The position numbers and the translations under genes were made by a program. A stretch of 64,000 nucleotides of DNA from assembly GCA_947448025.1 (NCBI GenBank), contig CANFLV010000015.1, positions 1 to 64,000 of the forward strand, read 5' to 3'. This document shows, piece after piece, positions 1 to 64,000 of this stretch. The notes beneath the pieces are model-generated. The model saw nothing but the letters and a program-made list of their open reading frames with translations, had not been told where the DNA came from and ran no database searches. Each line of letters starts with the position of its first letter. Positions within the stretch are counted from its first letter, which is position 1. The DNA comes from Oxalobacteraceae bacterium (lineage in GTDB: Bacteria > Pseudomonadota > Gammaproteobacteria > Burkholderiales > Burkholderiaceae_D).

Positions 1-572
<572 letters not shown>

Positions 573-649
573 CTTGGACTCCTAACGATTTGATGAGGAT
601 GTTCAGGCACACGCCCGACCGCCTAACTTAGATATCACAACTTTAAATC

Positions 650-724
<75 letters not shown>

Positions 725-781
725 TTATACTGGCTGAACTGCTAGCCGCGCTTGCAGCGCATCGAACATGACACGAGAAAC

Positions 782-855
782 TGGAGCGGGTGAAGGGAAT
801 CGAACCCTCGTCATAAGCTTGGAAGGCTTCAGCTCTACCATTGAGCTACACCCGC
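782..855 (-). tRNA. tRNA-Gly (anticodon TCC)
   Basis: Minus-strand sequence starts GCGGGTGTAGCTC and ends TCCA with encoded CCA (74 nt). Acceptor stem GCGGGTG/CACCCGC is perfect. The anticodon loop CTTCCAA gives TCC. Middle member of the Tyr-Gly-Thr tRNA cluster. Confidence 0.95.
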
Positions 856-920
856 AGTTACCAACACTTCAACCACTCACAATTTGCTACCGGATTACCG
901 GCATTTTTCCCTGAAAAACT

Positions 921-1006
921 TGGTGGAGGGGGCGGGATTCGAACCTGCGTACTCGTAAGAGGGCAGATTTACAGTCTGCTGCCATTAACCACTCGGCCAC
1001 CCCTCC
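921..1006 (-). tRNA. tRNA-Tyr (anticodon GTA)
   Basis: An 86-nt class II tRNA with a long variable arm. The minus-strand sequence starts GGAGGGGTGGCCGAG and ends ACCA. The anticodon loop CTGTAAA between the stems GCAGA and TCTGC gives GTA. It is the first gene after the promoter at 1022-1050. Confidence 0.96.
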
Positions 1007-1021
1007 GTCGGGGAACCGCGA

Positions 1022-1050
1022 ACTATAGGGTAGTCGAACCACCTTGTCAA
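1022..1050 (-). promoter_or_regulatory. Near-consensus sigma70 promoter of the tRNA-tuf unit
   Basis: Read on the minus strand: -35 TTGACA (1045-1050), a 17-base spacer, and -10 TATAGT (1022-1027), with 15 bases to the first base of tRNA-Tyr. The match and position fit a strong stable-RNA promoter. Transcription start not measured. Confidence 0.85.
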
Positions 1051-1153
1051 CCATTCTTCTCGTCGAGAATGTAAATTTATATTGCGGTGATCGCGACACC
1101 TGGCTTGCAAGCCTTATGCGAGCCTAAATAAGGCTATAAAAAACTGCTTGAAA

Positions 1154-2053
1154 TTAAAACCGGGTTTCACGCGCTGCACGCAGGAAATTGTCTAGGATGG
1201 GCGTGCAGTCGAGCATGTCCGGTCCGCCTGAATGATGAAATTCCGGGTGCCATTGCAAACCAACGACAAAATTTGCCTTTTGATAGCGGATTGCTTCGAT
1301 CATTTTGTCGGGACCGGCAAAGGCTTCGATATTCAAGTCGCGCCCCAGTTCTTTGACAGCTTGATGGTGAATGGAATTCACTTTCGCAGTAGTCGGATGA
1401 CCCAGCATCGCGGCAAACGTTGAATTAGGCGGGAATTGGATTTCGTGATGCAGCCCATCGTAGGTGTCGTCCACATGCGTAATCGCTGAGGGGACATCAG
1501 CGGCAATATCCTGATATAGCGATCCGCCAAACGCGACGTTAATTAATTGGCAGCCACGACAGATGCCAAGCACGGGTTTGCCCGCCTCAATAAATTCATG
1601 CAGCAACTCGAGCTCATACATGTCGCGTGCACGGTCGCCGGACCACTCAGGGCGTGTAGCATGCTCCGAATAGCTTTGCGGTGAGACATCCGCCCCTCCC
1701 TGCAGCACGAGACCGTCAAGGTGCTTTGCATAGTCGCGCAGGCGAATGTTGCTTGGATGGATAAGGCTGTTTGTGTTGACCGTTGGAATCATGAATACCA
1801 ACACATCGCGCGACATTACCCATTGTGCGATCGACTCTTCGAGGTATTGCAAGGTTCTGCCACGCAAACCCTTGGCACCGGCTTCAGGGTGAAAGATGCG
1901 CGCAGAGACGCCAATTTTCAACGTGCGCTGCGTCAGACGCCTTCCCAGCCCGTCGGACATGGCGCGCAAGCGCTTGCTGAGAATATTCCAGGTGTGCCGC
2001 CATGGCATGTTGTTGTCCGCCAGATATGGCGGGAGATTTTTATCGTCTGGCAT
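1154..2053 (-). CDS. Class I glutamine amidotransferase-like protein (gamma-glutamyl-GABA hydrolase family)
   Basis: A 299-residue cytoplasmic protein of the PuuD / peptidase C26 family. Members remove gamma-linked glutamyl groups, for example from gamma-glutamyl-GABA in putrescine breakdown. The nucleophile elbow GICRGCQLIN puts the catalytic Cys at about residue 165. The partner His and Glu are in GLQWHPEF near residues 266-272, and an oxyanion-type GGADVSP lies near 119-125. The N-terminal extension of about 45 basic residues before KIGVSAR is longer than in PuuD. No other putrescine pathway gene is adjacent, so the substrate is open. The start at 2053 has GGAACTT upstream. Confidence 0.85.
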   Translation of the reverse strand: MPDDKNLPPYLADNNMPWRHTWNILSKRLRAMSDGLGRRLTQRTLKIGVSARIFHPEAGAKGLRGRTLQYLEESIAQWVMSRDVLVFMIPTVNTNSLIHPSNIRLRDYAKHLDGLVLQGGADVSPQSYSEHATRPEWSGDRARDMYELELLHEFIEAGKPVLGICRGCQLINVAFGGSLYQDIAADVPSAITHVDDTYDGLHHEIQFPPNSTFAAMLGHPTTAKVNSIHHQAVKELGRDLNIEAFAGPDKMIEAIRYQKANFVVGLQWHPEFHHSGGPDMLDCTPILDNFLRAARETRF

Positions 2054-2107
2054 AAGTTCCAGTCTAGATGGGATTACGCGGGTAGTTTAGCGTCGCCTTC
2101 ACGTCGC

Positions 2108-2305
2108 CTATTGCAATACTTCCGCAAGCAAGAAAGCCAGCGCCGAGAGCGACATTGTCGAAGCAAACGGCAGGCACACGATCACGCCACGTACGCGAAA
2201 ACGGATATCGCCCGGCAAGCGACCGATGCCCAGCCTGGCCAGCGCAGGAAAAAGCAAGGAAAAGATCACCAGGCCAACGAATATTACCGCCACCCAACGA
2301 ATCAT
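2108..2305 (-). CDS. Small membrane protein, DUF2905 family
   Basis: A 65-residue protein starting MIRWVAVIFVGLVIF. It has two hydrophobic segments (about residues 2-25 and 40-62) separated by the conserved-looking loop LGRLPGDIR-like segment (here GRLPGDIRFRVRG). This pattern matches the DUF2905 family of unknown function. A longer reading frame reaches 2368 but would run into the methyltransferase gene upstream, so the internal ATG at 2305 is preferred. It follows that gene by 31 bases on the same strand and is probably co-transcribed. Confidence 0.8.
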   Translation of the reverse strand: MIRWVAVIFVGLVIFSLLFPALARLGIGRLPGDIRFRVRGVIVCLPFASTMSLSALAFLLAEVLQ

Positions 2306-2336
2306 GTTTTGCTCGCTTTCAAGCTTGTTGTTGGGC

Positions 2337-3506
2337 TTACAGACGTCCGCTACGGTCGTTACGATCAAATTTTTCCGGCATGGAAACCTGCTTTCCCACT
2401 ATCAATACTTTGAATAATTCACCCATTTCTGCCGGCGAAACCAATTTCTGCAAGGCATTCGCCTGTGGCAGATAGTGCAAATGGTCAGAGGGCGAAGTGC
2501 GCAACAGCAAATCACCAATACCGGCATCGATCAGGAAAGCTGCCTGGCTCGTATAACCCAGCATATCGAGGCCATTCTTGAGCGCAACGCGTGCCATGGC
2601 AGTGAAATCCACGTGGGCAGTAATGTCCTGCAAGCCCGGCAAATACAGGGGGTCGTCATGGGCATGATGCCGATAATGGCACATCAAGGTGCCTTGCGCG
2701 CGTTGCGCCAGGTAATACTCGTGCGCCGGAAAGCCGTAATCAAACAACAATGCCGCGCCACCATGGCCAGTATCATGGTGCCCGGCGCACAGCATCTGCG
2801 CCAGCGTCGCCATGAAACCCTCGGCGGTTGGATGTACTTCCGTCAGGTAGCCAACCGGGAGCGTTTCGGCGTCGGGAATTTGCGCAATCAGTGCAGGGTC
2901 GCAGGGTCGGTCGCGATAGACAAATTTTTTCGCTGACAGACCGGCCAGGCCGATTCCGCGCTCTTTCCAGCCGCTGTCGGTCTTGACTACTAATTGCACC
3001 GGCAGCGCATCCAGCACTTCGTTGCCCAGCAAGACGCCCGAAAACGCTCGTGGCAATTTATCCAGCCAGCTCACCTGCGGAAAATCGCGCAGCAAGTGTT
3101 CTTGCCGGGCACGCAATTCCGCAGAAATTTCCACGATCAGGTAGCGATGTACGGGTATGCCTAGCCGCGCCAGCTCGCTCAAAATTGCATGCGCAAGCTT
3201 GCCTGTACCGGCGCCGAACTCGATGATTTGCGGTGCGCTTTGCTGCATCAGGTCGGCGACGACATGGGCCAGTGCCTCTCCGAACAGCGGCGTTATTTCA
3301 GGCGCGGTGGTAAAGTCCCCGTCTTTGCCGAGCTTGGCTGCGCCGCCGCTGTAATAACCGAGGTCAGGCGCATACAGCGCAAGCTCCATGTAACGGGCAA
3401 AAGAAATCCAGCCCGACTTGTGCCGAATGTCGTTGGCAATCAAAGTCTGGAGGGAACGTGACGCACTCTGGGCGTCTGTAGATGGTTCAGGCAGTTGCAG
3501 TTGCAT
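2337..3506 (-). CDS. SAM-dependent methyltransferase, MidA / NDUFAF7 family
   Basis: A 389-residue protein. The family contains eukaryotic NDUFAF7, which methylates an arginine of a complex I subunit; bacterial members are mostly uncharacterised protein methyltransferases. The family hallmarks are visible: YYSGGAAKLGKDGDFTTAPE near the N-terminus, the SAM-binding IIEFGAGTGKLA, LLGNEVLDALPV, and LFDYGFPAHEYY toward the C-terminus. The ATG at 3506 is chosen because AAGGACT precedes it. An upstream in-frame ATG at 3608 would need an unlikely 34-residue extension. It is divergent from the SDR gene, with 107 bases between the starts. Confidence 0.9.
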   Translation of the reverse strand: MQLQLPEPSTDAQSASRSLQTLIANDIRHKSGWISFARYMELALYAPDLGYYSGGAAKLGKDGDFTTAPEITPLFGEALAHVVADLMQQSAPQIIEFGAGTGKLAHAILSELARLGIPVHRYLIVEISAELRARQEHLLRDFPQVSWLDKLPRAFSGVLLGNEVLDALPVQLVVKTDSGWKERGIGLAGLSAKKFVYRDRPCDPALIAQIPDAETLPVGYLTEVHPTAEGFMATLAQMLCAGHHDTGHGGAALLFDYGFPAHEYYLAQRAQGTLMCHYRHHAHDDPLYLPGLQDITAHVDFTAMARVALKNGLDMLGYTSQAAFLIDAGIGDLLLRTSPSDHLHYLPQANALQKLVSPAEMGELFKVLIVGKQVSMPEKFDRNDRSGRL

Positions 3507-3613
3507 AGTCCTTATTGTATTAAAATCCGCTAAAGCATGTGAAGAAATTGTCCGCCCGCCACAGCAGCCGGCACTGAGTCGCCAGCCAGCCTTGAAAAGA
3601 CGCATCATTCCCT

Positions 3614-4384
3614 ATGACCACAAATCGACAAAAAGTTGCACTCGTCACTGGCGCGGCCAAGCGTATCGGGCGCACGATCGCGCTCGCACTGGCCGATCAG
3701 GGTTGGGATATCGTCGTGCATTATGGCCAGTCGCATGAGGCAGCGCAGCAGACAGTGCGCGATATCGAAGCCCTGGGCCGACGCGCCGCCGCCGTGCAGT
3801 GTGACCTGGCCAATCCGGCAGCGGTCGCCGGATTGTTTGCGCAGGCAGCGGCAGCCTTGCCGGGTACGCTCGCCTGCGTGGTCAATAATGCATCGCTGTT
3901 CGACTTCGACAGCGCGACCGAGTTTTCACCGGACAAGCTCGACATGCACATGCACGCGAACCTGGCCGCGCCCATCATGCTCGCGCAAGCCCTGCATGCC
4001 GCCACCGCCGATGGTGAACAGGCGGTCGTGATCAATTTGCTCGATCAGAAATTGTTCAACATGAATCCGGACTTCTTGTCCTACACGCTGTCCAAAGCTG
4101 CGCTACAGACAGCGACCGTCATGCTGGCGCAGGCATTAGCGCCGAAATTACGCGTGGTCGGCGTTGCACCCGGCATCACGATGGTGTCCGGTGACCAGAC
4201 TGAGGCTGAATTCACCAAAGCGCACAGCGCCACTCCATTGGGCCGCTCCAGCCTGCCTGCAGATATCGCTGCGACCGTTTGTTTTCTTGTAGCCTCACCC
4301 GCCATTACTGGTACGACCCTGATCGTCGATGGCGGTCAGCATTTGATTCCCCTGCATCGCGATGTGATGTTCCTAGCCAAATAA
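3614..4384 (+). CDS. Short-chain dehydrogenase, pteridine-reductase-like
   Basis: A 256-residue Rossmann-fold oxidoreductase. TGAAKRIG (residues 12-19) is the NAD(P)-binding turn. NNAS follows at about 91-94, the active-site Tyr/Lys pair is YTLSK (about 156-160), and PGI follows. The motif TGAAKRIG with an Arg, and the neighbour 12 bases downstream (dihydroneopterin aldolase), both suggest a pteridine reductase or FolM-like dihydromonapterin/dihydrofolate reductase rather than a fatty-acid or sugar SDR. The substrate is inferred from context only. Confidence 0.83.
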   Translation: MTTNRQKVALVTGAAKRIGRTIALALADQGWDIVVHYGQSHEAAQQTVRDIEALGRRAAAVQCDLANPAAVAGLFAQAAAALPGTLACVVNNASLFDFDSATEFSPDKLDMHMHANLAAPIMLAQALHAATADGEQAVVINLLDQKLFNMNPDFLSYTLSKAALQTATVMLAQALAPKLRVVGVAPGITMVSGDQTEAEFTKAHSATPLGRSSLPADIAATVCFLVASPAITGTTLIVDGGQHLIPLHRDVMFLAK

Positions 4385-4396
4385 AGTAAATTAATC

Positions 4397-4795
4397 ATGC
4401 CTACTTCCCTTACCCATCCCGGCCTCGCCGGCTGCCGCCGTCTGTTTCTCAGCAACTATGAGGTGCAGATCAACATCGGCGTTCATGCGCATGAAAAGAC
4501 CGGCGAACAGCGCGTTCTGATCAACGTGGACTTGTTTATTCCGCTCGCACTGTCGACACCGTCCGGCGATCTGCTCGACGAAGTCGTTGATTATGACTTC
4601 ATGCGCGAGACGATCAGCCGCCGCACGGCGCAAGGCCATATCCATTTGCAGGAAACCCTGTGCGACGACGTCGCGCGTGAAATGCTGGCGCATCCGAAGG
4701 TGCGCGCGGTGCGCGTATCGACCTCCAAGCCGGATGTTTATCCAGACTGCGATGCGGTCGGCGTGGAAGTTTTCCACATCAAGGAAATATCGTAA
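4397..4795 (+). CDS. folB: Dihydroneopterin aldolase (FolB-like)
   Basis: A 132-residue protein of the folate pathway that cleaves 7,8-dihydroneopterin to 6-hydroxymethyl-dihydropterin and glycolaldehyde. Typical features: NYEVQINIGVHAHEKTGEQR (the GxHxxE-like start), the central DEVVDYDF, a Glu-containing HLQETLCDDVA, and VRVSTSKPDVYPDCDAVGVE near the end. It is close to the usual 115-125 residues plus a short N-terminal extension. It forms an apparent operon with the SDR upstream (12-base gap) and ttcA downstream. Confidence 0.85.
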   Translation: MPTSLTHPGLAGCRRLFLSNYEVQINIGVHAHEKTGEQRVLINVDLFIPLALSTPSGDLLDEVVDYDFMRETISRRTAQGHIHLQETLCDDVAREMLAHPKVRAVRVSTSKPDVYPDCDAVGVEVFHIKEIS

Positions 4796-4829
4796 TTCAT
4801 TTTTGTAATTGCCTGACCCCGGGAATGCC

Positions 4830-5771
4830 ATGAAACCTGCCGTACTCGACACGCCGCCGCTGGCGCCCTCCGCCACCACGGCAAAGAGCGTCGAAAAGAT
4901 CACGTACGAAAATAACAAGCTGCATAAACGCCTGTGCCGTCAGGTCGGTCAGGCGATCGGCGATTTCAACATGATCGAAGACGGCGACAAGGTGATGGTG
5001 TGCCTGTCGGGCGGCAAGGACAGCTATGGTTTGCTCGACATCTTGCTCACGCTGCGCGAACGCGCGCCGATTTCATTTGACATCATCGCCGTCAATCTCG
5101 ACCAGAAGCAGCCAAATTTTCCGGCGCACATCCTGCCCGAATACCTGACGAAGCTCGGCGTGCCCTTCCACATCGAAAACCAGGACACCTACAGCATCGT
5201 CAAGCGGCTTATCCCGGAAGGCAAGACCACCTGTTCGCTGTGCTCGCGTCTGCGACGCGGCATCCTGTACCGCGTTGCCGATGAACTCGGCGCGACCAAG
5301 ATCGCGCTCGGCCATCACCGCGACGACATCATGGAAACCTTTTTCCTGAACATGTTCTTTGGCGCGAAGCTGAAATCGATGCCTGCAAAATTACAGTCGG
5401 ACGATGGCCGCCACGTCGTCATCCGCCCGCTCGCCTATGTCAAGGAAGCCGACATGGAACGGTATGCGCAGGTGAAGGGCTTTCCGATCATTCCATGCGA
5501 CCTGTGCGGCAGCCAGGAAAACCTGCAGCGCAAACAGATCAAGAAGATGCTGACCGAGTGGGACAAGAATTATCCTGGTCGCGTCGACAATATTTTTTCA
5601 TCGCTATCGACGGTCGTGCCTTCGCACCTGATGGATCGTGATTTGTTTGCCTTTGCCGGATTGAAGGCCAGTGGCGTGGCCGATGTGAATGGTGATATTG
5701 CGTTTGATGAGGAGCCTTGCTCAGCCGGATCGGGCACGATCGGCGTGATTCCGCTTACGGCGATAGATTAA
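4830..5771 (+). CDS. ttcA: tRNA 2-thiocytidine(32) synthetase TtcA
   Basis: A 313-residue protein that thiolates cytidine 32 of certain tRNAs, using an iron-sulfur cluster and ATP. The PP-loop SGGKDS is at residues 60-65. The cluster-binding Cys pair is in [12 protein letters not shown], and a third Cys lies in IPCDLCGSQ. The ATG at 4830 is chosen over an in-frame TTG at 4809, because it matches the family N-terminus and has GGGAA just upstream. It ends 4 bases from the convergent lipoprotein gene. Third gene of the SDR-folB-ttcA run. Confidence 0.95.
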
Positions 5772-5775
5772 AAAA

Positions 5776-6660
5776 TCAGCGACTTAAACGACTGAAATCG
5801 TTAATAAATTCCTGTAATTTCAGGCTGGCGTGGGCGCGCTGTACCGGCGTGGCGCTATTGATCACGGTCACGGCAAGGTTCGCCATGCCGTCGTAGTACG
5901 CGGTGAAATACGCCGCCGATTCGCCTGTCGGCGGCTCAAGCATTGCCAGCGCCGGTTCACGCAGCAGCGCCATCGCCACTTCGCGGCGCGGGCGTTCCTG
6001 CGCGATTTTTTTCAACACAATGAGCACGTCATGCTGGCGCCGCAGGCGCTGCGCATAAATGCGATCATGATCAATCGGCACGAGATCAAACGCTTTGCGA
6101 AGCATGCTCTCCTGTTCGTCATTGAAATCGCCGAGCCAGTATTCGGCCTGATCCATCACTTTCCTGAAACGATATTGCTGGCGCTGAGCAAGGTCACCTT
6201 GCAGATAATTCTTGCGGAAGTCGCGATTATGGGCAGCGTAAGACTTCTCAAGGGCCGCAATTTGCTGCGGCCGTAATTCGAGCGCAAGGTCAGCCAGATC
6301 TGGCAGAGCATGGTCGATCAAGATGGCTGAGCGCTTTTTCAATTCTGCGATATCGCCCAGCATGGTCGGCTTGTCCATCGGCTGTTGCAGCTGTCTTTGT
6401 CCAAGCTTCAGAAGCTGTACGTAATCCCCCAGTTGGGTATTGCGATGCCATTCGAATAAATGCTTAATACGCGCTTTGACCCATGGCTTCTGATCAGACT
6501 CGACTTCGATATAGCCATTGATCCACCAATAGCTGAGCGTTTCGCCATTGCTGTAAGCGAAACGGATCATGCTGCATGCAGACAGCAGCAAGACCATTAC
6601 CAGAAAGATGAGCTTTATTGCACGGAAGCGCATGGGTCGCATGATAAAATTTTGCTGCAT
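5776..6660 (-). CDS. Predicted lipoprotein, DUF6279 family
   Basis: A 294-residue exported protein of unknown function. The N-terminus [20 protein letters not shown] is followed by a hydrophobic stretch and the lipobox LLSAC, so it is probably lipidated and anchored in the outer membrane. The mature part is mostly charged helix, with SYWWINGYI-like aromatic residues near the start. This fits the DUF6279 lipoproteins of proteobacteria. The start at 6660 is chosen because AGGAG sits five bases upstream; longer frames overlap glmU. It is divergent from glmU with only 31 bases between start codons, so the two promoters must overlap the coding regions. Confidence 0.8.
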
Positions 6661-6691
6661 TTTTCTCCTATCAGGACTAACTCGGAAGCCT

Positions 6692-8050
6692 ATGAACGTC
6701 ATCATTCTCGCTGCAGGCATGGGCAAACGCATGCAGTCGGCACTGCCCAAGGTCTTGCATCCGCTGGCCGGCAAACCGCTGCTGGCGCACGTCATTGATA
6801 CGGCGCGCACTCTGTCACCGCAACGATTATGCGTAGTTTACGGCCATGGCGGGGAAATGCTTCCGCAAATGCTGGCGGCACCCGACTTGAGCTTCGCGCG
6901 CCAGGAACCGCAGCTGGGTACTGGGCACGCAGTCATGCAGGGCTTGCCGCATTTGTCGGATGATGTGCCCACACTGATCCTGTACGGCGATGTGCCGTTG
7001 ACGTCGGCCGGCTCGCTGCAGGCGCTGGCCGATATTGCCGGCGCAGACAAACTGGCGATCCTGACCATCGCACTGGCCAATCCGACCGGGTATGGACGCA
7101 TCGTGCGCGAGCATGGTGCGATCGTGCGTATCGTGGAACAGAAGGATGCCAGCGAGGCTGAGCGCGCGATCACCGAAGTCAACACCGGCATCATGGTCGC
7201 GCCGACCGCGCTCCTGAAAATTTGGCTGGCGACGCTGTCGAACGATAACGCCCAGGGCGAATATTATCTGACCGATATCGTCGCGCGCGCGGTCGCTGAT
7301 GGCGTGCCTGTCGTCTCAGCGCAGCCCGCTGCGGTCTGGGAAACCCTGGGCGTGAACAGCAAGGTGCAGCTCGCGGAACTGGAGCGCATCTTCCAGCAAA
7401 ATGTGGCACATGCTCTGCTCGAACAAGGCGTGACGCTCGCTGATCCGGCGCGCCTCGATGTGCGCGGCGAACTCGTATGCGGGCGCGATGTGAGTATCGA
7501 CATCAGCTGTGTTTTCGAAGGCAAGGTCACGCTCGAAGACGGCGTGAGCATCGGTGCGCACTGCGTGATCCGCAATGCGCATATCGCCAAAGGTGCTGCG
7601 ATCAAGCCGTTTTGCCATATAGAAGACGCCGTCGTCGGTGCGGCCTGCGTCATCGGTCCCTATGCAAGACTGCGGCCCGGCACTGAGCTAGGCGAAGATG
7701 TCCATATCGGGAATTTTGTCGAAATCAAGAATAGCCAGATTGCCGCACACAGCAAGGCGAACCATCTTGCTTATGTCGGCGACGCGACCATCGGTTCGCG
7801 CGTCAATGTTGGCGCTGGCACGATCACCTGCAATTACGATGGCGCGAACAAATTCCGTACCGTGATTGAGGATGACGCCTTCATCGGCAGCGATACGCAG
7901 CTGGTCGCACCGGTCACTGTCGGCAAAGGCGCGACGCTGGGCGCAGGCACGACGCTCACAAGAGATGCGCCGGCAGGGAAGTTGACCGTGTCGCGCGCAC
8001 GCCAGATCACCGTGGAAGGCTGGCAGCGGCCGGTCAAATTGAAAAAATAA
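6692..8050 (+). CDS. glmU: Bifunctional GlcNAc-1-P uridyltransferase / GlcN-1-P acetyltransferase GlmU
   Basis: A 452-residue cytoplasmic enzyme making UDP-GlcNAc for peptidoglycan and lipopolysaccharide. The N-terminal pyrophosphorylase domain has the signature [15 protein letters not shown] (residues 6-20) and LYGDVPL. The C-terminal half is a left-handed beta helix with repeated hexapeptides, and carries the acetyltransferase residues in [19 protein letters not shown] and [11 protein letters not shown]. The ATG at 6692 matches the family start and has CGGAAG upstream. Full length; single gene, not paired with glmS here. Confidence 0.97.
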
Positions 8051-8104
8051 GCGGCGATAAAGGCCCCTGGATCGCGAACCCAGGTCGGGAGTCTCTGCCC
8101 CGGC

Positions 8105-8455
8105 TTATTCTTCAGTGGCTTTTTTCCGTTTAAAAATCATCACGGCGACGCCGGCCACCGCAGTGGCGACAGCAGCGCCGCGCAAAACCGATTTACTCAC
8201 CGAGGTCTTCGACAGCTTGGCAGCGCCGCGTAGCAGCAAGGGCATTAAGGTCTGCAAGCCGATGCCCAGCAGTGGCGAACCCGCGCCAAGCATTCCGGCT
8301 ACCGCAGCGCCCGCAACGCGCTTGCCGGCATTGAGCATCTCACCGGGCTGAATGCCGCTCTTCACCTGCGCGGCCGCCTCAGCAAGGCGCGCACGATGCG
8401 TCGCGCCCTCGGCAATCAAGGCCTTTTTTCGCATTGCAATGGCGTGTGCATCCAT
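8105..8455 (-). CDS. Hypothetical protein, third gene of a YqjD/YqjE/YqjK-type operon
   Basis: About 116 residues, beginning MDAHAIAMRKKALIAEG. An amphipathic N-terminal helix is followed by Gly/Ala-rich hydrophobic stretches (AGAAVAGMLGAGSPLLGIG and VATAVAGVAVMIF) and a basic KRKK tail, so it is probably membrane-associated. A GTG at 8473 would overlap the upstream stop by 4 bases, but the ATG at 8455 is preceded by AGGAAGAG and is preferred. Its position after DUF883 and holin-like genes is that of E. coli yqjK; similarity to YqjK itself is weak by eye. Function unknown. Confidence 0.7.
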   Translation of the reverse strand: MDAHAIAMRKKALIAEGATHRARLAEAAAQVKSGIQPGEMLNAGKRVAGAAVAGMLGAGSPLLGIGLQTLMPLLLRGAAKLSKTSVSKSVLRGAAVATAVAGVAVMIFKRKKATEE

Positions 8456-8469
8456 GGTCTCTTCCTGCT

Positions 8470-8853
8470 TCACAGTAAAGCGTCCCTGTCATTGCGCAGT
8501 TCTGTCATCGTCGCTGGCATCGTCAATTTTCCGTCAGCGAGCAAGCTCTGCGCATGGCGGAAGATTGCATAACTGAACAAGGTAAATACACCGGCCATGA
8601 TCAGCAGGATTTTCCATCCCAAACTATCCCAGCTCAGATAGACGACCAGCACGCTCCAGTAGGCGAGCGCGACCAGGCTGGTGCCAACCCCGAGTGCGCC
8701 GAGCAACAGCAGCTTGAAAAAATTATCGCGCAATTCGCCAAACTCAAGTCCGGCGAGCTCAAGGCGATTAAACACGAGGGCGAAGCCATTCCTGAGCAGG
8801 CTGCTGATACCGCTCAGCAGGCCTGCCTCGGGCGGTGGTGTTGGCTGTTCCAT
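8470..8853 (-). CDS. YqjE-like membrane protein (phage holin superfamily III type)
   Basis: A 127-residue protein with a soluble N-terminal helix (NRLELAGLEFGELRDN) and two strong membrane segments (about residues 47-72 and 79-98). These are the hallmarks of the YqjE / DUF1469 family, named for holin resemblance but usually chromosomal and of unknown role. It lies 14 bases after the YqjD-like gene. Confidence 0.8.
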   Translation of the reverse strand: MEQPTPPPEAGLLSGISSLLRNGFALVFNRLELAGLEFGELRDNFFKLLLLGALGVGTSLVALAYWSVLVVYLSWDSLGWKILLIMAGVFTLFSYAIFRHAQSLLADGKLTMPATMTELRNDRDALL

Positions 8854-8867
8854 GACGATGACTGGTC

Positions 8868-9170
8868 TTATTTACGGGCGATTAACAGGCCCACGAGCAA
8901 GCCGATGCCGGCAGAAACCGCCACGGCTTTCCATGGATTGTCCTTGACGAAGTCGTCGGTGGCTTCAAATGCTTCTTTGCTGGTGTCGATCACAGCGACC
9001 TGGGCATCGTGCGCGCTGGCCAAGGCCGTTTCGAGCAAATGAATGCCTTTGGCGCGCAAGTCTTCAGCTTTGTCGCCGGTAATCGACGTCGCTTCACGGA
9101 ACAAGTCTTGCGCTTCGCGAACCAGGCCTTTGACATCGTTACGAACTGTTTTTACATGGGATGAGTGCAT
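8868..9170 (-). CDS. YqjD/ElaB-like protein (DUF883), C-tail membrane anchored
   Basis: A 100-residue protein: a long charged helix, then VKDNPWKAVAVSAGIGLLVG and LLIARK at the C-terminus, the conserved DUF883 tail anchor. E. coli homologues bind stationary-phase ribosomes at the inner membrane; that role is known for the family, not shown here. A strong AGGAGAATTTT site precedes the start. First gene of a three-gene leftward operon. Confidence 0.88.
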   Translation of the reverse strand: MHSSHVKTVRNDVKGLVREAQDLFREATSITGDKAEDLRAKGIHLLETALASAHDAQVAVIDTSKEAFEATDDFVKDNPWKAVAVSAGIGLLVGLLIARK

Positions 9171-9199
9171 AAAATTCTCCTGTTAAAAATTAAAAAAAC

Positions 9200-9658
9200 C
9201 TAGCTTGCGCGGGCGCGCAGCTCGGCGATGCTTTCAATATTACCAATGGTGACGACGACTGGGTTGACCGACATGCGACTTTGCATGGGGCGCCAGGCAA
9301 ACAGCCATTCCTTTTGTCGCGCCAGCTGCTTATCTTTCGTAAATGCGGCACCCAGCGGACTCGGTGCGCCATACGCGACGGCGGCGTCGATGCCGGCCCA
9401 GTTCGGCAGCAGGCGTTGCGTTGCTTGATGCAGGCGCTCACCAAAACTTTCCGTATCGTGAATCACGAGGCAGCTATTGGCATCGGAAAAGTCATCAAAC
9501 AAACGCTCGTCCCAGACGCTCGAAAAACTGAGCGTCAGAAAACTCACAGAAACCTCCGGCGTCAGGCGGAACTCACCGAGCGACAGCGAACGCTCCAGAA
9601 TGGCCTGCGGCGCATAGCGATACAGTTTGCGCGGACGGGGAAGATCGTGCGACGACAT
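9200..9658 (-). CDS. Hypothetical protein
   Basis: 152 residues, no recognised motif. It has no signal peptide or membrane segment and a mixed alpha/beta character (VSVSFLTLSFSSVWDERLFDDF; SCLVIHDTESFGERLHQA; NPVVVTIGNIESI). A good AGGATATCT site precedes the ATG at 9658. It stands between the DUF883 operon (30 bases downstream) and fadH, and may be read with the former. Coding likelihood rests on length, ribosome binding site and the absence of a competing frame. Confidence 0.65.
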   Translation of the reverse strand: MSSHDLPRPRKLYRYAPQAILERSLSLGEFRLTPEVSVSFLTLSFSSVWDERLFDDFSDANSCLVIHDTESFGERLHQATQRLLPNWAGIDAAVAYGAPSPLGAAFTKDKQLARQKEWLFAWRPMQSRMSVNPVVVTIGNIESIAELRARAS

Positions 9659-9803
9659 AGATATCCTGAAGATGTAAGGTTAGATGCAATATTAAATTGT
9701 TGCCAGTTATCGCCATCGTATCAGGTCAGCGTGCTGCGAGCGCATATACGTAGGTGCCGGGCGAAGACAAAAAATGCCTTTCGCCCGTATCAAACAGGTC
9801 CGA

Positions 9804-12816
<3,013 letters not shown>

Positions 12817-13006
12817 GGCAGCGAAAAGTGTCGTCAATAAAAGGTAAAGTATCCACACCATTGTAGGCGGAAAGAAAGCCCTCGCCGACCGTACATAAAT
12901 TCTTTTCGAAAAGAATGTGGCAAAACGAAAAAAACTCCTGTACACTTCGGCCGCTTCAGGTGTGGTGACACACACCGTGAAATGTCTAGCAGCCTTCAGT
13001 GGAATC

Positions 13007-13082
13007 GGGTGCTTAGCTCAGTTGGTAGAGCGGCGCCCTTACAAGGCGTAGGTCGGGAGTTCGAGCCTCTCAGCACCCACCA
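13007..13082 (+). tRNA. tRNA-Val (anticodon TAC)
   Basis: 76 nt with encoded CCA. The acceptor stem GGGTGCT/AGCACCC is perfect. The anticodon arm GCGCC-CTTACAA-GGCGT gives TAC. About 60 bases upstream is a TACACT -10 box (12941-12946) with a poor -35 (TGGCAA, 17-base spacing), a plausible promoter for this and the next tRNA. Confidence 0.96.
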
Positions 13083-13120
13083 GGTAGCCAGACAGTTCGC
13101 AATGAAACAAGTTTTAAAAC

Positions 13121-13197
13121 GGAGTGGTAGTTCAGTTGGTTAGAATACCGGCCTGTCACGCCGGGGGTCGCGGGTTCGAGCCCCGTCCGCTCCGCCA
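13121..13197 (+). tRNA. tRNA-Asp (anticodon GTC)
   Basis: 77 nt with encoded CCA. The acceptor stem GGAGTGG/CCGCTCC has one G-T pair. The anticodon arm CCGGC-CTGTCAC-GCCGG gives GTC. It lies 38 bases after tRNA-Val and is followed at once by a terminator. Confidence 0.96.
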
Positions 13198-13204
13198 AAA
13201 TACA

Positions 13205-13230
13205 AAATGCCCGCGCAAGCGGGCATTTTT
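13205..13230 (+). terminator. Rho-independent terminator of the tRNA-Val/Asp unit
   Basis: Perfect 10-bp stem AAATGCCCGC/GCGGGCATTT closed by a GCAA tetraloop and followed by T residues; it starts 8 bases after tRNA-Asp. Confidence 0.9.
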
Positions 13231-13278
13231 ATTTGTATTTTCATTTTTCATGTCCGCTTGCGGGCATGCTGCATGCAT

Positions 13279-13310
13279 AAAAAAAGACGACTCACAGGTC
13301 GTCTTTTTTT
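13279..13310 (-). terminator. Bidirectional terminator downstream of rdgC
   Basis: The stem-loop GACGAC-TCACAG-GTCGTC is flanked by seven A and seven T, so it can act on both strands. It lies 16 bases past the rdgC stop and faces the tRNA unit. Confidence 0.88.
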
Positions 13311-13325
13311 CGTCTGTCGCTTTGC

Positions 13326-14237
13326 TTATGCAGCCAACTTACGCGGCACTTCTCCACCCAAGGCTTCAACGATATCAGCCATCATACGGTTCAACTCACC
13401 CGTCATCAGCGCCATGTCGGTATCAAAGCGCTCATTATCATCGCGGCTGGTCGAATCATTGCTTTCCTTGAGCACGTCCAGCGCTGTCACGCGCTTGATC
13501 GCCAGCGCTTCCGTCAGCACGAAGGAAATCTTGTCCGACCAGGTCATCGCCAGGCGCGTGCATTGCTTGCCGGCAGAGACGTGGCGCTTCACATCGTCGG
13601 CTTCCATCGAGTGGCGCACATAACGCACGGTGGCCTTGCTCTCGCCGGTCGCGCGCAATTCCGTATCCTGATCCACCGTGAAGCCGCCCGGCGCTTCGTC
13701 AGCGACGAGCCACTCCGTCATGGCGATCACCGGGGATTGCTTGACATGCAAACCTTCGAGCGGCAGTTTGTCGACCGATTTCAGCAGCAGCTTCAAGACT
13801 TCATCAGCCTTGCCGGAGCTGGCAGCATCAACGACGAGCCAGCCATTGACCGGATCGATCCAGACCGAGGTCGTGCGAAAAATACTGAAGGCACGCGGCA
13901 GTAATTCGTCGGCGACCTGTTCCTTGATTTCTTTCATTTGTTTGCGACCCGGCGCAAAACCCTGCTGCTCTTCGATCTCGGTCGCGCGCATCTTGCTAAC
14001 CTGATTGATGACAGTGGCAGGCAGCAGCTTCTTCTCGGTGCCAAGCTGCAGCAACATCTGTTTGTTCACGCTGTGTACGAGCATGCCGTTGCCGCGCGGG
14101 GAAATCCAGCCCTGGCTTTGCATGTCGACGCTGGTGCATTGTGCGAAAGTTTGTGGTGCGAGCAGCGCTTCAAGCTGGTCGGCATTCATCGCCCAGGGAG
14201 CCGGGAGACGGTAAATTTGTAGGTTCTTGAACCACAT
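13326..14237 (-). CDS. rdgC: Recombination-associated protein RdgC
   Basis: A 303-residue non-specific DNA-binding ring protein that restrains RecA. The N-terminus [11 protein letters not shown], the segment QGWISPRGN and the length match the RdgC family. The ATG at 14237 is chosen; the frame is open further but those residues do not resemble the family. It is followed by a strong terminator and sits among other DNA maintenance genes (dinB, rep, priA). Confidence 0.95.
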
Positions 14238-14317
14238 CGTGTGCGCCTGATAAAAAGCGTAAATTCTACACGCCGCGCACCAGCACTGGCACGCTAAATT
14301 CATGCCTGATTGACTTG

Positions 14318-15415
14318 TTATTGGGCCGGCAAGATCGCGTCATACTCGTCGTCAAACAAACCCATCTGCATGCCAGAATCGTCACTTTCTTCTGCTAGCC
14401 GCACGCCCGCGCCGAGCAGTCGGACTGCGAGCTGGCGTCGCTGGTAACCGGTCTCCAGCAGCTTATGCAGCAGCACGCTATCGATGCTACCGGCCATGCA
14501 TTCGACGGTCGTATGGCGAAAATCAGCAAAGCGCAATTTGACGAAGAGCTTGCGGATATTGCGCGCCATGCCGGCGCGCTCGACCCGGCCCCTCAACGAG
14601 TCAATCAGCGGCGCCAGTTCGCGCTGGCAGGCGGCCAGATCCGGCAAGTCGATGACGTAAGTAGATTCGACGCTGATCGATTTATGCTCACGATCGGAAC
14701 AGACAGCGCGCGTATCCAGGCCGCGGCTGAGCGAATGCAGGCGCTCGCCGAATTTGCCGAAGTGATGCTGCAGGTCGGCCAGAGACCAGCCCTGCAAATC
14801 ACCGCAGGTATGTGCACCCAGGCTTTGCAATTTCGCGGCAGTGACCTTGCCGACGCCGAAAATTTTCTTCACCGGCAGAGGCAAAACGAAGGCGTCGATT
14901 TCATGCGGACGGATAACGAAGAGTCCATCGGGTTTGCGCCAGTCACTGGCAATCTTGGCGAGGAATTTATTCGGCGCGACACCGGCCGAGGCGGTAATGC
15001 CGACCGTCTCGGCGATGCGCGCGCGGATGTCCCGGGCGATCAGCGTGGCGCTGCCGTTGAAGTGCAGTGACTGGCTGACATCGAGATAGGCTTCATCGAG
15101 CGACAGTGGTTCTACGAGATCCGTGTAATCGCGGTAAATCGCCAGAATGGCGCGCGAAGCGATGCGATACTTTTCCATGTCCGGGCGGATGATGATCAGA
15201 TCCGGACAGCGCTTCATCGCCTGCGCCATCGCCATGGCCGAGTGGATGCCGAATGCGCGCGCTTCGTAATTGCAGGTGGCGACTACGCCGCGCTGATCGG
15301 CGCGCCCGCCGACAGCGACTGGCAAGCCGCGCAAGGCGGGATTGTCGCGCACTTCAACTGCCGCATAAAAGCAGTCGCAGTCGCAATGGATGATTTTTCT
15401 CGGGCGTTCAGACAA
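14318..15415 (-). CDS. dinB: DNA polymerase IV (Y family)
   Basis: A 365-residue translesion polymerase. The catalytic acidic residues are in [14 protein letters not shown] near the N-terminus and [10 protein letters not shown] near residue 105. The helix-hairpin-helix segment ([17 protein letters not shown]) and little-finger region follow. The C-terminal extension, with [12 protein letters not shown] and an EYDAIL tail, resembles a beta-clamp binding motif (QMGLF). There is no ATG before the catalytic motif, so the likely start is the TTG at 15415, without a clear ribosome binding site, consistent with low expression. Confidence 0.93.
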
Positions 15416-15489
15416 GGCAGATGCAAGGCTAAGTAAATGGAGCGCATTCTAGCTGCGCCATAGCGCGCCAGTGGCGTTTGCAGTCGCGA

Positions 15490-15699
15490 TTAGTAGTGCG
15501 GTGGCCGCTCATGCGCCAGACCGCCCTCAGGCGCGCTATTGCGTGCCTCGCTCAACTGCCGTACCAGCGCCGAACACAGGGCGTCAAGACGATCGATGTT
15601 CTTTTGCTGTTCATAGACCATCTGGTTGAGCGTATCGACCAGGTCCTCCTGGCGCGAGAGCTTGATTTCTATTTCGATGAAGCGTTCTTCGTCATTCAT
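15490..15699 (-). CDS. slyX: SlyX family protein
   Basis: A 69-residue protein made of one long coiled-coil helix (IEIKLSRQEDLVDTLNQMVY) and ending RPPHY, the conserved SlyX tail. Function unknown. Its ATG overlaps the stop of the upstream helicase gene (ATGA), so the two are translationally coupled. Confidence 0.9.
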   Translation of the reverse strand: MNDEERFIEIEIKLSRQEDLVDTLNQMVYEQQKNIDRLDALCSALVRQLSEARNSAPEGGLAHERPPHY

Positions 15700-17795
15700 T
15701 TTAATTTCTCAGGTTCAGTCGTCAGATCGGCATTGCCGGGACGCGGCTTTTGCAGCAGTGCTTTCAGGTTGGCGAGACGGTTTTGCGGGGTGATGATTTC
15801 GGCTTCGGTGGGCACGGCGTCGCCCTCATCGAGCTTCATCTCCTTGATAAAGCGCGAGACATCGCAATGCACGCTTTCGCGCGCACGTTTGCGCTTCTTG
15901 CACCAGCTGACATGCAGGGTGCGCTGGGCGCGCGTGATACCGACGTACATCAGGCGACGCTCTTCCTCGATGCGCGCACCGAGCGTCTCGAAGGGCGCGT
16001 CGGGATCGCCCTTATGCGGCAGGATGCCCTCCTCCACGCCGACCAGAAAGACATGCGGGAACTCGAGTCCCTTCGAAGCATGCAGAGTCGACATGCGCAC
16101 GGCATCAGGCTCCTCGTCGCGGCCTTCGAGCATGGTCATCAACGCCACCATCTGCGTCAAGTCCAGCAGGCTCTTTTCCGGGTCGCTGCCATCCTTGCCG
16201 CCATTGCCCTTCTCTTTCAGCCAGCTCGTGAAGTCCAGTACGTTCTGCCATTTGCTTTGCGCCTGCCGGTCCTCGAAGGCGTCATAGAGATAATATTCAT
16301 AATTAATCTCTTTCATCATGTCGTCGAGTACCTGCGCGGCGTTGTCGCCACTGCTGGCGCGACCGACACGCGTGGCGCGCGCTTCGAGTTGATTGATGAA
16401 ATTAGCGAAGCTGCGCAGGGGCGCTAACTGGCGCTGCGGCAGCTTGGCTTCAATGCCGCCTTTGAAGACGGCTTCGAAGAGCGATATCTGCCACTGGCCG
16501 GCAAAGGCGCCGAGCACTTCGAGCGTACTCTGGCCGACGCCGCGCTTGGGCGTGGTCACCGCGCGGATGAAGGCCGGATCGTCGTCCTGATTGGCGATCA
16601 GGCGCAGGTAACTGATGATGTCCTTAATTTCAGCACGATCGAAAAAACTCTGACCGCCGGAAATCGTGTACGGGATGCGCTCCTTGCGCAAGGCTTGCTC
16701 GATCACACGGCCCTGATGGTTACCGCGGTACAAAATCGCATAATCAGAAAATTTCGCGCGCCTCTCGAAGCGATGCGCAGAAATCATAATGGCGATCTGC
16801 TCGGCCTCTTCGTCATCATCCGGCATGGCCATGACTTTGACCGGATCGCCTAGGCCATGTTCCGACCAGAGCTGCTTTTCAAACAATTTCGGATTATTCG
16901 AAATCACCGCATTGGCGGCCTGCAGAATGCGTGTACTGGAGCGGTAATTCTGCTCAAGCTTGATCAGCTTTAGATCAGGAAAGTCGATTTGCAGCTGCTT
17001 GAGGTTTTCGATCGTCGCGCCGCGCCAAGCATAGATGGCCTGGTCGTCATCACCCACGGCGGTAAACATCGGCTTCTTGCCAATGCCGGTGACGAGCAGC
17101 TTGACCAGTTCGTATTGGCAGGTATTCGTGTCCTGATATTCATCGACGAGCAGGTAACGCAATTTGCGCTGCCATTTATCGCGCACTGCTTCGTTACTAC
17201 GGAACAGTTCGACCGGCAGACGGATCAAATCATCGAAGTCGACCGCCTGATAAGCCGACAAGGTAGCAACGTAACTGCGATAAATCCGCGCCGCCTGCAC
17301 ATCGTCTTCATTGGCGGCCGTCCTGAGCGCGGACTCGGGATCGATCAGTCCATTTTTCCACAGCGACATCGCGCCCTGAATCCGGCGGATCAATTGTTTG
17401 TCGGTCGTGGCCGCGAGGTCCTGCACCAGCGAGAAGCAGTCATCACTGTCCATGATCGAGAAGCGGTCCTTGAGACCCAGCTCATGCGCTTCACTGCGCA
17501 GGATTTTCACGCCCAGCGAATGGAAGGTCGATACCGTCAGCTGCTTGGCTTTCTTCGGTTCTTTGAGCAGCTTGGCGATGCGCTCCTGCATTTCCATCGC
17601 GGCCTTGTTCGTGAACGTTAGTGCAGCGATATGCTTGGCGTCGTAGCCGCAATGCTCAATCAGGTGGGCGATTTTTTGCGTGATCACACGAGTCTTGCCG
17701 GAACCTGCGCCGGCCAGCACCAAACAGGGTCCGTCCATGTAAGTGGCGGCCTCGCTTTGCGGGACATTCAGGCCGTACTGGGTAACATAGGACAT
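15696..17795 (-). CDS. rep: ATP-dependent DNA helicase Rep (UvrD family)
   Basis: A 699-residue superfamily 1A 3'-5' helicase. Walker A AGAGSGKT is near residue 30, followed by TFTNKAA (motif Ia), DEYQDTN (motif II), GDDDQAIYAWRGA (motif III), QNYRSS, and VGITRAQ near the C-terminus. The opening QYGLNVPQSEAATYMDGPCL and the TFTNKAAMEM region resemble Rep more than UvrD, and the C-terminus is shorter than in UvrD. The ATG at 17795 is preferred to a TTG at 17813. Coupled to slyX. Confidence 0.9.
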   Translation of the reverse strand: MSYVTQYGLNVPQSEAATYMDGPCLVLAGAGSGKTRVITQKIAHLIEHCGYDAKHIAALTFTNKAAMEMQERIAKLLKEPKKAKQLTVSTFHSLGVKILRSEAHELGLKDRFSIMDSDDCFSLVQDLAATTDKQLIRRIQGAMSLWKNGLIDPESALRTAANEDDVQAARIYRSYVATLSAYQAVDFDDLIRLPVELFRSNEAVRDKWQRKLRYLLVDEYQDTNTCQYELVKLLVTGIGKKPMFTAVGDDDQAIYAWRGATIENLKQLQIDFPDLKLIKLEQNYRSSTRILQAANAVISNNPKLFEKQLWSEHGLGDPVKVMAMPDDDEEAEQIAIMISAHRFERRAKFSDYAILYRGNHQGRVIEQALRKERIPYTISGGQSFFDRAEIKDIISYLRLIANQDDDPAFIRAVTTPKRGVGQSTLEVLGAFAGQWQISLFEAVFKGGIEAKLPQRQLAPLRSFANFINQLEARATRVGRASSGDNAAQVLDDMMKEINYEYYLYDAFEDRQAQSKWQNVLDFTSWLKEKGNGGKDGSDPEKSLLDLTQMVALMTMLEGRDEEPDAVRMSTLHASKGLEFPHVFLVGVEEGILPHKGDPDAPFETLGARIEEERRLMYVGITRAQRTLHVSWCKKRKRARESVHCDVSRFIKEMKLDEGDAVPTEAEIITPQNRLANLKALLQKPRPGNADLTTEPEKLK

Positions 17796-17985
17796 GCGCG
17801 CTGACAAAGGCAATTTAGCCGATCATTGTATCAGCGCCCCGCCCTTCTTTCGTGCCATCAGAAAGCGATGTCCGAATGCTTACTGCCACGCGGTACGAGG
17901 TATCGTCTTGACTTCAAGCTTGCGCCAAACGGACGGCGCGGCATTACACTGTCGCTTTATTATTTGCTAGCACAGTGCATCCGCC

Positions 17986-18468
17986 ATGATTTTTCATCAC
18001 TTAGTAGAAATTAACGATCCCCTCAATCCCTTGATAGAAGCACTGACACGAACGCAGCTGTGGCACGGACTGGTGATGCGCGCCGAAGCGCCAAAACTGT
18101 TTGTGCCGCATCTGGACGACTGTGTCCTGTCTGAGCGCACACCAGCAAGTGTGAGCCGTGAACTCACTTACGGCACGCTGGTGATTCGCGATACCGTCAC
18201 GTATTTCCCGCAAGAGAAAGTGATTTATCAGGTGCCTGTGCAGGGCGAGATACCGGCATCGAGTTTGCGCATGGCGATAGAAGAAACCCAGCCCGAAGTA
18301 TTCTTCGTGCGCTTTGATTATGACGATGGCAATGGTGAAGTCGAGTCCGCCGCCGACGCGTTTTACAATGACTTCCGTCGCTCCGCTTATACCGAGGCGG
18401 ACATTGATACGATACGTGTGATTCGCGAACTGGCAGCAGAAGGCCGGCTGGATTTACCGCTCGCCTGA
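17986..18468 (+). CDS. SRPBCC-fold protein, DUF1857 (AtaL-like)
   Basis: A 160-residue protein starting MIFHHLVEINDPLNPLIEAL, with TRTQLWHGL close behind. This is the conserved N-terminus of the DUF1857 family, small ligand-binding START-like domains of unknown bacterial function. Single gene, divergent from rep, with 190 bases between starts. The 3' end is 40 bases from the convergent YsnF gene. Confidence 0.82.
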   Translation: MIFHHLVEINDPLNPLIEALTRTQLWHGLVMRAEAPKLFVPHLDDCVLSERTPASVSRELTYGTLVIRDTVTYFPQEKVIYQVPVQGEIPASSLRMAIEETQPEVFFVRFDYDDGNGEVESAADAFYNDFRRSAYTEADIDTIRVIRELAAEGRLDLPLA

Positions 18469-18508
18469 AGCGCCGGAAGCGCATTGCCGCCGACGCCATT
18501 GATGCTGT

Positions 18509-19615
18509 TCAACGCGTAATGCCCTCCCAGCCATAACGCACGGCGTCCTTCATTTTTTCCCAGGGATGACCGGCGTTGTGTGCGGTCCAGTCCCGTTCGA
18601 TTTCAGGCTCAACGTCCGAGAAACGATAATTTTGGTAACGCGCATCAGCGGCCATGCGCGCGCCGTATTGATAGGCCGGGACATAGTCTTCATAGCGCGC
18701 GCCAGTACTGCCGTACTGGCTGGTCCAATGCGTACGGAAGGCGTTGTCTCCGGTTGGCTCGCCAAACCGCTCGACTTCAACATCGCTGCGACGCACGGTT
18801 TCGTTGATGGTTTGCGTATGTTCGCTAACCTCTTTGCCCAGCAGGACTTCCTCTACGACCCGGGCGGTTTTTGCAACGACCGCTTCTTCAGCCGTTTCAC
18901 GCATCTCGAAGGTGCCTTCCTTGAAAGAGGCGAGATCATCTGCAGTCGCTGGCTCATCCACAGTACGCCGTTCTACTGAGACATGCTCTTCGCGCAGATG
19001 CAGGGTTTCCTGTGCAGGCGATTGCGTTACGTGCTGATGGATGCGCACGCCACCACGTTGCACTTCACGCTTGCCCACTTGCAGCTGCTCCTGGATGACG
19101 GGGATCGCTGTCTGTTCGCGCATGCCGGGCGCCTCGTTGATTCGGGCTGACGGCTCGGTGCTGCGATAACGACTCCGCTCAGCGGCGATTTCAGTGTCGT
19201 CGTAGACCGCCGCATTCCGGTCATAAGCACTCCAGCCCATGTTTTTCCAGGCACTGGCGCGCTCTTCGATATCGATGGGATCATGCTGATTCATGATGGC
19301 GCTGGCGCGTGACTCTTGTTCGTCATTGGTGGCGTGCACGGTCAAGAGATAGCTGCCGCGACGCACGGCTTCCGAATACAGGTCGGGATAGCGCTCCTTC
19401 TCGTGACTGCCAAACAGGTTACGGAAAAAGCCACTGATGCCATGGCTGCCCGATTCGGTTTGCGCGGCGCGTAATGCCGTCTGCCGCGCCGAAGTCGATT
19501 CCTCATCAGGACTCAGCCGTACATGCTCAATTTCAAATCCGCCTTTGAGCAATTCGTTGAGCGCATCTTGCGCATCCTGATAATTATCGTAGACACCGAC
19601 GATGGTATTAGCCAT
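18509..19615 (-). CDS. General-stress-type protein with YsnF/AvaK (DUF2382) domain
   Basis: 368 residues. The N-terminal part (NTIVGVYDNYQDAQDALNEL) is the alpha/beta domain often found in general stress proteins. The middle (about residues 175-285) is a DUF2382 domain with repeats such as IPVIQEQLQVGKREVQRGGV and LREEHVSVERRTV. The C-terminus is rich in Tyr and Arg. The ATG at 19615 has AGGAGA seven bases upstream and is preferred to the ATG at 19621, which would be too close to that site. Cytoplasmic, role unknown, probably stress-related. Second gene of a two-gene operon of DUF2382 proteins. Confidence 0.83.
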   Translation of the reverse strand: MANTIVGVYDNYQDAQDALNELLKGGFEIEHVRLSPDEESTSARQTALRAAQTESGSHGISGFFRNLFGSHEKERYPDLYSEAVRRGSYLLTVHATNDEQESRASAIMNQHDPIDIEERASAWKNMGWSAYDRNAAVYDDTEIAAERSRYRSTEPSARINEAPGMREQTAIPVIQEQLQVGKREVQRGGVRIHQHVTQSPAQETLHLREEHVSVERRTVDEPATADDLASFKEGTFEMRETAEEAVVAKTARVVEEVLLGKEVSEHTQTINETVRRSDVEVERFGEPTGDNAFRTHWTSQYGSTGARYEDYVPAYQYGARMAADARYQNYRFSDVEPEIERDWTAHNAGHPWEKMKDAVRYGWEGITR

Positions 19616-19617
19616 GT

Positions 19618-20094
19618 TCATTCTCCTTTGCTGGATGAGGTGGGCGCGGCAGTCGGCGATTCATCAAAGCGTTCAACCGTCGCGGTTTCGGTTTTGAGCA
19701 GGATGGTTTGTGGTGCATGCCGTTCCCGCTGCTGGCGCGTAATGCGAATTTCTTCCTTGAGGCGTAGCTGCTTTTGTACCAGCAAGACTTCTTCAATTAC
19801 CGGCACGATCATGGTCTCGCCCTCGTAACGCATCGTTGGGATTGCGTCGTCATTGATCAGGGTGCCAATTGCTATGTGCTCGATGAGTAGCTCATCGTGC
19901 ATCAGCGGCAGATCGACGAGCTCGGCGTGCTCATTGATAGTCCTATGTACACGTACGCCTTTACCGGTATCGACGATCCGTTTGCTGACGTGCAGCTGTT
20001 CCGCCAACAGCGGAATGCGCAGCCGATTCGTAGTCTGCTCGGTGCGCCGTCGGGCAGGATCCGTGCGATCCTCATCTTGCGAAGGGTTTGGCAT
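19618..20094 (-). CDS. YsnF/AvaK (DUF2382) domain protein
   Basis: A 158-residue protein consisting mainly of a DUF2382 domain: IPLLAEQLHVSKRIVDTGKG and IVPVIEEVLLVQKQLRLKEE are the paired beta repeats. Short charged ends and no signal peptide. It ends two bases upstream of the second DUF2382 gene, whose ribosome binding site lies inside this gene's last codons. The pair probably arose by domain duplication. Confidence 0.8.
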   Translation of the reverse strand: MPNPSQDEDRTDPARRRTEQTTNRLRIPLLAEQLHVSKRIVDTGKGVRVHRTINEHAELVDLPLMHDELLIEHIAIGTLINDDAIPTMRYEGETMIVPVIEEVLLVQKQLRLKEEIRITRQQRERHAPQTILLKTETATVERFDESPTAAPTSSSKGE

Positions 20095-20259
20095 AATCAG
20101 TGAAATCCATGAGCAGGTCTACGACCTATTCTGGTAATTTCACACGCAAAGATCAGGCCTGCCAGGTAGGTGTGCGTAAGCCGGCAATGCCGCTTTGCGG
20201 ATGTGTATTTTCTTCTCAAAACAGGTAAAAATTGCCTGCAGTGCGAGGCGAAATCGTTA

Positions 20260-22299
20260 TCAGATATCGACCGGATCGACTTCGAGGGACCAGCTCACGC
20301 GCGCTTTGATTTTACGCAGCTCGGCGATCCAGGCTTTCAGGAAATTTTGCAGGGCTGGCCGTGAGGCGGACTCAACCAAAAGCTGTGCACGGTCGACATT
20401 CGCCACGCGCGTCATGGTCATCGGAATCGGATCATTGATGATGATGCCGACGTGTTCAACACAGGTCGCTGCCTGCTGCAAAAATTCGAGGGCGATGGCT
20501 AATTCCTTGGCCTCGGCGCGCAGCAGCGCCTGGTAAATGAAGGGCGGCAGGCTTGCTTGCTGACGCTCCTGCAATAGCGTGGTGGCAAAACGATCGTAGT
20601 CGTGCGCCATGAGTGCGCCATACAGCGGATGTTGCGCATAGCGGGTCTGCACCAGGACTTCACTGACGCTGCCGCCCTCTTTTTGCGCAGCGCGACCGGC
20701 ACGGCCGGCTACCTGCATGAGCTGCGCGAAGAGCCGTTCGCTAGCGCGATAATCCTGCGAAAACAGGGCGGTGTCCGGATTCAGTACACCTACGAGCGTG
20801 AGATTGCGAAAGTCATGGCCCTTGGCGACCATCTGCGTGCCGATCAGGATATCCACCTCGCCGCGATGCACACTATCGAACGCTGCCTGGGCGCTGCCCT
20901 TCAGACGCGTTGAATCTGCATCGATGCGCAGGATGCGCGCCTCGGGAAAAATCAGCTGCAAGCCTTCTTCAACCCGCTGCGTACCGCGTCCCATAGGCTG
21001 GATGTCGACATTGCCACAAGTCGGACAGGACTTCGGGATACGCTGCTCCAGGCCGCAATGATGGCAACGCAGTCGCCGGTCGAGCTTGTGCAACACCATG
21101 AAAGCGGTGCAGCGCGGACAGTCGCTGACCCAGCCACAGGCGTCGCAATTGATCACGGGTGCATAACCACGCCGGTTCAGGAATAGTAGCGATTGCTCGT
21201 GCCGCTCCAGGCGCTGGCGCAATGCGGCGACCAGGGTCGAGGTGATGCCGTCGACCGGCCGGTCACGCTCCATGTCGATCAGCCTGACCTTGGGTAGCAC
21301 CGCATCAGGCACGGCACGCTCGCGCAATTCAAGCTTGCGATAACGGGCTGACAGTGCGTGCTGCCATGTCTCCAGCGCCGGCGTAGCCGAACCGAGCACG
21401 ATGGGAATGCCGAGCTGATGCGCGCGCCAGACAGCCAGATCGCGCGCCGAATAACGCAAGCCTTCCTGTTGCTTGTAAGAGGGGTCATGCTCTTCGTCGA
21501 TAATGATCAGGCGCAGCCTGGGCAGCGATGCCAGAATCGCCAGACGCGTGCCCAGAATGATCCTTGCATGACCGGCGTGGGCCGCCAGCCAGTTCAGCAG
21601 GCGCTCGCCTTCCGCAAGGCCGCTATGCAAGGTGGCTACCATCACGCCGGGAAAGCGCGCGCGAATATTGCCTTCGAGTTGGGGCGTAAGGTTAATTTCC
21701 GGCACGAGAATCAGGATCTGCGCGGCATTCTCTGTATCCTTATCCTGCGCCAGAATTTGCGCGGCAGCTTGCAGATAGACTTCCGTCTTGCCACTGCCGG
21801 TGACCCCATACAACAAGCTTGGCGCAAAGCCCTGACTCATTGCAATCGCATCAGCAGCCTGCTGTTGCGCCGGATTCAGTTTGGGCGTGGCATTTGGAGT
21901 CGCGTCATGCGCGAGTCCACGCTTCTCGAGCTTTTTGAGCGCCTTGTCCAGCGCGACGGTCGTCAAGGCGCGCAAATTTTTAGGCAAGCCGGGCAGCGCG
22001 ACTTCGCCTAGTGGCCGCTGGTAGTAATCGGCGGCAAAGCCGCACAAGGCCAACCATGCTGCACTCAGTGGCGCCAATTGCGTGCGCACCGCCAGTACCT
22101 GCTTGAGCTTTTCGGGCGCGACGTCGGTGGTATTGCTGACCGCCACGATCACACCGACGACTTCACGACGGCCAAAAGGCACGACCGCCAGTTGCCCCGG
22201 CAATGGCCATGATGCGTCGGGCACATCTGCACACCACCGATAATCAAAAGTGAAATCGAGTGGCGTATCCAGGGCGATTTTAAGTATGCAATGTTCCAC
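20260..22299 (-). CDS. priA: Primosomal protein N' (replication restart helicase PriA)
   Basis: A 679-residue helicase that reloads the replisome at stalled forks. An N-terminal DNA-binding domain is followed by Walker A (GVTGSGKTEVYL), Walker B IIDEEHDPSYKQ, and a zinc region with CDACGW, CPRC, CHHCG and CPTCG. The C-terminal helicase motifs include GTQMVAKGHDF and QVAGRAGR. The start is a GTG at 22299. Complete. Single gene with the DnaA-box-rich region directly upstream. Confidence 0.96.
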   Translation of the reverse strand: MEHCILKIALDTPLDFTFDYRWCADVPDASWPLPGQLAVVPFGRREVVGVIVAVSNTTDVAPEKLKQVLAVRTQLAPLSAAWLALCGFAADYYQRPLGEVALPGLPKNLRALTTVALDKALKKLEKRGLAHDATPNATPKLNPAQQQAADAIAMSQGFAPSLLYGVTGSGKTEVYLQAAAQILAQDKDTENAAQILILVPEINLTPQLEGNIRARFPGVMVATLHSGLAEGERLLNWLAAHAGHARIILGTRLAILASLPRLRLIIIDEEHDPSYKQQEGLRYSARDLAVWRAHQLGIPIVLGSATPALETWQHALSARYRKLELRERAVPDAVLPKVRLIDMERDRPVDGITSTLVAALRQRLERHEQSLLFLNRRGYAPVINCDACGWVSDCPRCTAFMVLHKLDRRLRCHHCGLEQRIPKSCPTCGNVDIQPMGRGTQRVEEGLQLIFPEARILRIDADSTRLKGSAQAAFDSVHRGEVDILIGTQMVAKGHDFRNLTLVGVLNPDTALFSQDYRASERLFAQLMQVAGRAGRAAQKEGGSVSEVLVQTRYAQHPLYGALMAHDYDRFATTLLQERQQASLPPFIYQALLRAEAKELAIALEFLQQAATCVEHVGIIINDPIPMTMTRVANVDRAQLLVESASRPALQNFLKAWIAELRKIKARVSWSLEVDPVDI

Positions 22300-23081
22300 G
22301 AACCTAATGTAATCCCTCAGGAATTTGGCTAACTACTGGTTTCATAAGCACTTTTTAACTATCCACAGTCCCTGTGGATAACTTTGTGGACAAGCATCCC
22401 CTAAGTGGCCTGAACGCCTGATTTTATGCGGCTTCCGGCGGATTGCCTAAAAGAATGGCAAAAATTAATTCCCATAAAATCAATCACTTACAATTAGGTA
22501 AAACACGACCATCACAATATCGCCGGATTTTCACTGCGAACCTAGCTCCGTTCCGATTTTGTGCATAAGTCGGCTGTTGAGTGCGCGATCTGTTCACTTT
22601 TTCGTGAGTGACAACAAATATCGGTGAATTTTTCTGATTTTTCAGTCGCACTGGAAAATAATCAAAAACCCAGATTTTATTTTTAATTGTCAATGCAACA
22701 GAAATGCCAAATTGCCAATCGCCATAACTGCATCACTTAAAGTGAAATGTCAGCTTATGGGCTAAGCCCCCGATTCATAAGCGCTTTTTAATTTATGCAC
22801 ACAGCCTGTGGATAACTTTGTGGACAAGTCCCTATTGACATGCTTGAAAGCCAGTCTACAAGCGGCTTCCGGGGAAATGGCAAAATGAAAAGCGAAATTT
22901 AATTCCTTTAAAATCAAGGACTTAAAATTCGTCATTCAAGCCAAAAAATATTTTTCACAAAAATATTTTTTGCCATGTGCCATGCCTTTATTGTGCATAA
23001 GCTTCTAATGACCGTGAAAAACAGGCTGGATTTGTAGCTGTTTTACACCGAAATACATCAGCGCAAACAGCATGCATCACA
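22300..23081. repeat. Gene-free, AT-rich region with a duplicated DnaA-box cluster
   Basis: No convincing gene. Two diverged copies of about 150 bases (22341-22495 and 22776-22935) each contain CATAAGC-CTTTTTAA, then the 20-base core TGTGGATAACTTTGTGGACA, then GCGGCTTCCGG, ATGGCAAAA and an A/T-rich tail. Consensus DnaA boxes (TGTGGATAA) lie at 22373-22381 and 22807-22815. One-mismatch boxes (TGTGGACAA) are at 22385-22393 and 22819-22827, and an inverted one (CTATCCACA) is at 22359-22367. A near-palindrome AAAAATATTTTTxACAAAAATATTTTT-type stretch sits near 22945-22972. The region separates priA and hemE, which are both leftward. Confidence 0.75.
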
Positions 23082-24164
23082 TCACGCGTGCAAAGGCCGG
23101 CTGAACTCGTGCACTGCCTCGACGAGGACCGAAACCGCCTCCGGTGGCGTGAATTGGGAAATCCCGTGCCCAAGGTTGAATACATGGCCGCTGCCAGGCG
23201 CATGCTGGCCAAACGCCTGCAATACCTTGGCGACTTCGGCGCGAATCTGCTCAGGCTGGGCAAACAGGACAACCGGATCCAGATTGCCTTGCAAGGCGAC
23301 CCGATCGCCGACTGCCGCGCGCGCCTTGCTGAGATTGACAGTCCAGTCGAGGCCAATGGCATCGGCACCAATGTCAGCAATTTGCTCCAGCCACAAGCCA
23401 CCACCTTTAGTGAACACGATCGCCGGAATCTGCACACCGTCCTTGTGGCGCTGCAACTGGCGCATGACTTCTTGCATGTAGTGCAGTGAAAATTCCTGAT
23501 AGGCGCCATCAGCCAATGCACCACCCCAGGAATCGAACATCATCACGGCTTGCGCACCCGCGTCAATTTGCGCATTGAGATAGGCCGCAGTGGCGGTGGC
23601 ATTCGTTTGCAGGATGTGATGCATGAGGTCCGGGCGCGAATACAGCATCGCCTTGACCTTGCGGAAGTCGGAAGAACCGGCACCCTCCACCATGTAACAG
23701 GCAATCGTCCAGGGGCTGCCGGCAAAGCCGATCAGAGGAACACGACCATTGAGCTCGGTACGGATTTGCGTCACTGCATCAAATACGTATTGGAGATCCG
23801 CCATGTCGGGCACCTGCAGCGCCATGACGGCCTTTTCGTCACGTAATGGCCGCTCGAATTTCGGTCCTTCACCATCCGCAAAATACAAACCTAGCCCCAT
23901 TGCATCAGGCACGGTCAGGATGTCTGAAAACAGAATCGCGGCATCCAGCGCATAGCGATCAATTGGCTGCAACGTCACTTCAGTGGCGTAGTCATGATTT
24001 TTCGCCAGACCGAGGAAAGAGCCGGCACGCTTACGCGTCGCATTGTATTCAGGCAAGTAACGACCGGCCTGACGCATGAGCCACAGCGGCGTGTAATCGG
24101 TCGGCTGGCGTAGCAAGGCACGCAGGAAAGTGTCGTTTTTTAAGGGGGCGAATTTGGAGGACAT
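23082..24164 (-). CDS. hemE: Uroporphyrinogen decarboxylase
   Basis: A 360-residue cytoplasmic enzyme of heme synthesis that converts uroporphyrinogen III to coproporphyrinogen III. The two family signatures are intact: [15 protein letters not shown] near residue 27 and [16 protein letters not shown] near 147. The substrate-binding Asp is in [12 protein letters not shown]. Normal length. Single gene with 222 bases upstream to the divergent cyclase gene, in which I see no other feature. Confidence 0.97.
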
Positions 24165-24386
24165 GGCATATCTTTCAAGAAGCCGACATTATCGCTTATG
24201 CGCGCAGCTTCGTGCGAAACAGGCATTGAGGAGCGGCAAAATTTAGTCGTCCTCCTCCAGATTTCCGCCCTTGATTCTCAGCGCCAGGAAAAAATAGCCG
24301 CAACCACAACTATTTCATGGCCAGCGTATTGTTATATTAAAAATTCTTTGGCATCAAATTTTCTTTAGCGATCAACACGACACGCC

Positions 24387-26273
24387 ATGCCGCCCGCGCA
24401 TAAGCAGCCCGCTTACAGTTCAACCAGGCAGCACCGGCCATTTCAGCCGCTGCGCGAGCGGATCGTTGCGTGGCAAATTTTCTATTGCCTGATGACCGGC
24501 TTGGGCGTTGCCTCAGCACAGCTGATATTCCATTTTCTGGATAAACGCGAGCATGCTTTTGAGATCATCAATTCAGCAGCCCAAACGCATGTGCCGCCAC
24601 TGGCAAAGAGTCTGACTAAGCAAGACATGGCAGGTGCCCGGCAGCAGCTAGAGGCAATAGGACGTTTCCCCACGATCGGTTATGTCATTCTCACCCTGCC
24701 TACCGGGGAAAAGATCAAAGCGGGGCGACAGTCCGACCGCTGGGGTCAACTCTTGCTCGATAAATTTTCATCCGTGGCACTAGCCGTACCTGATCCGGAA
24801 CAATCATCGCGCAGCCTCGGGCATTTGCGCATCTATGCCAATCGCGCCGAATTGCGCAACGAAGTGGCCGTGGATGCCCTGTTAATCATCGCATCACAGG
24901 CAATCGGTATCCTGATCCTTGCCCTGTTAATGGCGCGCCTCAGTAATCGCCTCGTGGGGCGCCATCTGACGCATATCGCGAAGCATATATCCGGGCTCAA
25001 TCCCATTGCCCTCGATCAGAAGCTGGAATTAGCGCGACGTCCGCGCACTGTCGAAGATGAGCTCGACCAGTTATGCAACGCGTTCAACAGGCTCAATTCA
25101 AGGTTGGTTTCTTACATCGATTCGCACCGCTTGCTTGAAGAGGAATTACGCAGTCATCGTGATGGACTGACGGTGCTGGTCGCCGAGCGCACTAGTTCCC
25201 TTGAACGACTGAAGGAATTTCATAGTCTGATTATTGCTATGTTGACCCGATTTATGAACTTACCACCTGAAAAGGCAAACGATGCGGTCGAACATGGTCT
25301 ATCAGCTTTCTGTGATTACTTTGACGCACCGCGCTGTATCCTGTTCACGCTGGACGAGACCGGCCAACGGTTTTGCACCGCAAATACCTGGCCACCTCTA
25401 TCGTGCACTGATGCAGCGGGTACGATATGGCTTCCCTCTGAGTTCTTGCCGCGGCAATCGACGGGATCGCCTGGAGCAAGGATCTGGCTGAGCAATACTG
25501 GCTCTGGCTTAGATGACTATGGTGTTACGACGTGCTTATTGAAGCTACTTGATACACGTGCTTTTACCATCGTTAGTATCGAAATCCAGGACCGTATCGT
25601 AGGTCTTCTCTGTCTCGTCGGTCAGGCCCTGATGCGCGACAGCGACAATGCAAAATTACTCGAACTTGCCGCCCGGGTCGCGGCCAATATGCTTGATCAC
25701 AAGATCGCCCAGATACGATTACTAGAGACCCAGCAGGCACTCGAAACAGTGAATTCAGAATTGAATCAATTGAGTCAATTCGATCCGCTGACGGGCCTCG
25801 CAAACAGGCGACGCTTCGATGAAATCAAGGCACTCGAGTTCAGCCGCGCACTGCGCGCTGAATTGCCGCTTGCTGTAATGATGTGCGATATCGACCACTT
25901 CAAACTTTACAACGATACTTACGGCCACGCGCAAGGCGATCGATGCCTGAAGTCCCTCGCAGATTGCCTTGCAACGCTGTTCGCGCGTGCAGGCGAATTA
26001 CCGGCGCGTCTAGGTGGGGAAGAGTTCGCCGTGCTCTTGCCTGGCGCGACAGCGGAGTTTGCCCTGAGCCAGGCTGAGCGACTGCGCCAAGCGGTGTGGG
26101 ACTTGGCATTACCGCACGCAGGTTCGCCGATCGCGGATCGCGTCACCATAAGTATTGGCGTTGCTTGCCTCAGGCACGATCAGCATCTGGAATTTGACAG
26201 CCTTTTACAAGTAGCAGACGAAGCGTTGTACGTTGCGAAGACACACCGTAATTTTGTAAGTTTCGCGCAATAG
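24387..26273 (+). CDS. Membrane-bound diguanylate cyclase with GGDEF domain
   Basis: 628 residues, predicted to make cyclic di-GMP. TM1 is about residues 31-51, a periplasmic sensor spans about 52-162, and TM2 is about 164-184. A HAMP-like linker, a coiled segment (about 245-275) and a GAF-like region follow. The GGDEF domain starts at DPLTGLANRRRF (466). The active site is GGEEF (543-547), and DIDHFKLYND is the metal/GTP segment, so catalysis should be intact. The inhibitory-site position reads RAGE (534-537) instead of RxxD, so product inhibition may be weak. Divergent from hemE; no clear ribosome binding site at the ATG. Confidence 0.92.
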   Translation: MPPAHKQPAYSSTRQHRPFQPLRERIVAWQIFYCLMTGLGVASAQLIFHFLDKREHAFEIINSAAQTHVPPLAKSLTKQDMAGARQQLEAIGRFPTIGYVILTLPTGEKIKAGRQSDRWGQLLLDKFSSVALAVPDPEQSSRSLGHLRIYANRAELRNEVAVDALLIIASQAIGILILALLMARLSNRLVGRHLTHIAKHISGLNPIALDQKLELARRPRTVEDELDQLCNAFNRLNSRLVSYIDSHRLLEEELRSHRDGLTVLVAERTSSLERLKEFHSLIIAMLTRFMNLPPEKANDAVEHGLSAFCDYFDAPRCILFTLDETGQRFCTANTWPPLSCTDAAGTIWLPSEFLPRQSTGSPGARIWLSNTGSGLDDYGVTTCLLKLLDTRAFTIVSIEIQDRIVGLLCLVGQALMRDSDNAKLLELAARVAANMLDHKIAQIRLLETQQALETVNSELNQLSQFDPLTGLANRRRFDEIKALEFSRALRAELPLAVMMCDIDHFKLYNDTYGHAQGDRCLKSLADCLATLFARAGELPARLGGEEFAVLLPGATAEFALSQAERLRQAVWDLALPHAGSPIADRVTISIGVACLRHDQHLEFDSLLQVADEALYVAKTHRNFVSFAQ

Positions 26274-26353
26274 GATCGTCAAGCTGTAATTTTTACCGGT
26301 AGTCGATGAAACAGGCCGCCGGTATCGTTTAGAGGTCAAAAACTGGACTCTCC

Positions 26354-26812
26354 ATGCGAAAAATATCAGGATTTCATATTTCATACGGAATACCGAAAAA
26401 TTACGTATTTTTATTCGCGTGGATTATTATGATCGGTTGTACGAAGGTCAATAATATTTCTCAAGGGAACGAATCGGCTGCTGTTTTTCGTATTCGCGCT
26501 GATGCCGGCCAAACGACAACCGGAGGTATTCCAATTACCCTTGCGGTAGAGCACGAGATGAACAATGAACCAGTTACGTGGCATCTCGATCCACAGAGTC
26601 CTGGCAAGCTGGATGAAATCAATGGTGATACCGTGCGCTATTTACCGCCCGCGGCAGGTACGATTACTGGCGAGGCTCAAATTTCCATCACGGCGACCGT
26701 GAATGGTCTAACGCAGCATATTGAGCTGCTTGTACTGCCGTGGCCCGAGGCAGTTTTGAGTGTTAAACGCGGTGCACGACTGCTTGGATCTCAGGTAATT
26801 ATATTCGCATGA
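26354..26812 (+). CDS. Hypothetical lipoprotein, possibly truncated
   Basis: 152 residues. A hydrophobic stretch is followed by IIMIGC, an acceptable lipobox. The mature part looks like a beta-sandwich (bacterial Ig-like) segment: GGIPITLAVEHEMNNEPVTW, then VRYLPPAAGTITGEAQISIT. The 5' end is visibly more AT-rich than its neighbours, suggesting recent acquisition. The last residues (SVKRGARLLGSQVIIFA) do not look like a natural domain end, and the frame runs 22 bases into the convergent CoA-binding gene, so it may be the remnant of a longer gene. Function unknown. Confidence 0.55.
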   Translation: MRKISGFHISYGIPKNYVFLFAWIIMIGCTKVNNISQGNESAAVFRIRADAGQTTTGGIPITLAVEHEMNNEPVTWHLDPQSPGKLDEINGDTVRYLPPAAGTITGEAQISITATVNGLTQHIELLVLPWPEAVLSVKRGARLLGSQVIIFA

Positions 26813-27225
26813 TCAATTTTTATACAGCGGTCCATCACGACATGCAAGCCGGCGGCTTGCGCTTTTTTAGTCGCGACATGATTAATCACACCGAATTGCA
26901 TCCATAGTGCGCCGGCGGCAATGGCAATTGCTTCGTCTGCGATAGCTTCGATTGCGTCAGATTTTCGAAAGCAATCAACCAGGTCAATTTTCAAGCCTTG
27001 CTCGCGCATAGCCTTGCCGGCCATGGTCAAGCTGGGGTAGCAATGCTCGCCGAGCACGGTGCTGCCGGCACACACCGGATTGACAGGAATGATGCGGTAG
27101 CCATGCGCCTGCAGATAGGATGCAACTTCATGACTGGCACGCTGAGGATCAGGCGACAGGCCGACCACGGCGATAGTACGAACCTCCCGCAGCAAGGAGG
27201 CAATCGAGGCAGCAGAAGGATTCAT
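26791..27225 (-). CDS. CoA-binding protein (YccU-like)
   Basis: A 144-residue Rossmann-fold protein of the CoA-binding domain family. TIAVVGLSPDPQRASHEVAS is the nucleotide-binding turn, with IIPVNP, FRKSDAI and a GALWMQFGV segment. The last motif and the conserved Cys in VMDRCIKID are usual for this family. The biological role is unknown. It lies downstream of the atp operon terminator, on the same strand. Confidence 0.87.
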   Translation of the reverse strand: MNPSAASIASLLREVRTIAVVGLSPDPQRASHEVASYLQAHGYRIIPVNPVCAGSTVLGEHCYPSLTMAGKAMREQGLKIDLVDCFRKSDAIEAIADEAIAIAAGALWMQFGVINHVATKKAQAAGLHVVMDRCIKIDHANIIT

Positions 27226-27244
27226 TCTGACTCCGGAAATAGAA

Positions 27245-27266
27245 AAAGGCAGCCTAAGCTGCCTTT
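27245..27266 (-). terminator. Rho-independent terminator of the atp operon
   Basis: Perfect 9-bp stem AAAGGCAGC/GCTGCCTTT with a 4-base loop, followed on the minus strand by TT and then CT. It lies 22 bases past the atpC stop and just upstream of the CoA-binding gene. Confidence 0.9.
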
Positions 27267-27287
27267 CATTTTACTGCGATGCTGTGC

Positions 27288-27710
27288 TTAACGCTTCTGA
27301 CGGAATCTTGCGATTGCCGCCAACTGTGCTACCGCGTGGGCCAGTTCACCCTGCGCTTGTGCATAGTCAATCATTGCATCTTTGTTTTGCAAGGCTTCTT
27401 CAGCCGCTTTCTTGGCTTCAGCTGCTTTCGCTTCGTCAAGATCCGCGCCGCGAATCGCCGTGTCGGCAAGAACCGTCACTGAATTCGGTTGCACCTCAAG
27501 GATGCCACCAGCGACAAAGACAAACTCTTCTTCAGCCTGGCCGACCACCTTGATGCGTACTGCACCGGGACGAATGCGCGTGATCAGCGGAATATGCTGC
27601 GGATAAATCCCCAGCTCGCCTGCTTCGCCAGGCAAGGCAACGAATTCCGCCTCGCCTGAGAAGATCAGCGCTTCCGCAGAGACTACGTCTACGTGAATTG
27701 ATTTTGCCAT
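27288..27710 (-). CDS. atpC: ATP synthase epsilon subunit
   Basis: 140-residue central-stalk subunit of F1. The N-terminal beta-sandwich ([34 protein letters not shown]) and C-terminal two-helix hairpin ([18 protein letters not shown]) are both present. Last gene of the atp operon, followed by the terminator at 27245-27266. Confidence 0.97.
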
Positions 27711-27805
27711 GTTTGAACCTTATGTCGTTCGTCCACAGAGCCATGCAAGAAGGTTCGTGCTGGCAGTCGACGCGAAGCCGACTGCCGTCAAACCTGACTA
27801 GCAAA

Positions 27806-29290
<1,485 letters not shown>

Positions 29291-29375
29291 TCAGCCTGGA
29301 CCGCACATTTAATCGGTTCAGGAGAGAGTCATTCGTCGCGCTTTGGCGCCGTTTGAACTCTGTCCCGAATACCGT

Positions 29376-30248
29376 TTAAACAGCTGCCGCGCCCGCCACA
29401 ATCTCAGACAGCTCTTTCGTGATCGCAGCCTGACGAGTCTTGTTGTAAATCAACTTCAACTCACCAATCACATTACCTGCGTTATCACTTGCCGACTTCA
29501 TGGCGACCATACGTGCCGATTGCTCGGACGCGAGGTTTTCCGCGACGGCCTGATAAATCAGCGCTTCCACGTAACGCACCAGCAAATCATCAATCACGAT
29601 CTGCGCATCTGGCTCGTAAAGATAATCCCAGCTGTGCTGGCGACCTTTATCTGCTTCGAGCTGGCCGGCCGACAATGGCAGCAATTGCTCCATCATTGGC
29701 TCTTGCTTCATCGTGTTGATGAACTTGGTGTACACGAGGTAGACCGCGTCCAATTTACCTTCCTGGTACATATCGAGCAGAACCTTGACAGGCCCGATCA
29801 ATTTTTCCAGGTGCGGTGTATCACCTAACTGTACTGCGTGCGAAACCACATTCGCGCCCATCCGGCTCAGGAAGCCTAAAGCTTTGTTACCGATAGCAAC
29901 TGCGGCAAGCTTGTTACCACTCGCTTCAAGTTCACGGGCTTTGCTGGTCACGATGCGCAAGGCATTGGTATTCATGCCGCCGCACAGACCTTTATCGGTC
30001 GTTACAACGACGATGCCTACCGTTTTCGCCTTATCCTGTTTTACCAGGAAGGGATGCGTATATTCCGGATTTGCTTGTGCCAAGTGAGCGGCGATATTGC
30101 GAATCTTTTCACTGTAGGGACGAGCCGCACGCATCCGGTCTTGCGCTTTGCGCATTTTGGATGCGGCGACCATTTCCATCGCCTTCGTGATCTTCTTCGT
30201 ATTTTCTACGCTCTTGATCTTGCCACGTATCTCTTTGCCTGCAGCCAT
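29376..30248 (-). CDS. atpG: ATP synthase gamma subunit
   Basis: 290-residue rotor subunit. The N-terminal [20 protein letters not shown] and the C-terminal [20 protein letters not shown] helices form the rotating coiled coil; both are strongly conserved. GLCGGMN lies in the middle. Complete. Confidence 0.98.
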
Positions 30249-30279
30249 GAGTACTTACTCCTTGTAGCCCCAGTTAAGA

Positions 30280-31815
30280 TCAGAATGTTTTTTTGAAATC
30301 AGCAACCGCGGCGGACATTTCTGCTTCGCCATCTTTATCGAGTTGCTTGGTTTCTTCAATCTTCTGCAGTAACGCGGCGTGGCTGGTCTTCATGAAGTTA
30401 TGCAGACCGGACTCAAAGGCGAGTACTTTCTTGACTTCGAGGCTGTCGAAAAAGCCCTTGTTCACAGCAAACAGAGACACGGCCATCAGCGAGATTGGCA
30501 ATGGCGAGTACTGGGATTGCTTGAGCAATTCCGTTACGCGCGCACCACGGTCGAGCTGCTTGCGGGTCGACTCATCGAGGTCCGAAGCGAACTGCGCAAA
30601 CGCGGCCAATTCACGATACTGCGCCAGATCGGTACGGATACCGCCGGACAGGTTCTTGATGACTTTAGTCTGAGCTGCACCACCAACGCGTGAGACCGAA
30701 ATACCGGCGTTAATCGCTGGACGGACACCCGAGTTGAACAATGAAGTCTCAAGGAAGATCTGACCGTCCGTAATCGAAATCACGTTAGTCGGAACGAATG
30801 CGGACACGTCGCCGGCTTGCGTTTCAATGATCGGCAGGGCTGTCAAAGAACCAGTTTTGCCTTTGACGGCGCCCTTGGTGAATTCTTCGACATAGTGCGG
30901 ATTGACGCGAGCTGCGCGCTCGAGCAAACGCGAGTGGAGATAGAACACGTCGCCAGGATACGCTTCGCGGCCTGGTGGACGGCGCAGCAGCAGCGATACC
31001 TGACGGTAAGCCACAGCTTGCTTGGACAAATCGTCATACACGATCAGTGCATCTTCACCACGATCACGGAAGTATTCGCCCATTGCGCAACCGGAGTACG
31101 GCGACACGTATTGCATCGCAGCCGACTCGGAAGCCGATGCAGCAACAACGATCGTGTATTCCATGGCGCCATGCTGCTCGAGGGAGCGCACGATGTTCTT
31201 GATCGACGACGCTTTTTGACCGATCGCGACATAGATACACACCATGCCCTGGCCTTTTTGATTGATGATGGCGTCAATCGCAACCGCTGTCTTGCCGGTT
31301 TGACGATCACCAATGATCAATTCGCGCTGACCACGGCCGATCGGTACCATCGAGTCAATCGACTTCAGGCCAGTCTGCATAGGCTGCGAGACGGACTGAC
31401 GGGCAATCACGCCCGGCGCGATTTTTTCGATAGGCATCGACAACTTGGCGTTGATCGGACCTTTGCCGTCGATAGGCTGGCCGAGCGCGTTGACTACGCG
31501 ACCAAGCAGTTCCGGACCGACTGGCACTTCCAGAATACGACCGGTACATTTGACCGTGTCGCCTTCGGAGATATGCTCGTAGTCACCCAGAATAACGGAA
31601 CCGACCGAGTCACGCTCGAGGTTCAGCGCGAGGCCGAATGTGTTGCCTGGGAATTCCAGCATCTCGCCTTGCATGACGTCGGACAGACCGTGAATGCGGC
31701 AGATACCGTCGGATACGGAAATCACTGTACCCTGATTGCGGATTTCGGCGCTGTCGCCAAGACCCTGGATCCGGCTCTTGATCAGTTCGCTGATTTCAGA
31801 CGGGTTGAGTTGCAT
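30280..31815 (-). CDS. atpA: ATP synthase alpha subunit
   Basis: 511-residue non-catalytic nucleotide-binding F1 subunit. It starts [16 protein letters not shown]. Walker A is GDRQTGKT near residue 170, followed by [13 protein letters not shown] and the signature [15 protein letters not shown] long frame on the opposite strand (30817-31827) is only its shadow. Confidence 0.98.
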
Positions 31816-31865
31816 ACAAACTCCTAAAAATATTCTCTGTGCTTACGCTAAGGACGATGGCCCGA

Positions 31866-32411
31866 TCAAGCGGTCAGCGCGGTGTGCATCTTTTGCAGCT
31901 TTGCGCGTACCGAGGTATCGAGCACTTCATCACCGACCACTACACGAACACCACCAATCAAGGTGCTATCGACAGCGACCGAAGGATTGAGCTTGCGACC
32001 GAAACGCTTTTCGAGCGTTGCGAGCAGGTCTGCAACCTGAGTCGTCGACAGCTCGAAGGCGCTGGTAATTGCCGCATCTGCTGCACCTTCCTCGGCATTT
32101 TTCAATGCAAGGAATTGCGCGCCGATTTCCGGCAGCAGCGTGACACGGCCATTTTCGACCAGCATGTTGACGAAGTTTTTCGCTTCAGCATTCATCGGCG
32201 ATTTCACAGCAGCCAGCAAAGTGTCCGCAACCATCTGGTCCGACATTTTCGGGTTGTGTGCGAGCGCCTGCACATCGGGGTGGGCCGCAACCTGCGCCAT
32301 TTCAGTCACGAGCTCCGACCACGCGTTCAGCGGAGTCGAGGCGCGGCCGTCTTTGGCGACACGGAATAAAGCTTCTGCATAAGGGCGTGCAATCGTCGCG
32401 AGTTCGGCCAT
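31866..32411 (-). CDS. atpH: ATP synthase delta subunit
   Basis: 181-residue peripheral-stalk subunit. It starts [16 protein letters not shown], the conserved opening, and has the C-terminal [19 protein letters not shown] signature. Two bases separate it from atpF. Confidence 0.97.
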
Positions 32412-32413
32412 GA

Positions 32414-32884
32414 TTACAACTCTGTCTTCAGTTGGTTCAACAAGTCGGCATGGGCGGCGGCATTGATCTCACGCTTCAAGATCTGCTCGGCGCCTTTAAC
32501 TGCCAGCGTTGCTACCTCAGCACGCAATGTTTCACGCGCTTTCGTAACTTGTTGCTCTGCATCGCTCTTGGCCGCGGCCAGGATACGAGCAGCTTCATCA
32601 GACGCCGTCTTCTTGGCTTCTTCGATAATTGCCAGCGCGCGCTTTTCTGCGTCGCCGATACGTTTTTGGCCTTCGTCGCGGGCGCTAGTCAGTTCTGCCT
32701 GTGCGCGCTTTTCGGCGACAGCCATTGCTTCCTTGCCTTTGTCGGCAGCCGACAAGCCATCCGCAATCTTCCGCGCGCGATCATCGAGCGCTTTCATCAC
32801 TGGTGGCCACACGAAAGACATCGTGAACCACGCTAGGATGAAGAAGACCACGAACTGCGCAATCAATGTTGCATTTAAGTTCAC
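32414..32884 (-). CDS. atpF: ATP synthase b subunit
   Basis: 156-residue peripheral stator. One N-terminal membrane helix ([19 protein letters not shown]) is followed by a long charged, alanine-rich helix, as expected. Complete. Confidence 0.97.
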
Positions 32885-32961
32885 GGTAGTTTCCTTCTCA
32901 GAATAACGTGTGCCGGACTTTTATCCTGTACGGATAAGCGGCCGGCTGTGAGAATCGACAA

Positions 32962-33222
<261 letters not shown>

Positions 33223-33303
33223 TCAAAAACAAAAATTAAAACCTGCGAAACCTGCTGTTACATCCAAACTAAAAAAACTTACTGCTGACCAACTCAATCC
33301 AGC

Positions 33304-34143
33304 TTAGTGGCCTTCATGCGCCTGGCCGACATACACCAGAGTCAGCATCATGAAAATAAACGCCTGCAATACAACGATCAGGATATGGAACAGTGCCCAG
33401 ATAGTACCTGCGGCAACGTGCATGCCGAAGCCCCACCATGTCGCTGTCGATCCAAGCAGCGCGATGAGCAGGAAGACCAGCTCGCCGGCGTACATATTGC
33501 CGAACAGTCGCATACCCAGCGAGACTGTCTTGGCGACGAATTCAATGATGTTCAAGCCGAGGTTGAATATCCATAACAAAGGATGATTACCGAAAGGAGC
33601 GCAAAACAGTTCATGGATGAAACCGCCGATGCCTTTGATCTTGATGTTATAGAACAGCATCAGTGCGAATACGCCGATCGACATGCCCAGTGTGCCGTTC
33701 AGGTCAGCGGTAGGAACAACGCGGAAATGCATTTCACCCATGCCCATCATGCTGAAGATGGTAGCGAACAAGTCGACTGGCAAAAAGTCCATTGAGTTCA
33801 TCAACAGAACCCAGACAAATACGGTCAGTGCCAGCGGCGCGATGAATTGACGATTGCCATGTACGATGGCTTTCGACTGGTCTTCCACCATTTCAACGAC
33901 GATTTCAACCGCAGCCTGGAAACGGCCTGGCACGCCCGAAGTTGCGCGACGCGCTGCTTTGAACATGAAGAGGGAACCGATGATACCGATCAGAACTGAC
34001 CAAAAAATAGTATCGAGATTCAGAATTGAAAAATCGATAATTTTCGTTTGATGCGAAGTTTGCCAGTGTCCGAGATGATGGACGATATATTCAGACGCGG
34101 TCGGCGCGTGGGCTGCGCCTGCTGCTAGGGTTTCAGATGCCAT
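33304..34143 (-). CDS. atpB: ATP synthase a subunit
   Basis: 279-residue membrane subunit forming the proton half-channels, with several membrane segments. The essential Arg is in [19 protein letters not shown]. Longer than the approximately 270 residues of E. coli, but typical for betaproteobacteria. Confidence 0.97.
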
Positions 34144-34145
34144 GG

Positions 34146-34484
34146 TCAGTGCCTAAATAATAAGATTATGTAACTTTTCAATGCCACGATGAACCCGACA
34201 ATCAATGCCAGCCAGTTCAAATCATGGTAAAGCCAGGCGGTCACGCCAAGTAGCGTCACCGTCAATGCAATCTTGATAAATTCACCGATGAAAAAAGTCA
34301 TCGGGTTCGCGCCAGCGCCTTTTTGTGCATTGGCAAACAAGCGCAAGGCAAACAAGCTGTTCGGCAGGACACAACTCAGACCACCGAGAAGCGCGGACAA
34401 CAGCGCGGGTACTCCACCTATTAATCCGGCAATAATGCCGGCAATGGCTGTGGTCGCGAATTGCAGGAGGATGATTTGTCGCAT
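34146..34484 (-). CDS. atpI: ATP synthase protein I
   Basis: 112-residue membrane protein with four hydrophobic segments, the usual first gene of the operon. It helps c-ring assembly in some bacteria. It precedes atpB by two bases. The start at 34484 matches the promoter at 34583-34612, giving a leader of about 90 bases. Confidence 0.92.
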
Positions 34485-34582
34485 GCCAGTCCTGAATCGT
34501 GCGGTCCGTGGCTACCCGGTCAGGCGGCCTTGTCAGCTTTTAATTATTTCTTTATTAGGCGGGTGTTCTCAGAAGCCACGGG

Positions 34583-34612
34583 ATTATAAGTGTTTTCCGA
34601 TTGCGACGTCAA
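34583..34612 (-). promoter_or_regulatory. Sigma70 promoter of the atp operon
   Basis: On the minus strand: -35 TTGACG (34607-34612), 18-base spacer, -10 TATAAT (34583-34588). A perfect -10 and five of six bases in the -35, about 99 bases upstream of atpI. The rest of the gap between atpI and parB (34485-34927) contains no convincing gene; short rightward frames there lack coding character. Confidence 0.85.
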
Positions 34613-34927
34613 ACCTTTGCTGAGTCGGGCAAAGGCGAAAGCCGGATCCCGTGCACTATTTAGGAACGTCCAGAAGCAGCACTTTCGTCGATTTTTTGCA
34701 TTGGCCGATCAGCAGTCAAAACGCGCCTACCCGCCCTCTTTCCCCCTCTGCCAAAGGAAATTGAGCGATGCAACTGCTAAGCATTGTCAACTGACCCGAC
34801 AAAAATCAAACTGACGATCAAAGAGAGAAATCTCCTCTTGACCCGATTGCCCCAGTATTTTTACGGTATGGAGCAAAGCCAGAGATTGATTTCAAGCAAA
34901 AATATGTTCGGTCCCAAGCGCTCATCC

Positions 34928-35815
34928 TCAAACGGGCTCGCGCAACTTGCCAATGACGCCGTCAAGCGCATCCAAATCAGCGAACTCGATGACTAACTGG
35001 CCGCGATTACGTGTGCCGATCTTGATCGTGACTTGTGTGGCCAAGGCATCTGACAATTCTTCTTCAAGACGCGTGATGTCACGCGATTTTTCACGGCCGG
35101 CCATGCGCGGCTTGCTTGCTTCGCTGAGGTCGGTGCTGGCGCGTGCCACCAGCTTCTCCGCTTCGCGCACCGACATGCGCTTGGCGACGACCTGGTTTGC
35201 GAGGGTAATTTGCATACCGGCATCTACCGCTAGTAAAGCACGGGCATGTCCCATATCAATGTCGCCGGCCATGAGCATGGTCTGCACTGGCTTTGCGAGA
35301 TTGAGCAGGCGCAGGAGGTTGGAGACAGCGCTGCGCGAACGCCCTACCGCACCGGCGGCTTGTTCATGCGTGAAATTGAAATCAGAGATCAGGCGATGGA
35401 TGCCCTGCGCTTCTTCAAGCGGATTCAAATCTTCGCGCTGGATGTTTTCGATCAGCGCCATGGCGGCGGCGGCTTCGTCGTTGACATCCTTGACCAGCAC
35501 CGGCACTTCGCTCAGGCCCGCCAGTTGCGCAGCACGGAAGCGGCGCTCGCCTGCAATAATTTCATATTTGTTGACGCCAATCGGGCGCACAAGGATAGGC
35601 TGCAGCAAACCTTGTACGCGGATTGACTCTGACAGCTCATTTAAGGCTTCTTCATCCATGCGCGTGCGTGGCTGATATTTGCCAGCCTGCATTTCTTTAA
35701 CATTCAGCACGGAAGGTGCGCCAGGGATGGCAGCCGCCATATCATCCAGGCCATCGCCGCCGAGCAGGGCTTCGAGACCGCGACCAAGACCTTTGAGACT
35801 TTTTTTCGTAACCAT
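34928..35815 (-). CDS. parB: Chromosome partitioning protein ParB
   Basis: 295-residue CTP-dependent DNA clamp that loads at parS. The N-terminal nucleotide motif is GERRFRAAQLAG near residue 90. The helix-turn-helix region EDLNPLEEAQGIHRLISDF with THEQAAGAVGRSRSAVSNLL follows, and the C-terminus is a dimerisation domain. Its likely sites, two parS palindromes, are at 39967-40062. Lies 53 bases downstream of parA. Confidence 0.96.
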   Translation of the reverse strand: MVTKKSLKGLGRGLEALLGGDGLDDMAAAIPGAPSVLNVKEMQAGKYQPRTRMDEEALNELSESIRVQGLLQPILVRPIGVNKYEIIAGERRFRAAQLAGLSEVPVLVKDVNDEAAAAMALIENIQREDLNPLEEAQGIHRLISDFNFTHEQAAGAVGRSRSAVSNLLRLLNLAKPVQTMLMAGDIDMGHARALLAVDAGMQITLANQVVAKRMSVREAEKLVARASTDLSEASKPRMAGREKSRDITRLEEELSDALATQVTIKIGTRNRGQLVIEFADLDALDGVIGKLREPV

Positions 35816-35868
35816 TGTGAAACTTTCTTGAATTCTGTGGGTGCACTCAGCGTGCTAATTTCATCGCG

Positions 35869-36639
35869 TCAAAGGGTCTTTATCCGCGCAACCATTTCTG
35901 CGCCGAAGGCGATATAAGCTTGCGCGCCCTTTGACGATGGATCGAAGTTCACGCCCGGCATGCCGTAGGACGGTGCTTCAGCGAGGCGCACATTGCGCGG
36001 AATGATGGTGCGGAAAACCTTGTCGCCAAAATGTTGCTCCAGTTGCGAGGAAACTTGCTGTGACAAGGTCATGCGCGTATCAAACATCACGCGCAATAGG
36101 CCAATGATCTTCAGATCAGGATTCAGTTTTGCGTGCACTTTTTTGATGGTATTAACGAGGTCCGATAAACCTTCGAGCGCGTAGTATTCACATTGCATCG
36201 GAATGATGACGCCATTGGCCGCACACAAGCCATTGAGGGTCAGCATTGAGAGGGCCGGCGGACAGTCGATCAGCATGAAGTCGTATTCGCCATCGACATC
36301 CGCGAGCGCATCTTTCAAGCGTTTTTCACGATTGTCCAGCTCGACCATTTCCACTTCAGCGCCAGCCAGTTCGCGATTCGCTGGCAAGACATCAAAGCGG
36401 CCTGTCTCGGAGTGGATGCGCACCGTCTTGACGTCGGACATGCCGAGCAATACTTCATAGATCGAGGCCTTCAACTCGGCCTTGTTAATACCAGCGCCCA
36501 TAGTCGCATTGCCTTGGGGATCAAGATCAACCAACAAGACGCGCTGACCGAGCTTGGCCAGACCAGCCGCCAGATTGACGCTCGTGGTGGTCTTTCCGAC
36601 CCCACCTTTTTGATTCGCGACACAAAAAATTCTAGCCAT
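35869..36639 (-). CDS. parA: Chromosome partitioning ATPase ParA
   Basis: 256-residue deviant Walker ATPase. KGGVGKTTTS is near residue 11, followed by DLDPQGNAT and DCPPALS, the complete ParA/Soj set. The protein lacks an N-terminal DNA-binding extension, as expected for a chromosomal type. It works with ParB and parS to segregate origins. Confidence 0.96.
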   Translation of the reverse strand: MARIFCVANQKGGVGKTTTSVNLAAGLAKLGQRVLLVDLDPQGNATMGAGINKAELKASIYEVLLGMSDVKTVRIHSETGRFDVLPANRELAGAEVEMVELDNREKRLKDALADVDGEYDFMLIDCPPALSMLTLNGLCAANGVIIPMQCEYYALEGLSDLVNTIKKVHAKLNPDLKIIGLLRVMFDTRMTLSQQVSSQLEQHFGDKVFRTIIPRNVRLAEAPSYGMPGVNFDPSSKGAQAYIAFGAEMVARIKTL

Positions 36640-36698
36640 AAGTTTCTTTTAGTCCGTCTTTAAATTAAGGCCGCAGCCTCGCGAATAACATCTTGTTT

Positions 36699-37238
36699 TT
36701 AGGGTTGCTGCCGGGTTTTGACCAGCGCCGCTGTGTCATAGCCCTGCTTTGCCAGTCGCTGCACAATTTCCTGATACTGGGTGTCCGTCATGGTGCGCTT
36801 GCGTGACAAGATCCAAAGATACTTATGGCTTGGTTCACCGACAGCGGCAGTGGAATAATCGGTCGCCAGATCCAGTACCCAATAATCACCCCAGACCGAC
36901 GGCAACCAGGACAGCCAGACTGGTGCAAAGCGGACTTTGAGCTTGGCGTTGCTTGCGGCATCGACGATCTGTGCCCGCCCAATCGCCGAATCGCTACTTC
37001 CGTCGGCTTTCAGGCAGCGGTTAATGACATCGATCTGACCGTCATCACGTTGCACATATTCAGCACTCACATTGGCGACACATTGCGTCTGGAAGCGATT
37101 CGGCAAGCGCGCGATTTCGAACCAGCTGCCGCTGTAACGCACGAGGTCAACCCGCGCAACCGGCTGAACCTGTTGCGCGCCGGCCGCGCAGGTAAGGGCC
37201 AACAAGGCGACACTCAACAGTCGGCGAGCGAGCCTCAT
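36699..37238 (-). CDS. Lipocalin family protein (Blc-like)
   Basis: 179-residue exported protein with a signal peptide ([20 protein letters not shown], cleaved near AAGA). The lipocalin motif [16 protein letters not shown] is followed by [20 protein letters not shown], and ILSRKRTM is the third conserved region. Blc-type proteins bind fatty acids or lysophospholipids in the envelope. Unlike E. coli Blc there is no lipobox Cys at a clear site. It is inserted between rsmG and parA, and its ATG overlaps the rsmG stop by 4 bases, so it is coupled to that gene although functionally unrelated. Confidence 0.88.
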
Positions 37239-37897
37239 TGCGCAGCCCGTGCCATGAAAATCAGATGGCGCTCGGCATCCAGTCCCGGCACTTTCAATGG
37301 CTGAACGGATGTCACCTGCCAGGTAGCCGGCAAGGCAGCTATTTCCTGTTCTGGCAATACGCCTTTCATGGCAATGAACTGACCATCGGGTGCGAGCAAA
37401 TGACCGGACCAGTTCACGAAATCAGCCAACTCGGCAAAAGCGCGCGAAGTAATCACATCGAAGGGCGTAGGCACGCGTAATTGCTCAACTTTCATTGTGT
37501 ATATTGAAACATTCTTCAAGCCCAGTTCGACCTTCGCCTGCGTCAGGAAAGCCGTCTTCTTATGCACGGTATCGATCATTGATACGCGCAACTCCGGCCG
37601 AGCTTCCAACGCCCAAATGGCCAGCACCATGCCGGGCAAGCCGCCACCGGCGCCGACATCAAGCACATTGTGCGCATGCCCGAATGCAGGGACGGCCGCC
37701 AGGGAATCAAGTATGTGCTGGGTCAACATTTGTACCGGATCGCGCACGGCGGTCAGGTTATAGACCGCATTCCATTTTGTCAGCAGGCCGACATAATCAA
37801 TCAACAGGTTGATCTGATTGTCACTGAGCGTAATCGGCATGCCACGCACACCCTCACTCAGCAGGCGGGTCAACAAAGGACGGTCAAATTCACGCAT
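37235..37897 (-). CDS. rsmG: 16S rRNA m7G527 methyltransferase
   Basis: 220-residue SAM methyltransferase modifying the 530 loop of 16S rRNA. SAM-binding [16 protein letters not shown] near residue 73, [13 protein letters not shown], and the catalytic region typical of RsmG are all present. It starts two bases past the mnmG stop; the pair is the classical gidA-gidB unit. Confidence 0.95.
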
Positions 37898-37899
37898 GT

Positions 37900-39837
37900 T
37901 CAGGCCGCCACTTCGGTGTCAGGTGTTGCGCTTGAAAATCCCTTGAAGCCACCCTTTTTCAAATGCACGAGCAAGAGTGAAATGGCCGCAGGCGTCACAC
38001 CAGAAATCCGCGACGCCTGACCCAAGGTTTCAGGCCGGTGCTTATGCAGCTTTTGGCGAACCTCAAACGACAGTGCCTTGACCTCAAGGTAATCGAACTC
38101 TTGTGGCAATTTCAGGTTTTCATAGTGCTCATGACGCTCTACTTCCTTGGCCTGGCGATCGATATACCCGGCGTATTTCAGTTGAATTTCGATCTGTTCC
38201 TTGATCGCTTCATCGCTGACGCCCGGACCAGCGAGCCATTGTCCATCGATGCCTTGCAAACTCATCAGGCTGTCATAGCGGATATTTGGGCGACGCAAAA
38301 GGTCAGCCAAAGCATATTCATGGTCGATAGCCTTGCCAAGCACACGCTCGGCTTCTGCTGCTGCGAGGATGCGCGGATTGACCCAGGTGGATTTCAAGCG
38401 TTCAAGCTCGAGCGCCACGGCTTCACGTTTGGCTTCGAATCGCTGCCATTGCGCATCGCCGACACAGCCGAGCTTGCGGCCGATTTCGGTCAGGCGCATG
38501 TCGGCATTGTCTTCTCGCAGGCTCAGGCGATACTCGGCACGGCTGGTGAACATCCGATACGGTTCTTGCACACCTTGAGTAATCAGGTCATCAACCAGCA
38601 CGCCAAGGTAAGCTTCGTCGCGACGTGGCGTCCACGATTCTCGCCCCTGCGTCAGTAATGCCGCATTCAAGCCAGCCAGCATGCCTTGTGCTGCCGCTTC
38701 TTCGTAACCTGTGGTGCCATTGATTTGGCCCGCGAAAAACAGTCCTTGCACCAGCTTGGTTTCCAGCGAAGCCTTCAAGCCACGTGGATCAAAGTAGTCA
38801 TATTCAATCGCATAGCCGGGACGCAGGATGTGCGCACTTTCCATGCCGCGCATGGAGCGCACGAGCGCCAGCTGCACATCGAATGGCAGGCTGGTGGAAA
38901 TCCCGTTCGGATAAATTTCGTGCGTCGTCAAGCCTTCCGGCTCGAGGAAAATCTGGTGTGAATCCTTGCCGGCGAAACGATGGATCTTGTCTTCAATCGA
39001 GGGACAGTAGCGTGGCCCTACCCCTTCAATGACGCCGGTGTACATCGGGCTGCGGTCGAGGCCGGCGCGAATGATGTCATGGGTTTGCGCATTCGTATGC
39101 GTGATCCAACAAGGCATTTGCTTTGGATGCATAGCCACTGAGCCCATGACAGAAAATACTGGAATCGGATCGAGATCACCCGGTTGTTCCTGCATGACGG
39201 AATAATCAATCGTGCGACCATCAATGCGCGGTGGCGTGCCTGTCTTCAGGCGACCTTGCGGCAGCTTCAACTCTTTGAGCCTGGCCGACAATGAAATCGC
39301 CGGTGGATCACCCGCGCGGCCGGCGGAATAATTTTGCATGCCGACATGGATTTTACCGTCGAGGAAAGTACCTGCGGTCAGCACTACCGCGCGACTGCGG
39401 AATTTCAAACCAATCTGGGTCACCGCGCCAACAACACGATCGCCCTCCACCATCAAGTCGTCCACTGCCTGCTGGAATAACCACAGATTCGGCTGATTCT
39501 CCAGTCGTGCACGGATCGCCGCTTTATACAAGATGCGGTCAGCTTGCGCCCGTGTTGCGCGCACGGCCGGCCCTTTTGAAGAGTTCAGGATACGAAATTG
39601 AATGCCCGCCTCGTCCGTCGCAATCGCCATCGCGCCGCCCATGGCGTCGACCTCTTTGACGAGATGACCTTTGCCGATACCGCCGATGGAAGGATTGCAG
39701 GACATCTGCCCTAGCGTTTCGATGTTATGCGTGAGCAGTAATGTTTTTTGCCCCATACGTGCGGACGCAAGCGCCGCTTCGGTACCGGCATGTCCACCGC
39801 CAACAACAATGACATCGAATTCTGTAGGATAGAACAT
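37900..39837 (-). CDS. mnmG: tRNA uridine-5-carboxymethylaminomethyl modification enzyme MnmG
   Basis: 645-residue flavoenzyme that with MnmE modifies wobble uridine 34. The FAD motif [17 protein letters not shown] is at residues 8-24. [19 protein letters not shown] is the strongest family signature, with [11 protein letters not shown] later. Normal length. First gene of the leftward mnmG-rsmG-lipocalin-parA-parB run; promoter at 39904-39933. Confidence 0.97.
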
Positions 39838-39903
39838 GGCGCGCCTGTCTGATAAATGACGAATGATACTAAGTTCGGATCCGGACCCTGTTCCGGAGGC
39901 GAG

Positions 39904-39933
39904 ATTATAAAGTCTTTTGTCCGTTCATTTCAC
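39904..39933 (-). promoter_or_regulatory. Probable promoter of mnmG-rsmG-parAB
   Basis: On the minus strand, -10 TATAAT (39904-39909) with an 18-base spacer to GTGAAA (39928-39933). The perfect -10 lies 67 bases from the mnmG start; the -35 is moderate. The two parS palindromes lie upstream of this promoter, where bound ParB could affect it. Confidence 0.7.
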
Positions 39934-39966
39934 CTATTCGACTTTACAACATCAATTCAGCCGAAT

Positions 39967-39982
39967 TGTTTCACGTGAAACG
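39967..39982. promoter_or_regulatory. parS site 1
   Basis: TGTTTCACGTGAAACG, one base off the consensus chromosomal parS TGTTTCACGTGAAACA. The 14-base core is a perfect palindrome. It lies in the 240-base gap between mnmG and the TSUP gene. Confidence 0.93.
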
Positions 39983-40046
39983 GTGCAATTGCGCTGTCCA
40001 GCATGGCAAAAATCCAGCGCCACGGCGATAGCGCATACACACCGAC

Positions 40047-40062
40047 TGTTTCACGTGAAACC
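40047..40062. promoter_or_regulatory. parS site 2
   Basis: TGTTTCACGTGAAACC, with the same perfect 14-base core as site 1, exactly 80 bases downstream. It ends 16 bases before the TSUP stop codon. Confidence 0.93.
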
Positions 40063-40077
40063 TTCCCCTCGCCGGAA

Positions 40078-40842
40078 TTATTTAAGGAACGCGTCGTAAG
40101 TGGTCTTGATTATCAATGCCGAAACAACAAGGAGAAAGATTTGCCGCACAAAAGCAGTGCCATGTTTGATCGCGAGTCGACTACCAATGAGCGAACCAGC
40201 CACATTGCACAACGCCATCAGCGCACCAATTTGCCATAACAAATGCCCGCTATAACCGAACCAAAGCAAGGCCGCACAATTGCAGGCGACGTTGACGACC
40301 TTGGCCACAGCCGACGCCCCAAGAAAATCAAACCCAAAAAAACGCACGAACAGGAATACCAGGAAGCTTCCCGTGCCAGGTCCAAAAAAACCATCATAAA
40401 ATCCGATCGCCGCGCCGACGCCAATAGCGATCAGCTTTTCTTTTAAGCCATCATGGGCTGGTGCATGGATACTCCCGAAATCCTTGCGCATGAGCGTATA
40501 AAAGAACACGGCGATCAGCACGAAAGGCAATAATTTGCGCAAAAAATCAGGCGGAATATGCGTCACCGTCCACGCGCCACAAAACGAGAGCAGGAAAGCG
40601 GCGCAAGCAGCAGGCGCCGCCGTACTCCACTGCACTTTAACCTGCCGCGCATAATTAATAGCTGCCGCCGCAGTTCCCCAGACGCCGGCCAGCTTACTGG
40701 TGCCAAGCAACGTCGCCGGCACCGTGTTCGGCAAGGTCGCGAACAAGGCCGGGAGCTGGATCAAGCCGCCGCCGCCAACAACGGCATCCACCAACCCTGC
40801 AAACAAGGCAGCCACGCCTAACACCGCATATTCAGTCATCAT
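40078..40842 (-). CDS. TSUP family permease (TauE/SafE, YfcA-like)
   Basis: About 254 residues with eight predicted membrane segments. The paired motifs GLVDAVVGGGGLIQLPAL and GFYDGFFGPGTGSFLVF are the two repeats of the sulfite/sulfonate-type exporter family. Substrate unknown. The start is uncertain: ATG codons at 40842 and 40839 both fit, and neither has a strong ribosome binding site. Divergent from the alcohol dehydrogenase gene. Confidence 0.87.
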   Translation of the reverse strand: MMTEYAVLGVAALFAGLVDAVVGGGGLIQLPALFATLPNTVPATLLGTSKLAGVWGTAAAAINYARQVKVQWSTAAPAACAAFLLSFCGAWTVTHIPPDFLRKLLPFVLIAVFFYTLMRKDFGSIHAPAHDGLKEKLIAIGVGAAIGFYDGFFGPGTGSFLVFLFVRFFGFDFLGASAVAKVVNVACNCAALLWFGYSGHLLWQIGALMALCNVAGSLIGSRLAIKHGTAFVRQIFLLVVSALIIKTTYDAFLK

Positions 40843-40950
40843 GGATCTGTCTTGCCGCGTGATGCGCAGCTCTGTCATAAAACGAATTGCACATTTTACC
40901 CTCCGCCCTGCAGCATACGATTGTTACAATATGGAAAAACAGGAGACTTC

Positions 40951-42108
40951 ATGAACAATTTCAGCTTTAGCACCGTGCCCCATCTCGTTTGTGAAATTGG
41001 CGCAGCAGCGCGCCTCGGTGAATTGGTGCGCCAGCACTTCCCTGCCGCCCGTCATGCACTCATCGTTACTGATGCCGGTTTCCTCAAAACAGGCTTGGTC
41101 GATACGCCGCTTGCAAATCTGCAGCTGCAAAATATTGCTGTGAGTATTTTTTCAGACGTGGTCGCCGATCCGCCGGAAGCAGTCGTATTGGCCGCAGTCG
41201 CTGATGCGCGCGCCAAACAGGTCGATCTCGTCATCGGTCTCGGCGGCGGCAGTTCTATGGACGTTGCCAAACTCATCGCTGTATTGACAGGCAGCGCGCA
41301 ACCGTTGACGTCCATGTATGGCATCGGCAATGTCACAGGTACGCGCCTGCCTCTGGTGCAAATTCCAACGACCGCCGGTACAGGTTCCGAGGTGACGCCA
41401 ATCGCCATCGTCACCACAGGTGAAACCACCAAGATGGGCGTCGTCGCGCCGCAACTTTATGCAGATCTGGCGATCCTTGATGCGAGTCTCACCATCGGTC
41501 TGCCTGCCAAAGTAACAGCCGCAACCGGTATCGACGCCATGGTGCATGCAATCGAAGCCTATACCAGCAAGCACAAGAAGAATCCCCTGTCCGACATGCT
41601 CGCACGCGAGGCCCTGTCCCTGCTGGCAAATAACCTTGTCGCCGCCTGTGAAGACGGCGAAAATCTCGCAGTCCGCCAAGCAATGTTGCTCGGCTCTATG
41701 CTGGCGGGGCAGGCGTTTTCGAATGCGCCAGTTGCGGCAGTCCATGCCCTGGCCTATCCCATAGGCGGCATCTTCCATGTGGCGCATGGTCTTTCGAATG
41801 CGCTGGTATTACCGCACGTCTTGCGCTTTAACCTGTCACATGCAACGGCACTCTATGCCGAGCTCGCCGCGATCATCGCGCCACAGGCACAGGGCAGCGA
41901 AGAAGCGCGCGCGAATGCCTTGATCGACCGTTTGGTCGCGAAAGCACAGCGGGTTGGCATCGAGACACATCTGACGCAAGTCGGCATCGTCGCGGCAGAT
42001 CTCGACCGGCTCGCCGAGGATGCAATGAAACAGACTCGCCTGCTGGGTAATAATCCACGCGAGCTCACCTTTGCCGATGCGCGAGCTATTTATGCGGCTG
42101 CGCTATAA
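40951..42108 (+). CDS. Iron-containing alcohol dehydrogenase
   Basis: 385-residue group III alcohol dehydrogenase. The NAD-binding GLGGGSSMDVAK is near residue 93, PTTAGTGSEVTP near 138, and the iron-ligand region HAIEAYTSKHKKNPLSD with VAHGLSNALVLPHV follows. These are typical of broad primary-alcohol enzymes such as Fe-ADH and 1,3-propanediol types. Substrate not defined. The start at 40951 has AGGAGACTTC directly upstream; the longer frame is dismissed. Followed by a terminator at 42139. Confidence 0.92.
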   Translation: MNNFSFSTVPHLVCEIGAAARLGELVRQHFPAARHALIVTDAGFLKTGLVDTPLANLQLQNIAVSIFSDVVADPPEAVVLAAVADARAKQVDLVIGLGGGSSMDVAKLIAVLTGSAQPLTSMYGIGNVTGTRLPLVQIPTTAGTGSEVTPIAIVTTGETTKMGVVAPQLYADLAILDASLTIGLPAKVTAATGIDAMVHAIEAYTSKHKKNPLSDMLAREALSLLANNLVAACEDGENLAVRQAMLLGSMLAGQAFSNAPVAAVHALAYPIGGIFHVAHGLSNALVLPHVLRFNLSHATALYAELAAIIAPQAQGSEEARANALIDRLVAKAQRVGIETHLTQVGIVAADLDRLAEDAMKQTRLLGNNPRELTFADARAIYAAAL

Positions 42109-42138
42109 GATGTTTTTTTAACAATTTTAGCCGTATAA

Positions 42139-42171
42139 AAAAGCCTTCCAGTTTTAAGCGGGAAGGCTTTT
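42139..42171. terminator. Bidirectional terminator between the alcohol dehydrogenase and liv genes
   Basis: 11-bp stem AAAAGCCTTCC/GGAAGGCTTTT with an 11-base loop and T run on the plus strand; A residues on the other side allow it to end the leftward liv operon too. Confidence 0.9.
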
Positions 42172-42193
42172 TTGTTTGACAGACGCTCTAATG

Positions 42194-43174
42194 TTATGGC
42201 GCGTTAGATCCAGCCGGACGACCCACACGCGCCAGGATTTCACCAACAATCCCGCGCCGGAATGCCAGCACGCAGACGATGAAGATCAAGCCGATCACGA
42301 TCGTCACTGACTCGCCTATCGTATTAAACCACTCTATGCCAGTCAACCCGGCAAGACCAGTACCGATATCACCGAGCTTGTTTTCCAGCGCAATAATGAC
42401 CACCGCACCGACGATAGGACCAACCAGTGTTCCCAGACCACCAACCAACGTCATCAGAACCACCAGGCCCGACATCGACCAGTGCACATCGGTCAGCGTT
42501 TCGAAGCCAAGTACCAGCGTCTTGGTAGCGCCAGCAAGGCCGGAAAGGGCCGCTGAGAGCACGAACGCAAGCAACTTGTACTTGTCAACGTCATAGCCCA
42601 ATGAAATCGCTCTGGGCTCGTTCTCCTTGATCGCCTTCAGTACCTGACCAAACGGTGAGTGCACGGTACGCAAAATCAGCGCATACGCAGCCAGTGCAAT
42701 CACCAGCACGACGTAATACATCGTGAAATCGCTGCTCAGGTCGAAAGCGCCAAAAAGCTTACCGCGCGGTACGCCTTGCAAGCCATCTTCACCGCCCGTG
42801 AACGGCGCCTGCAGGAAAACGAAAAACAGCATTTGTGCCAATGCCAGGGTAATCATTGTGAAATAAATCCCCTGCCGGCGAATCGCCAGCAAACCCATCA
42901 GTAACCCGATTACCGACGCAGCAACGACGCCAGCAAGTACACCGATTTCGGGAGTCATTCCCAATCCCTTGATCGCATAACCAGCAATATAACCAGCTCC
43001 GCCAAAGAACGCAGCATGACCAAACGAGAGCAGGCCGGTAAAACCGATCAACAGGTTAAAAGCACAGGCGAACAAGGCGAAGCACAAGAGCTTCATCAGG
43101 AACACCGGATACACGTAGAACGGCAGGGCCAGCGCAAGCGCGATTACAACGCCGTAAGCAGATTTTTTTAACAT
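42194..43174 (-). CDS. livM: Branched-chain amino acid ABC permease LivM
   Basis: Inner-membrane permease of about 326 residues with many membrane segments. NLLIGFTGLLSFGHAAFFGG is the conserved LivM motif, and a second family motif, GLAGATKTLVLGFETLTDV, is further on. The ATG at 43174 has GGAG eight bases upstream and is preferred to a GTG at 43183. Last gene of the liv operon, 15 bases after livH. Confidence 0.93.
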   Translation of the reverse strand: MLKKSAYGVVIALALALPFYVYPVFLMKLLCFALFACAFNLLIGFTGLLSFGHAAFFGGAGYIAGYAIKGLGMTPEIGVLAGVVAASVIGLLMGLLAIRRQGIYFTMITLALAQMLFFVFLQAPFTGGEDGLQGVPRGKLFGAFDLSSDFTMYYVVLVIALAAYALILRTVHSPFGQVLKAIKENEPRAISLGYDVDKYKLLAFVLSAALSGLAGATKTLVLGFETLTDVHWSMSGLVVLMTLVGGLGTLVGPIVGAVVIIALENKLGDIGTGLAGLTGIEWFNTIGESVTIVIGLIFIVCVLAFRRGIVGEILARVGRPAGSNAP

Positions 43175-43188
43175 CGTAGTCACTCCGC

Positions 43189-44073
43189 TTATTGTTCTTT
43201 GCCGAACAAGCCGGCTGGACGAATCATCAGGACGATGGCCATGAGGATAAATACCACCGTGGCTGATAACTGCGGATAAAAAACCCGCGTCAGGCCTTCA
43301 ATAATGCCTAGACTCAGACCGGTGACAATTGAACCCATGATCGAACCCATGCCGCCGATCACGACCACGGCAAAGACCGTGATGATCAGGTTCGAACCCA
43401 TCAAGGGCGAGACCTGAATCACAGGCGCGGCGAGTACGCCGGCAAAACCCGCCAGCGCAACACCGAAACCATAAGTCAGTGTCACCATCAGCGGCACGTT
43501 GATGCCAAAGGCTTCGACGAGCCGCGGATTTTCCGTGCCAGCCCGCAGGTAGGAGCCGAGCTTGGTCTTTTCAATCACGAACCAGGTCGTGAAACAGACC
43601 ACAAGGGACGCCACCACGACCCATGCACGATAATTCGGCAAGAACATGAAACCAAGATTAGTCGCGCCCGCCAAAGCTTCCGGCACCGAAAACGGCTGGC
43701 CGGAAACGCCATAAATCGAGCGGAATATCCCTTCGAGCATGAGCGTAATACCGAAGGTCAGCAACAAGCCGTACAGGTGATCCAGTTTATAGAGCCAGCG
43801 CAGCATGGTCTTTTCAATCACGATGCCGAAGGCACCAACGACCAATGGCCCGACGACGAGCATGACCCAGTAATTGAGGCCGAAGTAAGTCAGCCCCATC
43901 CAGGCAGAAAACGCACCGAGCATATACAGCGCGCCATGCGCAAAATTGATCACATTGAGCAGGCCAAAAATCACAGCGAGACCCAAGGACAACATGGCGT
44001 AAAACGAACCATTGACGAGGCCAAGCAAAAGCTGGCTCATCATGGCTTGCAGGGGAATACCGAATATTTCCAT
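43189..44073 (-). CDS. livH: Branched-chain amino acid ABC permease LivH
   Basis: 294-residue inner-membrane permease. LLGLVNGSFYAMLSLGLAVI and INFAHGALYMLGAF are the classical LivH opening. The later GFGVALAGFAGVLAAPVIQV is also conserved. Follows livK after a 136-base gap with a stem-loop. Confidence 0.94.
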   Translation of the reverse strand: MEIFGIPLQAMMSQLLLGLVNGSFYAMLSLGLAVIFGLLNVINFAHGALYMLGAFSAWMGLTYFGLNYWVMLVVGPLVVGAFGIVIEKTMLRWLYKLDHLYGLLLTFGITLMLEGIFRSIYGVSGQPFSVPEALAGATNLGFMFLPNYRAWVVVASLVVCFTTWFVIEKTKLGSYLRAGTENPRLVEAFGINVPLMVTLTYGFGVALAGFAGVLAAPVIQVSPLMGSNLIITVFAVVVIGGMGSIMGSIVTGLSLGIIEGLTRVFYPQLSATVVFILMAIVLMIRPAGLFGKEQ

Positions 44074-44170
44074 GACAAATTCTGGAAGAGTTCACCGCCG
44101 GAACCATCACGGCAATGACAATACAAAGAAGGGCCGCGCAGCAGACACGCGTAAATTCAAAGGCAAATTA

Positions 44171-44195
44171 CCGTGCCCGGTTCGCCCAGGCACGG
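44171..44195 (-). terminator. Stem-loop between livK and livH
   Basis: 7-bp stem CCGTGCC/GGCACGG with an 11-base loop, 15 bases past the livK stop. No clear T run follows, so it probably acts by partial termination or as a 3' stabiliser of livK mRNA, giving more binding protein than permease. Confidence 0.6.
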
Positions 44196-44209
44196 CAACA
44201 TGACTCAGT

Positions 44210-45418
44210 TTATTTCCAGGCTACGCATTTCGATTCAGCTTTCGTGGTGAACGCTTCTTCGCCAGGAATCTTTGCTGCGACTTTGTAGTAATCCCAAGGG
44301 TACTTGGATTCCGACAGGGCCTTGACTTGCATCAGGTACATTTCATGGATCATGCGACCGTCAGGACGGATATAACCGCCTGTGGCGTACATGTCATTGA
44401 TCTTGGTCGCCTTCATTTTCTCGAGGACTTTTTCCGGATTATCGGTACCTGCGGCCTTGACGGCATTGAGGTAAGTCAGCGTCGCGGAATAGTCTGCTGC
44501 CTGCAGACTCGACGGCATCTTCTTCATTTTTTCGAAATAACGACGTGACCACTTGCGCGATACATCGCTCTGATCCCAATACCAGCTGTCGGTCAGGTAC
44601 ATGCCCTGCGTCAGTGGCAAAGTCAGCGAATGGACATCGTTGATGAACATCAGCAAACCAGCCAACTTCATGGTCTTCGTCACGCCAAATTCATTCGCCG
44701 CTTTAATCGCATTGATCGTGTCGCCGCCGGCATTGGCCAGACCAAGAATCTGCGCCTTGGATGACTGTGCCTGCAACAGGAAAGAGGAAAAGTCAGACGC
44801 TGACAAAGGATGACGCACTGCGCCGACGACGGTGCCGCCGTTGGCTTTGACGACATTTGCAGTGTCACCTTCAAGCGACGCACCGAATGCATAATCGGCA
44901 GTCAGAAAGTACCAGCTCTTGCCGCCTTGTTTGACGACTGCAGCACCAGTGCCTTTGGCCAGCGCCACGGTATCGTAAGCATAGTGAACAGCGTAAGGAT
45001 TACAGTCTTCATTGGTCAGACGAGCCGAGCCGGCGCCGATCGCGACAAAGAGCTTTTTCTTTTCCAGCGCAACTTTTGTCATCGCCAGATTAGTGCCGGA
45101 ATTGGTACCGCCGATGAGCATGTCTACGCCCGCCTGGTCAAACCACTCACGCGCTTTCGAAGCAGCGATATCGGCCTTGTTCTGATGGTCCGCGCTGACG
45201 AATTCGATTTTCTTGCCCAATACCGTGCCGCCAAAATCGGCAATGGCCATCTTGATGGCTTCAACACCACCCTGACCGTCGATATCCGAATACAGGCCTG
45301 AAATATCGGTGATGAAGCCGATCTTCACTGTATCGCCAGACACTTGCGCCGAAGCGGATCCGGCCAGGCCCAATGCCAGTGCCGTGGAAATTGCGAGTGT
45401 CATCGTTTTAATTTTCAT
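44210..45418 (-). CDS. livK: ABC substrate-binding protein, LivK family
   Basis: 402-residue periplasmic receptor. The signal peptide MKIKTMTLAISTALALGLAG is cleaved near ASAQ. The mature protein begins VSGDTVKIGFITDISGLYSD, the family opening; GTNSGTNLAM and FGASLEGD follow. The ligand could be a branched-chain amino acid, an amide or an aromatic acid; family alone does not decide. The ATG at 45418 has an acceptable signal peptide, and the longer frame adds a Cys-rich leader that is probably not used. Confidence 0.92.
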   Translation of the reverse strand: MKIKTMTLAISTALALGLAGSASAQVSGDTVKIGFITDISGLYSDIDGQGGVEAIKMAIADFGGTVLGKKIEFVSADHQNKADIAASKAREWFDQAGVDMLIGGTNSGTNLAMTKVALEKKKLFVAIGAGSARLTNEDCNPYAVHYAYDTVALAKGTGAAVVKQGGKSWYFLTADYAFGASLEGDTANVVKANGGTVVGAVRHPLSASDFSSFLLQAQSSKAQILGLANAGGDTINAIKAANEFGVTKTMKLAGLLMFINDVHSLTLPLTQGMYLTDSWYWDQSDVSRKWSRRYFEKMKKMPSSLQAADYSATLTYLNAVKAAGTDNPEKVLEKMKATKINDMYATGGYIRPDGRMIHEMYLMQVKALSESKYPWDYYKVAAKIPGEEAFTTKAESKCVAWK

Positions 45419-45488
45419 GTCTTCTCCGTTGGTTTTACACTTATTACATTTGATTTTTTCGGTCTTGCAAACTGCTTGGTCACCCTGC

Positions 45489-46199
45489 TTACACACCGAG
45501 CAATTCATTCAGCACAGGCATTTTTGCAGTCAATTCGGATGCAGCAAAAGTCTCGACAATCTGACCGTGCTCCATCACATAGAACCGGTCTGCGAGCGGT
45601 GCCGCAAACCGGAAATTTTGTTCCACCATGACGATCGTGTAGCCGTCGGCGCGTAGCGTCATGATCATGCGTGCCAGGGCTTGCACGATAACTGGAGCCA
45701 AGCCTTCCGAAATCTCATCGAGCAGCAGCAGCTTTGCGCCAGTGCGCAAGATGCGCGCGACCGCCAGCATCTGCTGCTCACCACCCGACAGGCGCGTACC
45801 CTGGCTGGATTTACGCTCCTCCAGATTGGGAAACATACGGTAAATTTCGGCAATCGACATGCCTTTTTCCGTCGCAGACACTGACGGTGGCAAAAGCAGG
45901 TTTTCTTCCGCCGAAAGCGAGGCAAAAATACCGCGCTCTTCCGGGCAATAACCGACGCCAAGATGCGCAATTTTATGGGTGGGCAGCTTGATCGCTTCAA
46001 CGCCATTAATCTTGATGGAGCCGGTGCGTGCGCCGGTCAAGCCCATGATCGCGCGCATTGTCGTCGTGCGACCAGCGCCATTGCGACCTAGGATGGTGAC
46101 AACTTCACCCTGATTAACGCGCAAATTAACATCGTGCAGAATGTGCGATTCGCCGTACCAGGCGTGCAGGTTAGTAATTTCGAGTGCCGGTGTCGACAT
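45489..46199 (-). CDS. livF: Branched-chain amino acid ABC ATPase LivF, Walker A Lys replaced by Arg
   Basis: 236-residue ATPase. The Walker A reads GRNGAGRTT near residues 38-46, with Arg (codon CGC) where Lys is expected; the rest of the domain is ordinary (LSGGEQQMLAVARIL signature and LLLDEISEGLAP Walker B). Starts with the ATG at 46199, overlapping the livG stop by one base, so it is coupled to it. Still likely a transport ATPase, but the substitution is unusual; see finding. Confidence 0.93.
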   Translation of the reverse strand: MSTPALEITNLHAWYGESHILHDVNLRVNQGEVVTILGRNGAGRTTTMRAIMGLTGARTGSIKINGVEAIKLPTHKIAHLGVGYCPEERGIFASLSAEENLLLPPSVSATEKGMSIAEIYRMFPNLEERKSSQGTRLSGGEQQMLAVARILRTGAKLLLLDEISEGLAPVIVQALARMIMTLRADGYTIVMVEQNFRFAAPLADRFYVMEHGQIVETFAASELTAKMPVLNELLGV

Positions 46200-46969
46200 C
46201 AATGAGCTCCTTCAAGTGCGCCGGCGCTGCTACCCATATAGGCTTCCATGACTTGTGCATTCGTTGAGACTTCAGCGTAATTGCCTTCTGCAAGGATGGC
46301 GCCGCGCTGCAAGACGGATATCTTGTCGCAAATGCCCGAGACCACGCTCATATTGTGTTCCACCATCAAAATAGTCCTGCCGGCTGCTACTTTTTTAATC
46401 AATGCAGTGACGCGACTGACATCTTCATGCCCCATGCCTTGGGTCGGCTCATCGAGCAGCATCAATTCAGGATCCATTGCCAGAGTAGTAGCGATCTCCA
46501 GTGCGCGCTTGCGCCCGTAAGGCAAATCGAGCGTTACCGTATCGGCAAATTCTGTCAAATCGACCTCGGCCAATAATTGCATCGCGCGGTCATTGAGGCT
46601 ATCGAGCGTGGATTCATTTTTCCAGAAATGGAAGGAGGTACCCATGGCGCGCTGCAAGCCGATGCGGACATTCTGCATTACGCTCAGGTGCGGAAATACT
46701 GCCGATATCTGAAATGAGCGAATGATGCCTTGTCGTGCAATTTGTGCCGGCTGCGCGGCTGTGATGTCGCGGCCATTAAACAGGATTTTTCCGCTCGTAG
46801 GCACCAGGAATTTCGTCAGCAGATTGAAGCAAGTTGTTTTGCCCGCACCGTTCGGTCCAATCAATGCATGGATATGGCCACGCTCAACCTGCAGGTTGAC
46901 GTCGTTGACAGCAGTGAATCCCTTGAACTCTTTGGTCAAGTGATGTGTTTCCAGGATGATGTCAGCCAT
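46199..46969 (-). CDS. livG: Branched-chain amino acid ABC ATPase LivG
   Basis: About 256 residues, with an ordinary Walker A GPNGAGKTT, a Walker B in LMLLDEPTQGMG, and the LivG-type end (EGNYAEVSTNAQVMEAYMGS). The second ATG at 46969 lies five bases from AAGGAG, the first at 46972 only two, so 46969 is preferred. First gene of the livGFKHM operon. The 153 bases to the GMC oxidoreductase gene hold no gene I can see. Confidence 0.94.
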   Translation of the reverse strand: MADIILETHHLTKEFKGFTAVNDVNLQVERGHIHALIGPNGAGKTTCFNLLTKFLVPTSGKILFNGRDITAAQPAQIARQGIIRSFQISAVFPHLSVMQNVRIGLQRAMGTSFHFWKNESTLDSLNDRAMQLLAEVDLTEFADTVTLDLPYGRKRALEIATTLAMDPELMLLDEPTQGMGHEDVSRVTALIKKVAAGRTILMVEHNMSVVSGICDKISVLQRGAILAEGNYAEVSTNAQVMEAYMGSSAGALEGAH

Positions 46970-47125
46970 CATTTCTCCTTACAGCGTATCAATCGAGTAC
47001 AGATCAACACCGCTTTATTTTTTATATTGATAATTTGCAAGTTGGAAGAATTGCCTGTCGGGCAAGCAACTTTCTAGGTATAGGAAAATACCATCTAATT
47101 TCTGCTTTGTCCTTGTCATTTCACA

Positions 47126-48757
47126 TCAGGAACGATGCGCTGCGCGTATCCAGGCAGAAGCTTGCTCCGCAATCATGATCGTCGGTGAGTTCGTGTTTCC
47201 GGAGGTGATTGTTGGCATGACCGACGCATCGACCACACGCAGTCCGGCGACATGACGCACGCGCAACTCACTATCGACGACTGCCATCACATCATCATCG
47301 CGACCCATCTTGCAAGTGCCCACGGGATGGAAAATCGTCGTGCCGATATCACCGGCTACACGCGCCAGCTCTTCTTCCGTGCGGAATTGCAAGCCCGGCT
47401 TGAATTCTTCCGGCGCGTATTTTTTCAGGGCCGGTGCTTCAACGATCTGCCGCGTCAGACGCAAGGCGTCGGCGGCGACTTTACGGTCTTCCGCAGTACT
47501 CAAGTAATTTGGCGTAATCGTCGGCGCAATGTTTGTGTCGGCAGAGCTGATACGAACATGACCCCGCGAAGTGGGGCGCAAATTACAGACGCTGGCAGTA
47601 ATCGCCGGAAACGGATGCAAAGGATCACCGAATTTTTCCAGTGATAAGGGCTGTACATGATATTGCAGGTTTGCACTAGCCTGCCCTGGATCGGAACGCG
47701 TAAACGCACCAAGCTGCGACGGCGCCATCGACATCGGGCCGCTGCGTTTCAATGCATATTCGAGTCCGATCATCATCTTGCCATGCCATGTAGACGCCAT
47801 CGTATTCAAGGTTTTTGCGCCGCTGACCTTGAACGCCATGCGTAGCTGCAAATGATCCTGCAAGTTTTCACCAACGCCGGGCGCGTCAACGACGACCGGG
47901 ATTCCATGCTCTTGCAGTAAGGTCGCAGGGCCGATCCCGGAGACCTGAAGAATTTGTGGAGAACCGACCGCTCCGGCAGCAAGTATGGTTTCACGCGTGG
48001 ATTCGGCAAACCATTGCTGGCCTCCACCGGTGAACTCTACCCCAGTGCAGACTTTGCCCTCTGGTCGCGTTTCAATACGCAGGCGCGTGACATGGGCACC
48101 GGTCATGATGTCGAGATTACCGCGCCGCGTTGCGTTCTTTAGGAAAGCCTGGGCAGTATTCCAGCGCAAGCCGCTCTTCTGGTTCACATCGAAATAACCG
48201 CAGCCTTCATTATCGCCACGATTGAAATCATCGCTCATCGGTATGCCGGTCTCGGCGGCAGCCGCACGGAAGGCATCGAGGATTTCCCAGGAAAGCCGTT
48301 GTTTTTCCACACGCCATTCGCCACCCGCACCATGAAATTCATTAGCGCCGGCATGATGGTCTTCGGTTTTCTTGAAAACAGGTAACACCTGATTCCAGCT
48401 CCAACGACTGTCGTCGCTCAGTTTTGCCCATTCATCGTAGTCCCGTTCCTGGCCGCGCATGTAAATCATGCCATTGATGGAAGAACAGCCACCGAGGACC
48501 TTGCCACGCGGATAAATAAGGCTGCGACCATTCAGTCCAGGTTCGGCTGCGGTACGAAAACGCCAGTCAGTGCGCGGATTATCGATGCAATACAAGTAAC
48601 CGACTGGAATATGCACCCAGATGTAATCATCCTTGCCACCCGCTTCCAGCAACAAGACTGATACATCCTTGTCGCGCGTCAACCGGTTTGCCAGCACACA
48701 ACCTGCGCTGCCGGCACCAATAATGATGTAATCGTATTTACCTGCGGATGCTGTCAT
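47126..48757 (-). CDS. GMC family alcohol / choline dehydrogenase-type flavoenzyme
   Basis: 543-residue FAD enzyme. YDYIIIGAGSAGCVLANRLT is the N-terminal dinucleotide motif; YPRGKVLGGCSSINGMIYMR and GAVGSPQILQVSGIGPA are GMC signatures 1 and 2. The catalytic His is probably in IGTTIFHPVGTCKMG. By sequence this is a membrane-associated or soluble alcohol/choline dehydrogenase (AlkJ/BetA group). No betaine genes are nearby, so a general alcohol substrate is likelier. Single gene between the liv operon and the DnaA-box region. Confidence 0.92.
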   Translation of the reverse strand: MTASAGKYDYIIIGAGSAGCVLANRLTRDKDVSVLLLEAGGKDDYIWVHIPVGYLYCIDNPRTDWRFRTAAEPGLNGRSLIYPRGKVLGGCSSINGMIYMRGQERDYDEWAKLSDDSRWSWNQVLPVFKKTEDHHAGANEFHGAGGEWRVEKQRLSWEILDAFRAAAAETGIPMSDDFNRGDNEGCGYFDVNQKSGLRWNTAQAFLKNATRRGNLDIMTGAHVTRLRIETRPEGKVCTGVEFTGGGQQWFAESTRETILAAGAVGSPQILQVSGIGPATLLQEHGIPVVVDAPGVGENLQDHLQLRMAFKVSGAKTLNTMASTWHGKMMIGLEYALKRSGPMSMAPSQLGAFTRSDPGQASANLQYHVQPLSLEKFGDPLHPFPAITASVCNLRPTSRGHVRISSADTNIAPTITPNYLSTAEDRKVAADALRLTRQIVEAPALKKYAPEEFKPGLQFRTEEELARVAGDIGTTIFHPVGTCKMGRDDDVMAVVDSELRVRHVAGLRVVDASVMPTITSGNTNSPTIMIAEQASAWIRAAHRS

Positions 48758-48849
48758 GGTGTCTTGGAATAAAAATTATTGGCCATAGCGTAACCGATTG
48801 GCTCGACAGAAACAGCAACATTTCTCCGGTCTGTTGCGGCCATATAGGA

Positions 48850-49079
48850 CTGTGGATAAGCCTCTGGATATCTTTAAAGTCGATTGTGGATAAGTCCCGA
48901 CTTGTTCCTGCGATGAAATCTGTCCAGAATTTGTCCGCACCTGATACAGGGCTTATGCATGACTTATAAATTCGCCAATCCTTTGATTGCAAAACGCTTT
49001 TCGCACTTATCCACAGAAATCGACTTACGTTAACAACTACTACTAAACGTATATATAAACAATATATTAAAAACCAGCC
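48850..49079 (+). repeat. Origin-like repeat unit 1 (DnaA boxes, trio, AT-rich)
   Basis: Consensus DnaA boxes TGTGGATAA at 48851-48859 and 48885-48893, and an inverted TTATCCACA at 49007-49015. About 21 bases after the last box comes CTACTACTA (49037-49045), resembling a DnaA-trio tract. It is followed by an almost pure A/T run (49046-49075) that could unwind. Same length and spacing as unit 2, 406 bases away. Confidence 0.75.
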
Positions 49080-49255
49080 GCAAATTCCTCACGCGATTTA
49101 GCCGAAGAAAGGAAATTTCCAAAACACAATGCAGGAATAAATGAACCTTCAGGAAACAAGCTATACGCAGCTTGTTGAAATGCTCAGTAAGAGATAGGTA
49201 ATTAAATATGAAAAAGACATTGCCATTCGTAGCAACATTACCCTGTAGACAAGTT

Positions 49256-49485
49256 TTGTGGATAAACCTCTGGATATCTCTTGTGATTATTGTGAATAAG
49301 TCCGGACTTATTCCTGCTGCGAAAACTATCCAGAATTTACCAGCCAGTGATACAGGGTTTATGCAGGACTTATAAATTCGCCAAACCCTTGATTTTAAAA
49401 ATCTTTTATCGCTTATCCACAGAAATCACGCTACGTTAACAACTACTACTAAGCATATATATAAACAATATATTAAAAACCAGCC
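49256..49485 (+). repeat. Origin-like repeat unit 2 (DnaA boxes, trio, AT-rich)
   Basis: Consensus box TGTGGATAA at 49257-49265, one-mismatch TGTGAATAA at 49291-49299, and inverted TTATCCACA at 49413-49421. CTACTACTA lies at 49443-49451, then an A/T run to about 49481. It aligns base for base with unit 1 across most of its length, including CTCTGGATATCT and GACTTATAAATTCGCC, with scattered differences showing an older duplication. Confidence 0.75.
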
Positions 49486-49746
49486 CCACATGCTTGGCCG
49501 ACTTTGTCTGAAAAAACTGCCTCAAAAGCAAGACGAAGAACGAGCGTTCAAAGAATAATGGGTATAGAGGCCGCTGGTGAGCTCTAAAAGTGCAAACAAC
49601 ACTCGAGGGTATGCGAGAGATGCAAAAACGCGCCAGCAAGCGATTAAGGCATGCTGACGCGTCAGATACTCCAGGTAAGAACACCGGATTTCATGATTAC
49701 CAGGTTCATATGGGAATTTACACAGCTTGCTTGAACTCAAATCAGT

Positions 49747-50676
49747 TTAGCCACCTTCCCCTGCAGTACGACTCAGATGACCACGTAGCCATTTATGCAC
49801 GGCACTGCGGGCATCACGTTCGTGCCACAACATGTCAACGTTGACTTCCGGCAGTTTGAAGGGCAAATCCTTGATGATGAAGGCATCAGCCATACCAGTG
49901 GAAGCAATCAGATGGCGCGGCAACACAGTGATGAGGTCGGAACTCGACACGACTTGACCCGCCGTATAAAACTGATTCACAGTAAGTGTAATGTGACGTT
50001 CACGGCCGATTTGCGCCAAAGTCTCGTCCGATAGGCCATGCGCGCGCCCGGAAAAACTCACTAGCAAATGTTTCGCAGAACAATATCGGTCGAGTGTCAG
50101 TTCAAGATTAGCCAATGGATGCTCTTTGCGCATTACGCAAACGTAATGACCAGAATACAAGCGCTCATGCCGAATCGGTGTTTCCGGGCCGCCTGAGAGC
50201 TGGGCCACCACGCCCGGGAAAAAGCCAATTGCCAGATCGATATCCGAGCGCAGGAGCATCGGGCGCGGCTCACGCGTGGTCAGTGGCACCATTCGTACCT
50301 GAACGCCCGGTGCATCGTGTTCAATCGCTCGAACGAGCGAGGGAAGCCACAAGACAGCCGTTGCATCGGCCATTGCCATGCGTAAGGTCGCATGCACTTT
50401 CGAAATATCAAAATTCGTCGGCGCGACCGCTTCCTCAAGATCCGATAAGGCACGACGCACCACAGGCCATAATTCCTCGGCACGCGGCGTCGGCTTAACG
50501 CCGTGGGCGGTACGGATCAAGAGTTCGTCATTGAGCGTGTCACGCAAACGGCGCAAGGCATTCGACACAGCAGGTTGTGTCATAGCGAGATGACCGGCTG
50601 CCCGTGTCAGGTTTTGCTCGGTCATGACAGCATCAAAAACGCGCAACAGATTCAGATCAAGGTTTAAAAAACTCAT
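49747..50676 (-). CDS. LysR family transcriptional regulator
   Basis: 309-residue DNA-binding regulator. The N-terminal winged helix-turn-helix is NLTRAAGHLAMTQPAVSNAL, followed by RRLRDTLNDELLIR. The C-terminal ligand-binding domain is present in full. The ATG at 50676 is preferred to a TTG at 50691. Divergent from the small membrane protein gene at 50835, which is a candidate target; the natural ligand is not inferable. Confidence 0.9.
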   Translation of the reverse strand: MSFLNLDLNLLRVFDAVMTEQNLTRAAGHLAMTQPAVSNALRRLRDTLNDELLIRTAHGVKPTPRAEELWPVVRRALSDLEEAVAPTNFDISKVHATLRMAMADATAVLWLPSLVRAIEHDAPGVQVRMVPLTTREPRPMLLRSDIDLAIGFFPGVVAQLSGGPETPIRHERLYSGHYVCVMRKEHPLANLELTLDRYCSAKHLLVSFSGRAHGLSDETLAQIGRERHITLTVNQFYTAGQVVSSSDLITVLPRHLIASTGMADAFIIKDLPFKLPEVNVDMLWHERDARSAVHKWLRGHLSRTAGEGG

Positions 50677-50834
50677 GGTGGCCGCAAACAAGTTGAAACC
50701 GAAATATTAAGGTGATATTCATAAAAAGGATAGCCGATATGGAAAATCGTAATTGGATATATAACTGAACCTTGCCTACACTTCGGCACATCGGTAGAAC
50801 AAACAGCGCTGCCAAACAATTTCAGGAGTACACC

Positions 50835-51110
50835 ATGTCAGTTATTAATCTCGTTTCACCAGTCGCCAGTATCGTCCGTCCTATGATCAGTTTTGGTATT
50901 GTTGCCACGCTGATGTTGATTTTCAAGCCTTTACTGGTAGGCATGCTGCGTGCTGCGTTGCTGGTCTTAAATCCACGTGCCAAGAACGTGAAGAAAATTA
51001 AAGAAGAGCGCGTCAAAGGCATCATGATGTTGAACACAATGGCACGTGACCTTGACCGCACACAGCCTAACTTGGCTGCAGAGCTGCGTTACATGGCTTG
51101 GCGTGATTGA
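50835..51110 (+). CDS. Small membrane protein, function unknown
   Basis: 91 residues beginning MSVINLVSPVASIVRPMISF, with a long hydrophobic region (about residues 15-45, one or two membrane passes). A basic segment follows (NPRAKNVKKIKEERVKG), then a C-terminal charged helix. AGGAGTACACC precedes the ATG, so translation is well supported. The longer frame from 50772 is less likely. Followed by a terminator at 51151. Not recognised. Confidence 0.75.
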   Translation: MSVINLVSPVASIVRPMISFGIVATLMLIFKPLLVGMLRAALLVLNPRAKNVKKIKEERVKGIMMLNTMARDLDRTQPNLAAELRYMAWRD

Positions 51111-51150
51111 TTTGCCATGTTTGAAGTGGTGAAAAGCAGTACAGGAAATG

Positions 51151-51182
51151 CCCCGCTGACTTCTGGTCCGCGGGGTTTTTTT
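51151..51182 (+). terminator. Rho-independent terminator after the small membrane protein
   Basis: Stem CCCCGC/GCGGGG with a 13-base loop, followed by seven T. It starts 40 bases past the stop codon at 51110. Confidence 0.85.
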
Positions 51183-51609
51183 ATAGGCCTTCGATCAGCA
51201 TTTGCGTGTCGATGACGCGTACCTGCCCGCGCATTAACTGTCCCTCTTGCGCAAACCAGCGTTGAACTACAAATGGCCCTTGCCCCGTCGCCCGGCGAAT
51301 GGCATATTGAAAAATCGCATCCCAGTTCATATCACGGGGCATGACCCAGACTACGCGTCGTCCCTGGTCAGCAAGAATCCCGGCGTGCCGCAGATTTGCA
51401 GCGATTCGTTCTGCTCTTTGCTCACGACTAAAATCATACTGCCCGTGCACATCAGGTGCTGGCATGACAAACGGTACGCGTAGCTGCTTCAACTCGCTGC
51501 TGCCAGTCTTGAAGCGCGCCCAAGGCCCCAGCAATGTGCGGCCAACAAAATCCAGTTCTTCAGCATCGAGTGCTTCATCGAGGTAGTAGCAGGACAGTGG
51601 CGCGCGCAT
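51181..51609 (-). CDS. Hypothetical protein
   Basis: 142 residues from MRAPLSCYYLDEALDAEELD to the C-terminal MLIEGL. No signal peptide, no membrane segment and no motif I recognise. An Arg/Asp-rich helical middle (REQRAERIAANLRHAG) is followed by a basic-aromatic segment. The start at 51609 is taken because longer frames read into the threonine aldolase gene. It lies 13 bases downstream of that gene on the same strand and is probably co-transcribed. Confidence 0.6.
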   Translation of the reverse strand: MRAPLSCYYLDEALDAEELDFVGRTLLGPWARFKTGSSELKQLRVPFVMPAPDVHGQYDFSREQRAERIAANLRHAGILADQGRRVVWVMPRDMNWDAIFQYAIRRATGQGPFVVQRWFAQEGQLMRGQVRVIDTQMLIEGL

Positions 51610-51622
51610 GGCAGTGCTTCCT

Positions 51623-52693
51623 TTAAAATTTTCTAACAATCTCCAGCGTGTGTTCAATATCAACACGGCTGATATCGAGATGCGTGACCCAGCGGAAGCG
51701 TTGCACAGCACATTGATTGACGCGGTAGAGGCCGCTGGTGGCGCGCACTTCATGCTGTGCCAGATAGTCGGAAAACGCTGGCGCAATATCCGCGGCAATA
51801 TCGACAAACACGATGTTTGTTTGCGGTGCATGGGCATCGAGTTTGCCGGCCAATCGTGGGTGTGCTGCCGCAATTTCGGTCAGACCACGCGCCAGCAGGG
51901 CAGCATTCGCATGATCTTCTGCAAGCCGGTGCACATTGTTTTGCAAGGCATATATGCCTGCCGCTGCGAGCAAGCCTGACTGCCGCATGCCGCCGCCGAG
52001 CATTTTGCGCGGTCGCTTTGCACGGGCAATAAAATCATGTGAACCGAGCAGTAGCGATCCGACTGGCGCACCGAGTCCTTTGGACAGACACAGGGACACT
52101 GAATCAAAGCCCTGGCACAGCGTTTTCGCCTGCAATAGGGGATCAATACCACTTACAGCTGCTTGCGCGACAGCAGCGTTCATGAGCCGCGCACCATCGA
52201 TGTGTGCCTGCAAGCCGCGACGCTGCGCCAGTGCGGCGACATCGTGCATGTATTGCTGTGGCAGGACTTTGCCACCTGTCGTGTTTTCAAGGACGACGAG
52301 TCGCGTACGCGCGAAGTGTCCGTCATCGGGCTTGATTGCGGCTTCGATATCGGCCAGGGCAATGCTGCCATCGGGCTGATGTTCCAGCGGCTGTGGCTGG
52401 ATCGAACCGAGCACGGCCATACCGCCGGCTTCCCAGCGATAGGTGTGCCATTGCTGGCCAACGATGGCTTCGTCGCCACGCTGGCAATGCGTCATCAAGG
52501 CGATCAGGTTGGTTTGCGTGCCGCTGGGGGCAAACAGCGCGGCTTCAAAGCCCAGCATTTCGGCGGCCATCGCCTGCAAGGCATTCACGCTGGGGTCGTC
52601 GCCAAAGACATCGTCGCCGAGCGGTGCATCGAACATGGCTTGCTTCATGGCCGCGCTGGGCTGGGTGACGGTATCGCTGCGGAAATCGATCAT
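51623..52693 (-). CDS. ltaE: Low-specificity L-threonine aldolase
   Basis: 356-residue PLP enzyme that splits threonine or allo-threonine to glycine and acetaldehyde. MIDFRSDTVTQPS is the family opening, DDVFGDDP follows, and the PLP lysine is in SLCLSKGLGAPVGS. IDGARLMNAA is also typical. Complete. Confidence 0.92.
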   Translation of the reverse strand: MIDFRSDTVTQPSAAMKQAMFDAPLGDDVFGDDPSVNALQAMAAEMLGFEAALFAPSGTQTNLIALMTHCQRGDEAIVGQQWHTYRWEAGGMAVLGSIQPQPLEHQPDGSIALADIEAAIKPDDGHFARTRLVVLENTTGGKVLPQQYMHDVAALAQRRGLQAHIDGARLMNAAVAQAAVSGIDPLLQAKTLCQGFDSVSLCLSKGLGAPVGSLLLGSHDFIARAKRPRKMLGGGMRQSGLLAAAGIYALQNNVHRLAEDHANAALLARGLTEIAAAHPRLAGKLDAHAPQTNIVFVDIAADIAPAFSDYLAQHEVRATSGLYRVNQCAVQRFRWVTHLDISRVDIEHTLEIVRKF

Positions 52694-52790
52694 GGGTCTG
52701 CTTTAGGAAATGGTAGGAAGTGAGAATATTATTCACAGCAATTCTGACAGAAACTGCGGCGTCCAGATCGAATTGATTCGCAGCAAATAA

Positions 52791-52821
52791 AAAGCGCGGT
52801 CAGGTTGCCCTGCCGCGCTTT
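52791..52821 (-). terminator. Rho-independent terminator of pckG
   Basis: 9-bp stem AAAGCGCGG/CCGCGCTTT with a 13-base loop, followed on the minus strand by a short T-rich run; 42 bases past the pckG stop. Confidence 0.87.
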
Positions 52822-52862
52822 GTTTTGTCTCCTCCGTCAACGGAGAGGGGGCTTGCTTGAAC

Positions 52863-54719
52863 TTATTGGGCCAGGCGTTGCTCGAGTGCCGCCTTCATGT
52901 CATGCAGGGCCTGTGGCAGGCGCTGGCTGAGTTTGTCGAACAGTTCGGTATGCAGCTTGATTTCGTCGCTCCATGCATCTTTGTCGATCGAGGTGATCTG
53001 ATCGAACATCTGCTCGGTGAACTCAAGGCCGTCCCAGCTGAGGTCACTGAAACCAGGCGTGACGCCAAACGCATGTTCGGTGCCGCCTGCGTCGCCTTCA
53101 AGACGATCAAGCATCCACTTCAAGACGCGCATATTGTCGCCAAATCCAGGCCAGACGAATTTGCCATTGGCATCGGTACGGAACCAGTTCACGCAATAAA
53201 TTTTCGGCTGTGTTGCGGCAGAAGCTGCAATTTTCTCGCCCATGTTCAGCCAGTGCTGGAAATAGTCGCTCATGTTGTAACCCATGAACGGCAGCATCGC
53301 AAACGGATCACGACGTACCACGCCCATCTGGCCGGCAGCAGCAGCTGTCGTCTCGGAACCCATGGTCGCGGCCATGTAGACGCCTTCGGTCCAATTACGC
53401 GCTTCGGTGACCAGTGGTACCGTCGTTGAACGACGGCCACCGAAAATGAAGGCTGAAATTGGTACGCCAGCAGGATCATCCCAGGCGCTGTCGAGCACCG
53501 GATTCTGCGTAGCTGCGACTGTGAAGCGTGCATTCGGATGTGCCGCCTTGCGGCCGGTTTCCTTGGCGATGGCCGGGGTCCAGTCCTTGCCTTGCCAGTC
53601 GATCAAATGCGCTGGCGCTTCTTTGGTCATGCCTTCCCACCAGACGTCGCCATCATCGGTCAGACCGACGTTGGTGAAGATTGTGTCAGACACGAGGCAA
53701 TCCATGCAGTTCGAATTGGTCGAGCGGTTCGTGCCAGGAGCGACGCCGAAATAGCCGGCTTCAGGATTGATCGCATACAGGCGGCCATCGGCGCCCGGTT
53801 TGATCCAGGCGATGTCGTCACCGATCGTGGTGACTTTCCAGCCCGTGAATGCGACTGGCGGAATCATCATCGAGAAATTAGTCTTGCCGCAAGCCGAAGG
53901 AAAGGCCGCTGCGACATAATGCTTTTTGCCTTCCGGCGATTCGACACCGAGGATCAGCATGTGTTCAGCGAGCCAGCCCTGGTCGCGGCCCATGTTCGAA
54001 GCGATACGCAAGGCGAAGCATTTTTTACCCAGCAGCGCATTGCCGCCATAGCCGGAACCATAGGACCAGATTTCGCGGGTCTCAGGATAGTGGACGATGT
54101 ATTTAGTTGCATTGCAAGGCCATGCCACATCCGCCTGACCCGCTTCCAGAGGTGCGCCGACTGTATGCACGCAAGGCACGAATTCACCGTCGGTCCCGAG
54201 TACGTCATAGACAGCTTTGCCCATGCGCGTCATGATGCGCATGTTGACGGCGACGTAAGGTGAGTCGGACAATTCGACGCCGATATGGGCGATCGGCGAG
54301 CCGAGTGGTCCCATCGAGAACGGCACGACATACATTGTGCGACCGCGCATGCAGCCATCGAACAGGCCACTGAGCGTCGAGCGCATTTCAGCAGGCGCCA
54401 TCCAGTTATTGGTTGGACCGGCATCGTCTTTTTCAGTGCTGCAGATGTAGGTACGATCTTCTACGCGCGCTACGTCGGTCGGATCGGAACAGGCAAGATA
54501 ACTGTTTGGGCGCTTTGCCTCGTTGAGTTTTTTCATGGTGCCGGAAGCGACCATGTCGGCACACAGGCGGTCATACTCTTCTTGCGAGCCGTCGCACCAG
54601 TAGATGCGATCAGGTTTTGTCAGAGTCGCGATTTCCGCTACCCAGTTAATCAGTTTTTGCTGTTTGATGTAAGGTGGGGCATTCAAGGCTGCAACGCCTC
54701 CCATGACTGGTCGATTCAT
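52863..54719 (-). CDS. pckG: Phosphoenolpyruvate carboxykinase (GTP)
   Basis: 618-residue gluconeogenic enzyme converting oxaloacetate and GTP to PEP. Kinase 1a region [15 protein letters not shown] carries the P-loop and hyper-reactive Cys; [10 protein letters not shown] follows, and NWFRTDANG is also diagnostic. The length and motifs place it in the GTP class, not the ATP class. The ATG at 54719 is preceded by GGAGGTTTT, so the longer frame to 54962 is not used. Confidence 0.97.
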
Positions 54720-55141
54720 AAAACCTCCGATGCGTATAAAGAATTTTGTCTTGTCGAGGCAGGACAGGAACGGGTCAATCGCATGCCGGCGGATATGTCG
54801 GCATACGGCGGCGCTCATGTCACACTGCGGTCGGATCTGCGAACGCAAGGTTTGCGCCATAGTGTATGGACAAACCTGTAAGGCGAGCCTGCGCATGGTG
54901 CGCGTCAGTGAATCTGCTTGTCCGAATGAGACAGGAGAGGATTCAAAATGCCACGATGCCACGCGAAAAGTGATAAAGATTGTACACCGCAGTCACCCTG
55001 ATGCCTTCTGTTTTCAGTCAATTTGGTAGTAATAATGACCAAGTGATGTAGTAGGCTATTTGAATTACGTAAAATTGCGTTGCTTTATTACTAAAATTTT
55101 TTACCTTGTCGTTTAACCTTTATTTTTTACTATTTAATCCC
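54720..55141. other. Divergent intergenic region between pckG and the hydroxyacid dehydrogenase
   Basis: 421 bases with no gene I can support. It must hold the promoters of both flanking genes, but neither is obvious. An interrupted inverted repeat ATGCCG...CGGCAT (54783-54804) is a possible operator. The 100 bases before the dehydrogenase start are strikingly T-rich. Confidence 0.5.
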
Positions 55142-56131
55142 ATGAAAATTGCAATCCTTGACGACTACCAGGATCAGATCCGCCAGCTTGATTGCTTCGC
55201 TTTGCTCAAAGATCACGAAGTTAAAGTGTTCAACAATACCGCGCGCGGCCTCGGACAGCTCGCCGTACGCCTCGCTGAATTTGATGCGCTCGTGCTAATC
55301 CGTGAACGTACCAGTCTGTCAGCGGCCTTGCTGCGCAAATTACCGAATTTGAAGCTGATTTCCCAGACCGCGAAAGTGTCCGGGCATATCGATGTAGCCC
55401 AAGCTACAGCGCAAGGCATTGCGATTACGGAAGGGACTGGCGACGGTACCGCGCCGGCCGAACTGACCTGGGCGCTGATCATGGCTGCCAGTCGCAATCT
55501 GGTGCAATATGCGAGCAATCTGAAGGACGGTATCTGGCAAAGCGTCTCGGCGAATCCGGCGCATAACCTGCTCGGTCATACCTTGAAGGGCAAGACGCTC
55601 GGCATCTGGGGTTACGGAAAAATTGGCCGCATGATTGCAGGCTTCGGCAAGGCCTTCGGCATGCAGATTCTCGTCTGGGGCCGCGAACCAAGTCGTGTGC
55701 AGGCACAAGCCGATGGCTATCTCGCAGCAGAATCCAAAGAGGCGTTTTTTGCTGCGTGTGATGTGTTGTCCCTGCACCTTCGGCTCAATGACGCCACTTG
55801 TGCCTGCGTGACTGCCACCGATCTTGCGCTAATGAAGCCGAGCGCTTTGTTCGTCAACACGAGTCGCGCGGAACTCGTTGAAACTGGCGCTCTTGAAGCC
55901 GCATTACAAGCGGGGCATCCCGGTCGTGCAGCGCTGGATGTGTTTGATGACGAGCCATTGGCAGCGGATTCGCCGTGGCTGAAAATGCCGAATGTACTGG
56001 CTACGCCGCATCTGGGCTATGTCGAGAAAAACAGCTATGAATTGTATCTCGGTACGGCATTCCAGAACATCGTCGACTTTGCCAATGGCACGCCAAAAAA
56101 TGTTCTCAATCCAGAGGCACTCAAGAACTAA
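55142..56131 (+). CDS. D-2-hydroxyacid dehydrogenase family protein
   Basis: 329-residue NAD-dependent oxidoreductase. The NAD motif is GIWGYGKIGRMIAGFGKAFG near residue 150, followed by the family DVLSLHLRLND and ALFVNTSRAELV. The His of the catalytic pair is in TPHLGYVEK. It could be an R-specific 2-hydroxyacid, hydroxypyruvate or phosphoglycerate-type enzyme; the motifs do not decide. The start at 55142 lacks a clear ribosome binding site. It ends with no spacer against the convergent unknown gene. Confidence 0.85.
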   Translation: MKIAILDDYQDQIRQLDCFALLKDHEVKVFNNTARGLGQLAVRLAEFDALVLIRERTSLSAALLRKLPNLKLISQTAKVSGHIDVAQATAQGIAITEGTGDGTAPAELTWALIMAASRNLVQYASNLKDGIWQSVSANPAHNLLGHTLKGKTLGIWGYGKIGRMIAGFGKAFGMQILVWGREPSRVQAQADGYLAAESKEAFFAACDVLSLHLRLNDATCACVTATDLALMKPSALFVNTSRAELVETGALEAALQAGHPGRAALDVFDDEPLAADSPWLKMPNVLATPHLGYVEKNSYELYLGTAFQNIVDFANGTPKNVLNPEALKN

Positions 56132-56881
56132 TCAATCTTTCGGTACCGACTCTGCGCTGCACAACGAACGCTGTGTTGTCAGCGCGGTAGAGCCACTCCA
56201 GAGCATTGCCCAGCCGGGCGGCCAGGGTAAATCGGGACCGGCATAATCGGGTACGCCGCGACGCACCGGAATCACCGGCAATGCTGCCGGCGCCGGTCCG
56301 TTGCGGCTATCCCAGCCTAGTGAAAACGTATAGTTCGGCAAGAGCGCAACACACACTGCATCGAACCATTCGGTATGGTCTTCATCGCGTCCCAGCGCCT
56401 GCGCCAAGCCCAGCGGATCGAAGCGCGCCAGCGTGCTGCTCAATTCCAGTGCTGACTCTCCCGGCGCATCACCCCACCCCATCACTGGATTAAAATTGTA
56501 ATCTGCGCCTGAGCCGTACCAGCCTTCGCGCCAGGCGCGCTGCATCCAGCTGCGCTGGCCAGTAAACAAGTGCCAGCGCCAGTGCAAACCGGAGGGCTTG
56601 GGCCAGCTGTACAAATAGAGTCGTTGATAACCGGCGCGATGCAATTCGCGCACCATGGCCATCAGCCGCGCCTGCGGCATCCGGTCTGGTGGCGAGCGGC
56701 GAAACAGGATCGCTTCGCCATCGGCATGTTGTACTTCATCGGAGGACAGGTTCAAGTCCAGCGTGCGCACCTCACTACCGAAGCGTGCAGAAATCCAGCC
56801 CGTTAAAAGGTTCACGGACGTGATTACGCCATAACCGCGAAAGCGGTGAAAGATGACAGTGCCGGGGGCGACTGGTTTCAT
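56132..56881 (-). CDS. Hypothetical protein
   Basis: 249 residues, no recognised motif. The first half (TVIFHRFRGYGVITSVNLLTG, FGSEVRTLDLNL) looks like a beta-rich domain resembling the small CarD/SH3-like folds seen in nucleic-acid-binding proteins; this is only an impression. The second half is Trp- and Pro-rich (LPWPPGWAMLWSG). No signal peptide. Its stop abuts that of the 2-hydroxyacid dehydrogenase. Confidence 0.55.
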   Translation of the reverse strand: MKPVAPGTVIFHRFRGYGVITSVNLLTGWISARFGSEVRTLDLNLSSDEVQHADGEAILFRRSPPDRMPQARLMAMVRELHRAGYQRLYLYSWPKPSGLHWRWHLFTGQRSWMQRAWREGWYGSGADYNFNPVMGWGDAPGESALELSSTLARFDPLGLAQALGRDEDHTEWFDAVCVALLPNYTFSLGWDSRNGPAPAALPVIPVRRGVPDYAGPDLPWPPGWAMLWSGSTALTTQRSLCSAESVPKD

Positions 56882-57409
56882 GAGAAAACAGGATGATGGT
56901 CAGAAAATGGCGAGCAACAAAAACGGGCGGCTGGTTCACTGTAAACCATTCTGGCCGACAAATCAGTAAGCCCGTCGATAAAATTCACGGCACAGTAAAA
57001 ACTGGCAATCCAGCATGAGAAGCTGCAGACGATGAACTGATTCCTGCAGGCTGCGTACTGCCAAATTGGCTGCTACAGAATCGCATTCTTGAATCTGTCC
57101 ATACGATCAACCATGCAATTTCGACATGAGGCCATGCGAATACGGCATTGGCATAAGCCCGAACAAAGAACTTAGGATAATAAAGTGTCAACACGTAATG
57201 TGTCATGTGGTGACCCCGATGTCTCCTGGGGGTTTTTGGAGTGGCGTGCAATGCGCCACTCCTTTTTTTCGCGTCAGCATTTGTGCCTACCGCAGCTCGA
57301 CCGGTAATGTGCCAGCAAGCGATTCATGCGGTGCGCAATACGTCGCGTTATGATGCAGGTTCAGCACTGGCGCACGCCAGCCGACAGACCTGAATTACGC
57401 ACACGATCC
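56882..57409. other. Gene-free region with an orphan terminator, possible small RNA
   Basis: About 530 bases with no convincing gene; short frames on both strands lack coding character. At its right part are two stacked terminator-like hairpins on the plus strand (ACCCC/GGGGT near 57213-57233, then the strong one at 57238-57269). Nothing upstream on the plus strand within several hundred bases encodes a protein. A short RNA reading rightward to 57269 is therefore possible, but no strong promoter is seen. Confidence 0.4.
57238..57269 (+). terminator. Strong plus-strand terminator without a known upstream gene
   Basis: 9-bp stem GGAGTGGCG/CGCCACTCC, 7-base loop, seven T. Located 141 bases before the asparaginase-like gene start. 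Confidence 0.85.
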
Positions 57410-57895
57410 ATGACACTACGCATCATTGCCACAGGCGGCACCTTTGACAAACATTACGATGAAATCGCTGGCACGCTGGGCTTCGCGAAAGGCCACCTCG
57501 CGGATGCAATTACGCGCGCGCGCCTGACTTTGCCCACGGTACTGGAAGAGCTGCCGTTCCTCGATTCCCTCGACATGCAGGATCAGGATAGACAGCGGAT
57601 TCTGGCAGCATGCCGCAGCAGCAGCGAGTCCCAGATCGTAATCGTACATGGCACCGACACGATGCGCGAAACAGCCGCGGTCCTGGGACAGGCAGGCATG
57701 GATAAAACGATCGTGTTCACTGGCGCGATGATCCCCTACGAGATCGCCAATTCCGATGCGCTGTTCAATCTTGGTTTTGCAGTCGGCGTGGCAGGCGTGC
57801 TGCCGGCCGGTATTTACGTGGCGATGAATGGCCAGGTTTTCCCGTGGGATGATGTGAAAAAAAATCGCGGTGCGGGTGTATTCGAAACACTTTGA
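57410..57895 (+). CDS. Asparaginase-type domain protein, one domain only
   Basis: 161 residues. It matches only the N-terminal domain of type II asparaginases/Glu-tRNA amidotransferase relatives. The first catalytic Thr is in IIATGGTFDKHYDE, and the second Thr-Asp pair in VIVHGTDTMRETA is intact. The C-terminal domain is absent, and a stop follows naturally without sign of frameshift, so this is the compact one-domain type rather than a truncated asparaginase. Activity unknown. Start chosen by the family opening; no strong ribosome binding site. Confidence 0.8.
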   Translation: MTLRIIATGGTFDKHYDEIAGTLGFAKGHLADAITRARLTLPTVLEELPFLDSLDMQDQDRQRILAACRSSSESQIVIVHGTDTMRETAAVLGQAGMDKTIVFTGAMIPYEIANSDALFNLGFAVGVAGVLPAGIYVAMNGQVFPWDDVKKNRGAGVFETL

Positions 57896-57944
57896 TGCAG
57901 CACTGTGAGCGCAGGCCAGACAGCTTCACCTGCGCTCACACCGA

Positions 57945-59018
57945 TCAAAATACCCAGAGTTTTTCTTGCGGCAGCTGCAGCCAGTATTCGCCGCTGTCGA
58001 GTTTGTGCGTGGCATAGGCGCGCAATTTCAAGCCATCGTTCATGCCGCGATCGAACAGGCATTCCCAGCGATCGCCGAGATACATGCAAGTCAACAGCGG
58101 CAGCTTGATGGCGTTCTCAACCTGCGTCGCCGAAATCCGGACTTCCTCAAGCCGGATCATCGCCGTAATTTCCTTACCCGTATTGCTGCCGCGCGCTGTG
58201 CCCTGCATCTGCATGCCAGCGATATCGAGGCTGACCTTGCTGCCATCGCGTTGCAGTAGTTTTGCAGGCAGGCGATTATTACTGCCCATGAATTCCGCCG
58301 TGAACAAGGTGTCCGGGGTTTCGTACATGCTTTGCGGTGTGCCCTGCTGTTCGATCTTGCCGTTATTGAGCAGCAGGATGCGGTCTGAAATCGCCATCGC
58401 TTCGGCCTGGTCGTGTGTGACCATCAGGGCCGACAGGCCGAGACGCACGATCAGTTCGCGCAGGAAGGCGCGCGCCTCTTCGCGCAATTTGGCGTCCAGG
58501 TTTGACAGCGGTTCATCGAGCAAGATCACTGGCGGGTTATAGACCAGCGCGCGGGCAATCGCTACGCGCTGCTGCTGACCGCCTGAGAGCTGATGCGGGA
58601 AGCGCTCGCCGAGATGGCCGAGACCAAGCTGGGTGAGCACGTCATTGACGCGCGCAGCGATGTCGCTGCTGTTCATTTTGCGCAGTTTTAAACCATACGC
58701 GACGTTATCGAAAACAGTCTTGTGCGGCCACAATGCATACGACTGGAACACGAGTCCGAGGCTGCGTTCTTCTGCAGGTATTTCCAGCTTTCTGGCGCCG
58801 TCGAAGACCGACTTTTCGCCGATCATGATGTTGCCCGCCTTTGGCGATTCGAGACCGGCGACAGCGCGCAGCAAGGTCGTCTTGCCGCTGCCGGACGGGC
58901 CCAGCAAGGCGACGACTTCGCCGCGTTTCAATTCCATCGACACACCCTTCAAAATCTGGTTTGCCGAGGCACCTGTGCCATAGTCGAGATAGAGATCGTT
59001 GACGCTAAGTTCCAACAT
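57945..59018 (-). CDS. ABC transporter ATPase, FbpC/PotA type
   Basis: 357-residue ATPase. Walker A is GPSGSGKTT near residue 40, the signature LSGGQQQRVAIARAL is near 138, Walker B (ILLDEPLSN) follows, and H-loop VTHDQAEAM comes next. The C-terminal 110 residues form a TOBE regulatory domain, typical of iron, polyamine or 2-aminoethylphosphonate importers. Fourth gene of the leftward set. Substrate not definable from sequence. Confidence 0.92.
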   Translation of the reverse strand: MLELSVNDLYLDYGTGASANQILKGVSMELKRGEVVALLGPSGSGKTTLLRAVAGLESPKAGNIMIGEKSVFDGARKLEIPAEERSLGLVFQSYALWPHKTVFDNVAYGLKLRKMNSSDIAARVNDVLTQLGLGHLGERFPHQLSGGQQQRVAIARALVYNPPVILLDEPLSNLDAKLREEARAFLRELIVRLGLSALMVTHDQAEAMAISDRILLLNNGKIEQQGTPQSMYETPDTLFTAEFMGSNNRLPAKLLQRDGSKVSLDIAGMQMQGTARGSNTGKEITAMIRLEEVRISATQVENAIKLPLLTCMYLGDRWECLFDRGMNDGLKLRAYATHKLDSGEYWLQLPQEKLWVF

Positions 59019-59033
59019 GCTAGTTTCCTTAAA

Positions 59034-60794
59034 TTAGTCGTGCAGCTTGACGCCAAAGCGCAAGGCAATCCCGAGGCCGATCGCCACCAGGGTGATATTG
59101 ATGAAGGACAGTGCGGCGACCAGATCGACGGCGCCGGCAGCCCACATCGACACGAGCATCGCGCCGATGACTTCCGTGCCCGGTGAGAGCAGGTAGACGC
59201 CAGTCGAATATTCGCGCTCGAAAATCAGGAACACCATCAGCCATGCGCCGAGCAAGCCATAACGCACGAGTGGCAAGGTGACATCGCGCGTGACTTGACC
59301 GCGATTGGCACCGACTGCACGAGCCGCTTCTTCCAGCTCCGGACCGACCTGCAGCAGCGCGGTGGAAATCAGGCGCAAGCCATAGGCCATCCACACGACA
59401 GAATACGCGAGCCATACCGAGAAGATCGTCGAACGCAGCGCGCGCAATTGCGGGATCACATTTTCAATCAGCCAGGTCGCCATACTGTTGTCCCAGCCTT
59501 GCAGAATGTTTTGCAATACGGCCGGCACGAACAGGAAGACCCAGAGGAATGACAAGCCGGCCAGCAGGCCAGGAATTGCGCGGGGCACCAGGACGCTGTA
59601 ATCGAGAAAGCGCGTAATGCCGTCCGGTTTGCGATGGCCGGCCAGTGCGATCGCGCTGTAACAGGCGACGGCGATGGCGCCACCGATCACGCCGATGAGT
59701 ATCGTGTTGACGATGCCGCGCAAAAGTGAGGGCTGGTCCCAGATGTCGCGGAAAGCCTGGATCGTCAATACGTCGGCAAGGTTGACTCCTACACCCCAGT
59801 TCTGCACAAAAGAGCGCAGCGCAATGCCCGACAGCGGCACGATGATCGTGAAAATGAGCCAGGCGGCGATGAAGGCCAGCGCGATCCATTTCCATTTGCC
59901 CAGCGGCAGAGGCTTCTGGCGCGAACCCTTGCCCTTGATCGAGACGTACTTGTTGGCCGACTTCAGCAGCCAGCGTTGCATCATCACCAGCGGCATCGTC
60001 ACGGCGACTAAGCAGACGGCGACAGCTGCCATCAGGTGGTAGGACGGTGTGCCGAGTTTGTTGGTCAGCTTGTACAGATAAGTCGCCAGCACCAGATGGC
60101 CTTCCGGATCGCCGAGTACGAGCACCAGGCCGAAGACTTCAAAGCCGAGGAAGAACACGAGCACGCCGGCATAGGCCAGCGCCGGCATGATCATCGGCAG
60201 CGAGACATGCAAGGCGACTTGCAGTGGTGATGCGCCAGCCACGCGCGCGGCTTCCTCGACATCGGAGCCGAGGCTCTTCAGCGCCGACGAGGCATACAGA
60301 TAGACATGCGGTACATGCGTCAAGCCGGCGATGATGACGATGCTCGGGAAGGCATAGATATTCCAGGGATGCACGCCCAGCAACTGTTCCACCCACAGCG
60401 TATAAAAGCCGACTGGACCCATCGACACAACATAGCCGAAGCCCATCACCATCGGTGACACGAACACCGGAACCAGCAGCAGTGGCGCGATGAAATTACG
60501 GCCAGGCAGGTCGGTGCGCACCATCAGGAAGGCCAGCATCGCGCCGAGCGGCACGGCGATCAGCGCGAGGCCGCCGGCAAGTGCAAATCCATTGATGAAG
60601 GCGACGCGGAAATCCGGATCATCGAAAATGAACGCATAGGAATCGAGCGTGAAGATCTTGTTCGGCATGAAAAACGGCGCCGACAAAAAGCTCTGGTAAA
60701 AAATCAGCGTCAACGGCAGGAAGATCGCGATCGCAGTCAGGGTGACGACGAGGCCGCGCGGCCAGTTAAGACGGGGAAGGGAAAAAGTTGACAT
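59034..60794 (-). CDS. ABC transporter permease, fused two-domain FbpB type
   Basis: 586 residues with about twelve membrane segments in two homologous halves. Each half carries a BPD-type EAA loop (EEAARVAGASPLQVALHVSL near residue 200 and EEAARAVGANRGQVTRDVTL in the second half). This fused permease is normal in iron(III) and related importers. The ATG at 60794 is preferred because the longer frame to 60839 would translate the hairpin at 60839-60861. Coupled downstream to the ATPase gene (15 bases). Confidence 0.9.
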   Translation of the reverse strand: MSTFSLPRLNWPRGLVVTLTAIAIFLPLTLIFYQSFLSAPFFMPNKIFTLDSYAFIFDDPDFRVAFINGFALAGGLALIAVPLGAMLAFLMVRTDLPGRNFIAPLLLVPVFVSPMVMGFGYVVSMGPVGFYTLWVEQLLGVHPWNIYAFPSIVIIAGLTHVPHVYLYASSALKSLGSDVEEAARVAGASPLQVALHVSLPMIMPALAYAGVLVFFLGFEVFGLVLVLGDPEGHLVLATYLYKLTNKLGTPSYHLMAAVAVCLVAVTMPLVMMQRWLLKSANKYVSIKGKGSRQKPLPLGKWKWIALAFIAAWLIFTIIVPLSGIALRSFVQNWGVGVNLADVLTIQAFRDIWDQPSLLRGIVNTILIGVIGGAIAVACYSAIALAGHRKPDGITRFLDYSVLVPRAIPGLLAGLSFLWVFLFVPAVLQNILQGWDNSMATWLIENVIPQLRALRSTIFSVWLAYSVVWMAYGLRLISTALLQVGPELEEAARAVGANRGQVTRDVTLPLVRYGLLGAWLMVFLIFEREYSTGVYLLSPGTEVIGAMLVSMWAAGAVDLVAALSFINITLVAIGLGIALRFGVKLHD

Positions 60795-60838
60795 GAAAGT
60801 CGCTACTCCAGGTGGGACAAAGATGCGAAAAATCGCCA

Positions 60839-60861
60839 TCCTCTCCCGCAGTGGGAGAGGA
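60839..60861 (-). terminator. Stem-loop between binding protein and permease genes
   Basis: Perfect 9-bp stem TCCTCTCCC/GGGAGAGGA with a 5-base loop. The minus strand continues into TTTTT after a few bases. Probably partial termination or mRNA stabilisation that lets the binding protein be made in excess. It supports the downstream start chosen for the permease. Confidence 0.75.
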
Positions 60862-60875
60862 TTTGCAGGTCCGGC

Positions 60876-61979
60876 TTATTTTTTGCCGACAGCTTCTTTC
60901 CATTGCTTCAGGAATGCCAGGCGCTTCGTCTGGTCGAGATAGGCCAGCTGCGAAGTATTGACCGGCAGGGCGCGTAGGCCGCTACCGATCTGCTTGGTCA
61001 AATCCGCCGACGTGGTTTCACCGACCACGTCAGCGCGGATCGCATACAGTTTGGAATCATTAGCAATGATCGTCTGGCCGCGCTTGGACAGGATGTAGTC
61101 GAGCCACAACTTGGCGGCATTCTGATTCTTTGCAGTCTTGCTGATGAACATTACGCGCGACATCACCATCGTGTAGTCCTTCATGATCTGTACGCCGATG
61201 TTCGGATCTTTCTTTGCACGCACAAGCGCATATGAACCGAGCATGTTGTAGCCGATCAGGTTTTCACCGGACGAAATCCGCTCCAGCATCGTGCCGGTCG
61301 AGGACTGTACGCGCACGGCGGCGTTGCCGAGTGCGCGCGCCATGTCCCAGAAGCCGGCTTCATGCAGGCGCAGATCCTGGGTAATGAACATGAAGCCGAT
61401 GCCAGCCTTTTCGATGTCATAGGTCGTAATTTTGTCTTTGTACTTTTCAAGCTTCGTGGTCAGCAGCTTCGTGAAATCAGCATGCGTGGTCGGCACGTCC
61501 TCTGCAGGCACCAGGCGTTTGTTATAGACGATCACGGCTGGCTCGAACGTCGTGCCGTAGGCGCTATTATTCATGATGGCCCATTCCGGTAGTGCCTTCA
61601 TTTCTTCGCTCTTGTAGGTCAAGCCGTAGCCATCGGCGACGAGCTTGATTTGCAAGTCCATGGCGGACGACCAGAGCACGTCACCAGTCGTGCCACCAGC
61701 GGCGACTTCAGAAATGAAGCGGTTATAGATCTCCGTCGAATTCATGTCGTTGTATTCGACCTTCACGCCCGGATAGAGGGCGCTGAAATCTTTGATCAGT
61801 GGCTCGGCGGCCTTCGAGTCGGTCGCTGCATAAACGATCAGCTTGCCTTCTTTTTTAGCGCCTTCGATGACCTTGGCATAGTCGGCGGAATAGCCGGCCG
61901 GTACCTGGGCTGAGGCTTGCAGGGCGATACCGGTAAACACGGCGGCAAGGCTTGCGATGAGTCGATTTTTAGTGAACAT
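60876..61979 (-). CDS. ABC extracellular substrate-binding protein (FbpA/AfuA type)
   Basis: 367-residue periplasmic receptor with the signal peptide MFTKNRLIASLAAVFTGIAL, cleaved near ASAQ. The mature part begins VPAGYSADYAKVIEGAKKEG, then KLIVYAATDSKAAEPLIKDF, the usual opening of the iron(III)/2-aminoethylphosphonate-type receptors. The tyrosines that bind iron in FbpA cannot be assigned by eye, so iron is only one possibility. Second gene of the leftward set, 41 bases after the TctC-type gene. Confidence 0.9.
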   Translation of the reverse strand: MFTKNRLIASLAAVFTGIALQASAQVPAGYSADYAKVIEGAKKEGKLIVYAATDSKAAEPLIKDFSALYPGVKVEYNDMNSTEIYNRFISEVAAGGTTGDVLWSSAMDLQIKLVADGYGLTYKSEEMKALPEWAIMNNSAYGTTFEPAVIVYNKRLVPAEDVPTTHADFTKLLTTKLEKYKDKITTYDIEKAGIGFMFITQDLRLHEAGFWDMARALGNAAVRVQSSTGTMLERISSGENLIGYNMLGSYALVRAKKDPNIGVQIMKDYTMVMSRVMFISKTAKNQNAAKLWLDYILSKRGQTIIANDSKLYAIRADVVGETTSADLTKQIGSGLRALPVNTSQLAYLDQTKRLAFLKQWKEAVGKK

Positions 61980-62020
61980 GACAGTCTCCTTTGTTGTGAA
62001 CGACGAAATTATTGAAGTAC

Positions 62021-62989
62021 CTATTTAAGCAAACCTAAAGCTTTGACTTGCTGGCCATAATTGACCATGGTCTTGTTGATGTACTCGGTGAGCTGGCTGC
62101 CAGTCATGGCAAACGGATACAGGCCGTGTGCGGCGCGCAGCGCGGCGAATTCCGGCGTAGTCATGCGCGAATTGAAACGCTGCACCCAGCGTTGATAATC
62201 CTTTTCCGGCACGTCCGGCCCCATGTAAATGCCGCGAATGATGGGCCAGGTGATATCAAAGCCCTGTTCGTGCGAGGTCGGCACATTGGCCAGCGGACCA
62301 GGCAGGCGCGCATCGGACAAGACGGCGAGGATGCGAATTTTGCTCGCGCCTTTGTCGCCGCTGAGATGCAGGATCGCTTCCGAGACATCGCCCGAGACGA
62401 CTTGTACATGGCCGGCCAGCAGCGCCGTAAAGGATTCGCCGCCGCCTTCAAAGGCGACCAGCCGCATGGCTTTTGGATCTGCGCCGGCCTGCTTTGCCAG
62501 TAGCGCCATCTTCATCCAGTCCTGGCTGCCGATGGTACCGCCGGCGCCGATGGCGATATTGGCTGGATCGCGGCGCAGGGCCTCGAACAGTTCGTGTAAA
62601 TTCTTGTAGGGCGAATCGGCGCGCACCGCGACCATGCCGTAATCGGTGCCGATGGCCGCGACCCAGCGCACGTCGGCGGCATTGGCGCGGCCGAATTTGC
62701 CAAGACTCATATTGAGTAAGGAGCCGCCTGAAAATGCCACCAGCGTGTCCGGCTCGCTGCGACGCTGCGTGATGATCGAGCTCCAGGCGACCGCGCCGAT
62801 GCCGCCCGGCAGATACGCGACGTGCAAGGGGACAGCATCGCCTTGCAGCGCTTTTTGCGCGAGCCTGCAGGTCAAGTCAAAGCCGCCGCCGGGTTTGGAC
62901 GGTACGACGCATTCCGCCGCGCGCGCCGACAGCAGCAGCGTCATGCCTGCTACCATCAGGATCGTTATCAGCGTACGCAGCAAACCCAT
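62021..62989 (-). CDS. Tripartite tricarboxylate receptor TctC / Bug family
   Basis: 322-residue periplasmic receptor with signal peptide (TLITILMVAGMTLLLSARAA). The mature start ECVVPSKPGGGFDLTCRL has the conserved PGGG(F/T)D of the Bug family. GAGGTIGSQDW, and GHVQVVSGDVSEAI later, fit the family. The membrane subunits TctA and TctB are absent from this side. Instead an ABC transporter follows in apparent operon, and tctDE-type regulators face it across 174 bases. Confidence 0.88.
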   Translation of the reverse strand: MGLLRTLITILMVAGMTLLLSARAAECVVPSKPGGGFDLTCRLAQKALQGDAVPLHVAYLPGGIGAVAWSSIITQRRSEPDTLVAFSGGSLLNMSLGKFGRANAADVRWVAAIGTDYGMVAVRADSPYKNLHELFEALRRDPANIAIGAGGTIGSQDWMKMALLAKQAGADPKAMRLVAFEGGGESFTALLAGHVQVVSGDVSEAILHLSGDKGASKIRILAVLSDARLPGPLANVPTSHEQGFDITWPIIRGIYMGPDVPEKDYQRWVQRFNSRMTTPEFAALRAAHGLYPFAMTGSQLTEYINKTMVNYGQQVKALGLLK

Positions 62990-63163
62990 GTCTTGTCTCC
63001 GTCAGATCCGATCTCGCGCCATGGTTAGGGAAAACGCAGTGAAATCGGTATCATGTTTTGCAGCGCAGACCTGGCAAGGCGCGCAGCATTATTTTTTTAT
63101 ATGGCGCACTGTAGCGCGGCAGTCTTTCAAATCGCTTTCATTCGAATTGCACAATTCATAACT

Positions 63164-63847
63164 ATGCGTATTTTATTGGTCGAAGATCATGTCGAACTGT
63201 CGCTCTGGATCAGCAAGGCGCTGACCGAAGCGCGGCTGTCGGTCGAATGCGCCATGAACGGCGCCGATGCCGATGCGCTGCTGCATACGCAGGACTACGC
63301 GCTGGTGATCCTCGACCTGACCTTGCCACAGATGGATGGACTTGAGGTGCTCAAGCGTTTGCGCGCGCGCGGTGGTGCGCGCAGCAAAACGCCGGTGTTG
63401 ATCCTGACAGCCCGCGGCGGCCTCAATGACCGCGTCCAGGGCCTTAATCTGGGCGCGGACGACTACCTCGCCAAGCCCTTCGAACTCGTCGAACTGGAGG
63501 CCCGTGTGAAGGCCCTGCTGCGGCGTGCGCAAGGCAATGACGCTGTGGTCTTGTCTTGTGCCGCCCTCAGCTTCGATACGGTCTCGCGCATGTTCACTTA
63601 CGGCGCCGTGCCTTTGGCGCTCACGCCGCGCGAACATGCGGTGCTGGAGATACTGTTGAATCGCTGCGGTCGCGTCACTTCAAAAGAAAAATTGTTCGAC
63701 GATGTCTTTGCTCTCGAAGATGACGCCAACCCCGAAGCCATCGAAATCTATATCCATCGCCTGCGCAAGAAGCTCGAACGACTCGACAGCGGCCGCGTCG
63801 CGATCACGACTTTGCGCGGCCTCGGCTATTTGCTGGAAGCGGCATGA
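63164..63847 (+). CDS. tctD: OmpR-family response regulator (TctD-like)
   Basis: 227-residue regulator. The receiver has LVEDH (acidic pocket), phospho-acceptor Asp in LVILDLTLPQMDGLEVL near residue 51, and Lys in ADDYLAKPF near 101. The winged-helix output domain (TPREHAVLEILLNRCG) follows. Start at 63164 is the family opening MRILLVEDH. Overlaps the kinase gene start by 4 bases. Divergent from the TctC-type gene, so it probably controls that operon in response to a carboxylate. Confidence 0.9.
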   Translation: MRILLVEDHVELSLWISKALTEARLSVECAMNGADADALLHTQDYALVILDLTLPQMDGLEVLKRLRARGGARSKTPVLILTARGGLNDRVQGLNLGADDYLAKPFELVELEARVKALLRRAQGNDAVVLSCAALSFDTVSRMFTYGAVPLALTPREHAVLEILLNRCGRVTSKEKLFDDVFALEDDANPEAIEIYIHRLRKKLERLDSGRVAITTLRGLGYLLEAA

Positions 63848-64000
63848 GCAAAGTTCCGCGTGCAAAGGCTCTTGGCAGCTTGCGCGGCCAGCTGCTGCTC
63901 TGGCTTTTGCTACCGCTAACCGTGCTGGTCGCCATCGATGCATTTTCTGTGTATCGCAATGCGCTGGATGCGGCTGACCTGGCCTATGACCGTTCATTAC
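63844..64000 (+). CDS. tctE: Sensor histidine kinase (TctE-like), 5' part only
   Basis: 52 residues visible; the gene runs off the window. MSKVPRAKALGSLRGQLLLW is followed by a hydrophobic segment (LLLPLTVLVAIDAFSVY), the usual short cytoplasmic start and TM1 of TctE/QseC-type kinases. Its ATG overlaps the tctD stop (ATGA). Confidence 0.85.
   Translation, partial: MSKVPRAKALGSLRGQLLLWLLLPLTVLVAIDAFSVYRNALDAADLAYDRSL

Follow-up and report, generated by a model that had tools for sequence, protein, structure and literature searches.

A bacterial chromosome normally has one origin of replication and one unwinding site. In E. coli oriC, which adjoins mnmG, an AT-rich element and a DnaA box are followed by an IHF-like site and two boxes of opposite orientation, the elements named DUE, R1 and R2/R4. 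A more general module, the basal origin unwinding system (BUS), consists of a DnaA box and DnaA-trios (PMC6669920, PMC8287927). The bipartite origins of B. subtilis and H. pylori have two DnaA-box clusters close together, and only one half is required for unwinding in vitro (PMC6669920). The predicted origin of chromosome 1 of Cupriavidus metallidurans CH34, 213 nt with three perfect DnaA boxes at a skew transition, lies ~90 kb from dnaA, and a further 65-nt cluster contains four one-mismatch boxes (PMC2864759); separation of an origin from dnaA is thus not new. For Herbaspirillum seropedicae, GC skew and gene positions led to an origin possibly between dnaA and dnaN, or else upstream of dnaA (PMC3093359). 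In the literature searched, with subscription papers and databases such as DoriC outside its scope, we came across no account of complete origin cassettes repeated in tandem in Oxalobacteraceae.

Sites that regulate DnaA have also been described. DARS1 and DARS2 share their core spacing (PMC5742627), and the DARS2 core was reported to be conserved among gammaproteobacteria related to E. coli (Kasho 2014; PMC4245941), a later review giving its conservation as beta or gamma. The literature searched yielded nothing useful on datA- or DARS-like sites in Betaproteobacteria. A hemE-adjacent cluster in Ralstonia pickettii has been proposed as a putative second origin (Gao 2015; PMC4403523).

Two tandem copies of an origin-like unit

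The window analysed here is the first 64 kb (64,000 nt) of a 109-kb contig, in an Oxalobacteraceae genome of 3.7 Mb in 85 contigs. The intergenic interval 48758-49746 is flanked by leftward genes for a GMC oxidoreductase and a LysR regulator and contains two direct repeat copies of 260 nt each (48851-49110 and 49257-49516), which are 80% identical and spaced by 406 nt, confirming the duplicated unit of the original prediction. From left to right, each copy contains a pair of leftward DnaA boxes, then an IHF site and a rightward DnaA box, and finally the trio tract CTACTACTA and an AT-rich tract (Table 1), so that the DnaA-box cluster adjoins an AT-rich element. The prediction had counted two or three DnaA boxes per unit, and three are present in each, one of them in copy 2 with a mismatch; the trio-like tract was rightly placed in both units. 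The AT-rich stretch after the trios is also found in both copies, but at 83% over 30 nt its description as nearly pure A/T was slightly strong. Neither the IHF sites nor the other doubled DnaA-box element, at 22359-23000, had been predicted.

Table 1. Features of the two origin-like units and of the doubled element between priA and hemE (window coordinates)
Feature	Position	Strand	Basis
Candidate oriC unit 1 (complete initiation cassette)	48848..49085	+	profile match 48848-49075, E 8e-42; repeat family; end extended by eye across AT-rich tract
Unit 1 distal DnaA box, TTATCCACA	48851..48859	-	box scan
Unit 1 second DnaA box, TTATCCACA	48885..48893	-	box scan
Unit 1 IHF site, perfect WATCAANNNNTTR match, start 31 nt ahead of DUE-side box	48976..48988	-	consensus scan
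Unit 1 DUE-side DnaA box (R1-like), TTATCCACA	49007..49015	+	box scan
Unit 1 DnaA-trio tract CTACTACTA	49037..49045	+	
Unit 1 AT-rich tract (putative unwinding element)	49046..49085	.	first 30 nt 83% A/T
Candidate oriC unit 2 (complete initiation cassette)	49254..49491	+	profile match 49254-49481, E 5e-40; repeat family; end extended by eye across AT-rich tract
Unit 2 distal DnaA box, TTATCCACA	49257..49265	-	box scan
Unit 2 second DnaA box, TTATTCACA (one mismatch)	49291..49299	-	box scan
Unit 2 IHF site, perfect WATCAANNNNTTR match	49382..49394	-	consensus scan
Unit 2 DUE-side DnaA box, TTATCCACA	49413..49421	+	box scan
Unit 2 DnaA-trio tract CTACTACTA	49443..49451	+	
Unit 2 AT-rich tract (putative unwinding element)	49452..49491	.	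first 30 nt 83% A/T
DARS-like core 1, boxes +,-,-, 14/12 nt start-to-start	22359..22393	+	geometry as E. coli DARS1/DARS2
IHF site, DARS-like copy 1	22478..22490	+	consensus scan
Distal DnaA box TTATGCACA, DARS-like copy 1	22560..22568	-	box scan
DARS-like core 2, boxes +,-,-, 14/12 nt start-to-start	22793..22827	+	geometry as E. coli DARS1/DARS2
IHF site, DARS-like copy 2	22912..22924	+	consensus scan
Distal DnaA box TTATGCACA, DARS-like copy 2	22992..23000	-	box scan

The clustering of these boxes is not due to chance. The genome contains 22 perfect TTATCCACA boxes (4 for the reversed-pattern control), and 5 of the 22 lie in a single 571-base stretch across the two copies (binomial p ~4e-15). 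Strict matches to the IHF consensus WATCAANNNNTTR number nine on the 109-kb contig, two of them in the units and two in the priA-hemE element. Over the first 225 positions of the two copies, the core elements, as picked by the analyst, differ at 3 of 55 positions and the remainder at 36 of 170 (p = 0.007, Fisher's exact test); the final 35 positions, past the AT-rich tract, show 14 differences. An Rfam scan of 48700-49800 gave nothing at gathering thresholds, so no listed RNA family accounts for the repeat, and a promoter and terminator scan found 1 and 0, under the shuffled means of 2.8 and 1.1.

Comparison with described origins

The units have the order and orientation of an E. coli-type oriC (DUE, R1, IHF, R2/R4), including the 18-nt gap between the R1 box and the IHF-like site, which in E. 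coli matches with two mismatches. Several features set them apart: there are two complete cassettes; no GATC occurs in 48848-49110 or 49254-49516, and hence no GATC cluster of the E. coli type; the trio tract stands next to the box; and the units lie ~9 kb from mnmG. Among 80 pattern-found units, 69 have 156-158 nt between the outer leftward box and the rightward box, which is close to 15 helical turns, whereas the distance is 180 nt in E. coli oriC. In 48 of 60 units, an IHF site with no more than one mismatch starts exactly 31 nt ahead of the rightward box, compared with 0.09% at other offsets.

With the BUS, the units share a consensus box, then at least three trios (3'-GAT-5') and then an AT-rich tract (PMC6669920, PMC8287927), CTACTACTA following TTATCCACA in both copies. 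The published search rule limits the box-to-trio distance to 16 bp, and the spacer is 21 nt here (49016-49036 in unit 1) and 17 nt in many relatives. The units may therefore work like a BUS but are not filed as members under this rule, and they differ from it in having two such modules per origin. The C. metallidurans origin, compared by description and not by sequence, is described as one region in PMC2864759, as opposed to the two tandem cassettes found in this genome. Unlike the bipartite origins, where unwinding in vitro needs only one half, the two copies here each have a trio tract and an AT-rich tract, and they are homologues of one another.

Conservation and copy number in Oxalobacteraceae

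To a profile built from 60 units, picked by hand from 95 matches in ~3-kb loci, 373 of 392 Oxalobacteraceae genomes show matches, 57 of them once, 202 twice and 114 three times. These are matches anywhere in the genome, with five candidates scored per genome, and were read off the profile-search table by counting the ones and threes and taking the remainder of the 373 as two. The 57 single-copy genomes, together with the 19 of 392 without a match at threshold, indicate that doubling is not indispensable. The duplication, which the original prediction expected to be unusual for an unwinding region, is real and common in the family, and so not an oddity of this genome.

A nucleotide search of 100 genomes (our own included) found the unit in 30, and the profile search was needed. 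A second profile applied to the ~3-kb loci of 49 genomes gave one, two and three matches in 10, 32 and 7 genomes, respectively; the single-copy results are limited by the locus size, and two of the seven triples are two full copies plus a fragment. This set combines the 30 nucleotide-search genomes with 19 of 30 pattern-search loci and includes one genome (G075) outside Oxalobacteraceae; nine pattern loci were left out as repeat genomes (L136, L137, L140, L143, L144, L149, L159, L161 and L163) and two (L154 and L158) with the rest of the unit missing at the match. The pattern search counts overlapping trio matches, and its per-genome numbers were not taken as copy numbers. Among 80 named loci retrieved with the GMC protein as query, many of those without a match being non-Oxalobacteraceae, 42 have matches, with one in 13, two in 26 and three in 3 (fragments included). 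All 11 Herbaspirillum-labelled loci, among which H. seropedicae itself was not identified, carry units next to the GMC gene, one being cut by a contig end.

The position of the units is also conserved. The gene order mnmG-liv genes-GMC-units-LysR is kept in all four single-contig relatives examined, with the LysR gene 0.3 to ~15 kb past the units, and the GMC oxidoreductase gene stays next to the units in the relatives examined while dnaA lies anywhere from 6 to 363 kb away. In a tree of the 60 units, read without support values, copies of like position group across species in several genera, which suggests that both copies have been retained. Pairing within genomes is also seen: for 14 of 48 units of multi-copy genomes, the closest neighbour comes from the same genome (shuffled mean 1.2). 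Duplicates in some genera look old and retained; those in others, including this genome, look younger or homogenised.

Inverted unit copies occur in some relatives. Two units facing each other or pointing apart, with ~0.4-2.6 kb between them and trio tracts on opposite strands, were seen in seven genomes (G222, G211, G166, G003, G018, G234 and G167). In one genus, a lone DnaA box with an ACTATTA tract lies away from the units and is near-identical in three species (G122:C4:94696, G182:C60:48343 and G203:C25:225092).

GC skew and position relative to dnaA

The start of dnaA is found 23 kb rightward of the units. In the region upstream of dnaA there is one perfect DnaA box, and a scan of that region gave no trio tract. 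The cumulative GC-skew minimum of the contig is at 51,567, 2 kb from unit 2 (109 kb of the genome scanned); the other disparity curves turn elsewhere, with the RY minimum at 95.7 kb and the MK and AT maxima at 60.8 kb. As predicted, transcription on the left runs away from the units, mnmG, parA and parB all being leftward. Two one-mismatch parS-like sites are located just upstream of mnmG (39967-39982 and 40047-40062), ~9 kb from the units.

In complete relatives, the lowest skew of 400-560 contiguous kb scanned around the units is close to them in three genomes. In G048, where dnaA is at base 13, 363 kb from the units, the minimum (362,962; 400 kb scanned) is 271 bases ahead of the first box, and the boxes of three units span 363,233-364,336. 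The minimum of G054 (2,047,955) is ~7 kb off the units (~2,040.2-2,041.4 kb), which are 61 kb from dnaA (1,978 kb), and that of G033 (359,416) is ~4 kb off the units (~354.6-355.3 kb), which are 19 kb from dnaA (374 kb). The fit is loose in G030, whose minimum is 39 kb from units lying 280 kb from dnaA, and G028 is a misfit to the origin reading, its lowest skew being ~70 kb from the units and ~20 kb from dnaA, with 48 kb between units and dnaA. In G027 the units and dnaA are ~6 kb apart.

Homologous units between dnaA and dnaN

The unit profile matches 173 of 300 genomes from the order, ten of the 300 belonging to the family. The best 30 loci of these genomes were read, using our own dnaN and gyrB, identities confirmed, as queries for the dnaA-dnaN context. 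The dnaA-dnaN interval is the site of the unit in 14 of the 21 loci outside Oxalobacteraceae; among these 14 genomes, 13 show a single match overall and G542 shows two. The dnaA-dnaN gap of our genome contains a unit fragment at contig 74159-74208, which matches positions 11-60 of the 250 in the profile (E 3.6e-9, searched in 1.6 kb), and one DnaA box is left in this gap in the four relatives examined. The fragment is apparently a remnant of the ancestral origin. In the simplest reading, the origin probably left the dnaA-dnaN gap for the GMC-LysR interval and was multiplied afterwards.

A doubled DARS-like element between priA and hemE

The priA-hemE element (22359-23000), 26 kb from the units, consists of two copies 434 bases apart, in each of which box I opposes boxes II and III at the spacing given in Table 1. 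The same geometry is present in E. coli K-12 at 813,107 and 2,969,135, matching the positions given for DARS1 and DARS2 (0.81 and 2.97 Mb), and it is absent from the E. coli sequence retrieved around oriC and datA and from 10 shuffled contigs. The core scan also matched one origin unit of G030, and it gave one core each instead of two in G054 and G033. The 10 copies of five genomes all have the IHF site at 104-106 nt from box II, in one case with a mismatch, and nine of them have the distal box at 184-188 nt. As pattern counts, with the context checked for few, the exact core occurs in 125 of 266 genomes of the class and 128 of 185 of the family, where the patterns are often tandem pairs; a reversed-pattern control gave 0 among the matches listed. 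The element differs from E. coli DARS1 and DARS2 in being tandemly doubled, in its priA-hemE location and in having an IHF site per copy. The DARS2 regulatory region comprises IHF and Fis sites, of which the IHF half is seen in both copies here. The exact geometry together with the IHF site points to a DARS-like element.

Discussion

We consider it highly probable that 48848-49491 is a relocated chromosomal oriC of two complete tandem cassettes, accompanied by a doubled DARS-like site 26 kb away. The original prediction had proposed a chromosomal oriC apart from dnaA, with a duplicated part of it or a titration site as alternatives; the oriC gains support from the skew minimum of the contig, family-wide conservation, synteny in four relatives, the skew of complete relatives (close in G048, G033 and G054, loose in G030, against in G028) and homology to dnaA-dnaN units in other families. 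In each cassette, DnaA would bind the trio-side box as well as the distal pair, which has the opposite orientation, and IHF would bend the intervening DNA so that the distal DnaA could join the box-bound DnaA. The DnaA filament may then extend onto the trio strand, the AT-rich tract open and the helicase load. Judging from the sequence, both cassettes are likely to work; either can probably fire, and two cassettes (one to three in relatives) may raise or buffer the chance of initiation. The doubled element at 22359-23000 probably recharges DnaA nearby. More tentatively, two or three independently competent units could form a dosage device, paired with multiplied DARS, in which initiation is set by cassette number and box affinity.

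It is possible, if doubtful, that one cassette is the working origin and that the other is a retained duplicate which binds DnaA and helps or restrains initiation without opening itself. The bipartite origins of B. subtilis and H. pylori offer a precedent, and the second box of copy 2 (TTATTCACA) is weaker; yet both copies keep every part, including the trios and the AT-rich tract, several genera have conserved the copy at each position from species to species, and some relatives have three full copies or inverted ones. That the units are DnaA titration or regulatory sites, with the origin beside dnaA as proposed for H. seropedicae, seems very unlikely. DnaA boxes do occur here upstream of dnaA and between dnaA and dnaN, and the skew minimum of G028 is nearer dnaA; however, the dnaA-dnaN gap has only the unit fragment, and the skew minima follow the units in G048, G054, G033 and our own contig.

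Two other roles can be considered for the priA-hemE element. Its DnaA boxes cluster beside hemE, as in the R. pickettii cluster listed as oriC 1 in PMC4403523, and it might itself be a second origin. We find this highly improbable, because the unit profile has two matches in this genome, both at 49 kb, CTACTACTA is missing from the element, and its box geometry, with Ralstonia compared by description, points to DARS rather than to a second origin. An unlikely but less remote reading is a datA-like site, which would inactivate or titrate DnaA rather than recharge it. DnaA boxes and an IHF site near the origin are also found in E. coli datA, but the essential datA boxes share one directionality (PMC5742627), whereas box I here opposes boxes II and III at the exact DARS spacing.

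Two or three full cassettes are retained by most of the sampled Oxalobacteraceae genomes, and within the family these cassettes appear to have been moved off dnaA. This raises the questions of which cassette opens, whether one or both helicases are loaded per cassette, and how firing is kept to once per cycle. The present reading would correct origins put beside dnaA by convention, and it would give a simple spacing rule to find DARS candidates in beta- and gammaproteobacteria. As a separate observation, additional DARS-like cores occur off the origin region in one genus, in rows of two or three (G054:C1:3592772-3593012, G151:C3:308369-309533 and G116:C4:404830-406579).
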